A stretch of DNA of 64,000 nt from Burkholderiales bacterium (GTDB lineage: Bacteria; Pseudomonadota; Gammaproteobacteria; Burkholderiales; SHXO01). The translations under genes were made by a program, and so were the position numbers. Below the pieces are notes generated by a model that was not told the DNA's origin, searched no databases, and saw only the letters and a program-made list of their open reading frames with translations. The number at the start of each line of letters is the position of its first letter. Within the stretch, counting starts at the first letter, position 1. The stretch covers positions 65,695 to 129,694 of the forward strand of contig JADZGB010000002.1 of the NCBI GenBank assembly GCA_020854105.1, in the 5' to 3' direction. This document shows, one piece after another, positions 1 through 64,000 of this stretch.

Positions 1-101
1 GCCAGGATGGTGCCCGTACACCCGGAAGCAGGGCCGCGCAGCCGCAGCCGGACTGCTTCTTGCCGCCTTCTGCTGCGAGCACACGGCAAGAGGAGGGGGC
101 C

Positions 102-419
102 ATGCCCGCACTACAACCGAGCGTCGACGGCATCGCCGCCGTGGAGAGAGCCATCCTGCAGGAAGCCGCGGCCCGTCAGCTGCCCGGGCTGCGTCTGGAG
201 TGGAACGAGGATCAGGACTTCGCCCACCTGATGGACCCGGTGCCCGTCGTGCTGATGACCACGGACGGCAAGTCAGTGGAAGCGAGTTTCTCCGCCCAGG
301 AACTCGACGACTTCGTCGCCGGCAACGAAGCCGGCGCACGCGACAAGATCGATACGATGCTCGACGACCTGGCGCAGCAGCCCGGCGGAGAGGTGCACGG
401 GGAATCGAGGGGGTTCTAG
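102..419 (+). CDS. small hypothetical acidic protein
   Basis: A 105-residue soluble protein of no recognised family. The start at 102 is chosen because AGGAGG lies about 6 bases upstream, whereas the frame upstream of it is basic, low-complexity and without a ribosome site. The middle contains a short beta-type stretch (PVPVVLMTTDGKSVEASFS) followed by an acidic helix rich in Asp and Ala, then a Gly-rich tail. It has no signal peptide or membrane segment. It is monocistronic and convergent with panB across a repeat. Function unknown. Confidence 0.6.
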   Translation: MPALQPSVDGIAAVERAILQEAAARQLPGLRLEWNEDQDFAHLMDPVPVVLMTTDGKSVEASFSAQELDDFVAGNEAGARDKIDTMLDDLAQQPGGEVHGESRGF

Positions 420-505
420 GGGTTTGCCGGCGACATTCCGGCGCTTCCCCTCCAGGCAGTGAGCGGCGTGGCCGAACGCCGCCACACGCTCTTGCATCCG
501 ACCTC

Positions 506-610
506 CGTCATCCCGGCCCACCCCGTCATCCCGGCGGAAGCCGGGATCCAGCGAAAACAGAGAAGAGCCTTGTCTATCCGCGCTGGGCACCGGCGTGCGC
601 CGGTGCGACG
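506..610. repeat. paired extragenic palindrome (complete copy)
   Basis: This repeat lies between the end of the small hypothetical gene and the end of panB. A first palindrome (ATCCCGGC-ggaa-GCCGGGAT followed by CCAG) and a second (CACCGGC-gtgc-GCCGGTG followed by CGACG) face each other across a spacer of about 35 bases containing gcgaaaacagagaagagcc. A partial extra copy of the first half precedes it. The gap of about 250 bases contains no other recognisable feature. The placement between convergent gene ends suits a REP/BIME-like element that could terminate transcription. Confidence 0.75.
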
Positions 611-671
611 AAGTTACCAGCATCCCGGCGAAATCCGGACCGCGGTCTTCACGCCTGACCGGGCTCAAGTC

Positions 672-1562
672 TTACTTGCCTCTTTGGGCCATGTACTCCC
701 GAATCTTCGCCGCCTCCGCCGGGTCGATCGGATACATGTGCTCCTCGGCGGGGAACTGCCTTTCCTTCACGTCCTTCACGTAGTCGGTGAGCGCCTGCGT
801 GATGACCTGACCCACATTGGCGTAGCGCTTGGCGAATTTCGGCGAGACGTCGCCGACGAACGCGCCGATCATGTCGTGCAGGATCAGCAACTGGCCATCC
901 ATGTTGCGACCGGCACCGATGCCGTACACCGGCACTTTCAGCGCCTCGCGCACGTAGCTGGCGGGCTCCTCGGGAATCGCCTCCAGCAGCACGAAGGTCG
1001 CGCCCGCTTCCTCGAGCGCCAGCGCATCGTCGAGGATCGATTCGAACTCCGCGCGCGTCTTGCCGTACACGCGGTAGCCGCCGGCCGCCGAGAGGCTCTG
1101 CGGCGTGAGGCCGATGTGACCCATCACCGCGATGCCGGCGTCCGCAATGGCGCGTACGCGCGGTGCCATCTTGCGGCCACCCTCGAGCTTGACGCAGTCC
1201 GCGCCGCCCTCGGCGATCAGGCGACCGGCGTTGATCTGCGCCAGCTCATCGGAGGACTGATACGACATGAACGGCATGTCACCGACGACGAACGCGCTCT
1301 TCGCCCCGCGGCACACCGCCTTGGTGAAGTGCAGCATCTCGTCCATGGTCACCGGCAGCGTGTTCTTGTAGCCCAGCAGGGTCATGCCGCCGCTGTCGCC
1401 GACCAGAATCATGTCGATGCCGGCGGCGTCCGCGAAGCAGGCCGACGGGTAATCGTAGGCGGTGATGTAGGAGGCCGGAATGCCCTTGGCCTTCATCGTG
1501 CGCAGCGCGCCGATGGTGACTTTCTTGCGGGGAGCGGTGGAGGGAGCAGGGGTAGCTGACAT
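672..1562 (-). CDS. panB: 3-methyl-2-oxobutanoate hydroxymethyltransferase
   Basis: This cytoplasmic enzyme of pantothenate (coenzyme A) synthesis transfers a hydroxymethyl group from 5,10-methylenetetrahydrofolate to 2-oxoisovalerate, giving ketopantoate. The protein is 296 residues, slightly above the usual 260-280 because of an Ala/Pro-rich N-terminal tail. The TIM-barrel signatures are present in order: TAYDYPSA, the metal-binding VGDSGGM, VGDMPFMSY, VKLEGG, MGHIGLTPQ, the catalytic glutamate in LLEAIPEE and YGIGAGRNMDGQLL. No panC lies beside it in this window, so it is not in the classical panBC operon here. Confidence 0.96.
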   Translation of the reverse strand: MSATPAPSTAPRKKVTIGALRTMKAKGIPASYITAYDYPSACFADAAGIDMILVGDSGGMTLLGYKNTLPVTMDEMLHFTKAVCRGAKSAFVVGDMPFMSYQSSDELAQINAGRLIAEGGADCVKLEGGRKMAPRVRAIADAGIAVMGHIGLTPQSLSAAGGYRVYGKTRAEFESILDDALALEEAGATFVLLEAIPEEPASYVREALKVPVYGIGAGRNMDGQLLILHDMIGAFVGDVSPKFAKRYANVGQVITQALTDYVKDVKERQFPAEEHMYPIDPAEAAKIREYMAQRGK

Positions 1563-1678
1563 GATGGTCTTCCGTTGTGCCTGTTATGCGGGCTCTCGGT
1601 AGGGTAGCGCGAAGCGCCGAGAAAAGGCTTTCCTTTTGTTCGCTGTTATCGGGAGATGGCGGAAAGGTTTTCCGCCCT

Positions 1679-1752
1679 TGTCGTCATCCCGGCTTATCCC
1701 GTCATCCCGGCTTGCCCTGTCATCCTGGCCCCGTCACACCGGCGCAAGGCGG
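1679..1752. repeat. degenerate extragenic palindrome fragments
   Basis: Three successive copies of the GTCATCCCGGC half-motif, then CACCGGCGCAAGG, lie upstream of panB in the 363-base gap between panB and the next plus-strand gene. They look like remnants of the paired palindrome family seen throughout the window. Confidence 0.55.
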
Positions 1753-1795
1753 TGTCTCTAGCCCCTTCCCAGCGATGGTCTCCGAGCGTACCACT

Positions 1796-1822
1796 CCCGA
1801 AAGACCGCTGTTGTCTTTCGGG
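1796..1822. other. perfect 10-bp stem-loop
   Basis: CCCGAAAGAC (1796-1805) is exactly complementary to GTCTTTCGGG (1813-1822), leaving a 7-base loop. It lies about 100 bases upstream of the antitoxin start and is unrelated in sequence to the window's common palindromes. It lacks a following T-run, so an ordinary intrinsic terminator is not supported. It could be an attenuator, a protein-binding operator or a transcript-stabilising hairpin. Confidence 0.5.
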
Positions 1823-1852
1823 ACTCGGGCGACCGATCAGCCATCGAGGAGC

Positions 1853-1888
1853 CGCAGGCGCCTCGCCCTGTCGCAGGCGCCTCGCCCT
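1853..1888. repeat. 17-bp tandem direct repeat
   Basis: Two identical copies of CGCAGGCGCCTCGCCCT (1853-1869 and 1872-1888) are separated by GT. They lie just upstream of the toxin-antitoxin genes. Each copy contains the palindrome AGGCGCCT, so an operator role for the downstream autoregulated pair is possible but not demonstrated. Confidence 0.55.
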
Positions 1889-1925
1889 TGACCTCTCCGG
1901 TTGTCGGTACTACCGTACGACTACC

Positions 1926-2216
1926 ATGCCCACCGTTGCCACCAGCCTCAAGTTACCCGACGATTTGAAGACCCGGGTCGAAGCCGCTGCGGAAGCGGCT
2001 GGCAAGACGCCACATGCCTTCATGGTCGATGCCATCGAGCGGGAAACTTCGCGCGCCGAGTTGTACGAGACGTTCATCCGGGAGGCGATCGAAGCCGATG
2101 AAGAGGCCGAACGTACCGGCCTCTCTTACGCCGCCGAGGATGTCTACCGTTACATGGCCGACCTTGCCCAAGGCAGAGCGGTCAAGCGGCCGAAGCCCAG
2201 AACTTGGCGCAGGTAA
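1926..2216 (+). CDS. type II antitoxin, ribbon-helix-helix (RelB/ParD-like)
   Basis: A 96-residue protein beginning with the typical ribbon-helix-helix pattern: short beta strand (ATSLKLPDDLK), then two helices (TRVEAAAEAAGKTPHAFMVDAIE). The acidic C-terminal half would wrap and neutralise the toxin. The start ATG at 1926 is preferred over the longer frame because the domain begins there. The next gene overlaps by 13 bases and encodes a RelE/ParE-like protein. By family knowledge, it should bind its own promoter through the N-terminal domain, and the 17-bp repeat just upstream is a candidate site. Confidence 0.85.
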   Translation: MPTVATSLKLPDDLKTRVEAAAEAAGKTPHAFMVDAIERETSRAELYETFIREAIEADEEAERTGLSYAAEDVYRYMADLAQGRAVKRPKPRTWRR

Positions 2217-2497
2217 CGTTTACTGCCACTGCGCTCGAGGATCTCGAGCGCATACGGGAGTTTCACGGGCCGGAAGCGGCTTGCATCGCTGCTGTCCAGA
2301 TCGAGAAGGTGCTCCAGGCCACGCGTATCCTGCATGACCATCCGATGGTCGGCCGGGTGGTACGGCGTGAAGTACGCGAACTGGTGATCTCTCATGGCGG
2401 AGGCGGTTTTCTCGCCTTGTACCGCTTCTATCCGCAGCGCGACCTGGTGCGCGTGCTGCATATTCGGCACCAGCGGGAACTGGGGTACGGTGAGTAG
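2204..2497 (+). CDS. type II toxin, RelE/ParE family
   Basis: A 97-residue RelE/ParE-superfamily protein, with the family features ALEDLERIREF near the N-terminus, a central helix, RVVRREVRELVI, and the C-terminal strand RVLHIRHQRELGY. Members either cleave mRNA in the ribosome or inhibit gyrase, and the sequence alone does not settle which. It starts with TTG at 2204 inside the antitoxin gene, so translation is probably coupled and toxin yield kept below antitoxin. Full length for the family and apparently intact, unlike the similar pair at 5.9-6.3 kb. Confidence 0.85.
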   Translation: MAQVTFTATALEDLERIREFHGPEAACIAAVQIEKVLQATRILHDHPMVGRVVRREVRELVISHGGGGFLALYRFYPQRDLVRVLHIRHQRELGYGE

Positions 2498-2659
2498 TTG
2501 CTCGAGGAGTTCGCGCAGATCGACATGCTATTCGGCATCAGCGGGAACTGGAGTGCGGCGAGTAGGCTGCCTTCGGAATTCTCCGCTCGGACCGGAGGTT
2601 GCCGGCTGTCTCCGCGAGTGGCGCGCGGCAGGTCTGCCGGTTGAGCGAGAGGCGCGACG

Positions 2660-2893
2660 ATGATGTATCAATGGGATGGCTGGCACTTCGGTATCGGTTT
2701 CGGCTGGATCTTCGCCATTTTGTTCTGGGTGGTGATTCTCATCGGGGTTGCCGCGCTGGGCAGGTGGTTCTTCTTCGGGCGTGACGGGCTCGGAGGTCAG
2801 GACCGTCCGCTCGACATCCTCAAGCGGCGATACGCGCGCGGAGAACTTACGCGCGAAGAGTACGAGCAGATGCGCCGCGACATCGAATCGTAG
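2660..2893 (+). CDS. SHOCT-domain small membrane protein
   Basis: A 77-residue protein with one strong transmembrane helix (about residues 16-36), a short linker and a C-terminal SHOCT domain (DILKRRYARGELTREEYEQM), a short motif usually at the C-terminus of proteins and thought to mediate oligomerisation. The family is common in bacterial inner membranes and has no established function. The start has two adjacent ATG codons. The gene end overlaps the aberrant tail of the truncated methyltransferase on the opposite strand. Confidence 0.85.
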   Translation: MMYQWDGWHFGIGFGWIFAILFWVVILIGVAALGRWFFFGRDGLGGQDRPLDILKRRYARGELTREEYEQMRRDIES

Positions 2894-3419
2894 GTCGTCC
2901 CCGATTGGTTTCACTGCAGAAAATCCCGGATGCGTGCTGCCAGGGATTCTCCTCGCGGCGCCGCCAGACGATCTGGGTGAAGCCCCCGCCCGGCTCGAGC
3001 GCCTTGCGGACGTTGCGCATCGCCGCGCCCGGCATCTCGAAGAACATCGTGCCAAAGCGCGCAAATGCGGCGTCATAGGGCCCGCCCAGATCGCCCGACT
3101 GCGCATCGGCAATCAGGAAGTGCGCGTTCGGAACACCTTGCGCGCGCGCCTCGGCTTCAGCGGAGCGGATGAAATTCTCGGCGCAGTCGACTCCGACGGC
3201 TTCTCCCTTGGGGCCGACTCGCTTGGCGATGCGCAGCGTGCTGTCACCGAACCCGCAGCCGACATCCAGCACCCGAGCGCCCTCCGGGTGATGACAGCGC
3301 TCGAAGGCGGCATCGCTGTGCTGCGACAACCCGTTGACGAGCAAGTGCCGGAAGCGGCAGAACTTCTCGTACAGCACTGTATTCCACGCTTCGACGATGA
3401 TGCGGTTGCTGTCGTCCAT
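2847..3419 (-). pseudogene. truncated class I SAM-dependent methyltransferase
   Basis: The N-terminal 150 residues are a normal Rossmann methyltransferase: motif I VLDVGCGFGDS, the acidic residue in VGVDCAENF, and a conserved AFARFGTMFFEMP block. After REENPWQHA the family similarity ends and the frame runs antisense through the SHOCT gene for about 30 unrelated basic residues (CRGASARTLRA). Homologues normally continue for about 80-100 residues, so the 3' end has been deleted. The start at 3419 has GGAGGA six bases upstream. The substrate is unknown and activity doubtful. Confidence 0.75.
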
Positions 3420-3895
3420 GCCGTTCCTCCATCGAGAAATTCTGGAAACCAACGACTACCGGGTTCGATCCTCCATTGTTGGCGCGCGGTGGTAGCGCTC
3501 AGGGATGCAACACGAGCGGGACTACGCTTTACGTCAAAGGACGCATCACACGCGCAGACGAGCGATCCGGGCATTTGCCCCGGGGTCGAGGGGGGAAACT
3601 CGACAAAGGCTAGTGTGATACTCGGCAGTGGGTGCTGCAAGACCCTCACGCCCACTTCGGGAGACACCGCCTCGTCGCGCGCGAGCGCTTATCTGCCCGT
3701 GAGGTTCTCATCACCGTTTGGGTGAGCGTTTCCATTGGTTGGGGTCCGGGGAGCGGATGAGCTGGCGGCGTGCTATTGCGCTGTAATTTCGACCATGCCG
3801 ACCTGAATCCAAGTCTCGGAGCCAGGAGCGCAGAAAGTGCGTGCCTGACCCACTTTCATCTAGAATCGTCGTCAAATTAGAACACCCAGAACGAC
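3420..3895. other. intergenic region without a recognised gene
   Basis: Between the divergent methyltransferase remnant and the restriction remnant, no coding sequence can be supported on either strand. The only structure seen is a 7-bp stem (GAAAGTG at 3833-3839 with CACTTTC at 3851-3857) close to the start of the HsdR-like frame. The last 100 bases are noticeably less GC-rich than the surroundings, consistent with an imported segment beginning here. Confidence 0.5.
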
Positions 3896-5284
3896 GTGGT
3901 CCCACTCGAGTCCGATGCCCGCCAAGACATCGACCGCCTGCTTACGCTGGCGGGGTGGGCCGTCGTAGACGTTTCCCAAGCCGATATCCACGCGGCACGT
4001 GGCGTTGCCATCCGTGAGTTTCCGCTGCAAGCGGGGCAGGGATTTGCGGACTACCTCCTCTACGTCGACGGCAAGGCCGCCGGGATCGTCGAGGCCAAGA
4101 AGCGAGGCGCGACGCTGACGGGCGTCGAGATCCAGTCGGCGCGATACGCCCAGGGACTTCCCTCCAGCCTCCCCGCTTGGCGCCGGCCGTTGCCCTTCGT
4201 GTACGAAAGCACAGGGGCGGAAACGCACTTCACCAGCGGCCTCGACCCCGAGCCTAGAGCGCGCAACGTCTTTGCATTCCACCGACCGGAGACGCTTGCC
4301 GACTGGCTGAAGGGTCCGGCTACTACTAATACCGTCGCACCGGCGAAAGCCGGGGCCCAGGCTTTGGCCTTCGAAACCGCCGCCCAATCCACGACGGCCT
4401 ACCACCTCAACACTTTCCTCCACCGCGTCCGCCAGCTGCCGCCTCTCGTCACCGAGTGGTCCGACTTCAAGCTCTGGCCCGCCCAGATCACCGCCATCCG
4501 CAATCTGGAAGCCAGCCTCGCGCAGAACAAGCCACGCGCGCTGATCCAGATGGCCACCGGCAGCGGCAAGACCTTCACCGCAATCAGCTTCATCTACCGG
4601 CTGATCAAGTTCGCCGGCGCGCGGCGCGTGTTGTTTCTCGTCGACCGCGGCAACCTCGGGCGGCAGACGAAGAAGGAGTTCGACCAGTACGTTTCGCCCG
4701 TCAACAACTACAAGTTCGGCGAGGAATACATCGTCCAGCACCTGACGAGCAACCACCTCGACAAGACGGCGCGGGTGACGATCAGCACGATCCAGCGCAT
4801 GTTCAGCATGCTCAAGGGCCGCGAGCTGGACGACGAAGCCGACGAACGCTCCACCGAAGAGATCGAGAACCTGTTCAAGGAACCCGAGCCGATCGCCTAC
4901 AACCCGGCGATCCCGATCGAGACCTTCGACATCGTCGTCACGGACGAAGCGCACCGCAGCATCTACAACCTGTGGCGCCAGGTGCTGGAGTACTTCGACG
5001 CCTACCTCATCGGCCTGACCGCCACGCCCAACAAGCAGACCTTCGGTTTCTTCAACCAGAACCTGGTGATGGAGTACGGCCACACCCAGGCCGTGGCCGA
5101 TGGCGTGAACGTCAACTACGACGTGTACCGCATCAAGACCGAGGTCACCGAGGCGGGCGCCACGGTGGAAGCCGGCTACTGGCTGCAGGTGCTGGACAAG
5201 CCCATGGACGTCTCCGACTTACCGGTCGATGCCGCAGCGCTTGATCGTCTGATTATCGACCGTCAGGCGGTGCGGTACGATTGA
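3896..5284 (+). pseudogene. hsdR: type I restriction endonuclease subunit R, 3'-truncated
   Basis: HsdR is the motor and nuclease subunit of type I restriction. Visible elements are the PD-(D/E)xK nuclease core (Asp52, E66-x-K68 in IVEAKKRG), Walker A QMATGSGKTFTA with Lys225, Walker B DEAH at 350-353 and motif III LIGLTATP. Homology stops shortly after YDVYRIKTEVTEAGATVEAG, so the second RecA domain and C-terminal helical region are gone (462 residues against about 800-1000). The last 25-30 residues belong to an McrC-like remnant. No hsdM or hsdS is nearby. The GTG start is uncertain, with no clear ribosome site. Confidence 0.85.
4333..4360. repeat. palindrome half-unit inserted in frame within hsdR
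   Basis: A copy of the GTCGCACCGGC-gaaa-GCCGGGGCCCAG half-unit lies inside the coding frame and is read as VAPAKAGAQA (about residues 147-156), between the nuclease and helicase domains. HsdR proteins have no such element at this linker, so it is probably an insertion into an interdomain loop that preserved the frame. Confidence 0.75.
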
Positions 5285-5784
5285 GGTGATGCACTGGGTG
5301 CGTTGGATCGTTAGGGATCTCGCACCTACCCTCAGAGCAGGTGATAACAATGCCCCCGTGCTCCTTTTCGATAGGAACGTTCTGTTCGAAAGGACTGTTG
5401 CCTGGGCCACGCGTCGGAATCTACTAATGAAGGGATTCGATATTCAAGAAGCAGGTGCGTGAATATCACCTAGCGGACGTGCAAGGCAGTGCACACCGGG
5501 AAATCCCATTGCGTCCAGATCTGGTGATCAGGCGAGCTAGCGAGATCGTGGCTATTGCTGATACGAAATGGAAGCTGGTCGAGATCGATGCGAACGGCTA
5601 TCTCCGTCCGGAGGCGGCTGATGTCTACCAGATGCATGCCTATGCTTGCGCGACGAGGTGCGAACGTCTGGCGTTGATTTATCCGCGGCACTCGGGGCTG
5701 GCCTCGGCTAAGGAGACCGTTTACCAGCTTCCTGCCATGGGGGTACAGAAGCCCTTGCTTATGATGGAACTCGTGTCCATGTAG
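5215..5784 (+). pseudogene. mcrC: McrC-like 5-methylcytosine restriction subunit, C-terminal remnant
   Basis: Three frame segments together give an McrC C-terminal domain. First, LIIDRQAVRY in the frame of the hsdR fragment (to 5284). Second, 5286-5462 in another frame, with VLLFDRNVLFER matching the LLFDMNxLFE signature. Third, 5455-5784 in a third frame with the nuclease core RPDLVIRR...ADTKWKL and DVYQMHAYA. McrC partners the GTPase McrB in cutting methylated DNA, but no mcrB is present. Two frameshifts and loss of the N-terminus make it non-functional. The last segment could be read as a 109-residue protein from GTG 5455. Confidence 0.75.
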
Positions 5785-5894
5785 ATCCGCTCGATGTCGC
5801 TGGTGTGGTGGGGGCGATCCTGCCCACTCACTAGAACGTCGAGTTATCGCCACCCGTCTTGCGTTGACGCGGGATGTGGCCGAAGGTGATCTCG

Positions 5895-6095
5895 ATGAGC
5901 GAATTGGATGAGCTGGAAGAGCGAATCCGTCGACTCAAGCCCGAGGAATTGAAGCAGTTCCGGGTATGGTTCGCGGAGTTCGACGCACGCATGTGGGACG
6001 CACAGATCGAAGCGGATGCCAATGCCGGAAAGTTCGATAGCCTGGTATCGGAAGCCCTCGCCGAGTATAGAGCCGGGAAGACGCGCGAACTTTGA
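5895..6095 (+). CDS. antitoxin of a type II pair (toxin partner decayed)
   Basis: A 66-residue, strongly charged protein: SELDELEERIRRLKPEELKQF followed by RVWFAEFDARMWDAQIEADANAG and a C-terminal SLVSEALAEYRAGK. This architecture, ending in AxExRxGKxxxL, is that of a short antitoxin family encoded before RelE-like proteins carrying the WIGTHxEYDKL signature. The ATG at 5895 follows GAAGGTGA. Its stop codon overlaps the TTG start of the next frame by 4 bases (TTGA). The antitoxin reading frame is intact although the toxin is not. Confidence 0.75.
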   Translation: MSELDELEERIRRLKPEELKQFRVWFAEFDARMWDAQIEADANAGKFDSLVSEALAEYRAGKTREL

Positions 6096-6341
6096 AGCAT
6101 CGCGCTACGACTCGATTCTGGGCGCAATACGAAGCGCTTCCTCATGAAGTGCGAGTGCTCGCAGACAAGTCCTTTGTGCTGCTGAAGGCCAATCCGAAGC
6201 ACCTATTTCTGCGCTTCAAGCGACTTGAAATGGCTGGTCGGTACGCGTCGGCACTCGTTACCGTGCTATGGCTCCGAGACCGAGGATGGCATCCTCTGGT
6301 TGTGGATCGGAACTCACGACGAGTACGACAAGCTGGTCTGA
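6092..6341 (+). pseudogene. RelE-like toxin with two frameshifts
   Basis: Reading from TTG 6092, the frame gives FWAQYEALPHEVRVLADKSF and HLFLRFKRLE. The conserved continuation WSVRVGTRYRAM lies one frame back (6235-6270), and the C-terminal signature EDGILWLWIGTHDEYDKLV with its stop is in the third frame (6282-6341). All parts of a small toxin of about 85 residues are present and recognisable, but two single-base-type shifts separate them. This fits recent inactivation of the toxin, or two sequencing errors. The nominal frame instead runs on into repeat sequence. Confidence 0.8.
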
Positions 6342-6404
6342 GCAGAAACGCACGCTTGCGGGCGCCTGTCTCGGATTGCTCTGGTCCGGGGCGGGCTCTA
6401 TTTC

Positions 6405-6640
6405 GCGTTGGATCCCGGCTTTCGGCGGGATGACGGAAGAGATGGCTTTTGGCGGGATGACGGCAACCCCGTCGCACCGGCGGAGCTTGCCCCGGAGTGC
6501 CTTAATCCGGAGGCCGATGCCCAGCGCGAATAGATTGGGTTGCTCTCCATTTCTGACTGGATCCCGGCCGGGATGACGTAGGAGAAGGCTTTCGCCGCGA
6601 TGACGAGGGAGATGCGTCCGTCGGGATGACGAAGTGCGAC
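6405..6640. repeat. cluster of extragenic palindrome fragments
   Basis: The 424-base gap between the toxin remnant and the GloVer-repeat gene is filled by the palindrome family: GGATCCCGGC-tttcg-GCGGGATGACGG, GTCGCACCGGCGG with the long-loop variant (GCCCCGGAGTGCCTTAATCCGGAGGCC), CCGGCCGGGATGACG, and several GGGATGACG ends. The units are degenerate and mostly in the inverted orientation relative to 506-610. A run of seven T residues at about 6670 is the only other notable element. Confidence 0.65.
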
Positions 6641-6765
6641 GGCTTCAACCGGGGTTACATCATCACCCTAGGGGCGTATTTTTTTGGCACGAGGAGGAAT
6701 GCTGCCGCTTTCTCCTCAGCGGTATGATGTCTGGCAGCAAAAGGCGATCGCACTCGAGGCCAATC

Positions 6766-8925
6766 ATGCCCACACCGCTCCCGTTGCTGCGCACGCTGGT
6801 CCTGTCGCTCGCCGCCTCGAGCGCCTCGGCCCAATCCCCGGCACCAGCCACCTATTCCCCCGGCGCGCGAATGTGCGTGCTGCGCGACTTCGGCGCTCAG
6901 ATCGGCGATCCGATGTGGCCGAGCGCGCCTGGCCTGCTCGCCAAGGGGCCGGACGGCAATCTATACGCTACCTCCCCCTCGGGTGGCGATAACGGCGACG
7001 GCACGATATTCAAGGTGTCACCCTCTACCGGCGCGCTCGAAGTGCTGGTCGACTTCGATCGTTCGAACTCCGGAAGAGGCCCGGTCAGCGGGCTCGTCAG
7101 CGATGGTGGCGACTGGTTGTACGGCACCACGTTCAGCGGCGGGCGCTATCCGGTTGGCAAGGGCCAGGAGCGAACCGGCGCCGGCACCCTGTTTCGATTC
7201 TCGCCCACGGCTGGAAAGCTCGACGTCCTGCACACGTTCCGGAACGGATCGCTCACCGGCATCGAGCCCGAGGTGTGCGAGGAAAAGGACAAGCCCTGCA
7301 AGTACTCGCCGCAGCAGCGGCTCAATGCCGCGGGCAGCTATCCGGTCTCGTCCCCGGTGAAGGCACTCGACGGCAGCTTCTACGGGGTCGCGGCGTACTC
7401 GCAGAATCAGAAGTACGGCGTGCTCTACAAGGTGCAGTCGTACAAAGGCGAGAGCGGGATCACGGCGCTATGTACCGGCGGAGACGTGCCGACCGATCCG
7501 GACATCACGGATGCCCAATTGCGCAGCCAGTGCCTGTTCAGTGGTGCCAGGAGCAACTTTCCCATGACCCTCGCGCCGGGTCCGGACGGCAGGCTGTACG
7601 GGGTGACCTGGGGTTACGCGAAGGGCGACTTCGGCACGGTGTATCGCGCCGAGACCTCGGGCAAGCTCACCACACTGCATCGTTTCAGCGGTGCGGACGG
7701 ATCGCGGCCGCACTCGGTCGTCGTCTTGCCCGATGGCGCCACGGGTGTGACCCTCTACGGCACCACGGTGACTGGCGGCACGCTGCCGAATGGCAGACCT
7801 GCGTCGGGCGTCGTCTACTCGCTGTCGTCTGCCGGCAGCTTCAAGGTGTTGCACGCGTTCGAAGGCGCGGCTGGCGGAGCCGAGCCCTTGGCGGGGCTCA
7901 CCGCGCACGCCGACGGCAGCGGCACCATGTACCTGTACGGCGCCACGCGCTATGGAGGCGAGGGACGCGGTCTGTTGTATCGCATCAAGACGACCGGCGC
8001 CTTCGAAGTGTTGCATCGCCATCCGTGGAACTGGAAGGCGACGGGACGAAAACCCATGACCACGTTGGTCGAACACGGCGGCAGTTTCTATGGCACCACC
8101 TACGAAGGCGGTACGCATGGTGGCGGGGTGATCTTTCGCTTGAGCGGCGTGGATCTGCCGCCGGTGAAGGATCTCAGCGCGCCGCCGAAGTTCCATGGCG
8201 GTGTGGTCGCGGCTACCGAGCACGTGTCTATGGAGGGGCAGACCGAGCCGGTCGTGATCGAAGTGCGCACCGGGGTCAAGTTGCCGCCGTTTACCATCAA
8301 GCGGAAGTTGCCGCCGGCGCCGGCGTGCAAGGAGCAGGAAGTGGAGGTTCGGCTCGAAGACGGTCTCACGATCGGTGTCGAGAACTGCCGCAACCCGCAC
8401 GTCCTGCAGTTCATTCATCGCGAGAAGCTCGACGTCGCGGGCAAGTCATTTGGCGGTGGCTATTCAACCGGCGACGAATGCAACCCCAATGTCGACAACA
8501 GCTACGTCTTCACGACCGATCCGGCCGATCCGGTCTGGCACACCGACGCTTCCTCGGGTAAACCCAACGCCTACTATGACCAGGGCAACGGCGTTCCCCG
8601 GGAACGGGGACCGTTCAGGGTGAAGATCTTCGATCAACCGAGCTTCGCGGCGCCGATCTTCGGAAAGGGTGCTCACGAAACGTGGCGTGCCACGTTCAAG
8701 AGCTACGTCGTGTGCAACTGCAAGGTGGTGCGCGAGGTCCGGTGGACGCGCGAAGTGCGATGGGAGGTCGATCTGTCCGGCGGACCCAACGTGTTGCCGG
8801 ATCTCAACGAGGGGCAGCAACTACCGCCCGCGTATGTCAATGTGGAGATCGTGACGCCGTCCGACCCGGACTTCGTGTGGGCCAACGAGCAGCTGAAGAA
8901 GGACGGTTACGCGCCCGTGCCGTAG
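6766..8925 (+). CDS. secreted GloVer-type tandem-repeat protein
   Basis: A 719-residue protein beginning with a signal peptide (RTLVLSLAASSASAQ, cleavage near residue 22). Residues about 40-470 contain repeated blades built on LYGTTxxGG, GTIFKV/GVVYSL and LxxLHxF motifs, the pattern of the GloVer repeat, expected to form a beta-propeller-like extracellular domain. The last 250 residues (from about VVIEVRTGVKL) are a separate Cys-containing region without repeats. No enzyme motifs are visible. The start at 6766 is chosen for the signal peptide, and an upstream ATG in the same frame lies in repeat-like DNA. Likely exported; role unknown. Confidence 0.8.
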   Translation: MPTPLPLLRTLVLSLAASSASAQSPAPATYSPGARMCVLRDFGAQIGDPMWPSAPGLLAKGPDGNLYATSPSGGDNGDGTIFKVSPSTGALEVLVDFDRSNSGRGPVSGLVSDGGDWLYGTTFSGGRYPVGKGQERTGAGTLFRFSPTAGKLDVLHTFRNGSLTGIEPEVCEEKDKPCKYSPQQRLNAAGSYPVSSPVKALDGSFYGVAAYSQNQKYGVLYKVQSYKGESGITALCTGGDVPTDPDITDAQLRSQCLFSGARSNFPMTLAPGPDGRLYGVTWGYAKGDFGTVYRAETSGKLTTLHRFSGADGSRPHSVVVLPDGATGVTLYGTTVTGGTLPNGRPASGVVYSLSSAGSFKVLHAFEGAAGGAEPLAGLTAHADGSGTMYLYGATRYGGEGRGLLYRIKTTGAFEVLHRHPWNWKATGRKPMTTLVEHGGSFYGTTYEGGTHGGGVIFRLSGVDLPPVKDLSAPPKFHGGVVAATEHVSMEGQTEPVVIEVRTGVKLPPFTIKRKLPPAPACKEQEVEVRLEDGLTIGVENCRNPHVLQFIHREKLDVAGKSFGGGYSTGDECNPNVDNSYVFTTDPADPVWHTDASSGKPNAYYDQGNGVPRERGPFRVKIFDQPSFAAPIFGKGAHETWRATFKSYVVCNCKVVREVRWTREVRWEVDLSGGPNVLPDLNEGQQLPPAYVNVEIVTPSDPDFVWANEQLKKDGYAPVP

Positions 8926-8960
8926 CGGACGGGTCGACGGCCGATGGGCTGACGCAGAGG

Positions 8961-9032
8961 CCGTCGCACCGGCGAACGCCGGTGCCCAGCGCAAATAGAT
9001 AAAGGCCCTTCTCTGCTTTAGCGAGGGATCCT
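8961..9032. repeat. paired extragenic palindrome (partial)
   Basis: GTCGCACCGGC-gaac-GCCGGTGCCCAG and the spacer GCGCAAATAGATAAAGGCC, followed by a poor second half (GAGGGATCCTCG), lie between the convergent ends of the GloVer gene and the ATPase-regulator remnant. The placement again suits a bidirectional terminator-like role. Confidence 0.65.
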
Positions 9033-9052
9033 CGCAGTGCCCCGTCCACGGG

Positions 9053-11638
9053 TCACCTGAAGCGCTGTTTCCCGCCCTCGGCGGCCAGGCGCTCGCAGCG
9101 TGCCGCGTCGATCGGATGGCTCGCCGCGCGAAAGCGCGCAGCCGCCGCAGCGAAGTGCGACGCGACATCGTCGCGAGCCGCCCCCGTCGCCGCGGCGATG
9201 TGCGCGCGCACCTCCTCGTGCGCCGCGTGCCACGCCGGCAGTCGCATCACCACATCCGCCAGGTAGGCGCACTGCACCGCGTGCTGCTGCGCCAGCTCGA
9301 CCTCGCCGGCGCGGGCGGCGGCGATCGCTGCCGGCACGGCGAAGGTGATGCGGCAGCCCGGACAAGTCTCCAGCGGTCCGCGCACCGAGGCCGCGGCATC
9401 GATCATCACGTTCAGCGCCGCTTGCGGATCCCGTGCATGCAGCGCGATGCGCGTGCCGTAGATGCGATCGAGCAGGTGGAAGCCGATGTCGGTGCTGCGC
9501 GCCAGGTCGAGCGCCTCGTCCAGGAGTGCGCGCGCCTCCTCGTGCCGTCCCTCGTGCAGGGCGAGTTCGGCCAGACGCTGCAGCGAGAGGGCTTCACCGA
9601 CCGCACCGCCCAGCTGGCGATGCAGCCGCGCACCTTCGCGCAGATGCATGCGCGCCGACACGAGGTCTCCCGACAGCCACTCGGCCTCGCCGCGCAGCGT
9701 GGTGCCGAAGGCGACGCGCGACCGCCGACTTGGCCGTCCCCATCGCGGGATCGGCCACGCCCAGCGCCGCCGCGCTGCTGTAGGCCAGCGCCTCGCACAG
9801 CTTGCCCTCGACGCTGCCGGGCTGCAGCTTGGCAAGCAGTTGCAGCGCACCCTTGGGATCGCCCTGCTTCACCTGCGCCAGTGCGGCCTTTGCCAGCAGG
9901 TCGTGCGCAGCCGGGCCGTCCACTGCCTCGGCGGCCAGCCGGTAGGCCGGCAGGGCCGCAGGTTCCCCCATGGCGTCGAGCGCCTCGGCGCGCAGGCGCA
10001 GTGCCTCGGCATGACCGGGATCGACGGTCAGCAGCGGTTCCAGGTGGCGCAACGCATCGCTGAATGCCGCCAGCCGCATTGCATCGCGCACGGCGGCCAG
10101 GAGCCAGGGCACGGCCTCGCGCGGTCTGCCCCCGGCGCGCCAGTGCGCGGCGACGTCGGCCGGCGATACATGACGTTCGGCCAGCAGCTGAGCGATGCGG
10201 CGATGCATCTGCACCCGGCGGTGCGGGGGCAACTGCTCCGCCAGCGCCTGTCGCACCAGCGCGTGGCGGAAGCGGTAGCGGCTGCCCTCGGGCACCAGCA
10301 CGCACTCCATCAGGGCAGCGTCGAGTGCCTCCATCGGCGGTGTCTGAGCGGCAGCGGCGAGCGCCTCGACCAGCGCCACCTCGATGGCATCGCCGCACAG
10401 GGCCAGCCACTTGAGCAGCATGAGCGCGGGGGCGGGCACGTCGCACAACCGCGCCAGCACGGCCTCGGCGGTGCTCGACGGCAGGCGGTCTTCGCCCGCG
10501 GTGGCGGCACAACGGGCCAGTTCGATCGCGGCGAAGGGATTGCCCTGTGCGGCGTCGAGCACCCGTGCGACCAACGCCTCGTCCAGCACATGCGGGGCCG
10601 CGCGCTGCACGAGGCGCCGGCACTCGTCCTCGTCCAGGGGCGCCATCTCGATCAGCCGTAGCGCGCCGGCCCGTTGCAGCCGCGCGAGCGCGCGATCGAG
10701 TGCGCAGCCGCGCGGCACCGGCCGCATGCACAGCAGCAGTCCGAGCGCGCCGCCGCCGATCGCCAGCTGCATCAGGGCATCGGTATCGGCGTCGTCGGCC
10801 AGATGCGCGTCGTCCACGTGCAGAAGCAATGGCGCCCCGCCTGCCGCGGCACGCAGCAGGCGCCGGCCCGTGCCAGTGGCAGCGCGCGGCCCACGAAGGC
10901 GGGGCTGCCTGGTTGCAGGCCGGCGATGATGCGCTGGTAGAGGCGATCGGTCTCGGCGTCGGGTGCCACGCCGAGCTGGTCCTGCAGGGCATCGCGCAGA
11001 TGCGCATACCAGCGCAGCGCCGCGGCCCGGTTGCCGGCTTCGAGTTCGCGCTGCATCAGCGCGCGGTGCGCGGGCTCGTCGCAAGACTCCAGCTCGGCCA
11101 GCTTCTCCCAATTGCCGGCGGCGCGCAGCAGCGCGAGGTGGCGCGCGCGCAGGCGTTCGCGTGCACCCTCGGTCCACGCTTCGTAGCGCGACCCGGGCAA
11201 CAGGTCGCCTGCATAGGCGGCGGCTGCGCCGGCGCAGGCGGCCGGATCGCGCTGCGCCAGTGCTGCGTCCGCTGCCTGCTCGAAGTCGTCGGCATCGACG
11301 ACGATCGGCCGCGCCGGCCACAGCACCAGTTCGCCGCCCTGCGCCATCACCGCGTCGTGCCGGCCCAGCGCCTGCCGAGCGTGGTGCAGCGCCTTGCGCA
11401 GATTGGCCCCGCCGGCCTGGGTATCGAGCTGCGGCCACAGGGCATCGACCACCTGATCACGCGTGAGGCGGTGGCGCGGCTGCAGCGCGAGCAGCTGCAC
11501 CAGATGGGTGGCGCGCAGGCTCGGCCAGCGCTCGGCGGGCCGCTCGGTGCCGTCCACCCACGCCGAAAAGCGGCCCAGCAGCCGCACGTGCAGCGTGGGT
11601 GGGGCGACGCCGGTGAGGTCGAGAGAAGCGAGTTCCAC
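9053..11638 (-). pseudogene. BTAD-domain ATPase transcriptional regulator, broken
   Basis: The N-terminal part (11638 to about 10870) has a winged-helix and bacterial transcriptional activator (BTAD) domain: HVRLLGRFSAWVDG, LTRDQVVDALWPQ, NLRKALHHARQALG. It ends with FVGRALPLARA. The frame then shifts and resumes at RRLLRAAAGGAPLLLHVDDAHLADD, the Walker B segment of an AAA/STAND ATPase, so the Walker A block (about 120 residues) is missing. A second shift near 9725 separates the C-terminal TPR-like region (RMHLREGARLHRQLGG). Such proteins normally activate transcription. This copy should be inactive. A GTG at 11638 or ATG at 11770 could be the start. Confidence 0.75.
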
Positions 11639-11945
11639 TGGGCCAGCGTGCGACCGAGGCGGGTCGCGGCGCAACCGGTCAGGGCGCCGGGAACGTTCCA
11701 GGAACACGCGGCCGGCATCGTGCTCCTGTCCGGGACGTCCGGCGCCACTGTTCGAAAGAAGACATCCCATGGAAGTTGGTGAATCCGCTCTTGCCGCCGG
11801 GGCCGTGCGCCAGTTCGCGCGCGCGCCGGGGCAACGCGTGGTTGACGCGTATACCGACGCCGCCGCGATCGAGTACGCGTCCTGGCTGCAAGTGATGCGT
11901 CATCCGGACAATCGGGAATCGCCTTCACACACGAGGAGCACAGGC

Positions 11946-12314
11946 ATGAACACCAGCGCGAATTCGCTGTACGACCGACTGGGCCGCCAGGATGGCATCG
12001 CCCGCATCACGCGCACCCTGATCGCAAACCACATGGCCAACCCGCTGGTGAACGCGCGCTACGGCGCATCCGACATGGAGAAGGTCGAGCGACATGTGAT
12101 CGAGTTCTTCTGCGCGGGCGCGGGGGGACCGCAGACCTACACCGGCGAGGACATGGTCGCCGTGCACCGGGGCATGAACATCAGCGAGCAGGAATTCGTC
12201 GCCGTGATAGACGACGCGATGGCGGCGCTGCGCGCACATGACGTCGATCAGGGCACGTGCGACCAGGTGCTGGGTATCCTTTGGTCGCTGAAGGGGCAGG
12301 TGGTGCGGGTGTAA
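11946..12314 (+). CDS. glbN: group I truncated haemoglobin
   Basis: A 122-residue 2-on-2 globin. The N-terminal LYDRLGRQDGI, the central FFCAGAGGPQTYTGEDM with group I-type Gly motifs, the proximal-histidine segment VHRGMNIS and the C-terminal helix identify group I (TrHbN). Such proteins bind O2 and NO and often act in nitric-oxide dioxygenation. The N-terminal start follows GAGGAGCACAGGC, a reasonable ribosome site. It is divergently placed from the broken BTAD regulator and is followed by repeats, so it is probably monocistronic. Confidence 0.9.
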   Translation: MNTSANSLYDRLGRQDGIARITRTLIANHMANPLVNARYGASDMEKVERHVIEFFCAGAGGPQTYTGEDMVAVHRGMNISEQEFVAVIDDAMAALRAHDVDQGTCDQVLGILWSLKGQVVRV

Positions 12315-12394
12315 GCGCTGCGCTTGGAGGAGTCCTCCCTGCGGTCGGAGTGACGCCGTAGTGGAGGATTCCGCTCTGCGCTTCGGCATGGCAT

Positions 12395-12595
12395 CGCACC
12401 GGCGGATGAAAGCCTGCCCCGGAGCGCTTTGATCCGGGGGCCGGTGCCCAGCCGACAACCCCGTCGCCCCGGCGAAGCTTGCCCCGGAGTGCCTTAATCC
12501 GCGGGCTGGTGCCCAGCGATAACGAAAGGGTAGTTCACTTCCTGGATCCTGGCTTTCGCCGGGATGACGACGTGGCGGCTTCCGCAGGGATGACG
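12395..12595. repeat. cluster of paired palindromes, long-loop variants
   Basis: The 381-base gap after glbN carries two long-loop units (GTCGCACCGGCGGATGAAAGCC... and GTCGCCCCGGCGAAGC..., each with CCCCGGAGYGCYTTNATCCG and ending GGTGCCCAGC), then a GGATCCTGGC-tttc-GCCGGGATGACG unit in the opposite orientation. The remainder of the gap (12600-12695) has three short repeats of the type GGAATGACGCCCCT and no gene. Confidence 0.7.
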
Positions 12596-12695
12596 GTCCG
12601 GTGAAGGATTCCTCTCTCCTCTCGGAATGACGCCCCTGCTATTGGAATGACGCCCCTCCTCTCGAAATGAAGCCGTGGCGCGCGTGCGGACGCTA

Positions 12696-14249
12696 CTACT
12701 CCTTCTTCCTCTTCTCCACCTTGAACATCCACGCCAGCGGAACCGCCACCGCGGCCGCGATGGCCGACATCGCGAAGGCGTTCAGATAGCCGCCGATCGC
12801 CGCCTGGCGCTCGATCTCGCCTTTGAGCTTGGTCAGGCTCTTTGCCTCGTCCGAGGCCAGATTCTCGGCCAGCGTCGAATAGCCCAGCGCCATGTCCAGC
12901 GACGAGATCGCTGCCGTCAGTCCGGCGTAGTTCTCGGCGGTCGAGCGCACCAGCACGAGCACGCTCACCGAGATGAACAGGCTGCTGCCGAAGTTGCGCA
13001 GCTGGCTGAACACGGCCGAGCCCTGCACCACGAGCGAGTTGGGCAGCGTGGAGAAGGCGAGCACGGTCATCGGCGTGTAAGCCAGGCCGAAGCCGAAGCC
13101 CTGCACGAAGTTGGTCCAGTAGATGTCGAAGTCCGACACGTTGATGTTGAACAGGGTCATGTGCCAGATCGCCCACACCTGCAGCAGCAGGCCGATGGTC
13201 AGCGCGAGCCGGGCGTTGTAGCGGGTGGCCTGCACCACCACCGCGAAGCTGGTGAAGTTGCCCAGCCCGCGCGCGGACATGAGGTAGCCGATCACCGAGT
13301 CGGGGTACTGCCGCAGATCCTGCAGCAGCGGCGGGAACAGCACGAGCAGGGTGTAGCTCAGTGCGCCCATCGCGAACACCACCAGCAGGCCGATGCAGAA
13401 GTTCCAGTCGCGGAACAGGCCGCGGTCGAGGAAGGGCTGGCGCGCCCAGGCGGTGTTGGCGATGAAGATCAGGCCCGCGCCCACGGCGAGGATCAGCTCG
13501 ACGGTGATCTCGGTCGAGTCGAACCAGTCGAGCCGATGGCCGCGATCCATCATGAGCTGCGCGCTGGCCATGCACAGACCCAGCGCGAGGAAGCCAGTCA
13601 GACCCAGCCGGCCGGCCGTGCCGCGCTCCTGGTCGCCGAGCGCGTAGGCAGCCAGCGCCGTGGTCAGCGCGCAGATCGGCACCATGAACAGGAAGGCCCA
13701 GCGCCAGTTCAGCGATTCCGCCATCACCCCGCCGAGGATCGGGCCGAGGGTCGGACCCATCACCGCGCCCGTGCCCCACAGCATCAGCACCAGCGCGTGC
13801 ATGCGCTTGGGAAAGGTCGCCATCAGCATGCCCTGGCCCATGGGCATCAGCGGTGCCCCGAACAGACCCTGCGCCACGCGTGCGAGCAGCAGCGTCTCGA
13901 GCGAGGTCGCCATGCCGCAGGCGAGCGAGGAGAGAGTAAAGCCGGCCAGCACGGTCACCATGAAGCGGCGCCAGCCCAGACGGGCCGCGAGCCAGCCGGT
14001 GAGTGGCGTGACCACCGCGGCGGCCGCCAGGAACAAGGTGACGATCCACGCGCCTTCCTCCTGAGTGAGCGACAGCGCGCCGCGGATTTGCGGCACCACT
14101 ACGTTGGTCGAGGTGATCGCGATGCCGAAGGCGAGCGTGGAGATCTGCACCAGCAGCAGGATCCACCAGCGCTTCGGGTCGAGGGGAGGCTCGGCGTCGA
14201 CGGGGCCGCTGTCGAGCTCGCGTGGGTCGGCGGCCTGGGCGTTACTCAT
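12696..14249 (-). CDS. DHA2-family MFS drug efflux transporter (EmrB-like)
   Basis: A 517-residue inner-membrane proton antiporter with about 14 predicted transmembrane helices. It carries the MFS motif A-like LTGWLAARLGWRRF after helix 2 and the motif C-type region GTGAVMGPTLGPILGG in helix 5, with helix 1 motif ITSTNVVVPQIRGAL. This group (EmrB/FarB type) normally works with a membrane-fusion protein (EmrA) and an outer-membrane channel, but neither is adjacent here. The C-terminus is a short basic tail (VEKRKKE). It is divergent from the DapA-family gene. Confidence 0.9.
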   Translation of the reverse strand: MSNAQAADPRELDSGPVDAEPPLDPKRWWILLLVQISTLAFGIAITSTNVVVPQIRGALSLTQEEGAWIVTLFLAAAAVVTPLTGWLAARLGWRRFMVTVLAGFTLSSLACGMATSLETLLLARVAQGLFGAPLMPMGQGMLMATFPKRMHALVLMLWGTGAVMGPTLGPILGGVMAESLNWRWAFLFMVPICALTTALAAYALGDQERGTAGRLGLTGFLALGLCMASAQLMMDRGHRLDWFDSTEITVELILAVGAGLIFIANTAWARQPFLDRGLFRDWNFCIGLLVVFAMGALSYTLLVLFPPLLQDLRQYPDSVIGYLMSARGLGNFTSFAVVVQATRYNARLALTIGLLLQVWAIWHMTLFNINVSDFDIYWTNFVQGFGFGLAYTPMTVLAFSTLPNSLVVQGSAVFSQLRNFGSSLFISVSVLVLVRSTAENYAGLTAAISSLDMALGYSTLAENLASDEAKSLTKLKGEIERQAAIGGYLNAFAMSAIAAAVAVPLAWMFKVEKRKKE

Positions 14250-14431
14250 GGCCAGGGCAATCGCCAGGGGTGGGCGGCATACGGGGTTGGGCTAGGTGGC
14301 GGCGCGGTACCGGAATGATGGCCCGTCGCTCTCGTGCTGCAGTGGGAGTGTACTGGATACGGGTCCCGCCGCAAGCCGCAACGCTCGCCTGCTAGACTCA
14401 CTGACCTCCAGCATCCACCGGCAATCCACCC

Positions 14432-15334
14432 ATGCCCCTCGCGTTCAAAGGCGTCTTTCCCGCCCCGCCCACTCCCATCACCGACGACGGCCGCGTGCAC
14501 GAGCAGGCGCTGCGTGCGCTGCTCGACGACAACATCCGCCACGGCTGCGGCGGCTTCTGGATGGCCGGCAGCACGGGCGAGGGACCGATCCTCACCGACC
14601 AGCAGCGCGACACCGTCGCGCGCATTTCGGCGGAGGTGTGCAGGGATCGCGCGCTAGTGATCATGCAGGTCGGCTCGATGAGCCAGGCCGGCGCGGTGGC
14701 CGCCGCGAGGAACGCGCGCGCGGCCGGCTGCGCGGCGGTGTGCTGCCTGCCGCCGCTGTTCTTCCGTGCGAGTCAGCGCTCGATCGTGGACTACTACAAG
14801 GCGGTGGCCGAGGCGGGCGGTGAGTTGCCCTTCTTCGTCTACAACCTGCCGCAGCTCACGCAGATCGAGTTCCAGACACCGCTGATGGAGAAGCTCCAGC
14901 GCGAGATCCCGACGCTGAAGGGCCTCAAGCACTCGGCCTGCGACATCACGCAGATCAAGGTGTTCGCCGACATGGGCCTGACGGTGTTTTCCGGCAATGG
15001 TGCCTATCCGCTGCCGGCGCTCACCATGGGCGCGGTCGGCACCATCGATGCGCCGCTCTCGCTCGCGCCGTGGCATTACTCGAAGCTGCACCAGGCGTAC
15101 GAGGCCGGCGACCTCGCAGGCGCGCAGGCGCTGCAGGCCCAGGTGCGCAAGTACGTCGATCTGGTGTGGATGTTCAATGCTCCGGCGGATGTGAGCAAGG
15201 TCGTGCTCACGGCGCGTCTGGGTATCGACTGCGGGCGTTCGATCCCGCCGGTGAACCGACTCAGCGACGAGGAACGGAACGAGGTGCTGAAGGCCGCCGA
15301 GGCGGCGGGGGTGACGCAGGCGCCGGCGGCGTGA
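14432..15334 (+). CDS. dihydrodipicolinate synthase/N-acetylneuraminate lyase family aldolase
   Basis: A 300-residue class I aldolase of the DapA superfamily. It shows the GxxGE signature region (AGSTGEGPIL), the catalytic tyrosine in FFVYNLP and the Schiff-base lysine in LKGLKHSACDITQ. The family forms a TIM barrel and condenses or cleaves pyruvate with an aldehyde. Because many members are sugar-acid or sialate-type lyases and lysine operon context is absent, the exact substrate is not assigned. The two nearby MFS genes are not obviously linked. Cytoplasmic. Confidence 0.88.
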   Translation: MPLAFKGVFPAPPTPITDDGRVHEQALRALLDDNIRHGCGGFWMAGSTGEGPILTDQQRDTVARISAEVCRDRALVIMQVGSMSQAGAVAAARNARAAGCAAVCCLPPLFFRASQRSIVDYYKAVAEAGGELPFFVYNLPQLTQIEFQTPLMEKLQREIPTLKGLKHSACDITQIKVFADMGLTVFSGNGAYPLPALTMGAVGTIDAPLSLAPWHYSKLHQAYEAGDLAGAQALQAQVRKYVDLVWMFNAPADVSKVVLTARLGIDCGRSIPPVNRLSDEERNEVLKAAEAAGVTQAPAA

Positions 15335-15365
15335 CCATGTCATTGCCGGTGCGACGATGTTTTCG

Positions 15366-15533
15366 TCATCCCGGCGGTCGAGCCTCGCACTGTTGCCGGA
15401 CTGCGCACTTCACGAACTTCTCCACGTCCTCCTTCAGCTGCTGCGCCGGCTCGGGCTTGACGTTCTGGGCGTGGGCCGTCGCGACGAGCAGGGCGAGCAG
15501 CCATGCCATGACTTGGACGTAAGCGGGATACAT
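15366..15533 (-). CDS. small putative secreted peptide
   Basis: A 55-residue frame with a hydrophobic segment ending in an Ala-His-Ala signal-peptidase-like site (WLLALLVATAHAQ) and a mature part of about 30 residues with two cysteines (KFVKCAVRQQC). The start at 15533 is tentative. It follows the truncated RR-signal protein on the same strand and may be a real small periplasmic peptide or a remnant. No family recognised. Confidence 0.35.
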   Translation of the reverse strand: MYPAYVQVMAWLLALLVATAHAQNVKPEPAQQLKEDVEKFVKCAVRQQCEARPPG

Positions 15534-15627
15534 CGGCTTGCTGCGGCAAGGGAACATGGTGTGGCGCTCCAGCCGGTCTGGTGGCCGCTGTCGCGGCGCA
15601 ACGCATGTTCCGACCGCGTCGTAATCG

Positions 15628-15870
15628 CTACCTGAAAATGCTCACCGCATTCCAACGTTCGGGCTGATCGGCAGCGACCGCCTTCAGCTTCGCATCCACA
15701 CCCAGCGCCGAGCCGCTCGGCGTCTCGTCCGCCGGAACGAGCGTGTCGACGTAGGCGCGCAGCGTGGTGTCGGGCGCAACCGTCCGGGATGCGGCATGCG
15801 CGGGAAGCAGGCGGGTGATGAGTGCGGCAAGCGCGGATGCGAGAAGGAAGCGTCGGCGAAGGTGTTTCAT
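15628..15870 (-). pseudogene. truncated Tat-exported protein, gluconate 2-dehydrogenase subunit 3-like
   Basis: An RR-type signal (LRRRFLLASALAALITRLLPAHA) is followed by TLRAYVDTLVPADETPSGSALGVDAKL, which matches the start of the gluconate 2-dehydrogenase subunit 3 family, where proteins continue for a further 100 or more residues. Here the frame ends after 80 residues with an unrelated WNAVSIFR. Subunit 3 proteins accompany GMC-type flavoprotein dehydrogenases, and no such gene is adjacent. It is interpreted as a 3'-deleted remnant. Confidence 0.55.
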
Positions 15871-15996
15871 GCAGTCATACTACCGGGGATGTGTCATGGC
15901 GTGTGCCGGTGCGGCCGCGGTCGCGGCGGTAGAATCCACGCAGCCCTGGTCATCGGACGCTGACCTCGAACAACTCGACACGAATCACGTGACATC

Positions 15997-16842
15997 GTGA
16001 ACCCGACTCTCATTACACGCCTGATGGGCAAGGAGGGCGCATCTGCTGCCCCGACTCCGAACCAACGCTTCGATCTGTTCATCGGCATCGACTACTCGGG
16101 TGCCCGCACGGCCAGTGCGCCGCTCAAGGAGTTGCAGGTCTACGGCGCACGGGCCGGATGGACGCCGGAGAAGTGGACGCGTCCGCAGGTGGCGGCGACG
16201 CGCAGGACCGGCAACTGGTCGCGCGTGGAGGTGGCCCGGCTGCTGCTCGAGCGCGCACAGGCGGGCGAGCGCTTCATCGCCGGCATCGACCACTGCTTCT
16301 CGATGCCGTGGGCGTATTTCGAGCGCTACGGCCTGGGGAGCTGGCCAGCCTTCCTGGATGACTTCGTCACCCACTGGCCGACGCACGAGCACGACGCTTC
16401 GGTCGACGGATTGCGTGCCGCGGGGCTGCGCAGCGGCACGGCGAAGGAGCTGCGGCTGGCGGAGACGTGGACGTCGTCGGCCAAGAGCGTGTTCCAGTTC
16501 GACATGCAGGGATCGGTGGCGAAGAGTTCGCATGCCGGCATTCCGTGGCTGAAGTGGCTGCGCGACCAGGCCGGCGATCGCCTGCACGTGTGGCCATTCG
16601 ACGGCTGGGACCCGGCGCCGGGGAAATCGGTGATCGCGGAAATGTACCCGTCGATGCTCAAGCGGCGATATCCGGCGGCCGAAGGCATGAGCGCCGACCA
16701 GCATGATGCCTTCTCCATTGCCAGTTGGCTGGCCGATATGGCCGGCCGCGGCGCGCTGGTCGATTACTTGCGCATGCCGCCGCTGACCGGGACCGAGCAG
16801 CGCGTGGCCGCGTGCGAAGGGTGGGTGCTGGGGGTCAGATGA
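15997..16842 (+). CDS. hypothetical protein, RNase H-like fold suspected (DUF429-like)
   Basis: A 281-residue soluble protein that opens with FIGIDYSGARTAS, an RNase H-type first strand with acidic residue, followed by FIAGIDHCFSMP, VFQFDMQGSVAKSSHAG and IAEMYPSMLKRRYP, then a C-terminal DQHDAFSIASWLADM helix. This series of acidic residues resembles DUF429-type predicted nucleases (GIDxS, aEvYP, HxxDAxxxA). The GTG start at 15997 is supported by frame only. It lies upstream of the RbgA-type GTPase gene. Biochemical role unproven. Confidence 0.65.
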   Translation: MNPTLITRLMGKEGASAAPTPNQRFDLFIGIDYSGARTASAPLKELQVYGARAGWTPEKWTRPQVAATRRTGNWSRVEVARLLLERAQAGERFIAGIDHCFSMPWAYFERYGLGSWPAFLDDFVTHWPTHEHDASVDGLRAAGLRSGTAKELRLAETWTSSAKSVFQFDMQGSVAKSSHAGIPWLKWLRDQAGDRLHVWPFDGWDPAPGKSVIAEMYPSMLKRRYPAAEGMSADQHDAFSIASWLADMAGRGALVDYLRMPPLTGTEQRVAACEGWVLGVR

Positions 16843-16905
16843 TCGGGGGGAGCGGCACACTCCATCGGCTATGCTTCGCCCTGCACCCGTCATTCCATCC
16901 CTGCA

Positions 16906-17775
16906 ATGTCCATCCAGTGGTTTCCCGGGCACATGGCCTCGGCGCGCAAGAAGGCGGCCGAGACAATGGCCAACACCGATGTCGTCATCGAGGTGGTGGA
17001 CGCGCGCCTGCCCGAAGCGAGCACCAATCCCCTGGTCAGGGCTCTGCGTGAACACCGTCAGCGTCCCTGCCTCAAGGTGCTGAACAAGGCCGATCTCGCC
17101 GATCCGGAGGTCACGGCCCGGTGGCTGCAGCACTACGCCGGTCAGCCCGGCGTGAAGGCGGTGGCGCTGTCGTGCAAGCAGCTGCGGGACGTCGCGCGCG
17201 TGCCGGCGCTGTGCCAGGCGCTCGCTCCGCATCGCAGCGAGAACATCAAGCCGCTGCGCATGATGATCATGGGGATTCCCAACGTCGGGAAGTCCACGCT
17301 GATGAACGCGCTGCTGAAGCGCCGCGTGGCGAAGGTCGCCGACGAACCGGCGGTAACCAAGACGCAGCAGGTGATGGACCTCGGTCCGCGCATGACGATC
17401 ACTGACACGCCCGGGCTGCTGTGGCCGAAGATCGATCACGACAGCGACGGCTTCATGCTGGCGGCCAGCCATGCGATCGGCACCAACGCCGTGAACGACG
17501 AGGAAATAGCGCTGTTTCTGGCCGATCTGCTGCTCGCGCGCTATCCGGATCTGCTCAGCGCCCGCTACTCGATCGCGGTGGCGGGGATGAGCGGCGAGCG
17601 CCTGATCGAAGCCATCGCCGAGCGGCGCGGCTGCCGGCTCCGGGGTGGTGGGCTCGATCTCGAGAAGGCTTCGCTGATCCTCCTGCACGACTACCGCACC
17701 GGCGCGCTGGGCCGCATCAGCCTGGAGTCGCCCCAGACGCGCGCCGAGATGCTGCGCGCCAGCGCCGGCGCGTGA
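16906..17775 (+). CDS. ylqF: ribosome biogenesis GTPase YlqF/RbgA
   Basis: A 289-residue circularly permuted GTPase. The G4 motif NKAD comes first (about residue 65), followed by G1 GIPNVGKST (about 123-131), a G2 threonine in AVTKTQQ and G3 DTPG. The N-terminal MSIQWFPGHMASARKK is the family hallmark. RbgA acts in late assembly of the 50S subunit in Bacillus, and proteobacterial members are assumed to be similar. The C-terminal helical domain is present and complete. Confidence 0.93.
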   Translation: MSIQWFPGHMASARKKAAETMANTDVVIEVVDARLPEASTNPLVRALREHRQRPCLKVLNKADLADPEVTARWLQHYAGQPGVKAVALSCKQLRDVARVPALCQALAPHRSENIKPLRMMIMGIPNVGKSTLMNALLKRRVAKVADEPAVTKTQQVMDLGPRMTITDTPGLLWPKIDHDSDGFMLAASHAIGTNAVNDEEIALFLADLLLARYPDLLSARYSIAVAGMSGERLIEAIAERRGCRLRGGGLDLEKASLILLHDYRTGALGRISLESPQTRAEMLRASAGA

Positions 17776-17778
17776 GAC

Positions 17779-17890
17779 CTCGTCATCCCGGCTCGGCCCG
17801 TCATTCCGGCGAAAGCCTCGATGATCCAGCAGAAGCAGACAGGGCCTTTTCGTAGACGCCGGGCAGCCGCGTGCGCCAGTGCGACGCGGA
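17779..17890. repeat. degenerate paired palindrome
   Basis: GTCATCCCGGC, GTCATTCCGGCGAAAGCC and the spacer CAGAAGCAGACAGGGCC, then CGTGCGCCAGTGCGACG, lie between the GTPase gene and queC. It is a worn copy of the paired palindrome family. Confidence 0.6.
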
Positions 17891-17983
17891 ACCCTCCGCC
17901 GGTGCAACCGCCCCCCCGCGCCAATGCACCGCCCCCCGGCTGCCGGTTTGTGCTGCAATAGCGCCCTTTTCCGGAGCAATGCA

Positions 17984-18688
17984 GTGCCTGATCCCGCAGT
18001 CGTCCTCGTGAGCGGCGGACTCGATTCCGCGACCGTGCTCGCCATCGCGCGCGCCGGGGGCTTCGAATGCAACGCGCTCAGCTTCCGTTACGGCCAGCGG
18101 CACGTGCACGAACTCACGTGCGCGCGCGCGGTCGCGCAGCAGCTCGGCGCGCAGCGACACGTCGTGGTCGATTTCGATCTGCGCACCTTCGGCGGCTCGG
18201 CCCTCACCGCGGACATCGAAGTGCCGAAGGACCGGCCCGTGGACGAGATGGCGCACGGCATCCCCTCGACCTACGTGCCCGCGCGCAACACCATCTTCCT
18301 GAGCTTTGCGCTGGCCTGGGCCGAGACGCTCGACGCGCAGGACGTGTTCATCGGGGTCAATGCGCTGGACTACAGCGGCTACCCCGATTGCCGGCCGGAG
18401 TACATCGCCGCCTTCGAGGCGATGGCCAATCTGGCAACCCGGGCGAGCGTGGAAGGGCGCACCCGGCTCAGGATCCACACTCCGCTCATCAGCCTGACCA
18501 AGGCACGGATCATCCGGCGCGGTGCCGAACTGGGCGTGGACTACGCCATCACCAGCAGCTGCTACGACACGCTACCGGACGGTGCGCCGTGCCTGCGCTG
18601 CGATTCCTGCGCGCTGCGCGCCAAGGGCTTCGCCGAAGCCGGCGTCGTCGATCCGCTGCTGGTGCGCTACGGATTGCACGCCAGGTGA
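17984..18688 (+). CDS. queC: 7-cyano-7-deazaguanine synthase
   Basis: QueC converts 7-carboxy-7-deazaguanine to preQ0 using ATP and ammonia, the last step before the queuosine-specific branch. The 234-residue protein has the PP-loop [11 protein letters not shown] at the N-terminus, FRYGQRH, a [12 protein letters not shown] segment, and the zinc ligands CLRCDSC near the C-terminus. The GTG start at 17984 is chosen because [12 protein letters not shown] is the normal N-terminus and GGAG precedes it. Its stop overlaps the queD GTG start (GTGA), so the three que genes form an operon. Confidence 0.95.
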
Positions 18689-19773
18689 ACGAGCAGGTCT
18701 TCATCGCCGCGGCTGCCGGCTTCGAGGCCGCGGCCAGTGTCGGCGCACTGCCGGCGGGACATCGCGCCTCGCGGCTGCACGGGCACGGCTATCTCGCGAA
18801 GCTGCGCGCACGCCTGCCCTCGGACTGGGCGCCCTTCCCCGGCGGCGAGGTCGGCGCCCTGCGCGCGCGCATGGAGCAGTGCGTGGCGCCGCTCGACTAC
18901 GCGCATCTGAACGAGATCATCGCGCTGCCCACCGACGAGAACCTCGCGCGCTGGGTGCGGGGACGCATGGCCGTGTCGGGCATCGACAGCGTCGGTGTGC
19001 AGAGCACGCCGCACGCGGGCGTCGATCTGGACGCACACGATCACGCGCACGTGTGGCGGCGCTACGCGTTCCAGTCCGCCCACCGGCTGCCCAACGTGCC
19101 GCCCGCGCACAAGTGCGGCCGCATGCACGGCCACGGCTTCGAGGTGATCCTGCACGCGGACCAGGATCTCGGTGCGCGCGACCTGAGCATCGACTACGAT
19201 CATCTCGACGCACTGTGGGCGCCCCTGCACGCGCAGCTCGACCATGTCTGCCTGAACGATATCCCCGGCCTCGAGAATCCGACCAGCGAGATCATCTCGG
19301 CATGGATCTGGCAGCGGCTGAAGCCCGGGCTGCCCGAGCTGTCCTGGGTGACGGTGTACGAGACCGGAAGCTGCGGCGCACATTTCGACGGCACCCGTTA
19401 CCGCATCTGGAAGGAGATGACGCTCGACAGCGCCGTGCGCCTGCGCCGTGCGCCGGAGGGCGACGCACGGCGTCGCATGCACGGGCATACCTTCACGCTG
19501 CGCCTGCACCTGCATGCGCCGCTGGATGCCGTGCGTGGATGGACCATCGACTTCGGTGACGTGAAGGAGCTGTTCACGCCGGTGTTCCAGCGCATCGACC
19601 ACCACGCGCTGCACGAACTGCCCGGCGTCGAGGACGCGGATTGCGTATCGCTCGCGCGCTGGATCCGCGCGCAGACGCCATTGGCGCAGCTCGATCGCGT
19701 CGATCTGTACGAGACGCGCGGCTGTGGCGCCATCCTTGCATGGGGAGAGGCGGCTCCGGCGCTGCCGATCTGA
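18685..19773 (+). CDS. queD: 6-carboxytetrahydropterin synthase, triple-domain QueD
   Basis: QueD converts dihydroneopterin triphosphate to 6-carboxy-5,6,7,8-tetrahydropterin. Normal QueD is about 120-150 residues. This frame encodes 362, with three PTPS-like units. Unit 1 (about 1-115) has [10 protein letters not shown] and a DYAHLNE motif but lacks the first zinc histidine and the Cys. Unit 2 (about 125-250) is complete: H133, catalytic C144, H148 and H150 in [18 protein letters not shown], and VYETGSCG. Unit 3 (about 255-362) keeps [15 protein letters not shown] and YETRGCG but lacks the Cys. Only unit 2 looks catalytic. It overlaps queC by 4 bases. Confidence 0.9.
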
Positions 19774-19779
19774 GGAACG

Positions 19780-20415
19780 ATGACCTACGCCGTCAAGGAG
19801 ATCTTCTACACGCTGCAGGGGGAGGGCGCGCAGGCCGGCCGTCCCGCGGTGTTCTGCCGCTTCGCCGGCTGTAACCTGTGGTCGGGGCGGGAAGAGGATC
19901 GGGCCGCCGCCGTATGCCAATTTTGCGATACCGACTTCGTCGACGTGGATGGCCCCGACGGCGGGAAGTTCACCACGGCCGACGCGCTGGCCGATGCGAT
20001 CGAACAGAAGTGGCCGCCGGGCGCAGGCGGACGCCCTCTGGTGGTGTGCACCGGCGGTGAGCCCCTGCTGCAGCTGGACGAGGTGCTGATCGCCGCCTTG
20101 CACGCGCGCGATTTCGAGATCGCGGTGGAGACCAACGGCACGCAGCCGGCGCCCGCCGGGCTGGACTGGATCTGCGTCAGTCCGAAGTCCAGCGCGCCGC
20201 TCGTGTTGAGGTCCGGTGACGAGCTCAAGCTGGTATATCCGCAGGCGGATGCGATGCCAGCGCGTTTCGCCGATCTGGACTTCCGGCACTACTTTCTGCA
20301 GCCGATGGATGGCCCCGACCGCGCGCGCAACACCACGCTCGCGGTGCAGTACTGTCTGGCGCACCCGCAGTGGCGCCTGAGCGTGCAGACGCACAAGATG
20401 CTGGGGATCCCGTAA
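19780..20415 (+). CDS. queE: 7-carboxy-7-deazaguanine synthase
   Basis: QueE is a radical SAM enzyme that contracts the ring of 6-carboxytetrahydropterin to 7-carboxy-7-deazaguanine. The 211-residue sequence has IFYTLQGEGAQAGRP, then the cluster cysteines in CRFAGCN and CQFCDT, with about 14 residues between the first pair, the spacing found in one QueE subtype. It continues with VVCTGGEPLLQ, the SAM-binding region, and VETNGTQ. The C-terminal WRLSVQTHKMLGIP is typical. It starts 6 bases after queD. Together with queC and queD this makes a complete preQ0 module; folE is not in the window. Confidence 0.95.
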   Translation: MTYAVKEIFYTLQGEGAQAGRPAVFCRFAGCNLWSGREEDRAAAVCQFCDTDFVDVDGPDGGKFTTADALADAIEQKWPPGAGGRPLVVCTGGEPLLQLDEVLIAALHARDFEIAVETNGTQPAPAGLDWICVSPKSSAPLVLRSGDELKLVYPQADAMPARFADLDFRHYFLQPMDGPDRARNTTLAVQYCLAHPQWRLSVQTHKMLGIP

Positions 20416-20586
20416 GAGCGATTCGGCATCCCGGCGAAAGCATCGACCCGTCACCCCGTCAGTGCGGCGAGTGTAATCCTTGCAAGCGCGTACCTGTACG
20501 AATTACCGCAGGTGGCGATCCATTGCGCGAGATGTCGAGTACACGCCGGTCACGTGCTAGCGTCGCAGCTGCCCTGGAGTCTCTGC

Positions 20587-22812
20587 ATGGCCGCTGCCCG
20601 CAAGGCCACACGCGTGTCGGATGCCGCGTTCCTGGCCGCACTTACTCTCCTCGCCGTCCTCGCTGTCACCGCCTACCGCGTACTCGGCGACCTCGACAAC
20701 TCGACGCGCTGGGTGACGCACACGCGCGGTGTGCTCTCGCAGAGCGCGCTGGTGCATCAGCTCATCATCGATATCGAGTCGGCCGCCCGCGGCTATTCGG
20801 TGAGCGGCGACGAGCGCATGCTCGCGCCCTACCACACGGCGATCAACGCGCTGCCCGAAGCGCTGCGGACCCTGCGCTCCTTCCTGGACGACGACGCGGA
20901 GCAATCCAGGCGCGTCGCGGCACTCGTCCCCGTGATCCAGGCACGCGTCCAGCACAGCGGCTACGTGATCGAGCTGAGGGATGCGCGTGGCGCACAGGCG
21001 GCCCAGTCGCTGGTGCAGGCCGGCTATGGCACGGAGTTGATGGAACGCACGCGCTCCGGTCTGCGCGAAATCGACACCGTCGAGAACACGCTGCTCGACC
21101 AGCGGCTTTCGTCTGGCATGCGCGAATCGGTCTGGACCCGGGTGGTGCTGCTGTGTCTCACCGGGGCCGCTCTGCTCAGCCTGGCACTGTCCTGGGCATT
21201 CAGCCGGCGCGCGCTGGCGGAGGTGCGCCGGCTGCAGGCGCGCGCCCATGCAGGCGAGGCGCGCCTGCTGGTGACGCTGCGCAGTTGCGGAGACGGGCTG
21301 ATCGTCACCGACGATCAGGGACGCATCACCATGCTCAACCCGGTGGCGCAGGCGCTCACGGGATGGCGCGAGGAGGACGCGAAGGGGCTTCCGCTCGACC
21401 AGGTGTTCCGCATCTTCAACGAATTCACGCGCGCCGAGATCGAGAATCCGGTGGGACGCGTGCTGCGCGAGGGAAAGGTGGTGGGGCTGGCGAACCACAC
21501 GGTGCTGGTGGCGCGCGACGGCAGCGAGCGCCCCATCGACGACAGCGGCGCGCCGATCCGCGACGGTTCGGGCGAGATCATCGGCGCGGTGCTGGTGTTT
21601 CGTGACGTGTCCGCACGCCGCCATGCGGAGGCCGCGCGCGAGTGCCTTCTGCGTGCCGAGGCCGAGCGGGAGGGAGCGGTCAGGGAAAGCGCGGCCAAGG
21701 ACGAGTTCCTGGCGCTGGTGTCGCACGAACTGCGCGCACCGCTCGCCGCCATCCGCGGCTGGCTGCACCTGCTGATGAGCGGCTTCGTCGGCCAGAGCGG
21801 CGTGCCGGACGCCCTGCAGCGCATCTATCGCAACACCCGGCTGCAGGAGCGGCTGGTCAACGACCTGCTGGACGTGTCGCGCATCGCGGCCGGCAAGCTC
21901 GAGGTGTTGCGCGTGCCCATCGATCTGGTGGAGGCAGTGCACAGTGCGTACGAGGAATGCCGCAGCACCGCGGAGCAGAAGAAGGTGAACCTGACCATGC
22001 AGTGCGAAGAGGCGCGGCTGTACGTCATGGGTGACGAGCAGCGCCTGATCCAGGTGGTGTCCAACCTTCTCGGCAACGCCATCAAGTTCACGCCGCCGGA
22101 AGGCTGCGTCAGCGTGCGGCTGGTGCGCCACGCCGAGCGTGCCGTGATCACCGTTGCCGATACCGGCATGGGCATGACATCCGAGGTGACCGAACGCCTG
22201 TTCGACCGCTTCTGGCAGGCGGACAGTTCGCGCACGCGCGATAACGGCGGTCTCGGACTCGGTCTCGCGATCGCCAAGTATCTCATCGAGGAGCATCGCG
22301 GTGACATCGCAGTGGTCAGCGACGGGCTAAACCGCGGTTCGACCCTCACCGTGACGCTGCCCGTCCTGTCGATGGAGCCACTGGCATTGGCGTCGACCGC
22401 GCACGTTCCGCCCGAGTCGCGCGACCTCGATGGCGTGCGGGTGCTGCTGGTGGATGACGACGCCGATGGCCGTGACGCCGTGCAGATCTTCCTGGACCAG
22501 CGCGGGGCAGCGGTGAGCGTGGCCGATTCGGCCGAACACGCGCTGCAGGTGTTCGAGCGCAGCCGTCCGGACGTGGTGGTGAGCGACATCGGCATGCCGC
22601 AGGCAGACGGATACTCCCTGGCGCAGAGTATCCGCACGCTCGAGGCCCGCCTGGGCGGACACTGCGCGCTGATCGCGCTCACCGGCTTCGCCGCCGACAA
22701 TGACCGGTGCATGGCGCTCGGCAGCGGCTTCGATGATCACCTGGGCAAGCCCATCGACCTGGAGCAGCTGGCCGGACGCATCCGGCAGGGCCACTCGCGC
22801 AGGCAGGCCTGA
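20587..22812 (+). CDS. CHASE3-PAS hybrid sensor histidine kinase
   Basis: A 741-residue inner-membrane kinase. TM1 is about residues 14-30, a periplasmic CHASE3-type sensor about 35-175 (ESAARGYSVSGDE is typical), and TM2 about 184-205. A PAS domain follows (about 225-345, DGLIVTDDQGRITMLNPVA). The dimerisation domain has phospho-acceptor His380 in VSHELRAPLA. The ATPase domain has N-box LGNAIKF, G1 ADTGMGM and G2 GGLGLGLAIAK. The C-terminal receiver has Asp667 in VVVSDIGMP, with K in GKPIDLEQL. No separate response regulator is adjacent. The start ATG 20587 removes a basic N-terminal extension of the longer frame. Confidence 0.9.
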   Translation: MAAARKATRVSDAAFLAALTLLAVLAVTAYRVLGDLDNSTRWVTHTRGVLSQSALVHQLIIDIESAARGYSVSGDERMLAPYHTAINALPEALRTLRSFLDDDAEQSRRVAALVPVIQARVQHSGYVIELRDARGAQAAQSLVQAGYGTELMERTRSGLREIDTVENTLLDQRLSSGMRESVWTRVVLLCLTGAALLSLALSWAFSRRALAEVRRLQARAHAGEARLLVTLRSCGDGLIVTDDQGRITMLNPVAQALTGWREEDAKGLPLDQVFRIFNEFTRAEIENPVGRVLREGKVVGLANHTVLVARDGSERPIDDSGAPIRDGSGEIIGAVLVFRDVSARRHAEAARECLLRAEAEREGAVRESAAKDEFLALVSHELRAPLAAIRGWLHLLMSGFVGQSGVPDALQRIYRNTRLQERLVNDLLDVSRIAAGKLEVLRVPIDLVEAVHSAYEECRSTAEQKKVNLTMQCEEARLYVMGDEQRLIQVVSNLLGNAIKFTPPEGCVSVRLVRHAERAVITVADTGMGMTSEVTERLFDRFWQADSSRTRDNGGLGLGLAIAKYLIEEHRGDIAVVSDGLNRGSTLTVTLPVLSMEPLALASTAHVPPESRDLDGVRVLLVDDDADGRDAVQIFLDQRGAAVSVADSAEHALQVFERSRPDVVVSDIGMPQADGYSLAQSIRTLEARLGGHCALIALTGFAADNDRCMALGSGFDDHLGKPIDLEQLAGRIRQGHSRRQA

Positions 22813-22879
22813 CCCGGCAGTTCGGGGCAGGAATGACTCACGATACGCGCTCGCCTTCGACAACGACGAGAACGAGCGC

Positions 22880-24249
22880 ATGCACGACCTCCTCATCGCG
22901 AACGCCCGCATCCACGACGGACTGGGCTCCGCGCCGGTAGACGGCGATCTCGCCATTGCCGACGGGCGCATCGCCGCCATCGGCCGCGACCTCGGCCCGG
23001 CGCGAGAGCGCATCGATGCCGGGGGCCTGTGCCTGATGCCCGGCATCATCGACAACCACACCCACTACGACGTGCAGATCACCTGGGATCCGCTGGCATC
23101 GCCGTGGCTGGTGCTGGAGGGACTGGAGGCCGGTGCCGTCGGTCTGTCGTCCACCACCTCGTATATCAGCACGATGGCGAGGGCGGCGTGCCCATGCCCT
23201 CGCGCATGGCGACGGAGGAGGAATTCCACGCGCTCGCCTCCGCGCTCGGCGAATCGGGCCGCGGAACCTTCATGATGACGAAGTCCTCGGACACGACGCC
23301 CGCCTGGCTGCAATCGCTCGCGAGGAGCTGCGGGCGGCCGTTCCTGGCCGCCGCCATCCTGTACAACCCCGGTGTGCCCGATGCGGCCTGGAACGACATG
23401 GTGGGCGTGGAGCAGGGCCGTGCGCAGGGGCTGGACATGTACGGGGCGGTATCGTGCTGCCAGCTGAAGTTCGAGTTCACCATGCGCGAGCCGTACGTGT
23501 TCGAGGGTCTGAAGGCGTGGCGGCCGGTGCTGGCTGCCAGCGCCACGGGCGCGCCGGCCCTGTATGCGGATCCCGCGTTCTGCCAGAGTGTGAAGGACGA
23601 GCTGGCGATCCCCGTGCGCCGCATCTTCTCGGGCGACTGGAACAAGGTGTAGGTGGTGATGGTGCGCGATGACTCGCGGCGCGGCTGGGAAGGCCGAAGT
23701 GTCGGCGCGCTGGCGGCCGCCGAGGGCAGGCATCCGTTCGACTGGCTGCTCGATCTGGCCTTGGCGGAGAATCTGCAGACCGTGCTCACCGCGGTGCTGC
23801 TCAACTCCGACGACGAGCAGGTGGCGCGGCTGCTGCGGCACCCGAACAGCATCGTCTCGCTGTCGGATGCCGGCGCGCACGTGACCTTCCTCTGCGATGC
23901 GGGTTTCGGCCTGCACCTGCTCGGCCACTGGGTGCGGGACAAGCGGCTGATGCCGCTCGCGCAGGCGATCCGCAAGCTCACCTCCGGGCAGGCGAAGCTG
24001 TTCGGCATCGTCGACCGCGGCGTGATCCGGCCCGGCGCGTGGGCTGATCTGCTGCTGTTCGATCCGGCAACGGTGGGACGCGGCGAGTCCGTGCGCAGAT
24101 TCGATCTGCCGGGCGGCAGCTCCCGGCTGCACACGCCCTCGCGCGGGGTGCACGGCGTCTGGGTCAACGGCGTACGCATCGCCGACGCCGACGGCCTGCG
24201 GGCCGACTCGGGGCGACCCGGCAGGGTGCTGCGGGAATTCGCGTCGTAG
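22880..24249 (+). pseudogene. N-acyl-D-amino-acid deacylase (D-aminoacylase family), disrupted
   Basis: Start: MHDLLIANARIHDG, IDAGGLCLMPGIIDNHTHYD with the metal-binding HxH (THYD). After WDPLASPW, sequence jumps to LEGLEAGAVGLSS, skipping about 130 residues that normally intervene (VVMGNCGFGLAP region). A frameshift follows near 23165, the next frame carries GEGGVPMPSRMATEEEF...FFSGDWNKV, and an in-frame TAG at 23650 interrupts before ALAAAEGRHPFDWLLDLAL and the C-terminal PGAWADLLLFDP. The enzyme normally hydrolyses N-acyl-D-amino acids with zinc. Deletion plus frameshift plus stop means loss of function. Confidence 0.85.
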
Positions 24250-24351
24250 CGGCTGCCGGCATGCCGGCAAAGGGTCCGGACGGCTCGAAGGATCGGGGCC
24301 GCGGCACGCCGATTGCGCCTGTCCGGTGACGTACGCAACCGGAGGTGCAGC

Positions 24352-24549
24352 ATGGACAAGAACGAGGTGAAAGGCATCGGCAAGCAGATCAAGGGCGCAG
24401 TCAAGGATGCGGTGGGCGGCGCCACCAATGACACGCAGACCCAGGTGGAAGGCAAGATCGACAAGGCGGTCGGGAAGGCCCAGAAGAACTACGACGACGC
24501 CAAGGAAGAGCTGCGCGACAGGCGCGATCGCCTGGCCGACAAGGTGTGA
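24352..24549 (+). CDS. CsbD family stress-related protein
   Basis: A 65-residue hydrophilic, Lys/Asp-rich protein of the CsbD family, with the family start NEVKGIGKQIKGAVKDAVG and the repeat-like VEGKIDKAVGKAQ. CsbD proteins are general-stress-induced in many bacteria and their function is unknown. An excellent ribosome site (GGAGGTGCAGC) precedes the ATG at 24352. It sits between a D-aminoacylase remnant and a truncated diguanylate cyclase, and appears monocistronic. Confidence 0.88.
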   Translation: MDKNEVKGIGKQIKGAVKDAVGGATNDTQTQVEGKIDKAVGKAQKNYDDAKEELRDRRDRLADKV

Positions 24550-24622
24550 GCGATCGGGTGTCGTCTCGTATCCGGGGGCGACGCCCTTCCCCGGCGTCGT
24601 CCGGCGGCTGGGACGAGAGCGT

Positions 24623-25324
24623 CTACGATTCGGACGCCACGCAGTTGCGCCCGGCCTTCTTCGCGCGGTACAGAGCGGCGTCGGCGCGCGCGATCGTGGC
24701 GCGCACGTCCTCGCCCGGCCGGTACTGCGCAACGCCAATGGACACCGTCACGCCGGAGGGCTCGCCCAGCGTCTCGCGCGTGCGCCGTTCAGTCTGTGCG
24801 CGTACGCGCTCCGCGCACTCGCACGCGCCCTCGATGCCGGTCTGAGTGAGCACCAGCAGGAATTCCTCGCCGCCGTAGCGGCCGACGAAGTCGATTGCGC
24901 GCAGTTCGCCTTGCACGGTCTCGACCAGCTTCTGGAGGACTCGGTCCCCCGTGCCGTGGCCAAGGGTGTCGTTCACCCGCTTGAACAGATCGACGTCGAT
25001 CATGCAGACCGACAGCGGACCGGCGTGATACAGGACGTAGGTCACCATCGCGACCGCCCACAGCATCATCGGCACGGTCAGGCTGGGATCGCGCGCCTCG
25101 AGGTTCCACTGCGAGCGGAACAGTGCGTAGAACGTGCCGATGCCGAGCAAACTGCTCACGCTGGCCACCACGAACGGGCGCAGCGCCATCAGCCCCCTCA
25201 CGTAGCACAGGGCAACGAGCATGACGAACATCACACTGGTCGCTGCGGCAATGAGATAGCGCCGGAAGCGCAGCCGCTGACGGGGGTCGTCGGACGTGAG
25301 GCGAAAGGCCTGTTTCACTTCCAT
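24623..25324 (-). CDS. GGDEF protein with internal deletion (degenerate diguanylate cyclase)
   Basis: Three transmembrane helices (about residues 20-45, 48-68, 80-100) are followed directly by LSVCMIDVDLFKRVNDTLGH and the active-site loop GRYGGEEFLL, then SIGVAQYRPGED and ADAALYRAKKAGR. The GGDEF signature GGEEF and metal Asp are present, but the usual N-terminal DPLTGLxNRR strand-helix of the domain and any further membrane helices are absent. The preceding YVLYHAGP runs straight into the domain. The reading frame is preserved. c-di-GMP synthesis is doubtful because part of the GTP-binding fold is missing. Start at 25324 has no strong ribosome site. Confidence 0.65.
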   Translation of the reverse strand: MEVKQAFRLTSDDPRQRLRFRRYLIAAATSVMFVMLVALCYVRGLMALRPFVVASVSSLLGIGTFYALFRSQWNLEARDPSLTVPMMLWAVAMVTYVLYHAGPLSVCMIDVDLFKRVNDTLGHGTGDRVLQKLVETVQGELRAIDFVGRYGGEEFLLVLTQTGIEGACECAERVRAQTERRTRETLGEPSGVTVSIGVAQYRPGEDVRATIARADAALYRAKKAGRNCVASES

Positions 25325-25473
25325 TGGCGAGTCCGCGTCGTTGCTCGAAGACAGTTCGCCACGGATAATATCGCTCGCTCGTGCAGTTTCGGTCCCCGGG
25401 CCGGCGCCGGACGGCGGCACGTGAGCATGCCTTGTACTATCGACGCGTCCCCTCGATTCTAGCAGCCAGGAAC

Positions 25474-26217
25474 ATGCCGCATGACAACGTTATGATTACA
25501 GACTCCGGCCGCGGGCGGGCGTGGTACGCCTGCCTGGCTGCATGCATCGCTGGGGCGTTGCTGATCGTCTCGGGTGCCGGCATGGCGCTCGGACTGAAGG
25601 ATCTGAGCGATCGCGAAGCGGCGGCCGGCCTGCGCGAGGCACTGGTCGCCGGCTCCAGGAAGGCAGTCCAGACACTCGGCAAGCCGGATGGCTTTCTGGG
25701 CGATTCGATGGTGAGGATCGGGCTGCCGGTCAAGTTCGCACGCGCGGAACGTGCCCTGCGCACGGTCGGCATGGGCAGGCAGGTGGACGACCTGGTCACC
25801 ACGATGAACCGTGCCGCCGAAGCCGCGGTGGCCGAGGCGACAGCGCTGCTGATCGACGCGGCGCGCAGGATGAGCGTGCAGGACGCCAAGGCGATCCTGA
25901 CCGGAGGAGACGACGCCGCGACCCAGTATTTCAAGCGCACCACCTCCGGCCCGCTTGCAGAGCGGTTCCTGCCGATCGTACGGCGCGCTACCGAGAAGGT
26001 GAAGGTGGCCGAAAGCTATAACAAGCTCGCCGGCAGCGCGGCGGGCATGGGACTGATCGACAGGAAGGACGCCGAGCTCGACCGCTATATCACCCAGAAG
26101 GCACTGGACGGGCTGTTCCTGAAGATGGCCGAGGAGGAAAAGGCGATCCGCAAGGATCCGGTGCGAGCGGGCACCGACATCGTCAAGCGCGTGTTCGGCG
26201 CCATCCCCCCGCCGTGA
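25474..26217 (+). CDS. DUF4197 domain-containing exported protein
   Basis: A 247-residue protein with a hydrophobic segment at about residues 16-38 (LAACIAGALLIVSGAGMALG), likely a signal or anchor, followed by a helical region that matches DUF4197: GLREALVAGSRKAVQTLG, YFKRTTSGPLAERFLPIV and KALDGLFLKMAEEEKAIRKDP. The family is found in the periplasm of proteobacteria and has no known function. Two ATGs (25474, 25492) are possible. The stop codon overlaps the GTG start of the GIY-YIG gene by 4 bases. Confidence 0.85.
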   Translation: MPHDNVMITDSGRGRAWYACLAACIAGALLIVSGAGMALGLKDLSDREAAAGLREALVAGSRKAVQTLGKPDGFLGDSMVRIGLPVKFARAERALRTVGMGRQVDDLVTTMNRAAEAAVAEATALLIDAARRMSVQDAKAILTGGDDAATQYFKRTTSGPLAERFLPIVRRATEKVKVAESYNKLAGSAAGMGLIDRKDAELDRYITQKALDGLFLKMAEEEKAIRKDPVRAGTDIVKRVFGAIPPP

Positions 26218-26606
26218 GCTGGTGGGTCTACATCGTCCGCTGCAGCGACGGCAGTCTCTATACCGGCATCGCCCGCGACGTCGAGCGCCGTCTGGACGAG
26301 CACAACGGCAGTGACCGGCTGGGCGCGCGCTACACACGTGCCCGCCGACCCGTGGTGCTGGTCTATCGCGAAGGGCTCTCCACCCGGTCGCAGGCGAGCC
26401 GGCGCGAGGCCATCATCAAGCGGATGACGCGGGTGGAGAAGGAGAGGTTGGTCGCGTTCGTCGCCGGTGCGACGAATCCGTCCGTCATTCCGGCGAAAGC
26501 CGCAGCGCATCGTCATTGCGGCGAAAGCCGCACCTCCCCGTCATTGCGCGGAATCACGCCTTCCCGTCGTTCCGCTCGTCCTCGCGCACGAACTCGCCTT
26601 CGATGA
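26214..26606 (+). CDS. GIY-YIG nuclease-domain protein (YhbQ/UPF0213-like)
   Basis: A single GIY-YIG domain: WWVYIVRCSDGSLYTGIARD with the signature read as VYI...YTGI, then DVERRLDEHNG, RARRPVVLVY and the catalytic-helix region QASRREAIIKRMTRVEKERLV. Stand-alone members are small DNases of uncertain role. The domain ends near residue 83. The remaining 45 residues (starting VIPAKAAAHRH) are read from extragenic palindromes and are unlikely to be functional. It shares GTGA with the upstream DUF4197 gene. Confidence 0.85.
   Translation: MSWWVYIVRCSDGSLYTGIARDVERRLDEHNGSDRLGARYTRARRPVVLVYREGLSTRSQASRREAIIKRMTRVEKERLVAFVAGATNPSVIPAKAAAHRHCGESRTSPSLRGITPSRRSARPRARTRLR
26483..26580. repeat. palindrome fragments read into a gene's 3' end
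   Basis: GTCATTCCGGCGAAAGCCGCAG, GTCATTGCGGCGAAAGCCGCAC and GTCATTGCGCGGAATCACG lie in succession. They overlap the end of the GIY-YIG gene and the convergent small membrane-protein gene. Confidence 0.6.
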
Positions 26607-26889
26607 CGTCTCCGCCCGCTACCGGGTCGGGGGGCACACCGGCCTGCCGCATCTGTTCCTGCATCTGCTCCATGTGTGCGCGCATCTGCTTGCGCACTTC
26701 TCGCGTCTTCCACCACACGAAGCCCCACACCACCACGCCCACGACCGCGAGCGCCGCGAACAGGAACACCGAGAAGACGAACGCGCCTGCGAGCACCAGC
26801 AGGCCGACCAGGGTGCCGAGGATGCGGCCGATCAGCGAGGGCTGGTTTGCTCCCGGTGCGCCCAGGAATGGACCCTGTTCCTGATTCAA
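26554..26889 (-). CDS. small membrane protein, unknown family
   Basis: A 111-residue protein with a Gly/Pro N-terminal segment, two close hydrophobic stretches forming a helical hairpin of about residues 18-55 (LVGLLVLAGAFVFSVFLFAA and VVGVVVWGFVWWK), then a basic-amphipathic cytoplasmic tail (MRAHMEQMQEQMRQAGVPP) and an acidic end GDVIEGEFVREDE. The tail EGEFxRE resembles small DUF-type proteins of betaproteobacteria, but the family is not named here. The TTG start at 26889 with GGGAGCAATGCA upstream is preferred; no ATG fits. Confidence 0.65.
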   Translation of the reverse strand: MNQEQGPFLGAPGANQPSLIGRILGTLVGLLVLAGAFVFSVFLFAALAVVGVVVWGFVWWKTREVRKQMRAHMEQMQEQMRQAGVPPDPVAGGDVIEGEFVREDERNDGKA

Positions 26890-26930
26890 TGCATTGCTCC
26901 CGTAATTCGTTTCATCGTCCGTACCTGCTG

Positions 26931-26949
26931 CCGGCCGGCCGGCCGGCCG
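26931..26949. repeat. CCGG simple repeat
   Basis: About four and a half consecutive CCGG tetranucleotides form a self-complementary block between the small membrane-protein gene and the TPP enzyme. It could form a stable stem and is a possible slippage site. Confidence 0.6.
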
Positions 26950-26996
26950 ACTGACGTGGCGCTCGTCCCAAAGCCGGACGCAGCGAGCGCGCGATG

Positions 26997-28535
26997 CTAG
27001 ATCCTGAATTCGATCAGGAACGGACCCTTTCGACCGCAGGCAGCGCGGAACACGTCCGCAAAGCCCTCCAGGTTCTCCACGCGCGTTCCCTCGACGCCCA
27101 TGCTGCGCGCCAGCCCCACCCAGTCGATCTCGGGCCGGCCGAGATCGAACAGCTCGTTCGATGCCGGCCCTGCCTGGGCTCCGACATTGATCAGCTCTCC
27201 GTGCAGGATCTTGTAGACCCGATTGGCGAAGACGACGTTCACCACGTCCAGCTTCTCGCGTGCCTGCGTCCACAGCGACTGCATGGTGTACATGCCGGCG
27301 CCGTCGGCCTGCAGGCACACGACCTTGCGATCCGGACAGGCAATGGCCGCGCCGGTGGCCGCCGGAAAGCCATGCCCGATCGCGCCCCCGGTGATCTGGA
27401 TCCAGTCGTGAGGTGCCGCCCCCATCGTCGGCGCGAACAGCGCGCGACCGGAGGTGACGGCGTCCTCGGCCACGATGCAGTTCTCAGGCAGCAATGCCCC
27501 GAGCGTGTGCGCGAATGCGACCGGCTCGAATGCGCCGCGCACCGGCTCGGGCTTTTCGATTTCCGGGAGCGGCGGATTCTTCGGCGCACCGAGTTCGTCG
27601 GCCAGCCACTCGAGCGCGCCGACCATGTCCTGCTCGGGACGGGCCAGCAGGTGCGTCGTGGCATCAGGCGGGGTCAGCACGCTCGGCTTGTTCGGATAGC
27701 CGAAGAACGCCGCCGGCTGCTTCGCACCCACGAGAATGACGTGCCGGGTGCCGGCGAGTGCCTTCAGGGCGTTCTCGACCACGTAGGGGATGCGATCGAC
27801 CGGCGGACGGTTGCGGCCTCGTGCCAGGCGCGGCAGTTGCGTCGGCGCGCGCAGCTGCGCGCCCGTCACGTGCGCGATGCGCCAGGCGGCCCGGATGCCG
27901 CGCTCCGACAACGCCTCGCCCGACATCACCAGCAGCGACTGCTCGCCACTGCGCAAGGCCTGCGCCACGCTGCGCAGAGTCTCGGGCGCGACTGCGGTGC
28001 GGGCGGGCACCGGCAGTGGTGCGCCGACTTCGCCGCCGTCGCTCCACGCGGTATCGGCCGGCAGTATCAGCGTGGCGATCTGGCCGGGCGGCGTCAGCGC
28101 CGCCTGCACGGCTGCCGCACCATCGGCCCCCACGCGTGAGGAGGACTGCGTGGTGCGCACCCAGTGCGACACCGCGCGTGCCAGTCCCTCCGTGTCGGAG
28201 GTGAGCGGCGTGTCGTACTGTCGATGGTAGGTGGCGTGGTCGCCCATGATGTTGACCATGGGCGAGAACGCGCGGCGCGCGTTGTGGATGTTGGCGATGC
28301 TGTTGGCGAAGCCGGGGCCGCAGTGGGTGAGCGTGGCCGCGGGCCTGCCCTTCATGCGTGCGTAGCCGTCCGCACAGCCGGTCACCACGGTCTCGGCCAG
28401 GCCGAGGACGCAGCGCATGCCGGGCACCTTGTCGAGTGCCGCGACGAAGTGCATCTCGGAGGTGCCGGGATTGGCAAAGCAGGTATCGATGCCGCTCGCC
28501 AGCAGCGTGCGGACAAGGCTTTCAGCGCCGTTCAT
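26997..28535 (-). CDS. acetolactate synthase large subunit-like thiamine pyrophosphate enzyme
   Basis: A 512-residue enzyme with the three domains of the acetohydroxyacid synthase/benzoylformate decarboxylase family. The catalytic glutamate is in LGLAETVVTGCADGYARM (about residue 47), the PP region contains GGAIGHGFPAATGAAIA, and the TPP/Mg motif appears as ADGAGMYTMQSLWTQAREKLDV with NRVYKIL. The family decarboxylates 2-oxo acids and in some members condenses the active aldehyde. Substrate is not resolvable, and no small regulatory subunit is adjacent, so it is probably not the biosynthetic IlvB. Start at 28535 follows the normal MNGAESLV N-terminus. Confidence 0.87.
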   Translation of the reverse strand: MNGAESLVRTLLASGIDTCFANPGTSEMHFVAALDKVPGMRCVLGLAETVVTGCADGYARMKGRPAATLTHCGPGFANSIANIHNARRAFSPMVNIMGDHATYHRQYDTPLTSDTEGLARAVSHWVRTTQSSSRVGADGAAAVQAALTPPGQIATLILPADTAWSDGGEVGAPLPVPARTAVAPETLRSVAQALRSGEQSLLVMSGEALSERGIRAAWRIAHVTGAQLRAPTQLPRLARGRNRPPVDRIPYVVENALKALAGTRHVILVGAKQPAAFFGYPNKPSVLTPPDATTHLLARPEQDMVGALEWLADELGAPKNPPLPEIEKPEPVRGAFEPVAFAHTLGALLPENCIVAEDAVTSGRALFAPTMGAAPHDWIQITGGAIGHGFPAATGAAIACPDRKVVCLQADGAGMYTMQSLWTQAREKLDVVNVVFANRVYKILHGELINVGAQAGPASNELFDLGRPEIDWVGLARSMGVEGTRVENLEGFADVFRAACGRKGPFLIEFRI

Positions 28536-28610
28536 GTCGTGGCTTTGTCGTGTTCGGGATGCGCTAGGGTAGCCGAATCTTCGCGTGCTGGCCGACACCG
28601 TCGCTGCATC

Positions 28611-28729
28611 GTCATCCCGGCGAAGCCGGGATCCAGCGAAAAGAGAGAAGGGCCTTGGCTGTATGTGCTTGGCACCGCCCCCCGATTAAAGCGCTCCGAG
28701 GCAGGCTGTCCATCCGCCGGTGCGACGGG
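28611..28729. repeat. paired palindrome, long-loop copy
   Basis: GTCATCCCGGC-gaa-GCCGGGATCCAG, the spacer GCGAAAAGAGAGAAGGGCC, TGGCACCGCCCCCCGATTAAAGCGCTCCGAGGC and CCGCCGGTGCGACGGG form one near-complete element upstream of the TPP-enzyme gene and ahead of a small membrane-protein gene. Confidence 0.7.
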
Positions 28730-28823
28730 CTTCCACCGGGTGCCAGGCGCGCGTTACACACGCGCAACATGTGCGCTACGCCGGGACATCGAGCGATTAC
28801 GCTGCGCGCGTGCAGTGCGCGGC

Positions 28824-29069
28824 ATGGATGCCCTCGTCACCATCGCCAACATGCTGTTCGTCTCTGCCTACTTCGTCCGGGACGTGCGATGGCTGCGCGC
28901 ATTCGCGCTGGGGGGCGCCTGCTGTCTGGCGACGTATTTCTACACGCTTCCTCAGCCGCTGATGCACGTCGTCTACTGGAATCTGGTGTACGTGGCGATC
29001 AACGGCGTGTGGCTGACGCGCCTGCTGTTCCGATCCAGGCATGGCATGGCCGCGAGCGGGGCTGATTGA
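28824..29069 (+). CDS. small polytopic membrane protein
   Basis: An 81-residue protein with three hydrophobic stretches: VTIANMLFVSAYFV, AFALGGACCLATYFYTL and VYWNLVYVAINGVWLTRLLF, ending in a short basic/Gly tail. The pattern (NMLFVSAYxVRDVRWLR...WNxVYVAINGVWL) recalls the membrane part of Popeye-like or YgjV-like small proteins, but no firm family is assigned. It is preceded by an atypical Arg-rich frame and followed by the minisatellite at 29.15 kb. Confidence 0.6.
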   Translation: MDALVTIANMLFVSAYFVRDVRWLRAFALGGACCLATYFYTLPQPLMHVVYWNLVYVAINGVWLTRLLFRSRHGMAASGAD

Positions 29070-29156
29070 CCATCGGCTGCGTTAACGGCGCGCGTGCGAA
29101 CGCTGTCTCCATCGTGATCAAGACAGATGCATGGACGAAATCCCTCGTGTCGTGCA

Positions 29157-29296
29157 GTACCGATTCCATACAGCGCCGATTTCCGCGCAGCCACGAAGCG
29201 CCGATTCCCACGAAGCACCGATTCCCGCGCAATACCGATTCCCGCACAGTACCGATTCCCGTGCGGTACCGATTGTCGCGGTACCGATTCGGCATT
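29157..29296. repeat. GC/AT-mixed 17-bp minisatellite
   Basis: About eight imperfect tandem units based on TACCGATTCCCGCGCAG occupy the 323-base gap between the small membrane gene and the sensor kinase. Best copies are the consecutive units ending ...CACCGATTCCCGCGCAA, TACCGATTCCCGCACAG, TACCGATTCCCGTGCGG. Earlier units (GCCGATTTCCGCGCAGCC, GCCGATTCCCACGAAG) are diverged. The array has no recognised gene and is the only tandem array of this kind in the window. Confidence 0.7.
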
Positions 29297-29392
29297 CCGG
29301 CAAACTGGCTATATAATCAGACCCACTCACTCCCTCCGTCCTGTGCTGGCGCCTCTGGCCGGTAGTTCTTACAATCGATAGACGCGCTGCAA

Positions 29393-32150
<2,758 letters not shown>

Positions 32151-32172
32151 GCCGGATCGCCTTCTGCGCCGA

Positions 32173-33597
32173 TCAGCCCTGCGCGTCGCGCAGCACTTCG
32201 CGCTGCATCGCCTGCCACACCTGCTCGACGTGCTCGCGTTCGGTCGCCGATGCGCCGATCGACACGCGCACCATCCAGCGGCCCTCGATCGTCGCCGGCG
32301 TGAGGTAGGTCAGCCCGGACCGGTTGAGGCGATCTACCCAGCCCTGCGTGTGCCGGTCGAGTGCCTCGGCGCCGAGGCCCGGCGGCTCGTGGCGCACGCA
32401 GACCGTCTGCAGCGTCACGGGTGCGAGGACGCGCCAGCCGGGCGTTGCCGCCACCTGTCCGGCCAGCCACTTCGCATTCGCCATGTCGCGTCGCAAGCGT
32501 TCCTGCAATTGCGCGACACCCTGCTCGCGGATCATGAACCACAGCTTGAGCGCGCGGAAGCGCCGTCCCAGCGGCAGGCCCCAGTCGCGGTAGTTGTTCA
32601 CGCGTCCGTCGGCCGCCGATTGCAGGTAGCTCGGATTGGTCGACATCACGCGCACCAGATGCTCGGCGTCGCGCACGTAGTAGACCGAGCAGTCGAACAC
32701 CGCGCCCAGCCACTTGTGCGGATTGAGCACGATCGAATCCGCGTCCTCGATGCCGTCCCACATCGCGCGGCACTCCGGCAGGATCATCGCCGAGCCCGCC
32801 ATCGCCGCGTCGACGTGCAGCCAGATGCCGTGACGGCGCGCGACCTGCGCGATGGCAGCGACCGGGTCGATGGCGGTGGTGGTCGTGGTGCCGGTGGTGG
32901 CGACCACCGCGCAGGGCACGCGGCCCGCGGCGAGGTCCGCACGGATCGCCGCGTCGAGCGCGTCCGCACGCATGGCGAAGACTTCGTCGTGCGCCACCAG
33001 GCGGATGTTCTCGCGTCCGAAGCCCGCCAGCAGCGCAGCCTTGTCCACCGAGCTGTGGCTGTGGGTCGAGGCGTAGACGACCAGCGGCCTGTCCTCGCCC
33101 TGGAGTCCTCCGCGCGCCAGGCTGTAGTGGCTGGCGCGCTCGCGCGCGCACAGCAGCGCGACCAGGGTGCTGGTGGAGGCCGTGTCCTGAATCACGCCGC
33201 TCCATGCGTCCGAGAGTCCAACCATCTGGCGCAGCCAGCCGGTGGCGACTTCCTCGATCTCGGTGAGCGCGGGGCTCGACTGCCAGGCCAGGCCGATGAT
33301 GCCCAGGCCGGTGCTGACGTAGTCCCCCAGCACGCTGCTCGGTTGCGCGTTGGCCGGAAAGTAGCCGAAGAAGCGCGGGTGCTGCCAGTGCGACAGGCCG
33401 GGGAGCACGATGCGATCGAGATCGGCGAGGATGCTGTCGAACGCTTCCGGCTGCTGCGGCGCAGTGGCGGGCAGGCGTGCCTTGATGTCGCCCGGCGCAG
33501 TCTGCGCCATCACCGGCAACTGTTCGAGGCGGGTGCGATAGTCGGCGATCCAGTCCACTACGGCGTGGCCATACTTGCGGAATTCTTCGGGTGTCAT
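32173..33597 (-). CDS. pyridoxal phosphate-dependent aromatic amino acid decarboxylase family protein
   Basis: A 474-residue group II decarboxylase. N-terminal MTPEEFRKYGHAVVDWIADY and LPGLSHWQHPRFFGYFP are typical; the PLP-interacting HVDAAMAGSA and the Schiff-base lysine in LNPHKWLGAVFDCS are in place, followed by NNYRDWGLPLGRRFRALKLWFMIR. Such enzymes remove CO2 from DOPA, tryptophan, tyrosine or phenylalanine. Substrate is not resolved. Start at 33597 gives the family N-terminus. Transcribed convergent with the preceding sensor kinase, divergent from the protease. Confidence 0.92.
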   Translation of the reverse strand: MTPEEFRKYGHAVVDWIADYRTRLEQLPVMAQTAPGDIKARLPATAPQQPEAFDSILADLDRIVLPGLSHWQHPRFFGYFPANAQPSSVLGDYVSTGLGIIGLAWQSSPALTEIEEVATGWLRQMVGLSDAWSGVIQDTASTSTLVALLCARERASHYSLARGGLQGEDRPLVVYASTHSHSSVDKAALLAGFGRENIRLVAHDEVFAMRADALDAAIRADLAAGRVPCAVVATTGTTTTTAIDPVAAIAQVARRHGIWLHVDAAMAGSAMILPECRAMWDGIEDADSIVLNPHKWLGAVFDCSVYYVRDAEHLVRVMSTNPSYLQSAADGRVNNYRDWGLPLGRRFRALKLWFMIREQGVAQLQERLRRDMANAKWLAGQVAATPGWRVLAPVTLQTVCVRHEPPGLGAEALDRHTQGWVDRLNRSGLTYLTPATIEGRWMVRVSIGASATEREHVEQVWQAMQREVLRDAQG

Positions 33598-33760
33598 TCT
33601 GAGCTTCGCGGTGCAGGTGGACGAACCGGAATTCTCGCATGTACGCCCGCGGACGAGGATGCGAAGTCGGTGGCCGACGTGTACAGTCGGCGTGCTGGTG
33701 ATCGTGCCGGAGGGCATCGTCCATGACCGAGGGGAGTGCGTCGTTCAGGTGGGAAGGATG

Positions 33761-34015
33761 GATGCCGGCTTTCGCCGGCATGACGTATCGGTCCGTCGCA
33801 CCGGCGAAAGCCGGCGCCCAGCGAAAACGGAAACGGCCGTTCACTTCCCTGGATCCCGGCTTTCGCCGGGAGGACGGCGTTGATGGCTATTGCCGGGAGG
33901 ATGGCATTGATGGCTTTCGCCAGGATGACAAACACATCGTCGCCCCGGCGAACCCTGCCCCGGAATGCCTGTATCCGGGGGCCGGGGCCCAGCGAGAACA
34001 GAAAAGGCCGGTTTC
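33761..34015. repeat. cluster of paired palindromes ahead of serine protease
   Basis: In order: GATGCCGGC-tttc-GCCGGCATGACG, GTCGCACCGGC-gaaa-GCCGGCGCCCAG, the spacer GCGAAAACGGAAACGGCC, GGATCCCGGC-tttc-GCCGGGAGGACGG, GATGGC units, then a long-loop copy (GTCGCCCCGGCGAACCCTGCC..., GGGGCCCAGC) and the spacer AGAACAGAAAAGGCC. The protease frame is open through all of it, giving tell-tale VAPAKAGAQ and AGAQREQKR strings. Confidence 0.75.
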
Positions 34016-34043
34016 TACCTCCGCCATCCTCCCCCTCCTCGTA

Positions 34044-35114
34044 TTGCTCCTCCTGCTCTCACCCCTCTCACCCGCCCAGTCCCTCGAGGCGCAAAAGGCC
34101 GCGGTGGTAAAGATCACCTCGCAGAGCGACGATCTGCGGCGCACCGGGACAGGCTTCATCGTCCGCCTCGAGAAGGACGCCGCATTCATCGTCACCGCCT
34201 CGCACGTGGTCGAAGGCGACAACAGGCCCCGTGTGGAATTCTTCACCCGGCGCAACAACGCGGTCACGGCAGAAGTCGTGCGCATCGAGGGTGGCGACCC
34301 GCGCGGGCTGGCCCTGCTCGTGGTCCGCGGCAGGGACAATGTGCCGCAGGGGCTGCAGGCGCTGCCGGTGGACTCGGCGCAGAACCTCGGCGGTGGCGAG
34401 CCCGTGGTGGTGATCGGCTTTCCCCAGGGCGGCGGGGCGTGGGCCGTGCTGCGGGCGAACGTGGTCTCGCAGGAGGGGCGCGAAATCACGCTCGACGGCA
34501 GCATCGGCGAGGGCAACTCGGGCGGTCCGGTGCTGCACGACGGTCGGGTGATCGGCGTGGTCACCACGGTGGGCGGTGGAGGAGGGTTCGGCCGCGCACT
34601 GCCTGCAGCACTCGTGCGCCTGGTTCTCGAGGGCTGGGGCGTGAAGCCGCAGGCGGCGGAGACGGCCGCGCGGCGCGACTCCGCGGCCGGTCAGGCGCCA
34701 GCGTCTGCGCGCGAGACGCCGCCAGCGGAAGAAACCCGGGTGGACGCCTCCGCCAATGCGCAGGCCGGCAAGGGACAGGTGCGGGTGATCCGCGCGCGCT
34801 GCGAACGCCTGCAGAGCGCGACTGGCTTCCGCATCACGCTATACGGCGAGAGCGAGGGGCCGGAGGGTGCGACGGTGAAGGTCTCCCTGACCCGGGACGG
34901 CAGGGAGGTGGCACGGCCGAGTCCGAAGTGCGGGGCCTGGAAATCGTGCGTGCGCCCTGCAGGCGGGCCGGCCATGACGGACTGGACGGTGAGCACGATG
35001 ATCTTTCCGCCCGTGCCCACCGACGCCACGATCAGCGTGCAGGATGCGGTGCGCGGCAACCCGGGCAGCGCCTACGGCCAGGCCAGCGTCGAACTCGGAT
35101 GCCTGCACCTGTAG
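34044..35114 (+). CDS. secreted trypsin-like serine protease
   Basis: After a hydrophobic signal (LLLLLLSPLSPAQS, from about residue 1), the chymotrypsin-fold catalytic triad appears in order: TASHVVEGD with His, DPRGLALLVVRG with Asp, and GEGNSGGPV with nucleophilic Ser, a Deg/trypsin-2-type core about 190 residues long. A Pro/Ala-rich linker leads to a C-terminal domain of about 100 residues with paired cysteines (RCERLQ, SPKCGAWKSC). The start is unclear: the frame is open back to 33723 only through repeat DNA, with TTG 34044 the only in-frame start close to the signal, and an ATC at 34023 is nearer to a typical signal length. Confidence 0.75.
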   Translation: MLLLLSPLSPAQSLEAQKAAVVKITSQSDDLRRTGTGFIVRLEKDAAFIVTASHVVEGDNRPRVEFFTRRNNAVTAEVVRIEGGDPRGLALLVVRGRDNVPQGLQALPVDSAQNLGGGEPVVVIGFPQGGGAWAVLRANVVSQEGREITLDGSIGEGNSGGPVLHDGRVIGVVTTVGGGGGFGRALPAALVRLVLEGWGVKPQAAETAARRDSAAGQAPASARETPPAEETRVDASANAQAGKGQVRVIRARCERLQSATGFRITLYGESEGPEGATVKVSLTRDGREVARPSPKCGAWKSCVRPAGGPAMTDWTVSTMIFPPVPTDATISVQDAVRGNPGSAYGQASVELGCLHL

Positions 35115-35149
35115 GCGCATAGACGCGACCGTGTCGGTGCGCGCGGGCC

Positions 35150-36103
35150 TCAGAGCAGTTCGCGGCAGGCCGCCACGATCGCCTCCGCGCTCATGCCGTA
35201 CTTCGCCCGCACCTTCGGCGTCGGACCGATGCAGGCAAATACATCCGGCATGCCGATCATGCGCATGCGGGTCGGCTGCTCGAGCGCCAGCAATTCGGCC
35301 ACCGCACCGCCCAGTCCTCCGGTGAGGTGATGCTCCTCGGCGGTGACGATGCGCTGCGTCTCCGCTGCCGCCTTCAGCACGACCTCGCGGTCGAACGGCT
35401 TGATCGTGTGCATGTTGATGACGCGTGCCTGCACACCTTCGTCGCGCAGCGCGTCGGAGGCGCGCACTGCCATCTCCACCAGCGCGCCGCAGGCGATGAT
35501 CGCCACGTCGTTGCCTTCGCGCAGCGTCGCGGCCCTGCCGAGCCGGAACGGCTGCGCCGGATCGCTCACCGGCGGCTCCTCCACGCGCCCGCCCAGGCGC
35601 AGGTACACCGGGCCGTCGATGTCCTGCGTCGCGAGCGTCGCGGCGTAGGCTTCCTCCACGTCGGCCGGAACGATCACGCTCATGTTCGGGAAGCTGCGCA
35701 TCAGCGCGATGTCTTCCAGCGCGTGATGGGTACCGCCGGCGACGCCGAGCGAGATGCCGCTCGCGGCTGCACCGATCACCACGCGCTGGTGCGCATAGGC
35801 GAGGTCGTTGCGCACCTGCTCCATGCTGCGTGCCGTGATGAACGGCGCGTAGGCGCATACGAAGGGGTGCATGCCCGTTGTCGCGAGACCGGCCGCGATG
35901 CCGATCGCGTTCTGCTCGGCGATGCCGACCTCGACGAAGCGATCGCGGAAACTCTCGATGTAGGGCCGGATGCCCAGCAGATCCTGGGTGTCGGCCGAGA
36001 TGACAACGGTGCCGCCGTCGCGTGCGCCCAGTTCGAGCAGCGCCTGGCCGAAGGCGAGACGGGTCTGATTCGCGGCGCGTGCGCGCCAGTCGGGTGCGTT
36101 CAT
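35150..36103 (-). CDS. transketolase C-terminal subunit
   Basis: A 317-residue second half of a split transketolase. It has the pyrimidine-binding domain with catalytic glutamate in VEVGIAEQNAIGIAAGLA, SGISLGVAGGTHHALEDIALMRSFP, then the C-terminal swivel domain (VINMHTIKPFDREVVLKAA, EEHHLTGGLGGAVAELL). With the N-terminal subunit upstream on the same strand it makes one active site per heterodimer pair, moving two-carbon ketol units, thiamine diphosphate-dependent. Start and stop of the two genes overlap in ATGA (36100-36103), indicating translational coupling. Confidence 0.9.
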   Translation of the reverse strand: MNAPDWRARAANQTRLAFGQALLELGARDGGTVVISADTQDLLGIRPYIESFRDRFVEVGIAEQNAIGIAAGLATTGMHPFVCAYAPFITARSMEQVRNDLAYAHQRVVIGAAASGISLGVAGGTHHALEDIALMRSFPNMSVIVPADVEEAYAATLATQDIDGPVYLRLGGRVEEPPVSDPAQPFRLGRAATLREGNDVAIIACGALVEMAVRASDALRDEGVQARVINMHTIKPFDREVVLKAAAETQRIVTAEEHHLTGGLGGAVAELLALEQPTRMRMIGMPDVFACIGPTPKVRAKYGMSAEAIVAACRELL

Positions 36104-36927
36104 TCGCCCAGCTCTCCGAGCGCGCGCTCGTAGGTATCGTCGTTGACGTTGTTGCTGTGCCAGAGGTAGGTGTCCTCCGCCCAGCTCACGCCCTTGCCCT
36201 TGATGGTGTGCGCGATGAGCGCGGTCGGCTTGCGCGCATCCAGGGGCAGCGCGTCGAGCGTATCGACCACCGCCTCCATGTCGTGCCCGTCGATCTCGCG
36301 CACCTCCCAGCCGAATGCACGCCACTTGTCGGCGAGCGGATCGATGTCGACCAGCTCGGTCACGCGCCCGCTTTGCGCGATCTTGTTGTGGTCGACGATG
36401 GCGGTGAGATTGGACAGCCGGTAATGCGCGCCCGCCATCGCCGCCTCCCAGTTCGAGCCCTCGTGCAGCTCGCCGTCGCCGAGCATGACGAAGGTGTGAA
36501 AGGCCTTGCCCCGCATGCGCGCCCCGAGCGCCATCCCGATCGCGATCGCCAGCCCGTGGCCCAGCGCGCCGGTACACATCTCCACACCGGGCACCTTGAT
36601 GTCCGGGTGCATGCCGAAGGGGGACTCGAAGTGGTAGAAACGGTCCAGCACTTCGTCGTCGATGAAGCCGGCCTTGGCGAGCACGGCGCCGAGCGCCGCG
36701 TTGGCGTGCCCCTTGGACAGGACGAAGCGGTCGCGCTCCGGCCACTCCGGCTCCTGCGGGCGGATGCGCATGCGGTGGAAGTACAGCGCAGTCAGTATAT
36801 CCGCGGCGGAACTCGAGCCCCCCGCGTGTCCGCTGCCGCCCGCGCGCAGCGCGCGCCAGACGTCCCGGCGGACCTGTCGCGCCTGGTTGTGCAGGCGAGC
36901 GATCAGCCCCTCTCTGGTGTCGATCAT
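36100..36927 (-). CDS. transketolase N-terminal subunit
   Basis: A 275-residue thiamine diphosphate-binding half of a split transketolase. Motifs: GHAGGSSSAADILTALY, SKGHANAALGAVLA, LGHGLAIAIGMALGAR, and the TPP/Mg motif GDGELHEGSNWEAAM with N ligand NLTAIVDHNKIAQSG. The protein starts MIDTREGLIARLHN with GGAGG 7-10 bases upstream. It is the first gene of the two-gene operon and would act with the C-terminal subunit. Split transketolases occur in pathways other than the standard pentose cycle, and the context here gives no specific hint. Confidence 0.9.
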   Translation of the reverse strand: MIDTREGLIARLHNQARQVRRDVWRALRAGGSGHAGGSSSAADILTALYFHRMRIRPQEPEWPERDRFVLSKGHANAALGAVLAKAGFIDDEVLDRFYHFESPFGMHPDIKVPGVEMCTGALGHGLAIAIGMALGARMRGKAFHTFVMLGDGELHEGSNWEAAMAGAHYRLSNLTAIVDHNKIAQSGRVTELVDIDPLADKWRAFGWEVREIDGHDMEAVVDTLDALPLDARKPTALIAHTIKGKGVSWAEDTYLWHSNNVNDDTYERALGELGE

Positions 36928-37009
36928 GATCTCCTCCCGGCCCGCACCGCTCGCTGGGCGGCTTGAACGGATCAGGCAATGCTACCCCAACGGACGGCCG
37001 TGGCGCTGC

Positions 37010-37167
37010 ATCGCCCCGGCGGAGCATGCCCCGGAGTTCCTTGATCCGGGCCGGGGACTCAGCGAAAACGGAAAGGGCCGTTGACTTCCTGGATCTTTCC
37101 GCCGGGATGACGGAATGGGCTGCTTTCGCCGGGATGACGGAAGGAGCGGCTTTCGTCGGGATGACGG
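37010..37167. repeat. cluster of palindromes
   Basis: A long-loop copy with the spacer GCGAAAACGGAAAGGGCC is followed by GGATCTTTCCGCCGGGATGACGG, then CTTTCGCCGGGATGACGG and CTTTCGTCGGGATGACGG. These occupy the 250-base gap between the transketolase operon and the histidine phosphatase gene. Confidence 0.65.
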
Positions 37168-37176
37168 CAGCTTCGC

Positions 37177-39368
<2,192 letters not shown>

Positions 39369-39411
39369 GCACGTCTTCGGTCTCGGTCATCCCGGCGAAA
39401 GCCACCACATC

Positions 39412-39595
39412 CGTCATCCCGGCGAAAGCCGGGATCCAGAGATGTGAACTGCCCTTTCGTTGTAACTGGGCACCGGCTTTCGCCGGTGCGACGGGACTGT
39501 CGTCATCCCGGCGAAAGCGATCCAGAGATGTGAACTACCGTTTCGTTGTTGCTGGGCCTCGGCCTCCGGATAAAGGCGCTGCCAGGCCGAGGAAC
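39412..39595. repeat. two tandem paired palindromes
   Basis: A complete copy (GTCATCCCGGC-gaaa-GCCGGGATCCAG, spacer AGATGTGAACTGCCCTTTCGTTG, GGGCACCGGC-tttc-GCCGGTGCGACG, 39412-39493) is followed by a second with the same spacer wording (AGATGTGAACTACCGTTTCGTTG) and a long-loop second half ending GCCAGGCCGAGG. The shared spacers suggest local duplication. Confidence 0.75.
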
Positions 39596-39605
39596 CATCA
39601 TCGCA

Positions 39606-39878
39606 TCACGAGCGGCCGACGCGATTCACCAGATCGGCGTGCACGCCGCCCTTCGCGTTCTCGAGGATTTCCTTCTTCGCGTCCGCGGTCAATCCACCTT
39701 GGCGGCCGTGAGCCACGTCCGCGTGACGAGTGGTGGCATACGCGGGCGCGACGCTCTTGCCCTGTGCGGTGACGGTGTCGCGTCCGAAGTCCCGGGCTGC
39801 GCTGGTCTCGCTGGCAAATGCCACTGACGAGAGGGCCGCGAAGGTCAGGGCGGTAACGACAGTGCGGATGGCGTTCAT
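39606..39878 (-). CDS. small secreted protein (DUF4148-like)
   Basis: A 90-residue exported protein. The signal peptide RTVVTALTFAALSSVAFA ends near residue 21-23. The mature part has GRDTVTAQGKSVAPAYATT and a C-terminal ADAKKEILENAKGGVHADLVNRVGR. Small periplasmic proteins of this sort are common in betaproteobacteria and their role is unknown; assignment to DUF4148 is only a resemblance. AGGAG lies 7-8 bases upstream of the ATG at 39878. Confidence 0.7.
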   Translation of the reverse strand: MNAIRTVVTALTFAALSSVAFASETSAARDFGRDTVTAQGKSVAPAYATTRHADVAHGRQGGLTADAKKEILENAKGGVHADLVNRVGRS

Positions 39879-40063
39879 GCTTTTCTCCTGAATGAGTCGT
39901 TCAAATGGCTCGAAGCAGCTCGGTTCTCCCACTGGAATCGTCACTTGCGTTTCGATTCCTTCTTGTCGAACACGTCGCTTCTGCAGGAGTAGAGAAGACT
40001 GACCGTCGAATCCTTACAGACCGTTGCGTCGAGACCGGATTCGGATATCGTGACCCATTCGTA

Positions 40064-41044
40064 TCAGCCGCCACGCACCAGGTTCGCGATCTGCCTCGCG
40101 TCGAGCGTGGATGCCTTTTGCTGGATCTCTCCCGCATAGCGCTGATACATGCCCTGGCCTTGTCCCAGCATCGAATCGAACGCCTGCTTGAGGCGCGCCG
40201 CGTCGAGCGAACGTCCGCCCGAGTAGTATTGCCTGGCGACCTGCCCGAGTGCGTACGTCGTCGCGAACGACATGCCCACGCTGATGCCGGCCTTGCCGAC
40301 CGAGCCCAGCATCCCGCCGCCCGCCTTCTTCAGCAACCCGCCGAGCAGTTTGCGTCCGATCTGTTCGAGGTACTGGCCGGTGAGGCCGACGCCGAGAGTG
40401 GCCAGCAGATCCTTGATGTGCCCACGGTCGAGTTCGTATCCGTACTGTTTGCCCACCCGGTACACCATCTTCATCTGCAACGGAATGATCGCCATGGTTG
40501 CCACCGACTCGGGCAGCAGCTCCAGCGCGCCATTGAGGATCGCGTAGTTCAGAATCATCCTGTCCGTCGCCGGGTCGTCCACGAGTGAACCTCCGACGGG
40601 CTTCGCCGCACTCGCGGCCGCTGCGGCGGTGCCGGAGGCTGCAGCCGGGATGACTTCGGGTGCCACCGGCACGACGGCGACTTCCTCTGCACTGGACAGC
40701 GCGGCGGCGCTTTCCGCGCTCGACAATCCCAGCGCCGTGCCCAGACGCGCGAGAAACGCCTTCTCCTCGACCGATGCCGCGCCGTCGGCATCACAAGTGC
40801 ACACCGCCATTTCGTAGGCCAGTTGGCGCGCCGCGGGCGATTGCAGCTGCGCGGCGGCGTCCTCGAGCGAGCGGCGCTCTAGCAGCACGTCCTGATAGAG
40901 AGCGGACAGGTTCAGTCCGCCCTCCGGCGACAGGCTGTCGGCGATGCGCTTGATCTCTGCGCGCTCGCTGTCGTCCTTGCGGCCGTCGGCGAATGCAGCC
41001 ATGAGGCTGAGGGTCAGTACGGCTCTGGTTTCCTGTTCGGTCAT
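40064..41044 (-). CDS. TerB-like/DUF697 two-domain protein
   Basis: A 326-residue protein. The first 115 residues form a helical tellurite-resistance TerB-like domain (AVLTLSLMAAFADGRKDDSERAEI, MAVCTCDADGAASVEEKAFL), with acidic clusters typical of the fold. An Ala/Pro linker follows, and the second half (NYAILNGALELLPESVATMAIIPLQMKMVYRVGKQYGYEL) looks like DUF697, which occurs with GTPases. Two hydrophobic stretches (IGRKLLGGLLKKAGGG, ISVGMSFATTYALGQ) suggest membrane association. Function unknown. The start at 41044 has GGAGC 8 bases upstream. Confidence 0.75.
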   Translation of the reverse strand: MTEQETRAVLTLSLMAAFADGRKDDSERAEIKRIADSLSPEGGLNLSALYQDVLLERRSLEDAAAQLQSPAARQLAYEMAVCTCDADGAASVEEKAFLARLGTALGLSSAESAAALSSAEEVAVVPVAPEVIPAAASGTAAAAASAAKPVGGSLVDDPATDRMILNYAILNGALELLPESVATMAIIPLQMKMVYRVGKQYGYELDRGHIKDLLATLGVGLTGQYLEQIGRKLLGGLLKKAGGGMLGSVGKAGISVGMSFATTYALGQVARQYYSGGRSLDAARLKQAFDSMLGQGQGMYQRYAGEIQQKASTLDARQIANLVRGG

Positions 41045-41140
41045 CGGTTGCTCCATTTGCAGGCGGATTGGAGTGTCGGAGCGCGGAAAGAGTTCTCGCG
41101 CCGGAGCGACGATGCTTGCATCATCCTGGCGTGAGCCATC

Positions 41141-41180
41141 TCTTCCGTCATCCCGGCGCAAGCCGGGATCCAAGTCTTCG
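41141..41180. repeat. single palindrome half-unit
   Basis: GTCATCCCGGC-gcaa-GCCGGGATCCAAG with the end of its spacer lies in the gap between the divergent TerB-like and di-haem genes. An isolated copy like this one is uncommon. Confidence 0.6.
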
Positions 41181-41235
41181 CTGTAAGCCGGGGCGGGCTG
41201 CGACATAATGCGGCGTCCACGGCACCCGTCCGACA

Positions 41236-42678
41236 ATGTCCACCGCCAGCCTGCGATTGCTCGTCGCCATCCTCGCCCTGACTCCTGCCGCCGGGCGACC
41301 GGACACGGCGAGCGTATCGGCGCCCGAGGCGCTGTCGGGAGGAGCGCTCACCGTCAGCGACAGCGCGGACACTGCCTACACCCATCCGGCTGCGGGGCTG
41401 GATGCACGCCAGCTCGAGCTGTTCGTCCTCGGCCACAGGATGTTCAGCAACCGCTGGGCGTTCTTCTGGTTCGAGAATGCCGAGTTCGGGCGCGGTCCGA
41501 CCTCCAACGCACAGGCCTGTACGACCTGCCACACCAACAACGGCCGCGGACTGACCACCGGCACACCGGCGCTGCCTTCGGTGGGTGCGGCTGGAGAGAT
41601 CCGCGATCACCACATCACCGTGCCGTTCGAGCCGGCGCCCAACATCGTGGTGCGGGTGAGCCTCCCGGGCGAGGACGTGCACGGCGGGCCCAGGCTGCAT
41701 CCCCAGTATGGCGATCAGCTGCAGATCTTCGGCGTGCAGGGTGTGGTCGAGCCGGAAGCGGCCTTCGCCCTTGCCTGGAGCGAGCATGCCGTCACCCTGG
41801 CCGATGGCGAGCAGATCGTGTTGCGCAAGCCCGCGCTCGCCATATCCGAGCTGGGCTACGGACCGCTCGGAGACGACATTCGCGTCGGGATCCGCCTCGC
41901 ATCGGCGCTGGTTGGACTCGGCCTGCTCGAGGCCGTGCCGGAGGAGGCGATCCTCGCGCTTGCGGCGCGCGCGCCGGCCGATGGCATCGGCGGCAAGGCC
42001 AATCGGGTGTGGGACGAGAGCCAGCATCGGATGACGCTCGGCCGCTTCGGCCTGAAGGCGAATCACGGCAGCATCCGCGAACAGGTCGCCATCGCCTTCT
42101 TCAACGACATCGGTCTGAGCACCCCGGTGTATCCGGATCAGAACTGCCCGCCGATCAGCGAGACCTGCAGCGTGCAGATGGTCGCCGGCAAACCCGAGAT
42201 CACGCCCCTGCGGCTGGACGCGACCGAGCCGTACATCCGCGCGCTGTCGGTGCCGGCCAGGCGCAACGTGGATCATCCGCAGGTCAGACGCGGAGAAGCG
42301 TTGTTCGGGCAGGCGCGCTGCGCCGTGTGCCACGTGCCGGAGCTGAAGACCGGGCCGTTCCCGGCGCTGCCTGCGCTCGCGCACCAGACCATCCGCCCCT
42401 ATACCGATCTGCTACTGCACGACACGGGAGAGGTACTATCGGACGGACGTCCGGACTTCCTGGCGGGCGGCAGCGAGTGGCGCACGCCGCCGTTGTGGGG
42501 AATCGGCCTGGCGCACGCGGTCAACGGAGCGGACGGATTTCTGCACGACGGGCGCGCGCGCAACTTCGTCGAAGCCATCCTGTGGCACGGTGGCGAGGCG
42601 CAGATGTCGCGCGATGCGTTCGCGCGGATGAGCCGGGCAGACCGCGACGCCCTGGTGGCGTTTCTGCAGTCGCTGTGA
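41236..42678 (+). CDS. DUF1111 di-haem (thiol) oxidoreductase-like protein
   Basis: A 480-residue periplasmic protein with a signal peptide (LLVAILALTPAAG) and two c-type haem sites: CTTCH (about residue 97) and CAVCH (about residue 360). It matches the DUF1111 family of di-haem proteins, which resemble but are not MauG-type peroxidases. The motifs GHRMFSNRWAFFWFENAEFGRGP, ALPALAHQTIRPYTDLLLHDTG and FLAGGSEWRTPPLWGIGLAHAV are typical. It probably accepts or transfers electrons in the periplasm; partner unknown. It precedes an SDR gene by 50 bases and may be cotranscribed. Confidence 0.9.
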   Translation: MSTASLRLLVAILALTPAAGRPDTASVSAPEALSGGALTVSDSADTAYTHPAAGLDARQLELFVLGHRMFSNRWAFFWFENAEFGRGPTSNAQACTTCHTNNGRGLTTGTPALPSVGAAGEIRDHHITVPFEPAPNIVVRVSLPGEDVHGGPRLHPQYGDQLQIFGVQGVVEPEAAFALAWSEHAVTLADGEQIVLRKPALAISELGYGPLGDDIRVGIRLASALVGLGLLEAVPEEAILALAARAPADGIGGKANRVWDESQHRMTLGRFGLKANHGSIREQVAIAFFNDIGLSTPVYPDQNCPPISETCSVQMVAGKPEITPLRLDATEPYIRALSVPARRNVDHPQVRRGEALFGQARCAVCHVPELKTGPFPALPALAHQTIRPYTDLLLHDTGEVLSDGRPDFLAGGSEWRTPPLWGIGLAHAVNGADGFLHDGRARNFVEAILWHGGEAQMSRDAFARMSRADRDALVAFLQSL

Positions 42679-42728
42679 GAGGAAGCAATCGGGCCGTTTC
42701 GATGCGGCCGGGATACGGGAGAGGACAA

Positions 42729-43565
42729 ATGAAGGGAAAGGTCGCGATCGTCACGGGGGCCGCTGGCGGATTCGGCCGTGTACTGGTGCGTGCGCTGCTC
42801 GAACGCGGGGCCAGCGTGGCTGCCCTGGATGTCACCGACAGTGGTCTCGCGTCCTTGAGGGAGGCGCTGCGAGACCATGACGACCGGCTCTCGTGCACGC
42901 TCACCGACATCGCCGACTACGATGCGTGCGCGCGCAGCACCGAGGCGGCCGCGCAGCGCTTCGGCGGCGTGCACGTGCTCATCAACAACGCCGCCATGGG
43001 GATGAACGCGATCCGCGAGGATTCGATGGAGAACCTGGTGGGCATTCGCGAGCTGACACCGCAGACGTGGAATCGCTTCATCGCGGTCAACCTGACTGGC
43101 GCCTGGAACATGACCCGCGTGTGCATCGAGCCGATGCTCGAACAGCGCTGGGGTCGCGTCATCGACGTCACGACCAGCTTCTTCACCATGCTTCGGGGAA
43201 GCTTCCAGCCCTACGGTCCGTCCAAGGCGGGGATGGAGGCGATGGCGGCGGCGCACGCGAAGGAGTTCGACGGCACTGGCGTGACGGTGAATGTGGTGGT
43301 GCCGGGCGGCCCGGCGGATACGCCGATGATCTCCGCCAGTTCTCCGCTGAAGAATCAGAAGCTGATTCCGCCCAGTGCCATGGTGGCGCCGATTGTCTGG
43401 TTGTGTTCGGACGAAGCAGGCGGGATCACGGGCAATCGCTACGTCGCCGCCGAATGGGATCCTGGCGCGGCGCAGGCGGACGAGGAGCGACGCCTTCGCG
43501 CGCCGATCGCGTGGCCGCAGCTGGCGCAGTCGCCGGTATGGCCGGGCGGCAAGCCGGCCGAGTAG
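42729..43565 (+). CDS. short-chain dehydrogenase/reductase (SDR)
   Basis: A 278-residue NAD(P)-dependent classical SDR: TGAAGGFGRVL nucleotide loop, INNAAMG, catalytic region TTSFFTMLRGSFQPYGPSK (Tyr-x-x-x-Lys present; Ser upstream), PGGPADTPM after the active site. Substrate is unknown. The ATG at 42729 is preceded by GAGGACAA. It is in the same direction as the di-haem gene (gap 50 bases) and the ABM gene (gap 95), suggesting a loose operon. Confidence 0.9.
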   Translation: MKGKVAIVTGAAGGFGRVLVRALLERGASVAALDVTDSGLASLREALRDHDDRLSCTLTDIADYDACARSTEAAAQRFGGVHVLINNAAMGMNAIREDSMENLVGIRELTPQTWNRFIAVNLTGAWNMTRVCIEPMLEQRWGRVIDVTTSFFTMLRGSFQPYGPSKAGMEAMAAAHAKEFDGTGVTVNVVVPGGPADTPMISASSPLKNQKLIPPSAMVAPIVWLCSDEAGGITGNRYVAAEWDPGAAQADEERRLRAPIAWPQLAQSPVWPGGKPAE

Positions 43566-43660
43566 ACGTCTCCTTCCCGTGCGGGGGAGCAGGAACGGAT
43601 GCGCCGCGGCCCGTTCCTTTCAGCACATCGCAGGCATACCACCAATCAGGGAGTCGTCAC

Positions 43661-43972
43661 ATGGTTCATGTCATCGCCATCATCACTGCCAAACCCGGCA
43701 AGCGCGCCGCCATCCTGGAGGCGATCCGGGCCAACCTGCCCGCCGTGCGGGCCGAGCAGGGCTGCGTCGAGTACGGCCCTGCCATCGATCTGCCGGACGC
43801 CGGTCCGATCCAGACCAGGGCCGGGGAGGACGTCGTATTCGTCATCGAGAAATGGGCAAGCATGGACGCGCTGCGCGCGCACGCAGCCGCGCCGCACATG
43901 GCGGCATACGCGGCCAAGGTGAAGGACTTCGTGGCCAGCCGCGTGATCCACGTGCTGCAGCCCGGCGAGTAG
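43661..43972 (+). CDS. antibiotic biosynthesis monooxygenase (ABM/YgiN-like)
   Basis: A 103-residue ferredoxin-like dimeric protein. Pattern: VHVIAIITAKPGKRAAILEAI, GCVEYGP, EKWASMDALRAHAAAPHMAAY. The family includes quinol monooxygenases and other small cofactor-free oxygenases. GGGAG precedes the ATG. It follows the SDR gene on the same strand. Together the two may act on a common aromatic or quinone substrate, but this is inference. Confidence 0.9.
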   Translation: MVHVIAIITAKPGKRAAILEAIRANLPAVRAEQGCVEYGPAIDLPDAGPIQTRAGEDVVFVIEKWASMDALRAHAAAPHMAAYAAKVKDFVASRVIHVLQPGE

Positions 43973-44007
43973 TGATGTGCGCGCGATCCCGGCATCCCCT
44001 ATCCGGT

Positions 44008-44131
44008 CATCCCCGATCCCGTCATCCCGGCGCAAGCCGGTCCAGGGAAGTAGCGAAGAGCCGATCTGTTCGCGCTGGGCCCCGGCCCCCGGATTAAGGC
44101 ATTCCGGGGCAGGGTCCGCCGGGGCGACGAT
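44008..44131. repeat. paired palindrome, long-loop copy
   Basis: GTCATCCCGGC-gcaa-GCCGGTCCAG, the spacer GAAGTAGCGAAGAGCC, GGGCCCCGGCCCCCGGATTAAGGC and GCAGGGTCCGCCGGGGCGACG lie between the convergent ends of the ABM and PEP-mutase-family genes. Confidence 0.7.
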
Positions 44132-44162
44132 GTGGGTGTTATTCCCGCCATCCCCAATCCCG

Positions 44163-45023
44163 TTAGAGCAGCTCGCGCACCAACGCGCCGTAGTCATCCA
44201 CGCGCATGAGCTTCTTCATCAGCGCATCCGGAGCCACGCCCTCCAGCTTTGCCGGCGGCGTGCCGGCTCGCAGCGCCTGGAGCGTGCTGTAGACCGCCTG
44301 CACCGCTGCGGCGAACGGCTGATGGCCCTGCAGGCATACGCGCACGCCCCGTGAGGTCAGGTACTCCGGATCCATCAGCTCGGCTCCGGCGCCGCCAAGG
44401 ATCATCGGCAGCCTGATGTCGGCCGCGACGGCGTCGAGCTCTGCGCGGGTCCTGACGCCGACCAGGAAGATGGCGTCCACACCGGTCGCCTGATACGCCG
44501 TCGCGCGCCGGATCGCGTCGTCTATGCCGGTGATCGACGGCGCGCTGGTTCGTCCCGCGATGACCAGATCGCGGTCCACGCGTGCGCGAAGCGCCGCCTT
44601 CATCTTGCCCACTCCCTCCTCGACGGAGGTCAACATCGCCTTGCCGCCGGCACCATGCGCCTGTGGCAGCACCGTGTCCTCGATGGAGAAACCGGCTACC
44701 CCCGCGACCTCCAGCTCCTCGGTGGTGCGCATCACGTTGAGCGCATTGCCGTAGCCGTGGTCGGCGTCGCACAGCAGAGGCAGATTCGCGGCACGGCCGA
44801 TCCGGCGCGCCTGCTCGGCGAACTCGGACAGCGTGAGCAGGATGATGTCCGGTGCGCCCAGGACAGCCAGCGATGCAACGGATCCAGCCAGCATGCCGAG
44901 TTCGAAGCCGAGATCGGCGGCAATGCGCGCAGCCATCGGATCGTGCACGGACGCAGGATGAATGCAGCGGTTGCCGGCAAGCAGCTCGCGCAAGCGTTGA
45001 CGGCGCGTGGTGAAGGTCGACAT
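44163..45023 (-). CDS. isocitrate lyase/PEP mutase family enzyme
   Basis: A 286-residue TIM-barrel protein of the isocitrate lyase/phosphoenolpyruvate mutase superfamily. Conserved acidic metal-binding segment CDADHGYGNALNV, GFSIEDTVLPQ, AGRTSAPS and DAIFLVGVRTRAELD. The lack of the KKCGH motif excludes isocitrate lyase, and the pattern resembles oxaloacetate decarboxylase-type members (PA4872-like), which act on 2-oxo/2-hydroxy acids. Start at 45023 gives the domain N-terminus MSTFTTRRQRLRELL; the upstream frame is repeat-derived. Confidence 0.85.
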   Translation of the reverse strand: MSTFTTRRQRLRELLAGNRCIHPASVHDPMAARIAADLGFELGMLAGSVASLAVLGAPDIILLTLSEFAEQARRIGRAANLPLLCDADHGYGNALNVMRTTEELEVAGVAGFSIEDTVLPQAHGAGGKAMLTSVEEGVGKMKAALRARVDRDLVIAGRTSAPSITGIDDAIRRATAYQATGVDAIFLVGVRTRAELDAVAADIRLPMILGGAGAELMDPEYLTSRGVRVCLQGHQPFAAAVQAVYSTLQALRAGTPPAKLEGVAPDALMKKLMRVDDYGALVRELL

Positions 45024-45096
45024 CGGCAGACGATTGGAATCGAAGGAAGGCTCGCAGTCTACTCGCTCTGGTCGGGATCCTGCATGATCGACCCCG

Positions 45097-45246
45097 TCGT
45101 CCCGGCGGATGAAAGCCTGCCCCGGAGTGCTTCTTGGACCGGGGCCCAGCGCAGACAGCCAATGCCTTTCTCTGTTTCCGCTGGATCCCGGCTTGCGCCG
45201 GGATGACGGGATCCGGATGATAGATGGGCGGCTTGCCGGGATGACG
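45097..45246. repeat. cluster of palindromes
   Basis: GTCGTCCCGGCGG, a long-loop copy (TGCCCCGGAGTGCTTCTTGGACCGGGGCCCAGC), the spacer GCAGACAGCCAATGCCTTTC, then GGATCCCGGC-ttgc-GCCGGGATGACGG and CTTGCCGGGATGACG occupy the gap upstream of the PEP-mutase-family gene. Confidence 0.65.
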
Positions 45247-45316
45247 ACACGCATCCGTACATCATCGGTAAGCAGCGTGCCCGTATAGTGGACTGCCCAA
45301 TTGCCGGGAGGCCACC

Positions 45317-45823
45317 ATGCTCGAGACCATCAAACGCAGTACGGCGACACGCGCGGTGCTCCTCGCCGCGTTCGCGTTCACGCTGTGCACCGGTTCGGCC
45401 TTCGCCGGAGAGAAGAAGCCGCTGGTCTACACCAGCCGGATCGGTCCGGTCGTCTCGCGCACCGTCGCGCCCACCGGCGTGCCCGGCCACGAACTGGTGC
45501 AGACGGTGCGCCAGGACATGACCTACAGCCCCGATCCGGACTGGAACGACGTAACGGTGATGAACTATGGGCAGAGCGACATGAGATCCGGAACGGGTAC
45601 GGTGACCGGGCACGCGGTGCGCACGCATCGCAATGGCGACAAGAGCGTCGTCTCCTACCGTGGCAATCTGCGCACGGTGGAAGAAGGTGGCAGGAAGGAC
45701 ATCGTCGGCGAGGGAACGCTGGAGCTGACGGGGGGAACCGGCAAGTTCGCCAATGCGCGCGGGAAAGGAACGTGGCGGGCGGCCCGGGGTGAGTCGGCGG
45801 TCGAGATGGAGGTCGAATACTGA
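45317..45823 (+). CDS. secreted beta-barrel-like hypothetical protein
   Basis: A 168-residue exported protein with a signal peptide (LLAAFAFTLCTGSAFA, cleaved near residue 31). The mature part is rich in alternating hydrophobic/polar strands (VTVMNYGQSDMRSGTGTVTGHA, TLELTGGTGKFANARGKGTW) and resembles the dirigent/allene-oxide-cyclase-like or DUF3224-type barrel, a weak match. Function unknown. It is followed on the same strand by another secreted protein gene. Confidence 0.65.
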   Translation: MLETIKRSTATRAVLLAAFAFTLCTGSAFAGEKKPLVYTSRIGPVVSRTVAPTGVPGHELVQTVRQDMTYSPDPDWNDVTVMNYGQSDMRSGTGTVTGHAVRTHRNGDKSVVSYRGNLRTVEEGGRKDIVGEGTLELTGGTGKFANARGKGTWRAARGESAVEMEVEY

Positions 45824-45942
45824 TCCCGTCCTGCGTCCGCGGCCGGACCGGCGCGGGCGCGCTGCAGGTATTGACGAGCATCAATGTCCGCTCCCGAGGA
45901 TGGCGTTGTAATGAAGCGATCCCTTCCAACGAGGAGCGTGTC

Positions 45943-47058
45943 ATGCATCTTCTGCAACGTCTGAGCGTGGGCCTGCTTGCGGCGGGCTGGGTCGCGGCAT
46001 CGATGGCAGCCGAGCACGTGGTTCTTCACACCCATGTCGTCATGGACACGCAGGGATTCCAGGAGGAGGCGTTCCGTCTGCTCGTGCCCGAGGGGTGGCG
46101 CTTCGACGGGGGAATGGAATGGGACATGAACCGCTTCCCTGCCGAAGCGTTCACCCACTACACCGTAACCAGTCCAGACGGCGCTACCGCATTCGAGCAG
46201 TTCCCGCACACCAGCCTGTTCTGGGCACAGGATCACATGCTTCAGCAATCCTACGCACAGAGCGGCTTCCTGATTGCGCCGCCGGTGGGAGCGGAGGAGG
46301 CCTTGCGCACGCTGTACCTGCCCAACTACCGGCCGCAGGCGCAGAGCGCGGAATTGCTCGAAGTCCAGTCATTGCCCGAATTGGCGCAGCAGGTGGTGCA
46401 ATGGCAGTACGCGCTCATGAACGTCTTTACACGCATCTCGCCTCCCGCGTTCCACTACGAGATTCGCGTGGACGCGGCACGGGCCCGGTACCGCTACCTG
46501 GTCGGAGAGCGGCAGACGATGGAAGAGGTCACCGTGATCATTGTCTACTTCATCGCGCAGATGCCGACCATGTATGGCACGATGCCGGCGATCACCTGGT
46601 CGGTCGCACCGAGGAGCTTCCGCGCCCCGGCGCAGGACATGGACAGGAGGCTGGAGACGTTTCGCATCATCGCGGCGTCAGTCCAGGACAATCCGGCCTG
46701 GCACGAGCACAACATGACACTCGCCGCGGTCATCACGCGCGAGCAGCTGCGCCAACAGCAGGCCATCTTCAAGCGCCTGGACGACATACGGCGGTCCCAG
46801 ACGGAAATGAGCGATCGGCTGTTCGACTCGTGGCAGCGCCGCAGTGAGGCTCAGGATCGCGTGTTCGAGCGATACAGCCAGTCCATCCGCGGTGTGCAGT
46901 CCTACGAGGATCCGGTGTCCTCACGCCAAGTGGAGTTGCCCCATGGATACGGTCACGCGTGGAGCAACGGCAGCGACTACGTGCTCAGCGACGATGGCGG
47001 GTTCAACCCCAACACTGTCGGGGGCGGCACGTGGACCGAGATCCATCCCGCGCGCTGA
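45943..47058 (+). CDS. secreted hypothetical protein
   Basis: A 371-residue exported protein with a signal peptide (LSVGLLAAGWVAASMAA). The mature part has an N-terminal domain with GFQEEAFRLLVPEGWRFDG, which resembles surface or lipid-binding modules, a central region with a hydrophobic helix, an Arg/Gln-rich coiled-coil-like helix (REQLRQQQAIFKRLDDIRRSQTEMSDRL) at about 266-300, and a C-terminal Gly/Asn/Asp-rich segment. No family was recognised. GAGGAG precedes the ATG at 45943. Likely periplasmic. Confidence 0.65.
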   Translation: MHLLQRLSVGLLAAGWVAASMAAEHVVLHTHVVMDTQGFQEEAFRLLVPEGWRFDGGMEWDMNRFPAEAFTHYTVTSPDGATAFEQFPHTSLFWAQDHMLQQSYAQSGFLIAPPVGAEEALRTLYLPNYRPQAQSAELLEVQSLPELAQQVVQWQYALMNVFTRISPPAFHYEIRVDAARARYRYLVGERQTMEEVTVIIVYFIAQMPTMYGTMPAITWSVAPRSFRAPAQDMDRRLETFRIIAASVQDNPAWHEHNMTLAAVITREQLRQQQAIFKRLDDIRRSQTEMSDRLFDSWQRRSEAQDRVFERYSQSIRGVQSYEDPVSSRQVELPHGYGHAWSNGSDYVLSDDGGFNPNTVGGGTWTEIHPAR

Positions 47059-47208
47059 CTGCTCACGGGCGCAGACGCGCCGGATGCGGCACACTGGCGA
47101 TCATCTTCCGTCGATTTGTCCTTCGGACATGAAGCAAGTCATCGTGCACGCGCCGATCGATGCCCTGCCGGGGGCGTCAAGATCCGCTGCGGCGATCGAG
47201 GTACGGCG

Positions 47209-47811
47209 ATGACGGGGCAGGGGGGACGTGCTGCCGCACGCGTTGCCGCGATCGCCGAGGTCGTCGGGCGCGTGCGCGCCATCGAGGGCAGGCAGGGCGT
47301 GAGCCGGGAATCGCTCGAGGCGATCCGCGCGGTGCTTCTCGAACTCGCCGCGCGCCACGACTTGTTCCAGCCGGAGTACTTCCCGCCGCCCACACCCGGC
47401 GGTCCGCGCCAGTCGTGCCTGTATCGCCTGTCCGAGGATGACGATCATCGCTTCGCACTGTATGCCAACGCGGCGCTCGGGCGCCATGCGAATGCCGCGC
47501 ACGACCATGCCACCTGGGCAGTGATCGTGGGCGTGTACGGCGAGGAGCTGAACCGTCTGTACCGGCGCACCGACGATGGCGGCATCGAGGAGACCGGCAC
47601 CGCGATCGTGGGCCCGGGCACGGGTCTGACATTCCTGCCCGACGAACTGCACTCGCTCGACATCGACGCGCGCACGCCGATGCTCAACTTCCACATGTAC
47701 GGCCTCGCTCTCGAGCAGCTGAGCGCACGCCGCTACTATTCAGCCGGCGAGCGCACCTGGCGTCACTTCCCCGCCCGCACCGACATTCGCGAGGCGCGAT
47801 TGCGCGCATGA
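47209..47811 (+). CDS. cupin-fold protein, cysteine dioxygenase-like
   Basis: A 200-residue protein with an N-terminal helical region and a cupin core: YFPPPTPGGPRQSCLYRL, AHDHATWAVIVGVYGEELNRLYRR with the metal-ligand pattern HxH...E, and LPDELHSLDIDARTPMLNFHMYG with a third histidine. It resembles the cysteine dioxygenase/3-mercaptopropionate dioxygenase-like family, but substrate residues were not examined. Its stop overlaps the ATG of a 13-codon leader ORF (ATGA), leading into the rhodanese gene. The ATG at 47209 is used; a TTG at 47116 would add 31 residues. Confidence 0.8.
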   Translation: MTGQGGRAAARVAAIAEVVGRVRAIEGRQGVSRESLEAIRAVLLELAARHDLFQPEYFPPPTPGGPRQSCLYRLSEDDDHRFALYANAALGRHANAAHDHATWAVIVGVYGEELNRLYRRTDDGGIEETGTAIVGPGTGLTFLPDELHSLDIDARTPMLNFHMYGLALEQLSARRYYSAGERTWRHFPARTDIREARLRA

Positions 47812-47866
47812 ACCCGGTGCGCAGCATCGAGGCGCGATTGCACGCATGAACCCGGTGAACACCATC
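47791..47866. repeat. 38-bp tandem duplication at the cupin-rhodanese junction
   Basis: Two copies of a 38-base unit (47791-47828 and 47829-47866), both containing GAGGCGCGATTGC(G/A)CGCATGAACCCGGTG, are followed by a partial third copy (GAGGCGCG). The unit carries the end of the cupin gene and its ATGA junction, so the translation start is duplicated. Confidence 0.85.
47808..47849 (+). CDS. 13-codon leader ORF between cupin and rhodanese genes
   Basis: ATG 47808 overlaps the cupin stop (ATGA) and reads MNPVRSIEARLHA to TGA 47847-47849. That stop overlaps the rhodanese ATG at 47846, again as ATGA. Because the duplicated unit is 38 bases (not a multiple of three), the second copy puts the start out of frame and creates this short ORF. 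It could act as a translational coupler rather than a functional peptide. Confidence 0.4.
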   Translation: MNPVRSIEARLHA

Positions 47867-49420
47867 GAGGCGCGCACGCTGAAGGACTGGCTGCGCGACG
47901 GCAGGGAGCTTGCTCTGCTCGACGTGCGCGAGCAGGGGGATTTCTCGCGCGGCCATCTGCTGTTCGCCAGCAACATGCCGCTGTCACGCCTGGAGCCGAT
48001 GCTGGCCAATCTGGTGCCGCGACGCAATGCGCGCCTGGTGCTGTGCGACGCAGGAGACGACGGTGCGGCCCGGCGTGCGGCCGCTGCTGCCGCCTCGTTC
48101 GGCTACGGCGACGTGAGCGTGCTCGCGGGCGGTACTGCCGGATGGCGCGCGGCCGGCCATCAGATCTTCTCCGGGGTCAACGTGCCGAGCAAGGCCTTCG
48201 GCGAGCACGTCGAGCATCGCCACGATACCCCGCGCATCGCTGCCCGCGAGCTTGCCGCCCTGGGCAGCGCCGGCACGAACATGGTGATCCTCGACAGCCG
48301 TCCGCTGGAGGAATTCCGCACCGCCAGCATTCCCGGCGCCATCGACTGTCCGGGCGCCGAACTGGTCTACCGTGTGTTCGATGCGGCGCCCGACCCGGAT
48401 ACGCTGGTAGTGGTGAACTGCGCCGGCCGCACCCGCAGCATCATCGGAGCGCAATCGCTGATCAATGCCGGCGTTCCGAACCGTGTCGTCGCCCTGCAGG
48501 ACGGCACCATGGGCTGGCAGCTCGCCGGCCTCGAGCCGACGCACGGGTGCACCGGGCAGGCTGCGGCGCCATCGGCCGAAGGCCTGGTTCGCGCGCAGGC
48601 GGCCGCGCGCGCGGTCGGCGTGCGCCACGGAGTGCGCGAGATCGAAGAGGCGATGCTGCAGGGCTTTCGAGCCGAGCGCGATGCGCGCACGCTCTATCTG
48701 TTCGACGTGCGCACGCGCGAGGAGTACGAGGCAGGCCACTACCCGGGCAGTCGGCATGCACCCGGGGGTCAGCTGGTGCAGGCCACCGACGAGTTCGCAC
48801 CGACCCGCCATGCACGCATCGTGCTGATCGATGGCGACGGTGTGCGGGCCACGATGACGGCCTCGTGGCTGCGGCAGCTGGGGTGGGACGACGTGTTCGT
48901 GCTGCGCCGCGCGACCGAGGGCGCGCTCGACCGGGGTCCGTACACACCGACGCTGCTCGATTTCGAGTTCGTGTCCAGCGTGACTGCACAGGATCTCGCA
49001 CGCGAGCTCGCCGGCGGGGCCGACCTGCTGGTGGTCGATTGCGCAACCAGCGTCCAGTACCGCCGCCGGCACGTCCCGGGCGCACTCTGGTGCATGCGCA
49101 CTCGCCTGGCGCAGTTGCCGGCGGCCGCTGCCTGCGTGTTCAGCTCCCCCAACGGTGTCTATGCCCATTACTGCGCACGCGACCTGCTGCGGCTGCGACC
49201 GCAGGCAGGTGCGCGGGTGCTGGAAGGCGGCAGCCGCGCCTGGTTCGACGCCGGGTTGGCAGAAGAGAGCGGAGCCGGCCGCATGATCGGCGAGGCGGAC
49301 GATGTCTGGATCAAGCCCTACCAGCGGCCGGAAGGAGCGGCTGCGATGCAGACGTACCTGAGGTGGGAGACCGGGCTGCTGGAGCAGGTCGCGCGCGACG
49401 GAGACGCCCGCTTCAGATAG
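47846..49420 (+). CDS. four-domain rhodanese-like sulfurtransferase
   Basis: A 524-residue cytoplasmic protein made of four rhodanese folds. Domain 1 (about 10-125) has LLDVREQGDF and a Cys-loop VLCDAGDDGA; domain 2 (about 140-255) has ILDSRPLEEFRTASIPGA and active-site VNCAGRTRS; domain 3 (about 265-375) has LFDVRTREEYEAGHYPGS but an Asp in place of Cys (VLIDGDGVRA); domain 4 (about 385-500) has VVDCATSVQYRRRHVPGA and Ser in the loop (FSSPNGVYA). Domain 2 is the most likely sulfane-sulfur carrier. The coupling with a cysteine dioxygenase-like cupin suggests a thiol/sulfane-sulfur oxidation pathway. Confidence 0.88.
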   Translation: MNPVNTIEARTLKDWLRDGRELALLDVREQGDFSRGHLLFASNMPLSRLEPMLANLVPRRNARLVLCDAGDDGAARRAAAAAASFGYGDVSVLAGGTAGWRAAGHQIFSGVNVPSKAFGEHVEHRHDTPRIAARELAALGSAGTNMVILDSRPLEEFRTASIPGAIDCPGAELVYRVFDAAPDPDTLVVVNCAGRTRSIIGAQSLINAGVPNRVVALQDGTMGWQLAGLEPTHGCTGQAAAPSAEGLVRAQAAARAVGVRHGVREIEEAMLQGFRAERDARTLYLFDVRTREEYEAGHYPGSRHAPGGQLVQATDEFAPTRHARIVLIDGDGVRATMTASWLRQLGWDDVFVLRRATEGALDRGPYTPTLLDFEFVSSVTAQDLARELAGGADLLVVDCATSVQYRRRHVPGALWCMRTRLAQLPAAAACVFSSPNGVYAHYCARDLLRLRPQAGARVLEGGSRAWFDAGLAEESGAGRMIGEADDVWIKPYQRPEGAAAMQTYLRWETGLLEQVARDGDARFR

Positions 49421-49467
49421 CACATCGGATCGCGGCAGGTTTTGTCCGTCGGCGCCGCCCGGGCAGC

Positions 49468-50910
49468 CTAGCTGCGCTTGCCGCGCTCAGCGATCAGTAT
49501 CCACGCGGCGATCGCCGTCCCCAGCAGGGCGGCGATCGACGTGACCTGGAATGCCGCCTGGGTGCCCCGCAGGAGCGACGACGGCGGCAGGCGCAGCAGC
49601 GCCGCGTGGTCGACCACACCGGCGTGGCCGAGCGCGAACAGGGCGAACAGCGCGGCCGCGATCGGAATCGCGGTGCTCTGTCCGAGCGTGCGGGCGAGCG
49701 ACAGCAGCCCCGAAGCGATCCCGAAGCGCTCGCGCGCGACCGAGTTCATGACCGCGCTGTTGTTGGCGGCCGCGAACAGCGCCATGCCGAAGCCCACCGG
49801 CGCGATGCTCAGCGCGAAGCGCGGCACCGTCGTGCCCTCGCCCAGCCGGGACAGCAGCAGCCCGCCGAGCACGACGCACAGCAGGCCGGTCAGGGACACC
49901 CAGCGCGGTCCGAAACGGTCGGACAGACCACCTCCGATGGGCGCGGTGATGGCGCCGATCACCGGCGAGATTGCCATCAGCAGACCCACGGCCGCGATCG
50001 GAAAGCCGAGTCCCAGCTGCAGGAAGAAGGGCAGTGTGAAGCTGGTGGCGCCGATGGAGACGAATGCCAGCATGCTCATGACCAGGCCGGCAGAGAACGA
50101 GCGGTTGGCGAACAGCTTGACCTCGAGAATGGGGGCGTCGACGCGCGCCTCGGCCACCAGGAACAGGAGCAGCGCCGCCGCGCAGAGCATGAACAAGGCG
50201 ATGGGCAGGGATGCACCGAAACCGGCGCGCTGGCCGAACGTCAGGGCGAGCGAGAAGGCGCCGATTGCCGTCGCGATGAGTAGCGTCCCGGTCCAGTCGA
50301 AAGGCAATCGCCTCGGAGAGGGCGCGAGATCGGGAATGAGGCGGCTGACGATCGTCATCGCGGCCAGGCCGACGGGTATGTTCACCAGGAACATCCAGCG
50401 CCAGCCGATCCAGTCGATGATGAAGGCGCCGATGGTGGGGCCGAGTGCAATGCCGAGCGTGACGCACGACGAGATGACGCCGAGCGCACGGCCGCGCTCG
50501 CTCTGGGGAAAGGTCTGCGCGATGATGGCGCCGCCGAGCGCGGAGACGAACACTGCGCCGAAGCCTTGCAGCACGCGGAAGGCGATCAGCCAGCCGAGGC
50601 TGGGTGCCAGGCCGCACAGCGCGGATGCGGCGGTGAACAGCGCCAGTCCGAACAGATACGCGCGTTTGCGGCCGTGCACGTCACCCAGGCGTGCCGCGCC
50701 GAGCACCAGCGTGGCGATGACCAGCACGTAGGCCAGCGGCACCCACTGCAGTGCCGAGAGCGAGGCGCCGAAGTACTGCGCGAGGGTGGGCAGCGCGACG
50801 TTGACGATGCTGCCGTCGAGCGTGTACATGAACACGCCGCTGCCGATGCCGGCAAGCCCGAGCCAGCGGCGCGAGTCGGGCGGGATGTCGGGGCGGGAAG
50901 GCGGCGGCAT
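49468..50910 (-). CDS. MFS transporter, DHA2/EmrB-QacA-type
   Basis: A 480-residue inner-membrane permease with about 14 predicted helices. The helix-1 motif GSGVFMYTLDGSIVNVALPTL is the DHA2 signature, motif A-like GAARLGDVHGRKRAYLFG follows, and motif C GVISSCVTLGIALGPTIGAF is in helix 5. A second cytoplasmic G-x-L-S-D-R-F loop (GGGLSDRFGPRW) is present. It should export drugs or other lipophilic compounds by proton antiport. The N-terminus has a Pro-rich cytoplasmic tail. Confidence 0.9.
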   Translation of the reverse strand: MPPPSRPDIPPDSRRWLGLAGIGSGVFMYTLDGSIVNVALPTLAQYFGASLSALQWVPLAYVLVIATLVLGAARLGDVHGRKRAYLFGLALFTAASALCGLAPSLGWLIAFRVLQGFGAVFVSALGGAIIAQTFPQSERGRALGVISSCVTLGIALGPTIGAFIIDWIGWRWMFLVNIPVGLAAMTIVSRLIPDLAPSPRRLPFDWTGTLLIATAIGAFSLALTFGQRAGFGASLPIALFMLCAAALLLFLVAEARVDAPILEVKLFANRSFSAGLVMSMLAFVSIGATSFTLPFFLQLGLGFPIAAVGLLMAISPVIGAITAPIGGGLSDRFGPRWVSLTGLLCVVLGGLLLSRLGEGTTVPRFALSIAPVGFGMALFAAANNSAVMNSVARERFGIASGLLSLARTLGQSTAIPIAAALFALFALGHAGVVDHAALLRLPPSSLLRGTQAAFQVTSIAALLGTAIAAWILIAERGKRS

Positions 50911-51043
50911 GGTCTCAGGCGGGGATGCGAGCCGCGAATGCTAACACCGCCTCCCCGCCGACCGAGCCGAAGCAGACCTGGATGTCGGCGTGCGCGGGCA
51001 CGAGGGCTTCGTCGCCCCGGCCGAAGCCGGGGCCCAGACACCA

Positions 51044-51541
51044 CTAGCTGCCGTACGCCTCCTCCAGCGCCGCAATCTCCAGCTTCTGCATCCCAAGTGA
51101 CGCCTGCATCACCCGGTCGGCCCGTGATCGATCCGGGTCCGCGATCATCTCGACGAGTACGCGCGGCACCACCTGCCAGGACAACCCGTACTTGTCCTTG
51201 AGCCAGCCGCACTGCCGGGCGGCGGGATCGCCGCCGGCGCACAGGCGGTCCCAGTAGTAGTCCGCTTCCTCCTGGCTGGCGCAGTCGACCTGCAGCGAGA
51301 TCGCCTCGTTGAATCTGAACAGCGGTCCACCGTTGAGCGCGGTGAAAGGCTGGCCGTCCAGTTCGAACGCGACGGTCAGGACTGTGCCAGGCGACTGGCC
51401 ATGGATGTCGCGACCGGCCTCGCCGTAATAGGTGGCGCGCGTGATCCTGGAGTGCGGAAAGATGCCGGCGTAGAAGCTGGCAGCCTCCCCGGCTTCGCTG
51501 GAGAACCACAGGCAGGCGGTGATGCGGTGACGGGTGAGCAT
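51044..51541 (-). CDS. VOC superfamily protein (PhnB/3-demethylubiquinone methyltransferase-like)
   Basis: A 165-residue vicinal oxygen chelate-type protein: ITACLWFSSEAGEAASFY, GQSPGTVLTVAFELDGQPFTALNGGP, EEADYYWDRLCAGG, KDKYGLSWQVVPRVL and a final MQKLEIAALEEAYGS. This matches the YdcJ-like/PhnB-type DUF1338-adjacent small proteins often annotated as 3-demethylubiquinone-9 3-methyltransferase, a label with little evidence. The start at 51541 is followed by a good fit to the domain. Divergent with VapBC; function unknown. Confidence 0.85.
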   Translation of the reverse strand: MLTRHRITACLWFSSEAGEAASFYAGIFPHSRITRATYYGEAGRDIHGQSPGTVLTVAFELDGQPFTALNGGPLFRFNEAISLQVDCASQEEADYYWDRLCAGGDPAARQCGWLKDKYGLSWQVVPRVLVEMIADPDRSRADRVMQASLGMQKLEIAALEEAYGS

Positions 51542-51694
51542 GATCGGTCTCCTCGAGGTTGCTCCGGTCCGTGACCGGCATGCCTGATAGTCGAACGGGA
51601 GAACCCCGGATCGACATCGAACGCGCACCGGAAACGCCCTGAAAAGCACGCCCGTCGTGTTACACTGACTTCGTGTCTTTTTGCGGAGGACCTC

Positions 51695-51937
51695 GTGAAG
51701 AACGTCACGATCACGCTCGATGAGCGGACGGCTGCATGGGTGCGGGTGTACGCCGCCAGGCACAACACGAGCGTCTCCCGCATCGTCGGTGAGATGCTCC
51801 AGCACCGGATGAAGGAGGCCCGCGCCTACGACGAGGCGATGCGCCGATTCCTGTCCAGGAAGCCGGTCCGGCTGAGCAAACCGGGGACGTCCTACCCCAC
51901 CAGGGACGAGGCGCATGACCGCTCCGGTCTTCGTTGA
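51695..51937 (+). CDS. VapB-like antitoxin
   Basis: An 80-residue ribbon-helix-helix protein: VTITLDERTAAWVRVYAARHNTSVSRIVGEMLQHRM, then an Arg-rich C-terminus. It starts at GTG 51695 behind GCGGAGGA. The gene overlaps the PIN-domain toxin by 23 bases (51915-51937). As in other VapBC modules, it should bind the operator near its promoter and neutralise VapC. A short hydrophobic tail is absent. Confidence 0.85.
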   Translation: MKNVTITLDERTAAWVRVYAARHNTSVSRIVGEMLQHRMKEARAYDEAMRRFLSRKPVRLSKPGTSYPTRDEAHDRSGLR

Positions 51938-52448
51938 TACCAACGTACTCATCTATGCCCGCGATGCCACCCACGCCGGCAAGCAGCAGCGCGCGGCGGA
52001 GTGGCTGAGTCACCTCTGGCGCGAACAACTCGGGCGGACGAGCATTCAGGTGCTGTCCGAGTACTACGTGAACGTGACGCGCGAACTCGTCCCCGGGCTA
52101 CCCGTCGAGGACGCCTGGGACGACGTCCAGGCTCTCATGACCTGGAATCCGCAGGCGAGCGACGAGAGTCTGCTTCAGCGTGGCCGTGAGGTCGAACTTC
52201 GTTACCGGCTGAGTTGGTGGGACAGCCTGGTCGTCGCAGCTGCCCAGCTACAGGATTGCACCCTCCTGCTGACCGAGGATCTGCAAACCGGAGCCGTCTA
52301 CGGTTCGGTCACCGTGTGCAGCCCCTTCACATCGTCCGCGATGGAGATGTCAGCCCGATACCTCTCGCGACAGGCGGGTCGGAGCGCTCACCCCAATCGC
52401 GGCAGACCTCGGAAGCAGCGTGCTCCCGCGCCTGCTTCCTCGAACTGA
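51915..52448 (+). CDS. VapC-like PIN-domain ribonuclease toxin
   Basis: A 177-residue PIN-domain protein. The metal-binding acidic residues are visible: FVDTNVLIYA (D), SEYYVNVT (E), WWDSLVVAAA (D), LLTEDLQTG (D). The usual length is about 135-140, and here about 35 extra residues rich in Ser/Arg/Pro (from SAMEMSARYL) follow VTVCSPF, possibly caused by loss of the original stop. It cleaves RNA in its active state by family knowledge. No further gene is in the unit. Confidence 0.88.
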   Translation: MTAPVFVDTNVLIYARDATHAGKQQRAAEWLSHLWREQLGRTSIQVLSEYYVNVTRELVPGLPVEDAWDDVQALMTWNPQASDESLLQRGREVELRYRLSWWDSLVVAAAQLQDCTLLLTEDLQTGAVYGSVTVCSPFTSSAMEMSARYLSRQAGRSAHPNRGRPRKQRAPAPASSN

Positions 52449-52458
52449 AGGCGGTCTG

Positions 52459-52740
52459 CTACCCCTTCAGCTCCACCAGGATCTCGTGGTAGCGGTGGTC
52501 GTCGATATTCTTCGCGTCGTGCGAGTCGCCGCCCTTGCGGTAGTAGACCTCGCCTTCCTTTAGCGTCGCCTGGGTCACGCCGCTGGGGCGGGTAACCTCC
52601 AGCGTCCCGCCTTCGATCGGGTAGAAGAAGTAATCCAGTTCGTGCTCGTGCATGCCGGTGCTCTCGCCCGGCTGCAGGGTGAACTCCCACACCCGCACCC
52701 GCTCGTTCTCGAAGATCAGCTTGGTTCCTACGTCGGCCAT
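52459..52740 (-). CDS. cupin-domain protein
   Basis: A 93-residue single-domain cupin. The pattern is VWEFTLQPGESTGMHEHELDYFFYPIEGG, with His-x-His and Glu metal-ligand candidates, and VYYRKGGDSHDAKNIDDHRYHEILVELKG. Cupins of this kind act as metal-dependent enzymes or storage/binding modules. Function unknown. It lies directly after VapC on the opposite strand and 140 bases from the GNAT gene. Confidence 0.8.
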   Translation of the reverse strand: MADVGTKLIFENERVRVWEFTLQPGESTGMHEHELDYFFYPIEGGTLEVTRPSGVTQATLKEGEVYYRKGGDSHDAKNIDDHRYHEILVELKG

Positions 52741-52880
52741 GTTCCTCTCCGTCCTGACATTTCGTGCGCAATGCCCCGGCCCGCCACCCATTCTCGCCGG
52801 ATGTACTGCGCAGGCGTCTTCCCCGGCGCGGCCTTCACAGGGCCCATCAAGCGGCACAGTGGACTTTCCGTCACCCCTTC

Positions 52881-53405
52881 TCAGGCGCCGAGCAGGGCGC
52901 CAAAATCGCGCCACGCATAGCGCAGCTTCGGCAGTTCACTGCCGTCGGGCGGGATCCAGGTGGCGCGCTCGACCTGCTCGCCGCCGATGCGTTCGTAGAA
53001 CGCGCGCGCCGGCGCATTCGACTCCAGCACCCACAGGTACATTCCCTGCCCGGGATGGGTGTGCGTGGACCAGCGCGCCGCGTCCTGCATCATCAGCCGT
53101 CCGGTCCCGTGTCGCTTGAAATCGGGCAGCACGTGCAGGTTGTCGATGAAGGTTCCCCATCGTGGATCGTGCCCGCCGTAGGCGCAGACGAAGCCGATGG
53201 TGACGGCTTCGTCCTCCGCCACGGCGACGTACTGCCCGGGTGGCGGGTTGTCGAAACGATCGCGCCAGATTGCCCGGCGTTCCTCGTCGATGGGGCCGGA
53301 GAGGTAGGTGTCGCTCAGTGCGCCGCGGTAGGCGGTCCGCCAGCTCTCGGCGTGGATGTGGGCGATGCGGTCCGCGTCCCGGACGGTGGCGAGTCTCATG
53401 TGCAT
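52881..53405 (-). CDS. GNAT family N-acetyltransferase
   Basis: A 174-residue GNAT protein. Characteristic features are MRLATVRDADRIAHIHAESWRTAYRG at the start, YVAVAEDEAVTIGFVCAYGG, IDNLHVLPDFKRHGTGRLMMQDAA (the acetyl-CoA-binding Q/RxxGxG/A variant RHGTGR) and YLWVLESNAPARAFYERIGG. It transfers an acetyl group to an unknown amine, for example an antibiotic, polyamine or ribosomal protein. Start at 53405 has a good domain N-terminus. Confidence 0.9.
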   Translation of the reverse strand: MHMRLATVRDADRIAHIHAESWRTAYRGALSDTYLSGPIDEERRAIWRDRFDNPPPGQYVAVAEDEAVTIGFVCAYGGHDPRWGTFIDNLHVLPDFKRHGTGRLMMQDAARWSTHTHPGQGMYLWVLESNAPARAFYERIGGEQVERATWIPPDGSELPKLRYAWRDFGALLGA

Positions 53406-53532
53406 GAAGGCGGATCCTGAAGAGAAGCGCGCAAGTCTAGCGCGTCGCCGGCCCGGCTTGTGCGGCTGCCCTCCGCATGGGGTCGTCGAGGGGAGCAGGC
53501 ATATAATTCCCGATTCCTAGTCAGGAGCACCC

Positions 53533-54828
53533 ATGGTCCGCTTTCTCAAGTCCGGCATCAGCGCCGAGCAGGATGCCGCAGATATCGCCAAAGTCCGCCA
53601 GACGGTCGAAGCCATCCTCGCCGACATCGAGAAGCGCGGCGACGAGGCGGTGCGCGAGTACTCGCGCAAGTTCGACAACTGGGATCCGCCCAGCTTCAAA
53701 CTGAGTGACGCTGAAGTCCAGGCCTGCATCAAGGCCATGTCCCCGCGCGACGTGGACGACATCAAGTTCGCGCAGACGCAGATCCGCAATTTCGCGCAGA
53801 TCCAGAAGGACGCGCTGAAGGACGTCGAGGTCGAGACCCTGCCCGGCGTCGTGCTGGGCCACAGGAACATCCCGGTCAACAGCGTGGGCTGCTACGTGCC
53901 CGGCGGCAAGTACCCGCTGGTGGCCTCGGCGCACATGACCATCCTGACCGCCAAGGTCGCCGGCGTGCCGCGCGTGACCGGCTGCGCGCCGCCCTTCCAG
54001 GGCAAGCCCGCGGCCGCCATCGTCACGGCCATGCACCTTGCAGGTGCGGACGAGATCTTCGTGCTGGGCGGCGTGCAGGCGATCGGCGCGATGGCGGTGG
54101 GCACGGCCAGCGTGCAGGCCTGCGATATGGTGGCCGGTCCGGGCAACGCCTTCGTGGCCGAAGCCAAGCGCCAGCTCGCGGGTCGCGTGGGCATCGATCT
54201 GTTCGCCGGTCCGACCGAGACACTGGTCATCGCCGACGAGAGCTGCGACGGGGAGATGTGCGCCACCGACCTGCTCGGCCAGGCCGAGCACGGGCCCAAC
54301 TCGCCGGCGATCCTGCTCACCAATTCCGAGAAGCTCGCGCGCGAGACCATGGCGGAGATCGAGAAGCAGCTGAAGGTGCTGCCCACCGCCGCCATCGCCG
54401 GCCAGGCGTGGAAGGACTACGGCCAGATCATCGTGTGCGACACCTACGAGGAGATGGTGAAGGAGGCCGACCGTATCGCCTCCGAGCACGTGCAGGTCAT
54501 GACCAGGGATCCGGACTACTTCCTGAACAACATGACCAACTACGGCGCGCTGTTCCTCGGGCCGGAGACCAACGTCTCCTACGGCGACAAGGTGATCGGC
54601 ACCAACCACACCCTGCCCACGCGCAAGGCCGCGCGCTACACCGGCGGCCTGTGGGTGGGCAAGTTCATCAAGACCTGCACCTACCAGCGCGTGAAGCCCG
54701 AAGCCTCGGCGCTGATCGGCGAGTACTGCTCGCGCCTGTGCGCGATCGAGGGCTTCGCCGGCCACAAGGCCCAGGCCGACCTGCGCGTGGCACGCTACGG
54801 ACACTTGAAGCAGGGCGGGCACCGGTAG
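53533..54828 (+). CDS. histidinol dehydrogenase-family protein, HpsN/sulfopropanediol dehydrogenase-like
   Basis: A 431-residue NAD- and zinc-dependent alcohol dehydrogenase of the HisD superfamily. Catalytic Glu-His in ASEHVQVM, zinc ligands in GQAEHGPNS (Gln, His) and [14 protein letters not shown] (Asp, and a conserved His) are visible. Relative to biosynthetic HisD the N-terminus and the [11 protein letters not shown] region match the HpsN-type branch, which oxidises sulfopropanediol to sulfolactate. A YihU/GlxR-like reductase follows, consistent with short-chain hydroxy/sulfo-acid metabolism. No other his genes are nearby. Confidence 0.85.
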
Positions 54829-54841
54829 GGACCACGGCTTT

Positions 54842-54923
54842 CGCCACAGAGGACACAGAGAACACAGAGAGAGTCTCGATCGAGTCCGCGTTTTTCTCTG
54901 TGTTCTCCGTGCCCTCTGTGGCA
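54842..54923. repeat. CACAGAGG-type inverted repeat
   Basis: Left arm (54842-54870) CGCCACAGAGGACACAGAG... and right arm (54892-54923) ...CTCTGTGTTCTCCGTGCC...TCTGTGGC are nearly complementary over about 28 bases, with a loop of about 20 bases. It lies between the HpsN-like gene and the reductase gene. It is unrelated to the ATCCCGGC family and resembles a dispersed palindrome type found in several environmental genomes. Confidence 0.75.
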
Positions 54924-54956
54924 CATCGCCTTTCGAATGCTGATTGAGGAGGAGTA

Positions 54957-55832
54957 ATGGCGAAGGTAGCGTTTCTCGGATTGGGCGTCATGGGCTATCC
55001 CATGGCAGGGCACCTGAAGAACAAGGGCGGGCACGACGTCACGGTGTACAACCGCAGCGCCGCCAAGGCGCAGCAGTGGGTGGCGGAGTACAAGGGGGCC
55101 TCGGCGCCCACGCCACGGGAAGCGGCTGCCGGCTGCGACCTGGTGATGATGTGCCTGGGCAACGACGACGACGTGCGCTCGGTGGTGTACGGCGAAGACG
55201 GCGCGCTCGCGGGCCTGAAGGCAGGCAGCACCCTGGTCGATCACACCACCGCCTCGGCCAACCTCGCACGCGAGCTGCACGCGAAGTGCAGGGAGAAGGG
55301 CGTGCAGTTCGTGGACGCACCGGTGTCGGGCGGCCAGGCCGGCGCGGTCAACGGTCAGCTCGGCATCATGTGCGGCGGGGATCAGGCGGTATTCGACCGG
55401 GCCAAGCCGGTGCTGGACGTCTACGCCAAGAGCTGCGTGCTGATCGGCGAAGCCGGTGCCGGGCAGCTGTGCAAGATGGTCAACCAGATCGCCATCGCCG
55501 GCCTCCTGCAGGGCCTGGGCGAGGCGCTCAACTTCGCCAAGAAGTCGGGCCTGGAACTGGAGAAAGTGATCTCGGTGATCTCCAAGGGGGCGGCGCAGTC
55601 GTGGCAGATGGAGAATCGCTGGAAGACCATGGACCAGCACGAGTTCGACGGCTTCGGCTTCGCGGTGGACTGGATGCGCAAGGACCTGGGTATCTGCCTG
55701 GACGAGGCCAAGCGCAATGGTGCGCGTCTGCCGGTGACTGCGCTCATCGACCAGTTCTACGCGCAGGTTCAGCAGCGCGGCGGAGGACGCTGGGATACCT
55801 CGTCGCTGATGCATCTCGTAGCGAAGGAGTAG
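54957..55832 (+). CDS. NAD(P)-dependent beta-hydroxyacid dehydrogenase (GlxR/YihU/3-HIBADH family)
   Basis: A 291-residue oxidoreductase: Rossmann GLGVMGYPM at the start, DAPVSGGQAGAVNGQLGIMCGG, the catalytic lysine in AGQLCKMVNQIAIAG, and a helical C-terminus with DLGICLDEAKRNG. The family acts on short hydroxy acids or semialdehydes (tartronate semialdehyde, 3-hydroxyisobutyrate, 3-sulfolactaldehyde). The strong ribosome site GGAGGAG precedes the ATG. The gene follows the HpsN-like dehydrogenase and the inverted repeat. Substrate not decided. Confidence 0.9.
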   Translation: MAKVAFLGLGVMGYPMAGHLKNKGGHDVTVYNRSAAKAQQWVAEYKGASAPTPREAAAGCDLVMMCLGNDDDVRSVVYGEDGALAGLKAGSTLVDHTTASANLARELHAKCREKGVQFVDAPVSGGQAGAVNGQLGIMCGGDQAVFDRAKPVLDVYAKSCVLIGEAGAGQLCKMVNQIAIAGLLQGLGEALNFAKKSGLELEKVISVISKGAAQSWQMENRWKTMDQHEFDGFGFAVDWMRKDLGICLDEAKRNGARLPVTALIDQFYAQVQQRGGGRWDTSSLMHLVAKE

Positions 55833-55836
55833 GGCG

Positions 55837-56364
55837 ATGGCAGGCGGGCCGGCAGCGACGAAGGTGATGCGCGCGCTCGTGTGCGCGCTGTGGTGGTGCG
55901 CTGTCCAGCCCGCGCTTGCCGGGCAGTTGTCAGATCTCGCTCTGCAGGTGCAGAGCGAGCGCCAGCAGCTGTCCGAGCGCATGATCCATCAGACCAGCGC
56001 GCAGATCGAGAAGGGCGAGGCCCAGGGCAGCGAGCTGGCCGAGCTGTTCCGCAACCGCGGGGTGGCGCGCAACTACATGCTGCAGTATCCCGAGGCGCTG
56101 CGAGATTTCAGCCGCGCGGTGGAGATCGACCAGGTCAATCCCCAGTACTACGAAGACCGCGCGATCACGCACATCAAGCTGCGCGAATACGAGGCCGCGG
56201 CGCGCGACCTGCACATGGCGCTCGGCCTGGACCCCAAGCGGGCCTCCGCGTACCGTGAGAAGGGGCGGCTCGCCTTCTATCAGAAGGACTTCCACCGCGC
56301 CTCGCAGGAATTCTCGCGCGCGCTGCATAACGCGCGGGGCGAGCAGATCGTCTACACACGCTGA
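55837..56364 (+). CDS. TPR-repeat exported protein, probably 3'-truncated
   Basis: A 175-residue protein with a signal peptide (VCALWWCAVQPALA), an amphipathic helix (AGQLSDLALQVQSERQQLSERM), and three TPR units: AELFRNRGVARNYMLQYPEALRDFSRAVEI, NPQYYEDRAITHIKLREYEAAARDLHMAL and KRASAYREKGRLAFYQKDFHRASQEFSRAL. The frame ends at once after YTR, exactly where the phage-like island begins at about 56365. TPR proteins usually continue with further helices or a capping helix, so truncation by the island is suspected. Four bases separate it from the reductase gene. Confidence 0.75.
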   Translation: MAGGPAATKVMRALVCALWWCAVQPALAGQLSDLALQVQSERQQLSERMIHQTSAQIEKGEAQGSELAELFRNRGVARNYMLQYPEALRDFSRAVEIDQVNPQYYEDRAITHIKLREYEAAARDLHMALGLDPKRASAYREKGRLAFYQKDFHRASQEFSRALHNARGEQIVYTR

Positions 56365-56476
56365 AAAATTGAGGATTGCCGCGAGCCGATGCACACGGCA
56401 CAACGCCGACGTTGTGTTGCTGTGCGAGCACGCAGCAGCGGCTGCGGACAGGCTGGATGTGCTGGAAGAAGAACAC

Positions 56477-57895
56477 ATGCGTTTCTTTGACCGCTGGCAC
56501 GAGGAGCGCAGGAAGCGTGAAGCGATGGCTATGAACCTTCCAGGGCAGGCCCGCAACTACGTCTCGAACAACATGACGATGTACCTGTCCGGGGTGCCGA
56601 TGCATCGGCTGCCGGATCTGAACTTTCGAGCGTGGAAGGAGTACCTGTCGAAGGACAAGCTCTACCAGGACGTCAAGAAGACCGGCATCTTCCACGGCAA
56701 CTTCTCAGTGCAGGAACTTTCTCGAGCCAGACGGGAGATCGTGGACCTCGAGCACAAGACCCGCGGCTTCAAGCCGCTTCGAAAGCTGATCTTCCTCGCG
56801 GAGAAGGCACAGGACATTGCGGGCGATGTGTACGGCGTGGTCGAGGGCGTGCTCAAGATGGCCATGGTCATGGACCACATCGAGCGCCTGGGCATGTCGC
56901 TGGAAGATGCCGCTCAGGAGGCCGATGCATGGCTGTTCGACTACAGCCTGGTGCCGCAGTGGGTACGAGCGGCACGTGGATCTCCGGTGATGGGTGCGCC
57001 ATTCCTGACGTTTCAGTACAAGATACTGCCCAAGCTCGTGGAAGCGGCGCTGTTGCGCCCGCACCGGCTGGTGCTGTCGTGGGCGGCCTTCAAGGCTGCA
57101 GCGATCGCCGCAGCGCTTGCGCTCGACGTCGATGATGACGACCTCGACAAACTCAGGAAAGCCCTCCCGAAGTGGCTGCAGGATCAGGACTCGGTGCTGT
57201 TCATCCCATACCGCGACGAGAACGGTCGCTGGACCTTTCTGAACCTGTCCTACTTCATGCCGTGGAGCTACTTCACCACATTCGCCAAGGATGCCTGGAG
57301 CGTCGCTAAGGACGTCGGGACCGGCGGGGCCGGTGTAGGGAAGGTCAACGAACTGGTCGGAGGTGCCGGGATCGGCGGGCCGTTTCTGACGCTCTACTCG
57401 GCGCTCACCACGAACATCGATCCGTTCACCAAGCGCGAGATCACCACGAAAGGGGCGCCGGCGAGCATCCAGCTTATCGAGTTGCTGAACTACGCCTGGG
57501 ACTTCATGGCGCCGCCCATGCTCGGCTCCCGGGGCTTCGTGTCCCCGATGGCGCTGGTAGACCCCATGTACGGCGGCAAAGCCGTCCAGGCGCTCACCGG
57601 GGCCGAGAACCGCTTCGGCGATCCTCGGTCCACGATGGCGCAGGCGATCCTGTCCTTGGGTGGGCTGAACGTCTATCCGATCAACCCTCAGCAGTCGCGC
57701 AATCAGAACATACTGCGCATGAGCCGCGAGATCGAAGACGTGAAGATGTCCGCGCGCAAGTTCCTCACGGACACGTCGCTGTCCCCTGAACGTCGGCAGG
57801 CGCTGTTCGACAAGCACAGCGCCGAGGCCAACCGGCGCACGGAGATCCTGAACGACTACATCAAGGAATCCGAGGTGCCCTACGCCTTGCGCTGA
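56477..57895 (+). CDS. phage-like large polyvalent protein, C-terminal fragment (LPD38-like)
   Basis: The frame is open from the end of the TPR gene; ATG 56477 is used but the true N-terminus is missing. The 472 residues contain GQARNYVSNNMTMYLSGVP, the helix-rich AEKAQDIAGDVYGVVEGVLKMAMVMDHIE, APFLTFQYKILPKLVEAALLRPHRLV, WLQDQDSVLFIPYRDENGRWTFLNLSYFMPWSYF and a C-terminal LINPQQSRNQN. This resembles the C-terminal region of giant phage polyvalent proteins (LPD38-type domain), which are made with the virion and injected. No other structural phage gene is here, so it is a remnant. Confidence 0.65.
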   Translation: MRFFDRWHEERRKREAMAMNLPGQARNYVSNNMTMYLSGVPMHRLPDLNFRAWKEYLSKDKLYQDVKKTGIFHGNFSVQELSRARREIVDLEHKTRGFKPLRKLIFLAEKAQDIAGDVYGVVEGVLKMAMVMDHIERLGMSLEDAAQEADAWLFDYSLVPQWVRAARGSPVMGAPFLTFQYKILPKLVEAALLRPHRLVLSWAAFKAAAIAAALALDVDDDDLDKLRKALPKWLQDQDSVLFIPYRDENGRWTFLNLSYFMPWSYFTTFAKDAWSVAKDVGTGGAGVGKVNELVGGAGIGGPFLTLYSALTTNIDPFTKREITTKGAPASIQLIELLNYAWDFMAPPMLGSRGFVSPMALVDPMYGGKAVQALTGAENRFGDPRSTMAQAILSLGGLNVYPINPQQSRNQNILRMSREIEDVKMSARKFLTDTSLSPERRQALFDKHSAEANRRTEILNDYIKESEVPYALR

Positions 57896-58334
57896 ACGCC
57901 AGCCACGCCAGCGGCAGCAAGGCCAAAGAATCTGGCTCTGGCAGTTCCGAGACTTGATACGTCCCAAAGTAGTCCACTCTATCCGGCACTGCTATCGTGT
58001 GCCTGTATGTCCCATCCTCGGAGAGATAAAGCGTTGAATGCCCGGGCGATCGGACGGTGGCTGTGAGGTTCTCGATCCCAGTGAAGAAAACGCCTAGCAC
58101 ATCATTGAAGAAGAAGCCCTCTTCTGGCATGACGTGCATCAAGCAATCATCGCTGCTGACGCCAGTTTCAGGATCGACACCGATCTCTGGGCATGTTCCA
58201 ACCGTCGCGGAGAAAGCAATCACCCGCCCGTCGACAACTTCGAAAGTGCCGACTTGAGACTGGCCGCTGAATGAGATATTCAGTGCAGATGCATTGAAGG
58301 AAATACAAAGCAACAGCAGTCCGAGCGGCCGCAT
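57861..58334 (-). CDS. PEP-CTERM sorting-domain secreted protein
   Basis: A 157-residue protein with a signal peptide (LGLLLLCISFNASA), a beta-rich mature part with three cysteines (TCPEIGVDPETGVSSDDC) and an exact C-terminal sorting signal: Pro-Glu-Pro (LPEPDS), a hydrophobic stretch (LALLPLAWLAF) and basic SARRRAP. Such proteins are processed by exosortase and usually go to an extracellular matrix or polysaccharide layer. No exosortase gene is in this window. It lies inside the phage-like island as possible cargo and overlaps the end of the polyvalent fragment tail-to-tail. Confidence 0.75.
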   Translation of the reverse strand: MRPLGLLLLCISFNASALNISFSGQSQVGTFEVVDGRVIAFSATVGTCPEIGVDPETGVSSDDCLMHVMPEEGFFFNDVLGVFFTGIENLTATVRSPGHSTLYLSEDGTYRHTIAVPDRVDYFGTYQVSELPEPDSLALLPLAWLAFSARRRAPRIP

Positions 58335-58395
58335 GATGGTCTCCCTTCTTCTTGGTTGGAGAACCTATCCTAGCAAATTCTGTCGCCAGGATGCG

Positions 58396-58761
58396 TCAGG
58401 CGCCTCCTTCTTCACAAGTTGGCGGATGGGATCTATCCAGTAGCGCGTGAGTTTCGTCCAGCATCTCTGGCGTCGGGTCCATGTCGTTCTGCCACTTGCG
58501 CAGCCAGCGGACGCACAGAGTCTTCAGGGCGTCGCGTTCCTTGGTTACGGCATCCATTGTCTGCTGCGAGTATCCGACACCACGCCTAAGCAACATCTCA
58601 TTTTCCTCGCGCAGCCTTTCGACTTCCGCCGATAGAATCTCTGCAACATCCACGCTGCCGTACCCACTGCCGGTCATGTCATCATCTTCGTCAGTCTGGC
58701 CGGCGATCTCGTAGCAAAGGCTCCTTGCCAGCACTATGCTGCCTCGCTTGATGTTACTCAT
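58396..58761 (-). CDS. hypothetical phage-type protein
   Basis: A 121-residue soluble protein with an acidic segment (AGQTDEDDDMTGSGYG), a coiled-coil (AEILSAEVERLREENEMLLRR, KERDALKTLCVRWLRKWQ) and no known domain. Its start at 58761 has a good AGGAG and overlaps the end of the upstream gene by 8 bases. It is the last member of the tightly packed string on this strand. It resembles small phage replication-region proteins, but no family is assigned. Confidence 0.6.
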   Translation of the reverse strand: MSNIKRGSIVLARSLCYEIAGQTDEDDDMTGSGYGSVDVAEILSAEVERLREENEMLLRRGVGYSQQTMDAVTKERDALKTLCVRWLRKWQNDMDPTPEMLDETHALLDRSHPPTCEEGGA

Positions 58762-58966
58762 CGTTGGCTCCTGATGTGTGAAGCGCAACAGCCATTTGTC
58801 TCTCTATGTGCTCCTCTTTGTCGGGGTGCTTGCGGTTCCAACTCCAGTCCCCGATTAAATAACGATAGCCGTATGTGTCCGTTCCGATGCGCTGTAGCCC
58901 ATGCTTCCCGTTCTTGAGATACCAAAAGACTTCGTCCTGCATGAGTTTAACGGTCGATTCCTTCAC
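58754..58966 (-). CDS. small hypothetical phage-type protein
   Basis: A 70-residue protein, KESTVKLMQDEVFWYLKNGKHGLQRIG followed by TYGYRYLIGDWSWNRKHPDKEEHIE. It starts at GTG 58966, overlapping the stop of the 29-residue ORF by 4 bases (GTGA), with GGAGGG immediately upstream. Aromatic and charged residues suggest a small folded domain. No family is recognised. Confidence 0.55.
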   Translation of the reverse strand: MKESTVKLMQDEVFWYLKNGKHGLQRIGTDTYGYRYLIGDWSWNRKHPDKEEHIERQMAVALHTSGANDE

Positions 58967-59052
58967 CCCTCCCTCCCTTCCTTGATGGCGGCGTCTAGGT
59001 GTTCTGCTCGGAGCTGCCTCAGCCGCTCCACCAACTCCCGGTAGTCGCTCAT
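58963..59052 (-). CDS. 29-residue micro-ORF in the overlapped string
   Basis: ATG 59052 overlaps the stop of the upstream gene (ATGA) and encodes a short helical peptide (MSDYRELVERLRQLRAEHLD followed by AAIKEGREG), ending where the next gene's GTG begins (GTGA). Perfect linkage to both neighbours, amphipathic-helix composition and the phage-type small-gene setting support that it is translated. Too short for usual gene finders. Confidence 0.6.
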   Translation of the reverse strand: MSDYRELVERLRQLRAEHLDAAIKEGREG

Positions 59053-59273
59053 TCAGGCTTCTCCGCCAGTCCGCGCCATTGGTCGAAACTCCATACCCAC
59101 AGCCATTCTCTGTCTCTAGTCCATGCGTCAACCCCATCCCACCAAGCCATAAATGGCTTTGAGTGCGCGCCATCTTTTGACCAGTTTATCCACCTAACCT
59201 CGTACCATCCTGGTAGAGATGGCGGTGCGGCAATCGAAAACCACGGGGATCGCTTGCGGTTGGAGGGGGTCAT
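59049..59273 (-). CDS. small phage-type protein with GWYEVRW motif
   Basis: A 74-residue protein rich in Trp (nine), with PGWYEVRWINWSKDG, FMAWWDGVDAWTRDREWLWV. The start (ATG 59273) overlaps the stop of the GIY-YIG gene (ATGA), and the stop overlaps the micro-ORF start (ATGA). The PGWYEVxW...WWDGxxW layout recalls small phage proteins of the DUF551 type. Function unknown. Confidence 0.65.
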   Translation of the reverse strand: MTPSNRKRSPWFSIAAPPSLPGWYEVRWINWSKDGAHSKPFMAWWDGVDAWTRDREWLWVWSFDQWRGLAEKPE

Positions 59274-59791
59274 TGAGGCTCCACTACGGCGGCAAGCTGT
59301 AGTTCAGGCTGCGCTCGGATCAGCCCGTCTACTTTCTTGTTTAGTGGTGGATTGAATAGGTGGATGTACGCCCTTTCCAGTCGCCCGAGTTCTTCGCGGC
59401 CACACTCAATCCAACTGACCGCATCAAACTGGATAGCCCCTTTCTCCGCGTGTTGCCCAAGCCGGCGAAAGATGTTGATGCTCTGCCCGACGTACACGAC
59501 CTGCTTTTGCAGGAAAAGGAAATACACACCGCACAGCCCGCCCCAAGAGAACGAACGCCCAACGATCCCGGCCAAGCTAAGAAGCTCGCATCCAGTGGTT
59601 CTCTCGATTTGCTCTTTCGATCTACTAAGAAGATTCATCTCTTCCGAGATTCTGATGGCCGTCTCTAAGTCGCTGCCAAGCGGGATTGCTTCTTTGCCGT
59701 AGTAGTATCTGGCGCTTCCGTTTTTATTTCGGATGACGTGCATGTACTTCGGCAGGTTGAGATGAGCGTGCGAAGTTCTTTTGCGTCCCAT
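59270..59791 (-). CDS. integrase-arm-like/GIY-YIG chimeric phage protein
   Basis: A 173-residue protein. Residues 1-55 (MGRKRTSHAHLNLPKYMHVI, NGSARYYYGKEAIPLGSDLE) resemble the N-terminal arm-type DNA-binding domain of phage integrases. Residues about 85-165 carry a GIY-YIG fold: CGVYFLFLQKQVVYVGQSINI (GxY-11x-YxG), RRLGQHAEKG, and WIECGREELGRLERAYIHLFNPPLN with a Glu in the catalytic helix. This combination is unusual. It would give a nuclease guided to attachment-like DNA. It heads the overlapping five-gene string and is probably inherited with a phage. Confidence 0.65.
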   Translation of the reverse strand: MGRKRTSHAHLNLPKYMHVIRNKNGSARYYYGKEAIPLGSDLETAIRISEEMNLLSRSKEQIERTTGCELLSLAGIVGRSFSWGGLCGVYFLFLQKQVVYVGQSINIFRRLGQHAEKGAIQFDAVSWIECGREELGRLERAYIHLFNPPLNKKVDGLIRAQPELQLAAVVEPQ

Positions 59792-59851
59792 TTTGTGAAT
59801 TACTCGTTCACTAAGCGGCAAGGTGTGTCCGGTAAATTGCATTAAAAGCAA

Positions 59852-60316
59852 ATGGTTAGCATCTACGACGATGTGATCATGGATCACATCAAGAACGCCC
59901 GGAACTACCGCGAACTGCCGGAGGCGACCCGGCGCGCCGAGGGCATCAATCCGCTGTGCGGGGACACGTTCACGGTCTACCTCGCCCTCGATGGCGAGCG
60001 CATTCGCGATGCCGCCTTCCAGTGTTCCTGCTGCGGCATCTCGATGGCCTCCGCATCGGTCATGACCGGGCTGGTGCGCGACCGCACGCTGGAGGAGGCC
60101 GCGAGCATGGTGAGCGTGTTCACGCGGCTGGTGCGCAGTCCGGCGGACGCCGGGGGCGTGGACGTCGCGGCCGATCAGCATGCCATCCTGTCGGTGGTGC
60201 GGGCATCGCCGTCGCGCGGCAATTGCGCGGCGCTGGCGTGGCATACGCTGGGTGCAGCCCTGCGCGGTGAGCAGAGCACGACATTGCAGCCCGACGGAGA
60301 GCCGCTCGCCCAGTGA
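59852..60316 (+). CDS. sufU: SufU/NifU-like iron-sulfur cluster scaffold protein
   Basis: A 154-residue protein of the IscU-type scaffold family. It carries the three cluster/zinc cysteine segments: NPLCGDTFTVYL, FQCSCCGISMASASVMTG and SPSRGNCAALAWHTL, with Asp after the first (CGD). N-terminal YDDVIMDHIKNARNYREL is the SufU/NifU pattern. It assembles clusters and delivers them to apoproteins. No suf or isc genes are adjacent. It begins immediately after the phage-like island, with only weak promoter-like sequence AATTGCATTAAAAGCAA upstream. Confidence 0.88.
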   Translation: MVSIYDDVIMDHIKNARNYRELPEATRRAEGINPLCGDTFTVYLALDGERIRDAAFQCSCCGISMASASVMTGLVRDRTLEEAASMVSVFTRLVRSPADAGGVDVAADQHAILSVVRASPSRGNCAALAWHTLGAALRGEQSTTLQPDGEPLAQ

Positions 60317-60357
60317 GCGTGTGAAGGTCGTTCTGTTCGAGGTGGGTCCGCGGAATT

Positions 60358-60480
60358 CGCCATTCCGGCGGAAGCCGGAATTCAGTGCGGTGAAGAGCCT
60401 GTCTGTCTGCGCTGGGCACCGGCTTTCGCCGGTGCGACGGGGTTGTCGTCATCCCGGCGCAAGCCGGGATCCAGCAGAAG
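60358..60480. repeat. palindromes with compensatory variants
   Basis: ATTCCGGC-ggaa-GCCGGAAT, followed by GTGCGGTGAAGAGCC spacer, CACCGGC-tttc-GCCGGTG and a second ATCCCGGC-gcaa-GCCGGGAT lie in succession in the 222-base gap between the convergent SufU and phnE genes. The stem variants ATT/AAT and ATC/GAT retain base pairing. Confidence 0.75.
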
Positions 60481-60538
60481 CAGAGTAGACCCTTTTCCGT
60501 TATCGCTGGCCCCGGCCTGCCCTGGGCGGCGATGACCG

Positions 60539-61336
60539 CTACGGCGCGAGAATCTTCGCGCGCAGCTTCGACGACAGGTAGTCGGCTGTCATCACCATCG
60601 CGAGGATGACCAGCACGCACACCGCGGTGTCCTCGTACTGGAACAGCTTGAGGCTGCTGTAGAGTTCGAACCCGATTCCGCCCGCGCCCACCATCCCCAG
60701 GATGGTTGCTGCGCGCAGGTTTACCTCGAGCCGGTACAGCGTCGCGGCGATCCATCCGGGGAGCGCCTGCGGCAGAACCGCGAAGACGATCACCTGCAGC
60801 GGGCTGGCGCCGGTGGCGCGCAGTCCCTCGACCGGGCGCGGGTCCGCCTCCTCGATCGCCTCGGCGAAGAATTTCCCCAGCATCCCGGCGCCGTGGATGG
60901 TCAGCGCCAGTACGCCGGCGAAGGGTCCCAGGCCGACTGCCGCCACGAAGATCAGCGCGAAGATAATCTCGTTGATGCCTCGTGCGGCGTTGAACAGCTG
61001 CCGCGTGGCGTGAAACACCAGCGGGCTCGGACTCAGGTTGCGCGCGCCCAGGAAGCACAGCGGCAGGGCCAGCGCGATGGCCAGCAGCGTCCCCCATACC
61101 GCCAGCTGCACGGTCTCGAACACCGGACGCGCCAGCCGGGGCAGGAAATCCCAGTTCGGCGGCATCATGCGCGAGACCAGATCCACCATGTAGGGCGTTC
61201 CGCGCACGAGTTCGGTAAGCGACAGGTCGATGCTGCCTGCGCTCCATGCGAGCGCCGCGGCGACCAGCACGCCCGTCACTGCTGACATCACCCACTGTCT
61301 GGCGGTCCAGGCCCGTCCGAGGATGAAGGTGCGCAT
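60539..61336 (-). CDS. phnE: phosphonate ABC transporter permease
   Basis: A 265-residue inner-membrane permease with about five to six predicted helices: VMSAVTGVLVAAALAWSAG, TVQLAVWGTLLAIALALPLCFLG, FALIFVAAVGLGPFAGVLALTIHG and an EAA-type cytoplasmic loop (EAIEEADPRPVEGLRATGASPLQVI) that contacts PhnC. It forms the channel through which phosphonate passes. Start (ATG 61336) overlaps the phnC stop (ATGA). It is the last gene of the phn group in transcription order. Confidence 0.93.
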   Translation of the reverse strand: MRTFILGRAWTARQWVMSAVTGVLVAAALAWSAGSIDLSLTELVRGTPYMVDLVSRMMPPNWDFLPRLARPVFETVQLAVWGTLLAIALALPLCFLGARNLSPSPLVFHATRQLFNAARGINEIIFALIFVAAVGLGPFAGVLALTIHGAGMLGKFFAEAIEEADPRPVEGLRATGASPLQVIVFAVLPQALPGWIAATLYRLEVNLRAATILGMVGAGGIGFELYSSLKLFQYEDTAVCVLVILAMVMTADYLSSKLRAKILAP

Positions 61337-62100
61337 CAGGCGGCCTCGTCCTCCCGCAGATCGGCGCTTTCCAGTCCCGGGTAGATGCGCGCGAGCGACG
61401 CCTCGTCCAGTGCCTTGGGCGATGCGTCGAACACCACCGCACCGGCGTGGATGCCGACGATGCGATCGGCGAACTCCATGGCGTAGCCGACCTGGTGCAG
61501 GTTGCACAGCACTGCAATGCCCAGCTCGCGCGAAGCCCGCCGCAGATCATCGAGGATCACGCGCGCGGTCTGGGGGTCGAGGCTCGCCACCGGTTCGTCC
61601 GCGAGAATCGCGTGCGGCTGCTGCGCGAGCGCGCGCGCGATGCCGACCCGCTGCTGTTGCCCGCCGGAGAGCCGGTTGGCCCGGCTCCACGCACGGTCGT
61701 CCAGTTGCACACGGCGCAGGCACTCGTGTGCGATGCGCAGATCCTCCTCGCCGAACAGCTGCAGGACGGACGACCAGACCGGCATGTGCGACAGACGACC
61801 GGTGAGCACGTTCTTGAGCACCGACAGGCGCGGGACCAGGTTGTGATCCTGGAAGATCATGCCGACCTGTGCGCGCAGGTGGCGCAGACCGTCGCGATCG
61901 CGCGGCGGCGCCTCGCCCGCGATGCGAACCTCGCCCGCGTCGGGTTGCACCAGGCGGTTGATGCAGCGGAGCAGGGTGGACTTCCCGGCGCCCGATGGTC
62001 CGAGCACGATCACCATCTCGCCGGCCGCCACGTCGAGACTGACCGCGTCCAGCGCCACCAGCGTGCCGTAGCGCTTGCTCAGTCCACGGACTTCGATCAC
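61336..62100 (-). CDS. phnC: phosphonate ABC transporter ATP-binding protein
   Basis: A 254-residue ATPase of the PhnC type: Walker A GPSGAGKST, Q-loop MIFQDHNLV, signature LSGGQQQRVGIARAL, Walker B HAILADEPVASLD and a D-loop/H-loop (LCNLHQVGYA). It energises uptake with PhnE and the binding protein PhnD. The gene shares 4 bases (ATGA) with both neighbours, showing translational coupling. The typical PhnC sequence of VPRLSVLKNVLTGRLSHMP is present. Confidence 0.95.
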   Translation of the reverse strand: MIEVRGLSKRYGTLVALDAVSLDVAAGEMVIVLGPSGAGKSTLLRCINRLVQPDAGEVRIAGEAPPRDRDGLRHLRAQVGMIFQDHNLVPRLSVLKNVLTGRLSHMPVWSSVLQLFGEEDLRIAHECLRRVQLDDRAWSRANRLSGGQQQRVGIARALAQQPHAILADEPVASLDPQTARVILDDLRRASRELGIAVLCNLHQVGYAMEFADRIVGIHAGAVVFDASPKALDEASLARIYPGLESADLREDEAA

Positions 62101-62960
62101 TTGAGCTTCTTGATGTCGAGATCGAGCAGCTTGGCCGTCTCGCGGACCACGTCGAAATGGGAATCATCGACCGCGAGCCAGCGCTTGATCGTCGCGTGCG
62201 GTCCCCATGGCACGTCCTTCTGCCGAGCGAATGCCTGGCGCAGCCTGGCCTTGAGTTCCTGCGGCAGATCCGTGCGCATGACGAAGGGAGCACCGGGAAT
62301 CGGCGGCGACTTCCACACGATCACGATCTCGTTCTGCTTGACCATGCCGCGCGAGATGGCGGACTCGAGCAGCGCGTCGGCCACCGCGGCAGCGTCGACC
62401 TTGCCGTTCTGTACGGCGATGGCACTGGCGTCGTGGCCACCGGAGAAGATCATGCGCGAGAATCCGGTCTCCGGCTCGAAGCCTGCCTTGATCAGACCAG
62501 CCTTGGGAAACAGGTGTCCGGACGTGGAACTCGGGTCGACGAACGCGAAGGTTCTGCCCTCGAGGTCGGCAATCGAGCGGATGTTCCGGTCCTTGCGGGC
62601 GATGATATATGCGTGGTAGCTCGCGCCCTGCTTCTGCGTCTCCGGAATGACGAAGGCTTCCACCGGGGCCACGCTGGTGGCGAGCACGTAGGAGAAGGGG
62701 CCGAGCAGCGCGATATCCAGGCGCTTGGCGCGCAGCGCCTCGATCACGCCGTTGTAGTCGGTGGCGACGAACGGCTTGATCTGCATTCCCAGGGACTTCG
62801 CGAGCTGGTCGAGCATGACCTGGTTGTCGCTCACCACCAGGCGTGGATCCTCCGCCGGGACGAGACCGACGTTGAGAACCTTCTGGGCGTGGGCCGGAAC
62901 GACGACGGCGAGGGTGAGCGCCAGGCCTGCGAGCAGGCCGCGCAGCAGTCTTGCGATCAC
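62097..62960 (-). CDS. phnD: phosphate/phosphite/phosphonate ABC transporter substrate-binding protein
   Basis: A 287-residue periplasmic binding protein with a signal peptide (LRGLLAGLALTLAVVVPAHAQ) and a type II periplasmic fold: VPAEDPRLVVSDNQVMLDQLAKSLG, DYNGVIEALRAKRLDIALLGPFSY, RSIADLEGRTFAFVDPSSTSGHL, and SGGHDASAIAVQNGKVDAAAV. The Ser/Thr-rich SSTSGH segment binds the phosphonate group. It is transcribed first of the transport genes and follows phnM. Confidence 0.93.
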   Translation of the reverse strand: MIARLLRGLLAGLALTLAVVVPAHAQKVLNVGLVPAEDPRLVVSDNQVMLDQLAKSLGMQIKPFVATDYNGVIEALRAKRLDIALLGPFSYVLATSVAPVEAFVIPETQKQGASYHAYIIARKDRNIRSIADLEGRTFAFVDPSSTSGHLFPKAGLIKAGFEPETGFSRMIFSGGHDASAIAVQNGKVDAAAVADALLESAISRGMVKQNEIVIVWKSPPIPGAPFVMRTDLPQELKARLRQAFARQKDVPWGPHATIKRWLAVDDSHFDVVRETAKLLDLDIKKLK

Positions 62961-63031
62961 GAGGGGTCTCCGGGGATGGCCGCCGTCCGTGCAGCAGCAA
63001 TTACCATGTTACCGGGTTGGAGACGCCGGAA

Positions 63032-63045
63032 CTGATGTAGATCAA
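63032..63045. promoter_or_regulatory. candidate FNR/Dnr-type box
   Basis: CTGAT-GTAG-ATCAA differs from the consensus TTGAT-N4-ATCAA at one base. It lies in the 104-base gap between phnM and phnD, 72-86 bases upstream of the phnD start. If functional it would link phosphonate uptake to oxygen or nitric oxide. A 14-base match of this quality can occur by chance, so this is only a candidate. Confidence 0.3.
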
Positions 63046-63064
63046 GGCCGCGTGCCGTGCGCGC

Positions 63065-64000
63065 TCAGGCGATGCGCTGCGCCTCGCGCCAGGTCCCCAG
63101 CGGTACCGGCACGATCTCGTCCGTTCCGACCGGCCGGGTCTCGCGTACGCGCAGCAGGTCGGCGCGCTGGCCCGGTGCAATCTCGCCCCGGTCCTCCAAT
63201 CCGACCATGCGGGCAGGGGTGCGCGTCACCGTCGAGATCGCTCGCGGCATGCCCCAGCCTGCCTGGTCGCGCAGCAGGAAGGCTCCGTGCAGCAGGGCGT
63301 GCGGGACGTAGTCCGACGACAGGCAGTCGAGCAGATTTCCGTGCGCGAGGTCCAGCGCCGACACGTTGCCGGAATGGGAGCTTCTGCGGACGAGGTTCGG
63401 GGCGCCCATCACGATGCCCATGCCGTGCGTGCGTGCGGCCTGCGCGGCAGCGAGCGTGGTGGGAAATTCGGAAATGGAGATGCCGGCCTCGACCGCCTCG
63501 TGGATGTGCTCGATCACGGTGTCGTCGTGACTCGCCAGCGGGATGGCGCGCGCCCGGCAGCACTCGAGCAGGCCGCTGCGGTTGCGCTGCGCGTTTCGCG
63601 CCTGCATGTCCTGGCGTTCGCGCACCACCTGTGCGAGGTATTCGTCGCTCCAGCGCTGGTTGCGCTGCGTGTAGACGCGGAAGCGTTCGATGTCCATCCA
63701 CTGCCGCTGGCCTGGCGTGTGGTCCATCAGCGACACCAGTCGCACGCTGGGGTCGTCGAGGAATGGTTCCACCACCTCGAGCATGTTGTCGCACGCGAGT
63801 TCGCAGCGCATGTGCAGCAGGTGCTCGGCGCGCAGAAGTCGCTGTGTGCGTGCCTGGCCGAGCGCCGCGGCGGTGTCCCTAAGGCCGGTGGCGCGCACGG
63901 AGCGGGCGTCGAAGTCGCCCACGCCCATCGCGTCGAGCACGGTGGTGATGCCGGCCGTGGAGATCTGCGCGTCGTGCGTGAGCAGGGCCGACATCGCCGG
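63065..64000 (-). CDS. phnM: phosphonate metabolism protein PhnM (partial, continues past window)
   Basis: The C-terminal 311 residues of an amidohydrolase-type alpha-D-ribose 1-methylphosphonate 5-triphosphate diphosphatase. Features: HLLHMRCELACDN (metal His), LMDHTPGQRQWMD, PLASHDDTVIEHIHEA (His-Asp), SISEFPTTLAAAQAARTHG and GAPNLVRRSSHSGNVSALDLA, LSSDYVPHALLHGAF. It removes pyrophosphate in the carbon-phosphorus lyase pathway. The N-terminus lies beyond position 64000. Order phnM-phnD-phnC-phnE on the minus strand suggests an operon. Confidence 0.93.
   Translation of the reverse strand, partial: PAMSALLTHDAQISTAGITTVLDAMGVGDFDARSVRATGLRDTAAALGQARTQRLLRAEHLLHMRCELACDNMLEVVEPFLDDPSVRLVSLMDHTPGQRQWMDIERFRVYTQRNQRWSDEYLAQVVRERQDMQARNAQRNRSGLLECCRARAIPLASHDDTVIEHIHEAVEAGISISEFPTTLAAAQAARTHGMGIVMGAPNLVRRSSHSGNVSALDLAHGNLLDCLSSDYVPHALLHGAFLLRDQAGWGMPRAISTVTRTPARMVGLEDRGEIAPGQRADLLRVRETRPVGTDEIVPVPLGTWREAQRIA

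Follow-up and report, generated by a model that had tools for sequence, protein, structure and literature searches.

A GIY-YIG nuclease fused to a predicted integrase arm domain, a candidate attachment-site nuclease of phages

The nearest precedent in principle for the gene described here is Odn (Gp88) of the Vibrio phage ICP1. This nuclease of the GIY-YIG superfamily shares its DNA-binding domain with the replication initiator of a rival and cuts the rival's origin (PMC8263062). Its counterparts in coliphages, and T5orf172 nucleases with other swapped binding domains, have been surveyed (PMC10448857). The present fusion likewise joins a nuclease of the GIY-YIG superfamily to a DNA-binding domain that seems to have come from a mobile element's core protein. 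In Odn the borrowed domain directs cleavage to the donor protein's own site, and the same is presumed for the fusion. The parts themselves differ: Odn combines RepA_N with T5orf172 and cuts satellite replication origins, whereas the fusion carries an integrase arm and its presumed site is attP. Neither T5orf172 nor RepA_N gives a Pfam match in the fusion or in its viral relative. The fusion may work like Odn without being a member of the Odn type.

T4 Seg and I-TevI (PMC2988022, PMC1564403) share with the fusion the GIY-YIG fold, the catalytic residues, a separate DNA-binding module, and a free-standing gene that overlaps its neighbor. Their modules are typically of the NUMOD or HTH/zinc-finger kind and lie C-terminal to the nuclease, whereas the fusion has an N-terminal integrase arm and its homing is proposed. 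The sheet-plus-helix fold of the AP2 type resembles an integrase arm domain. HNH-AP2 homing endonucleases (PMC10448857) also pair a nuclease with a small sheet-plus-helix DNA-binding domain; their nuclease is HNH, whereas that of the fusion is GIY-YIG, and the AP2 family has no Pfam match in the protein.

Two further groups each resemble one half of the protein. Lambda-type tyrosine integrases (PF09003; 1kjk, 2wcc) have a homologous N-terminal domain with the same position and fold; core-binding and catalytic domains follow their arm, whereas a nuclease stands there in the fusion. Integrase arm domains such as that of lambda Int read the arm sites of att. The plasmid and phage proteins named “GIY-YIG nuclease family protein” (e.g., WP_003829093.1, beside trbI and kfrB) have the same GIY-YIG module and the LL-EIV segment preceding it, but their N-terminus is of the TPEERK type plus a coiled coil, or another, where the protein studied here has an integrase arm. 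Chimeric homing-type GIY-YIG nucleases are known, and a recognition module derived from an integrase arm was not found described before in the open-licence literature, where text searches met no report of a fusion between an arm and a GIY-YIG domain. The word “integrase” is absent from the 2006 survey of GIY-YIG architectures (PMC1564403).

A two-domain fusion gene in a prophage remnant

The window, the whole stretch of 64,000 nucleotides that was analyzed, contains the fusion gene near one end of a short phage-derived fragment (Table 1). A sequence-only reading of the window had described the ORF at 59270-59791 as integrase-arm-like at its N-terminus and GIY-YIG at its C-terminus. Both the coordinates and the strand are borne out, with an ATG at 59791 and a stop codon at 59270-59272 on the minus strand. 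The 173-residue product is a genuine two-domain fusion, on which sequence profiles and predicted structure agree. The stop codon of the fusion gene overlaps the ATG of the 74-aa ORF that follows it, which makes the gene part of an operon of small phage-like genes on the minus strand. No good ribosome site is seen upstream of it, and only ~60 bp separate its start from the sufU-like gene on the other strand.

Table 1. Coordinates of the fusion gene, its parts and its surroundings, and of the viral gene block with the second fusion
Feature	Position	Strand	Basis or remark
Fusion gene, integrase-type arm domain + GIY-YIG nuclease, 173 aa	59270..59791	(-)	ORF list, Pfam, arm HMM, full-length model
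Predicted arm-type DNA-binding domain, residues 1-55	59627..59791	(-)	strands 17-21, 27-31, 36-39; helix from 42
Residues 56-86: end of long helix (42-66) + LL-x-x-x-x-I-V segment common to GIY-YIG relatives	59534..59626	(-)	
Predicted GIY-YIG catalytic domain, residues 86-153	59333..59536	(-)	Pfam, relatives, full-length model
Small phage-like ORF, 74 aa, ATG overlapping fusion stop (ATGA)	59049..59273	(-)	ORF list
Inserted phage-derived fragment (3.5 kb) between truncated TPR gene and sufU-like gene	56365..59851	.	boundaries from same-genus genome
C-terminal part of large phage virion protein	56417..57895	(+)	kin of 2166-aa late protein, podovirus ctwe8250, 28.6% over 80% of 456-aa query
Small ORF of fragment, strand as fusion gene, no family match	58396..58788	(-)	
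2,267-bp xis-int-nuclease block, viral contig L318 (IMGVR_UViG_3300046500_000041)	13094-15360		different metagenome from L319
2,267-bp xis-int-nuclease block, viral contig L319 (3300046810_000282)	1455-3721		different metagenome from L318

On profile and model evidence, residues 1-55 are the arm-type DNA-binding domain of lambda-type tyrosine integrases, and binding is predicted. A search of 300 genomes from the order with residues 1-66 gave, once the query itself was set aside, mostly the N-termini of ORFs of 340-411 aa as its best matches, with alignments beginning at residue 1 or 2. These ORFs are tyrosine recombinases by sequence and Pfam. As a guard against circularity, an independent arm HMM was built from the N-termini of 64 integrases gathered through their catalytic core, without the window protein. 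This HMM gives the window protein 30.7 bits (E 1.4e-7), reaches at best 13.0 bits on 10,000 shuffled N-termini, and matches none of 73 GIY-YIG relatives. An arms-only integrase HMM whose set was chosen with the query gives 44.7 bits (E 3e-12). Against the whole PDB, the arm profile returns the arm structures of lambda Int first (1kjk, E 1.9e-6). A Pfam scan does not report PF09003 in the window protein, i.e., the gathering score is not reached; this miss reflects the cut-off of one profile rather than a biological feature, and the homology rests on the other evidence. The Phage_integrase catalytic domain PF00589 is absent from the 173-aa protein in the Pfam scan, so the protein is not a whole tyrosine integrase. 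A short open frame of 59 aa (L017; G134:C15:6557-6706) consists of an integrase arm domain alone (MGRKPTVNLNLPKGM...) and is either a piece of an int or an orphan arm protein.

The predicted fold points the same way. The two domains were modelled from separate alignments, and the model of residues 1-66 consists of three strands and a helix. Among 898 chains, its ranks 1-6 are all integrase arm domains, with Z from 6.1 to 4.2: lambda Int 1z1b (Z 6.1) and 1kjk (Z 5.9, rmsd 1.6 over 45), lambda 2wcc, 1z1g, and 5j0n, and then the HAI7 arm domain 3ju0. P4-like arm domains stand at ranks 11 and 13. Values of Z between 4 and 6 are modest, as expected of a 50-residue domain, and the ranking agrees with the sequence evidence. 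In the full-length model, whose alignment held no arm sequences, residues 8-75 still match lambda Int (1z1g, Z 4.6). Foldseek alone gives weak E-values on the small arm domain (best lambda match 0.31), and the fold assignment is carried by VIA-align and the sequence profiles rather than by Foldseek.

The C-terminal part scores 25.7 bits with Pfam PF01541, above the cut-off of 22.6 (E 1.5e-5, residues 87-122). Among GIY-YIG relatives, Y90, Y100, R110, H114, and E139 are invariant and N151 is nearly so; the motifs common to them are G-V-Y-F-L, V-Y-V-G-Q-S, R110, H114, E139, and N151. The catalytic Tyr, Tyr, Arg, Glu, and Asn are all present in the window protein (Y90, Y100, R110, E139, N151). 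Just before the nuclease, relatives read LL-x-E-x-E-I-V and the window protein LLSLAGIV. The full-length model has a pLDDT of 84, with values >92 over most of the GIY-YIG domain, and matches the GIY-YIG domain of UvrC (1yd6, Z 11.0) and I-TevI (1ln0, Z 9.1). Given the catalytic residues and the model fold, the nuclease looks competent and cleavage is predicted. The sequence-only reading had named both halves from short motifs. Its arm layout (MGRKR, LPKYM, YYYGKEAIPLG) is right by the integrase profiles; fold prediction, which it had named as the test that could refute it, makes the N-terminal segment an integrase arm closest to lambda Int; and its GIY-YIG C-terminus holds by Pfam, catalytic residues, and a UvrC/I-TevI fold.

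The gene lies in a prophage remnant. Relative to a same-genus genome, ~1.2 kb up to the sufU-like gene are replaced by 3.5 kb of DNA of lower G+C (0.50-0.64 vs 0.60-0.71 in the flanks). The TPR-repeat gene at 55837-56364 has lost its 3′ part; it is full-length in the same-genus genome, and the lost part was not found elsewhere in the window's own genome. The fragment starts inside the large virion gene and ends just upstream of the fusion gene, and in the podovirus ctwe8250 late plus-strand genes likewise meet minus-strand early genes. Beside the fusion gene there is no int and there are no att repeats, the fragment ends show no convincing att-like repeats, and no tRNA was found. The genome has four tyrosine recombinases, and an arm search in it finds only the fusion itself, with no partner integrase of the same arm. 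The int of the remnant, if ever present, is gone. The window copy is probably a silent member of its kind, stranded in a phage remnant with its upstream context lost.

Two observations concern the same interval. The fragment contains a PEP-CTERM-like secreted ORF (57861-58334). In the same-genus genome (G003, L148), the interval between the TPR and sufU-like genes holds unrelated DNA with a minus-strand, possibly exported ORF, and the interval may be an insertion hotspot.

A second fusion and the relatives of the nuclease

Viral contigs were scanned with the full-length query first in the alignment. The 80 loci read, the best 80 of ~259 viral relatives, were then scored with the arm HMM, which makes the number of viral fusions a lower bound. 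Two contigs, IMGVR_UViG_3300046500_000041 and 3300046810_000282, encode a second fusion, a 192-aa protein whose N-terminal arm domain (residues 1-65) is joined to the same GIY-YIG module. In this protein Pfam reports both PF09003 (44.2 bits, cut-off 22) and PF01541 (22.7 bits, cut-off 22.6). It is 32% identical to the window fusion, with the key positions and the domain order shared, and its arm part finds phage integrases (E 8e-4 to 5e-3) when the whole protein is searched with tblastn. A search for the same fusion in phages, suggested in the sequence-only reading, therefore has a positive answer in these two viral contigs and a negative one in 50,697 phage records; 72,556 plasmid records also lack the fusion.

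In orthologue searches across 60 relatives, 369 genomes from the same class, and 398 from the same phylum, the window's own fusion was the sole one. Exact-peptide scans with the window protein gave no match in the genome and viral collections. At least two distinct fusions are known, both from draft or metagenomic sequence and with the best 80 of ~259 viral relatives read. A common origin of the two is not rejected (p-AU 0.79). The fusion architecture is not a one-off.

This second fusion bears on whether the window gene is a mere accident, a functionless product of illegitimate joining between the 5′ end of an int and a GIY-YIG gene while a prophage decayed. The remnant around the window gene is indeed only 3.5 kb long and includes a truncated virion gene, and the window gene has no close relative and has lost its upstream operon. 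However, a diverged fusion with the same domain order occurs in viral contigs beside an intact int, both fusions keep an open frame, the arm core, and the catalytic residues, and the junction is clean and falls at a domain border. An accidental origin without function is thus improbable.

GIY-YIG relatives were found in phages, in mobilizable plasmids, and in 80 IMG/VR contigs (the best 80 of ~259). Apart from the second fusion, their N-termini are of the TPEERK type with a coiled coil, or others, rather than integrase arms; members in Sinorhizobium and Pseudomonas phages have yet other N-termini. Most phage relatives (L034-L113) begin with TPEERKAIAAKSVATRxxN followed by a predicted coiled coil, and the one tested has no Pfam match. 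This part may serve the relatives for DNA binding, and the arm domain would have taken its place in the fusion. One locus (L260), whose match extended over residues 1-170, was rejected as a fusion and has the usual TPEERK-type N-terminus.

The viral gene setting and a possible action at attP

The viral genes are ordered excisionase (Exc/Xis, PF07825), integrase, fusion. The contig belongs to a phage, because it carries endolysin and Rz-spanin genes. The integrase is a full-length lambda Int homologue, with 36% identity over all 361 residues and its own PF09003 arm, and the first base of the fusion's ATG is also the last of the int stop codon (1-bp overlap). Five bp after the fusion stop begins a tandem 11-bp repeat of three units (TGAGTTTTGCC, TGAATTTTGCC, TGAATTTTGAA), the like of which occurred in 0 of 1000 shuffles. 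In contig IMGVR_UViG_3300046810_000282 this repeat occupies 3503-3533. A lambda relative whose genes run xis-int has three tandem repeats of 12-13 bp (AGTTTTGGGGAA type) starting 10 bp downstream of int, and this is the place of the P′ arm sites in lambda attP. The viral 11-bp repeats are positional analogues of arm-type sites only. By that position, the viral fusion gene appears inserted between int and what looks like attP.

The xis-int-nuclease block is 100% identical in the two viral contigs, and its left flanks differ. Close kinship between the phage populations, instead of homing, could account for this identity. No DNA relatives of the int-nuclease module were found in phage records. 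Contig L318 continues for 188 bp beyond the tandem repeat and stops there, possibly at the core of attP. In L319, a 19-nt inverted repeat (GAATTTTGAACAG...CTGTTCAAAATTC) at 3526-3582 directly follows the tandem array, perhaps as further arm sites or a terminator.

The preferred reading, held at a probability of about one half, is a free-standing phage nuclease of the homing or interference type that acts at attP and carries an integrase arm in place of the usual N-terminus of the phage and plasmid GIY-YIG family. A nuclease with a separate predicted DNA-binding module, genes overlapping their neighbors, and a phage operon make up the layout of free-standing homing endonucleases, which the fusions share. 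Overlapping, promoter-less placement is typical of those of T4, for which overlapping frames, the distance from cut to insertion, and co-conversion are described (PMC2988022). The sequence-only reading had suggested, as a possibility, a nuclease for homing or for attachment sites whose DNA recognition is borrowed. As a hypothesis this gains real support from the second fusion, which lies between a lambda-type int and a tandem-repeat array where attP arm sites would be expected.

The arm could instead be only a convenient DNA-binding module. The protein would then be a GIY-YIG homing endonuclease of the ordinary kind, with a target that has nothing to do with attachment sites. This family swaps its N-terminal parts freely, as the Sinorhizobium and Pseudomonas phage members illustrate, and the window gene is not next to an int. 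The precise place of the viral fusion between a lambda-type int and arm-like tandem repeats argues against it, as does the known reading of att arm sites by the arm of lambda Int, and this explanation is considered unlikely.

A regulator of integration or excision is less likely again. Such a protein would occupy arm sites against Int or Xis, and its nuclease would nick attP or resolve intermediates. In the viral contigs the fusion gene shares an operon with xis and int, which fits this role, and competition for arm sites could come from an arm domain acting in trans. However, lambda-type systems work without such a protein, and an active nuclease at a phage's own attP would be costly. Nor are the arm-less GIY-YIG relatives linked to integrases, with one weak match in 80 loci (the best 80 of ~259).

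For a homing-type nuclease acting at attP, a sequence of steps can be proposed. The arm domain would dock on arm-type (P′-like) sites in the attP of the phage's own family. The GIY-YIG domain would then cut nearby in phages or prophages whose int abuts attP without a nuclease gene. Repair would copy the nuclease together with the flanking int/att module, as in intronless homing; alternatively, the rival would simply lose its integration site. In the carrier, the docking and cutting sites would be kept apart by the nuclease gene itself, inserted between int and the repeats, and the carrier would thereby be protected.

More broadly, and somewhat more tentatively, the fusions may represent a new class of att-site-directed phage nucleases. 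These would use integrase arm-site recognition to cut the attP or prophage att ends of related phages, and a gene placed between int and attP would protect its carrier. In this way they would drive the exchange of integration modules or keep out superinfecting temperate phages.

Temperate phages exchange integrase modules at high rates. If the proposal is true, a nuclease led to att sites by an integrase domain that it has borrowed would drive this exchange directly, and would also be a weapon between prophages. The fusion offers a compact, testable pair of recognition and cleavage functions. The principle of Odn, a nuclease guided by a rival's own DNA-reading domain, would then extend from replication origins to integration sites.
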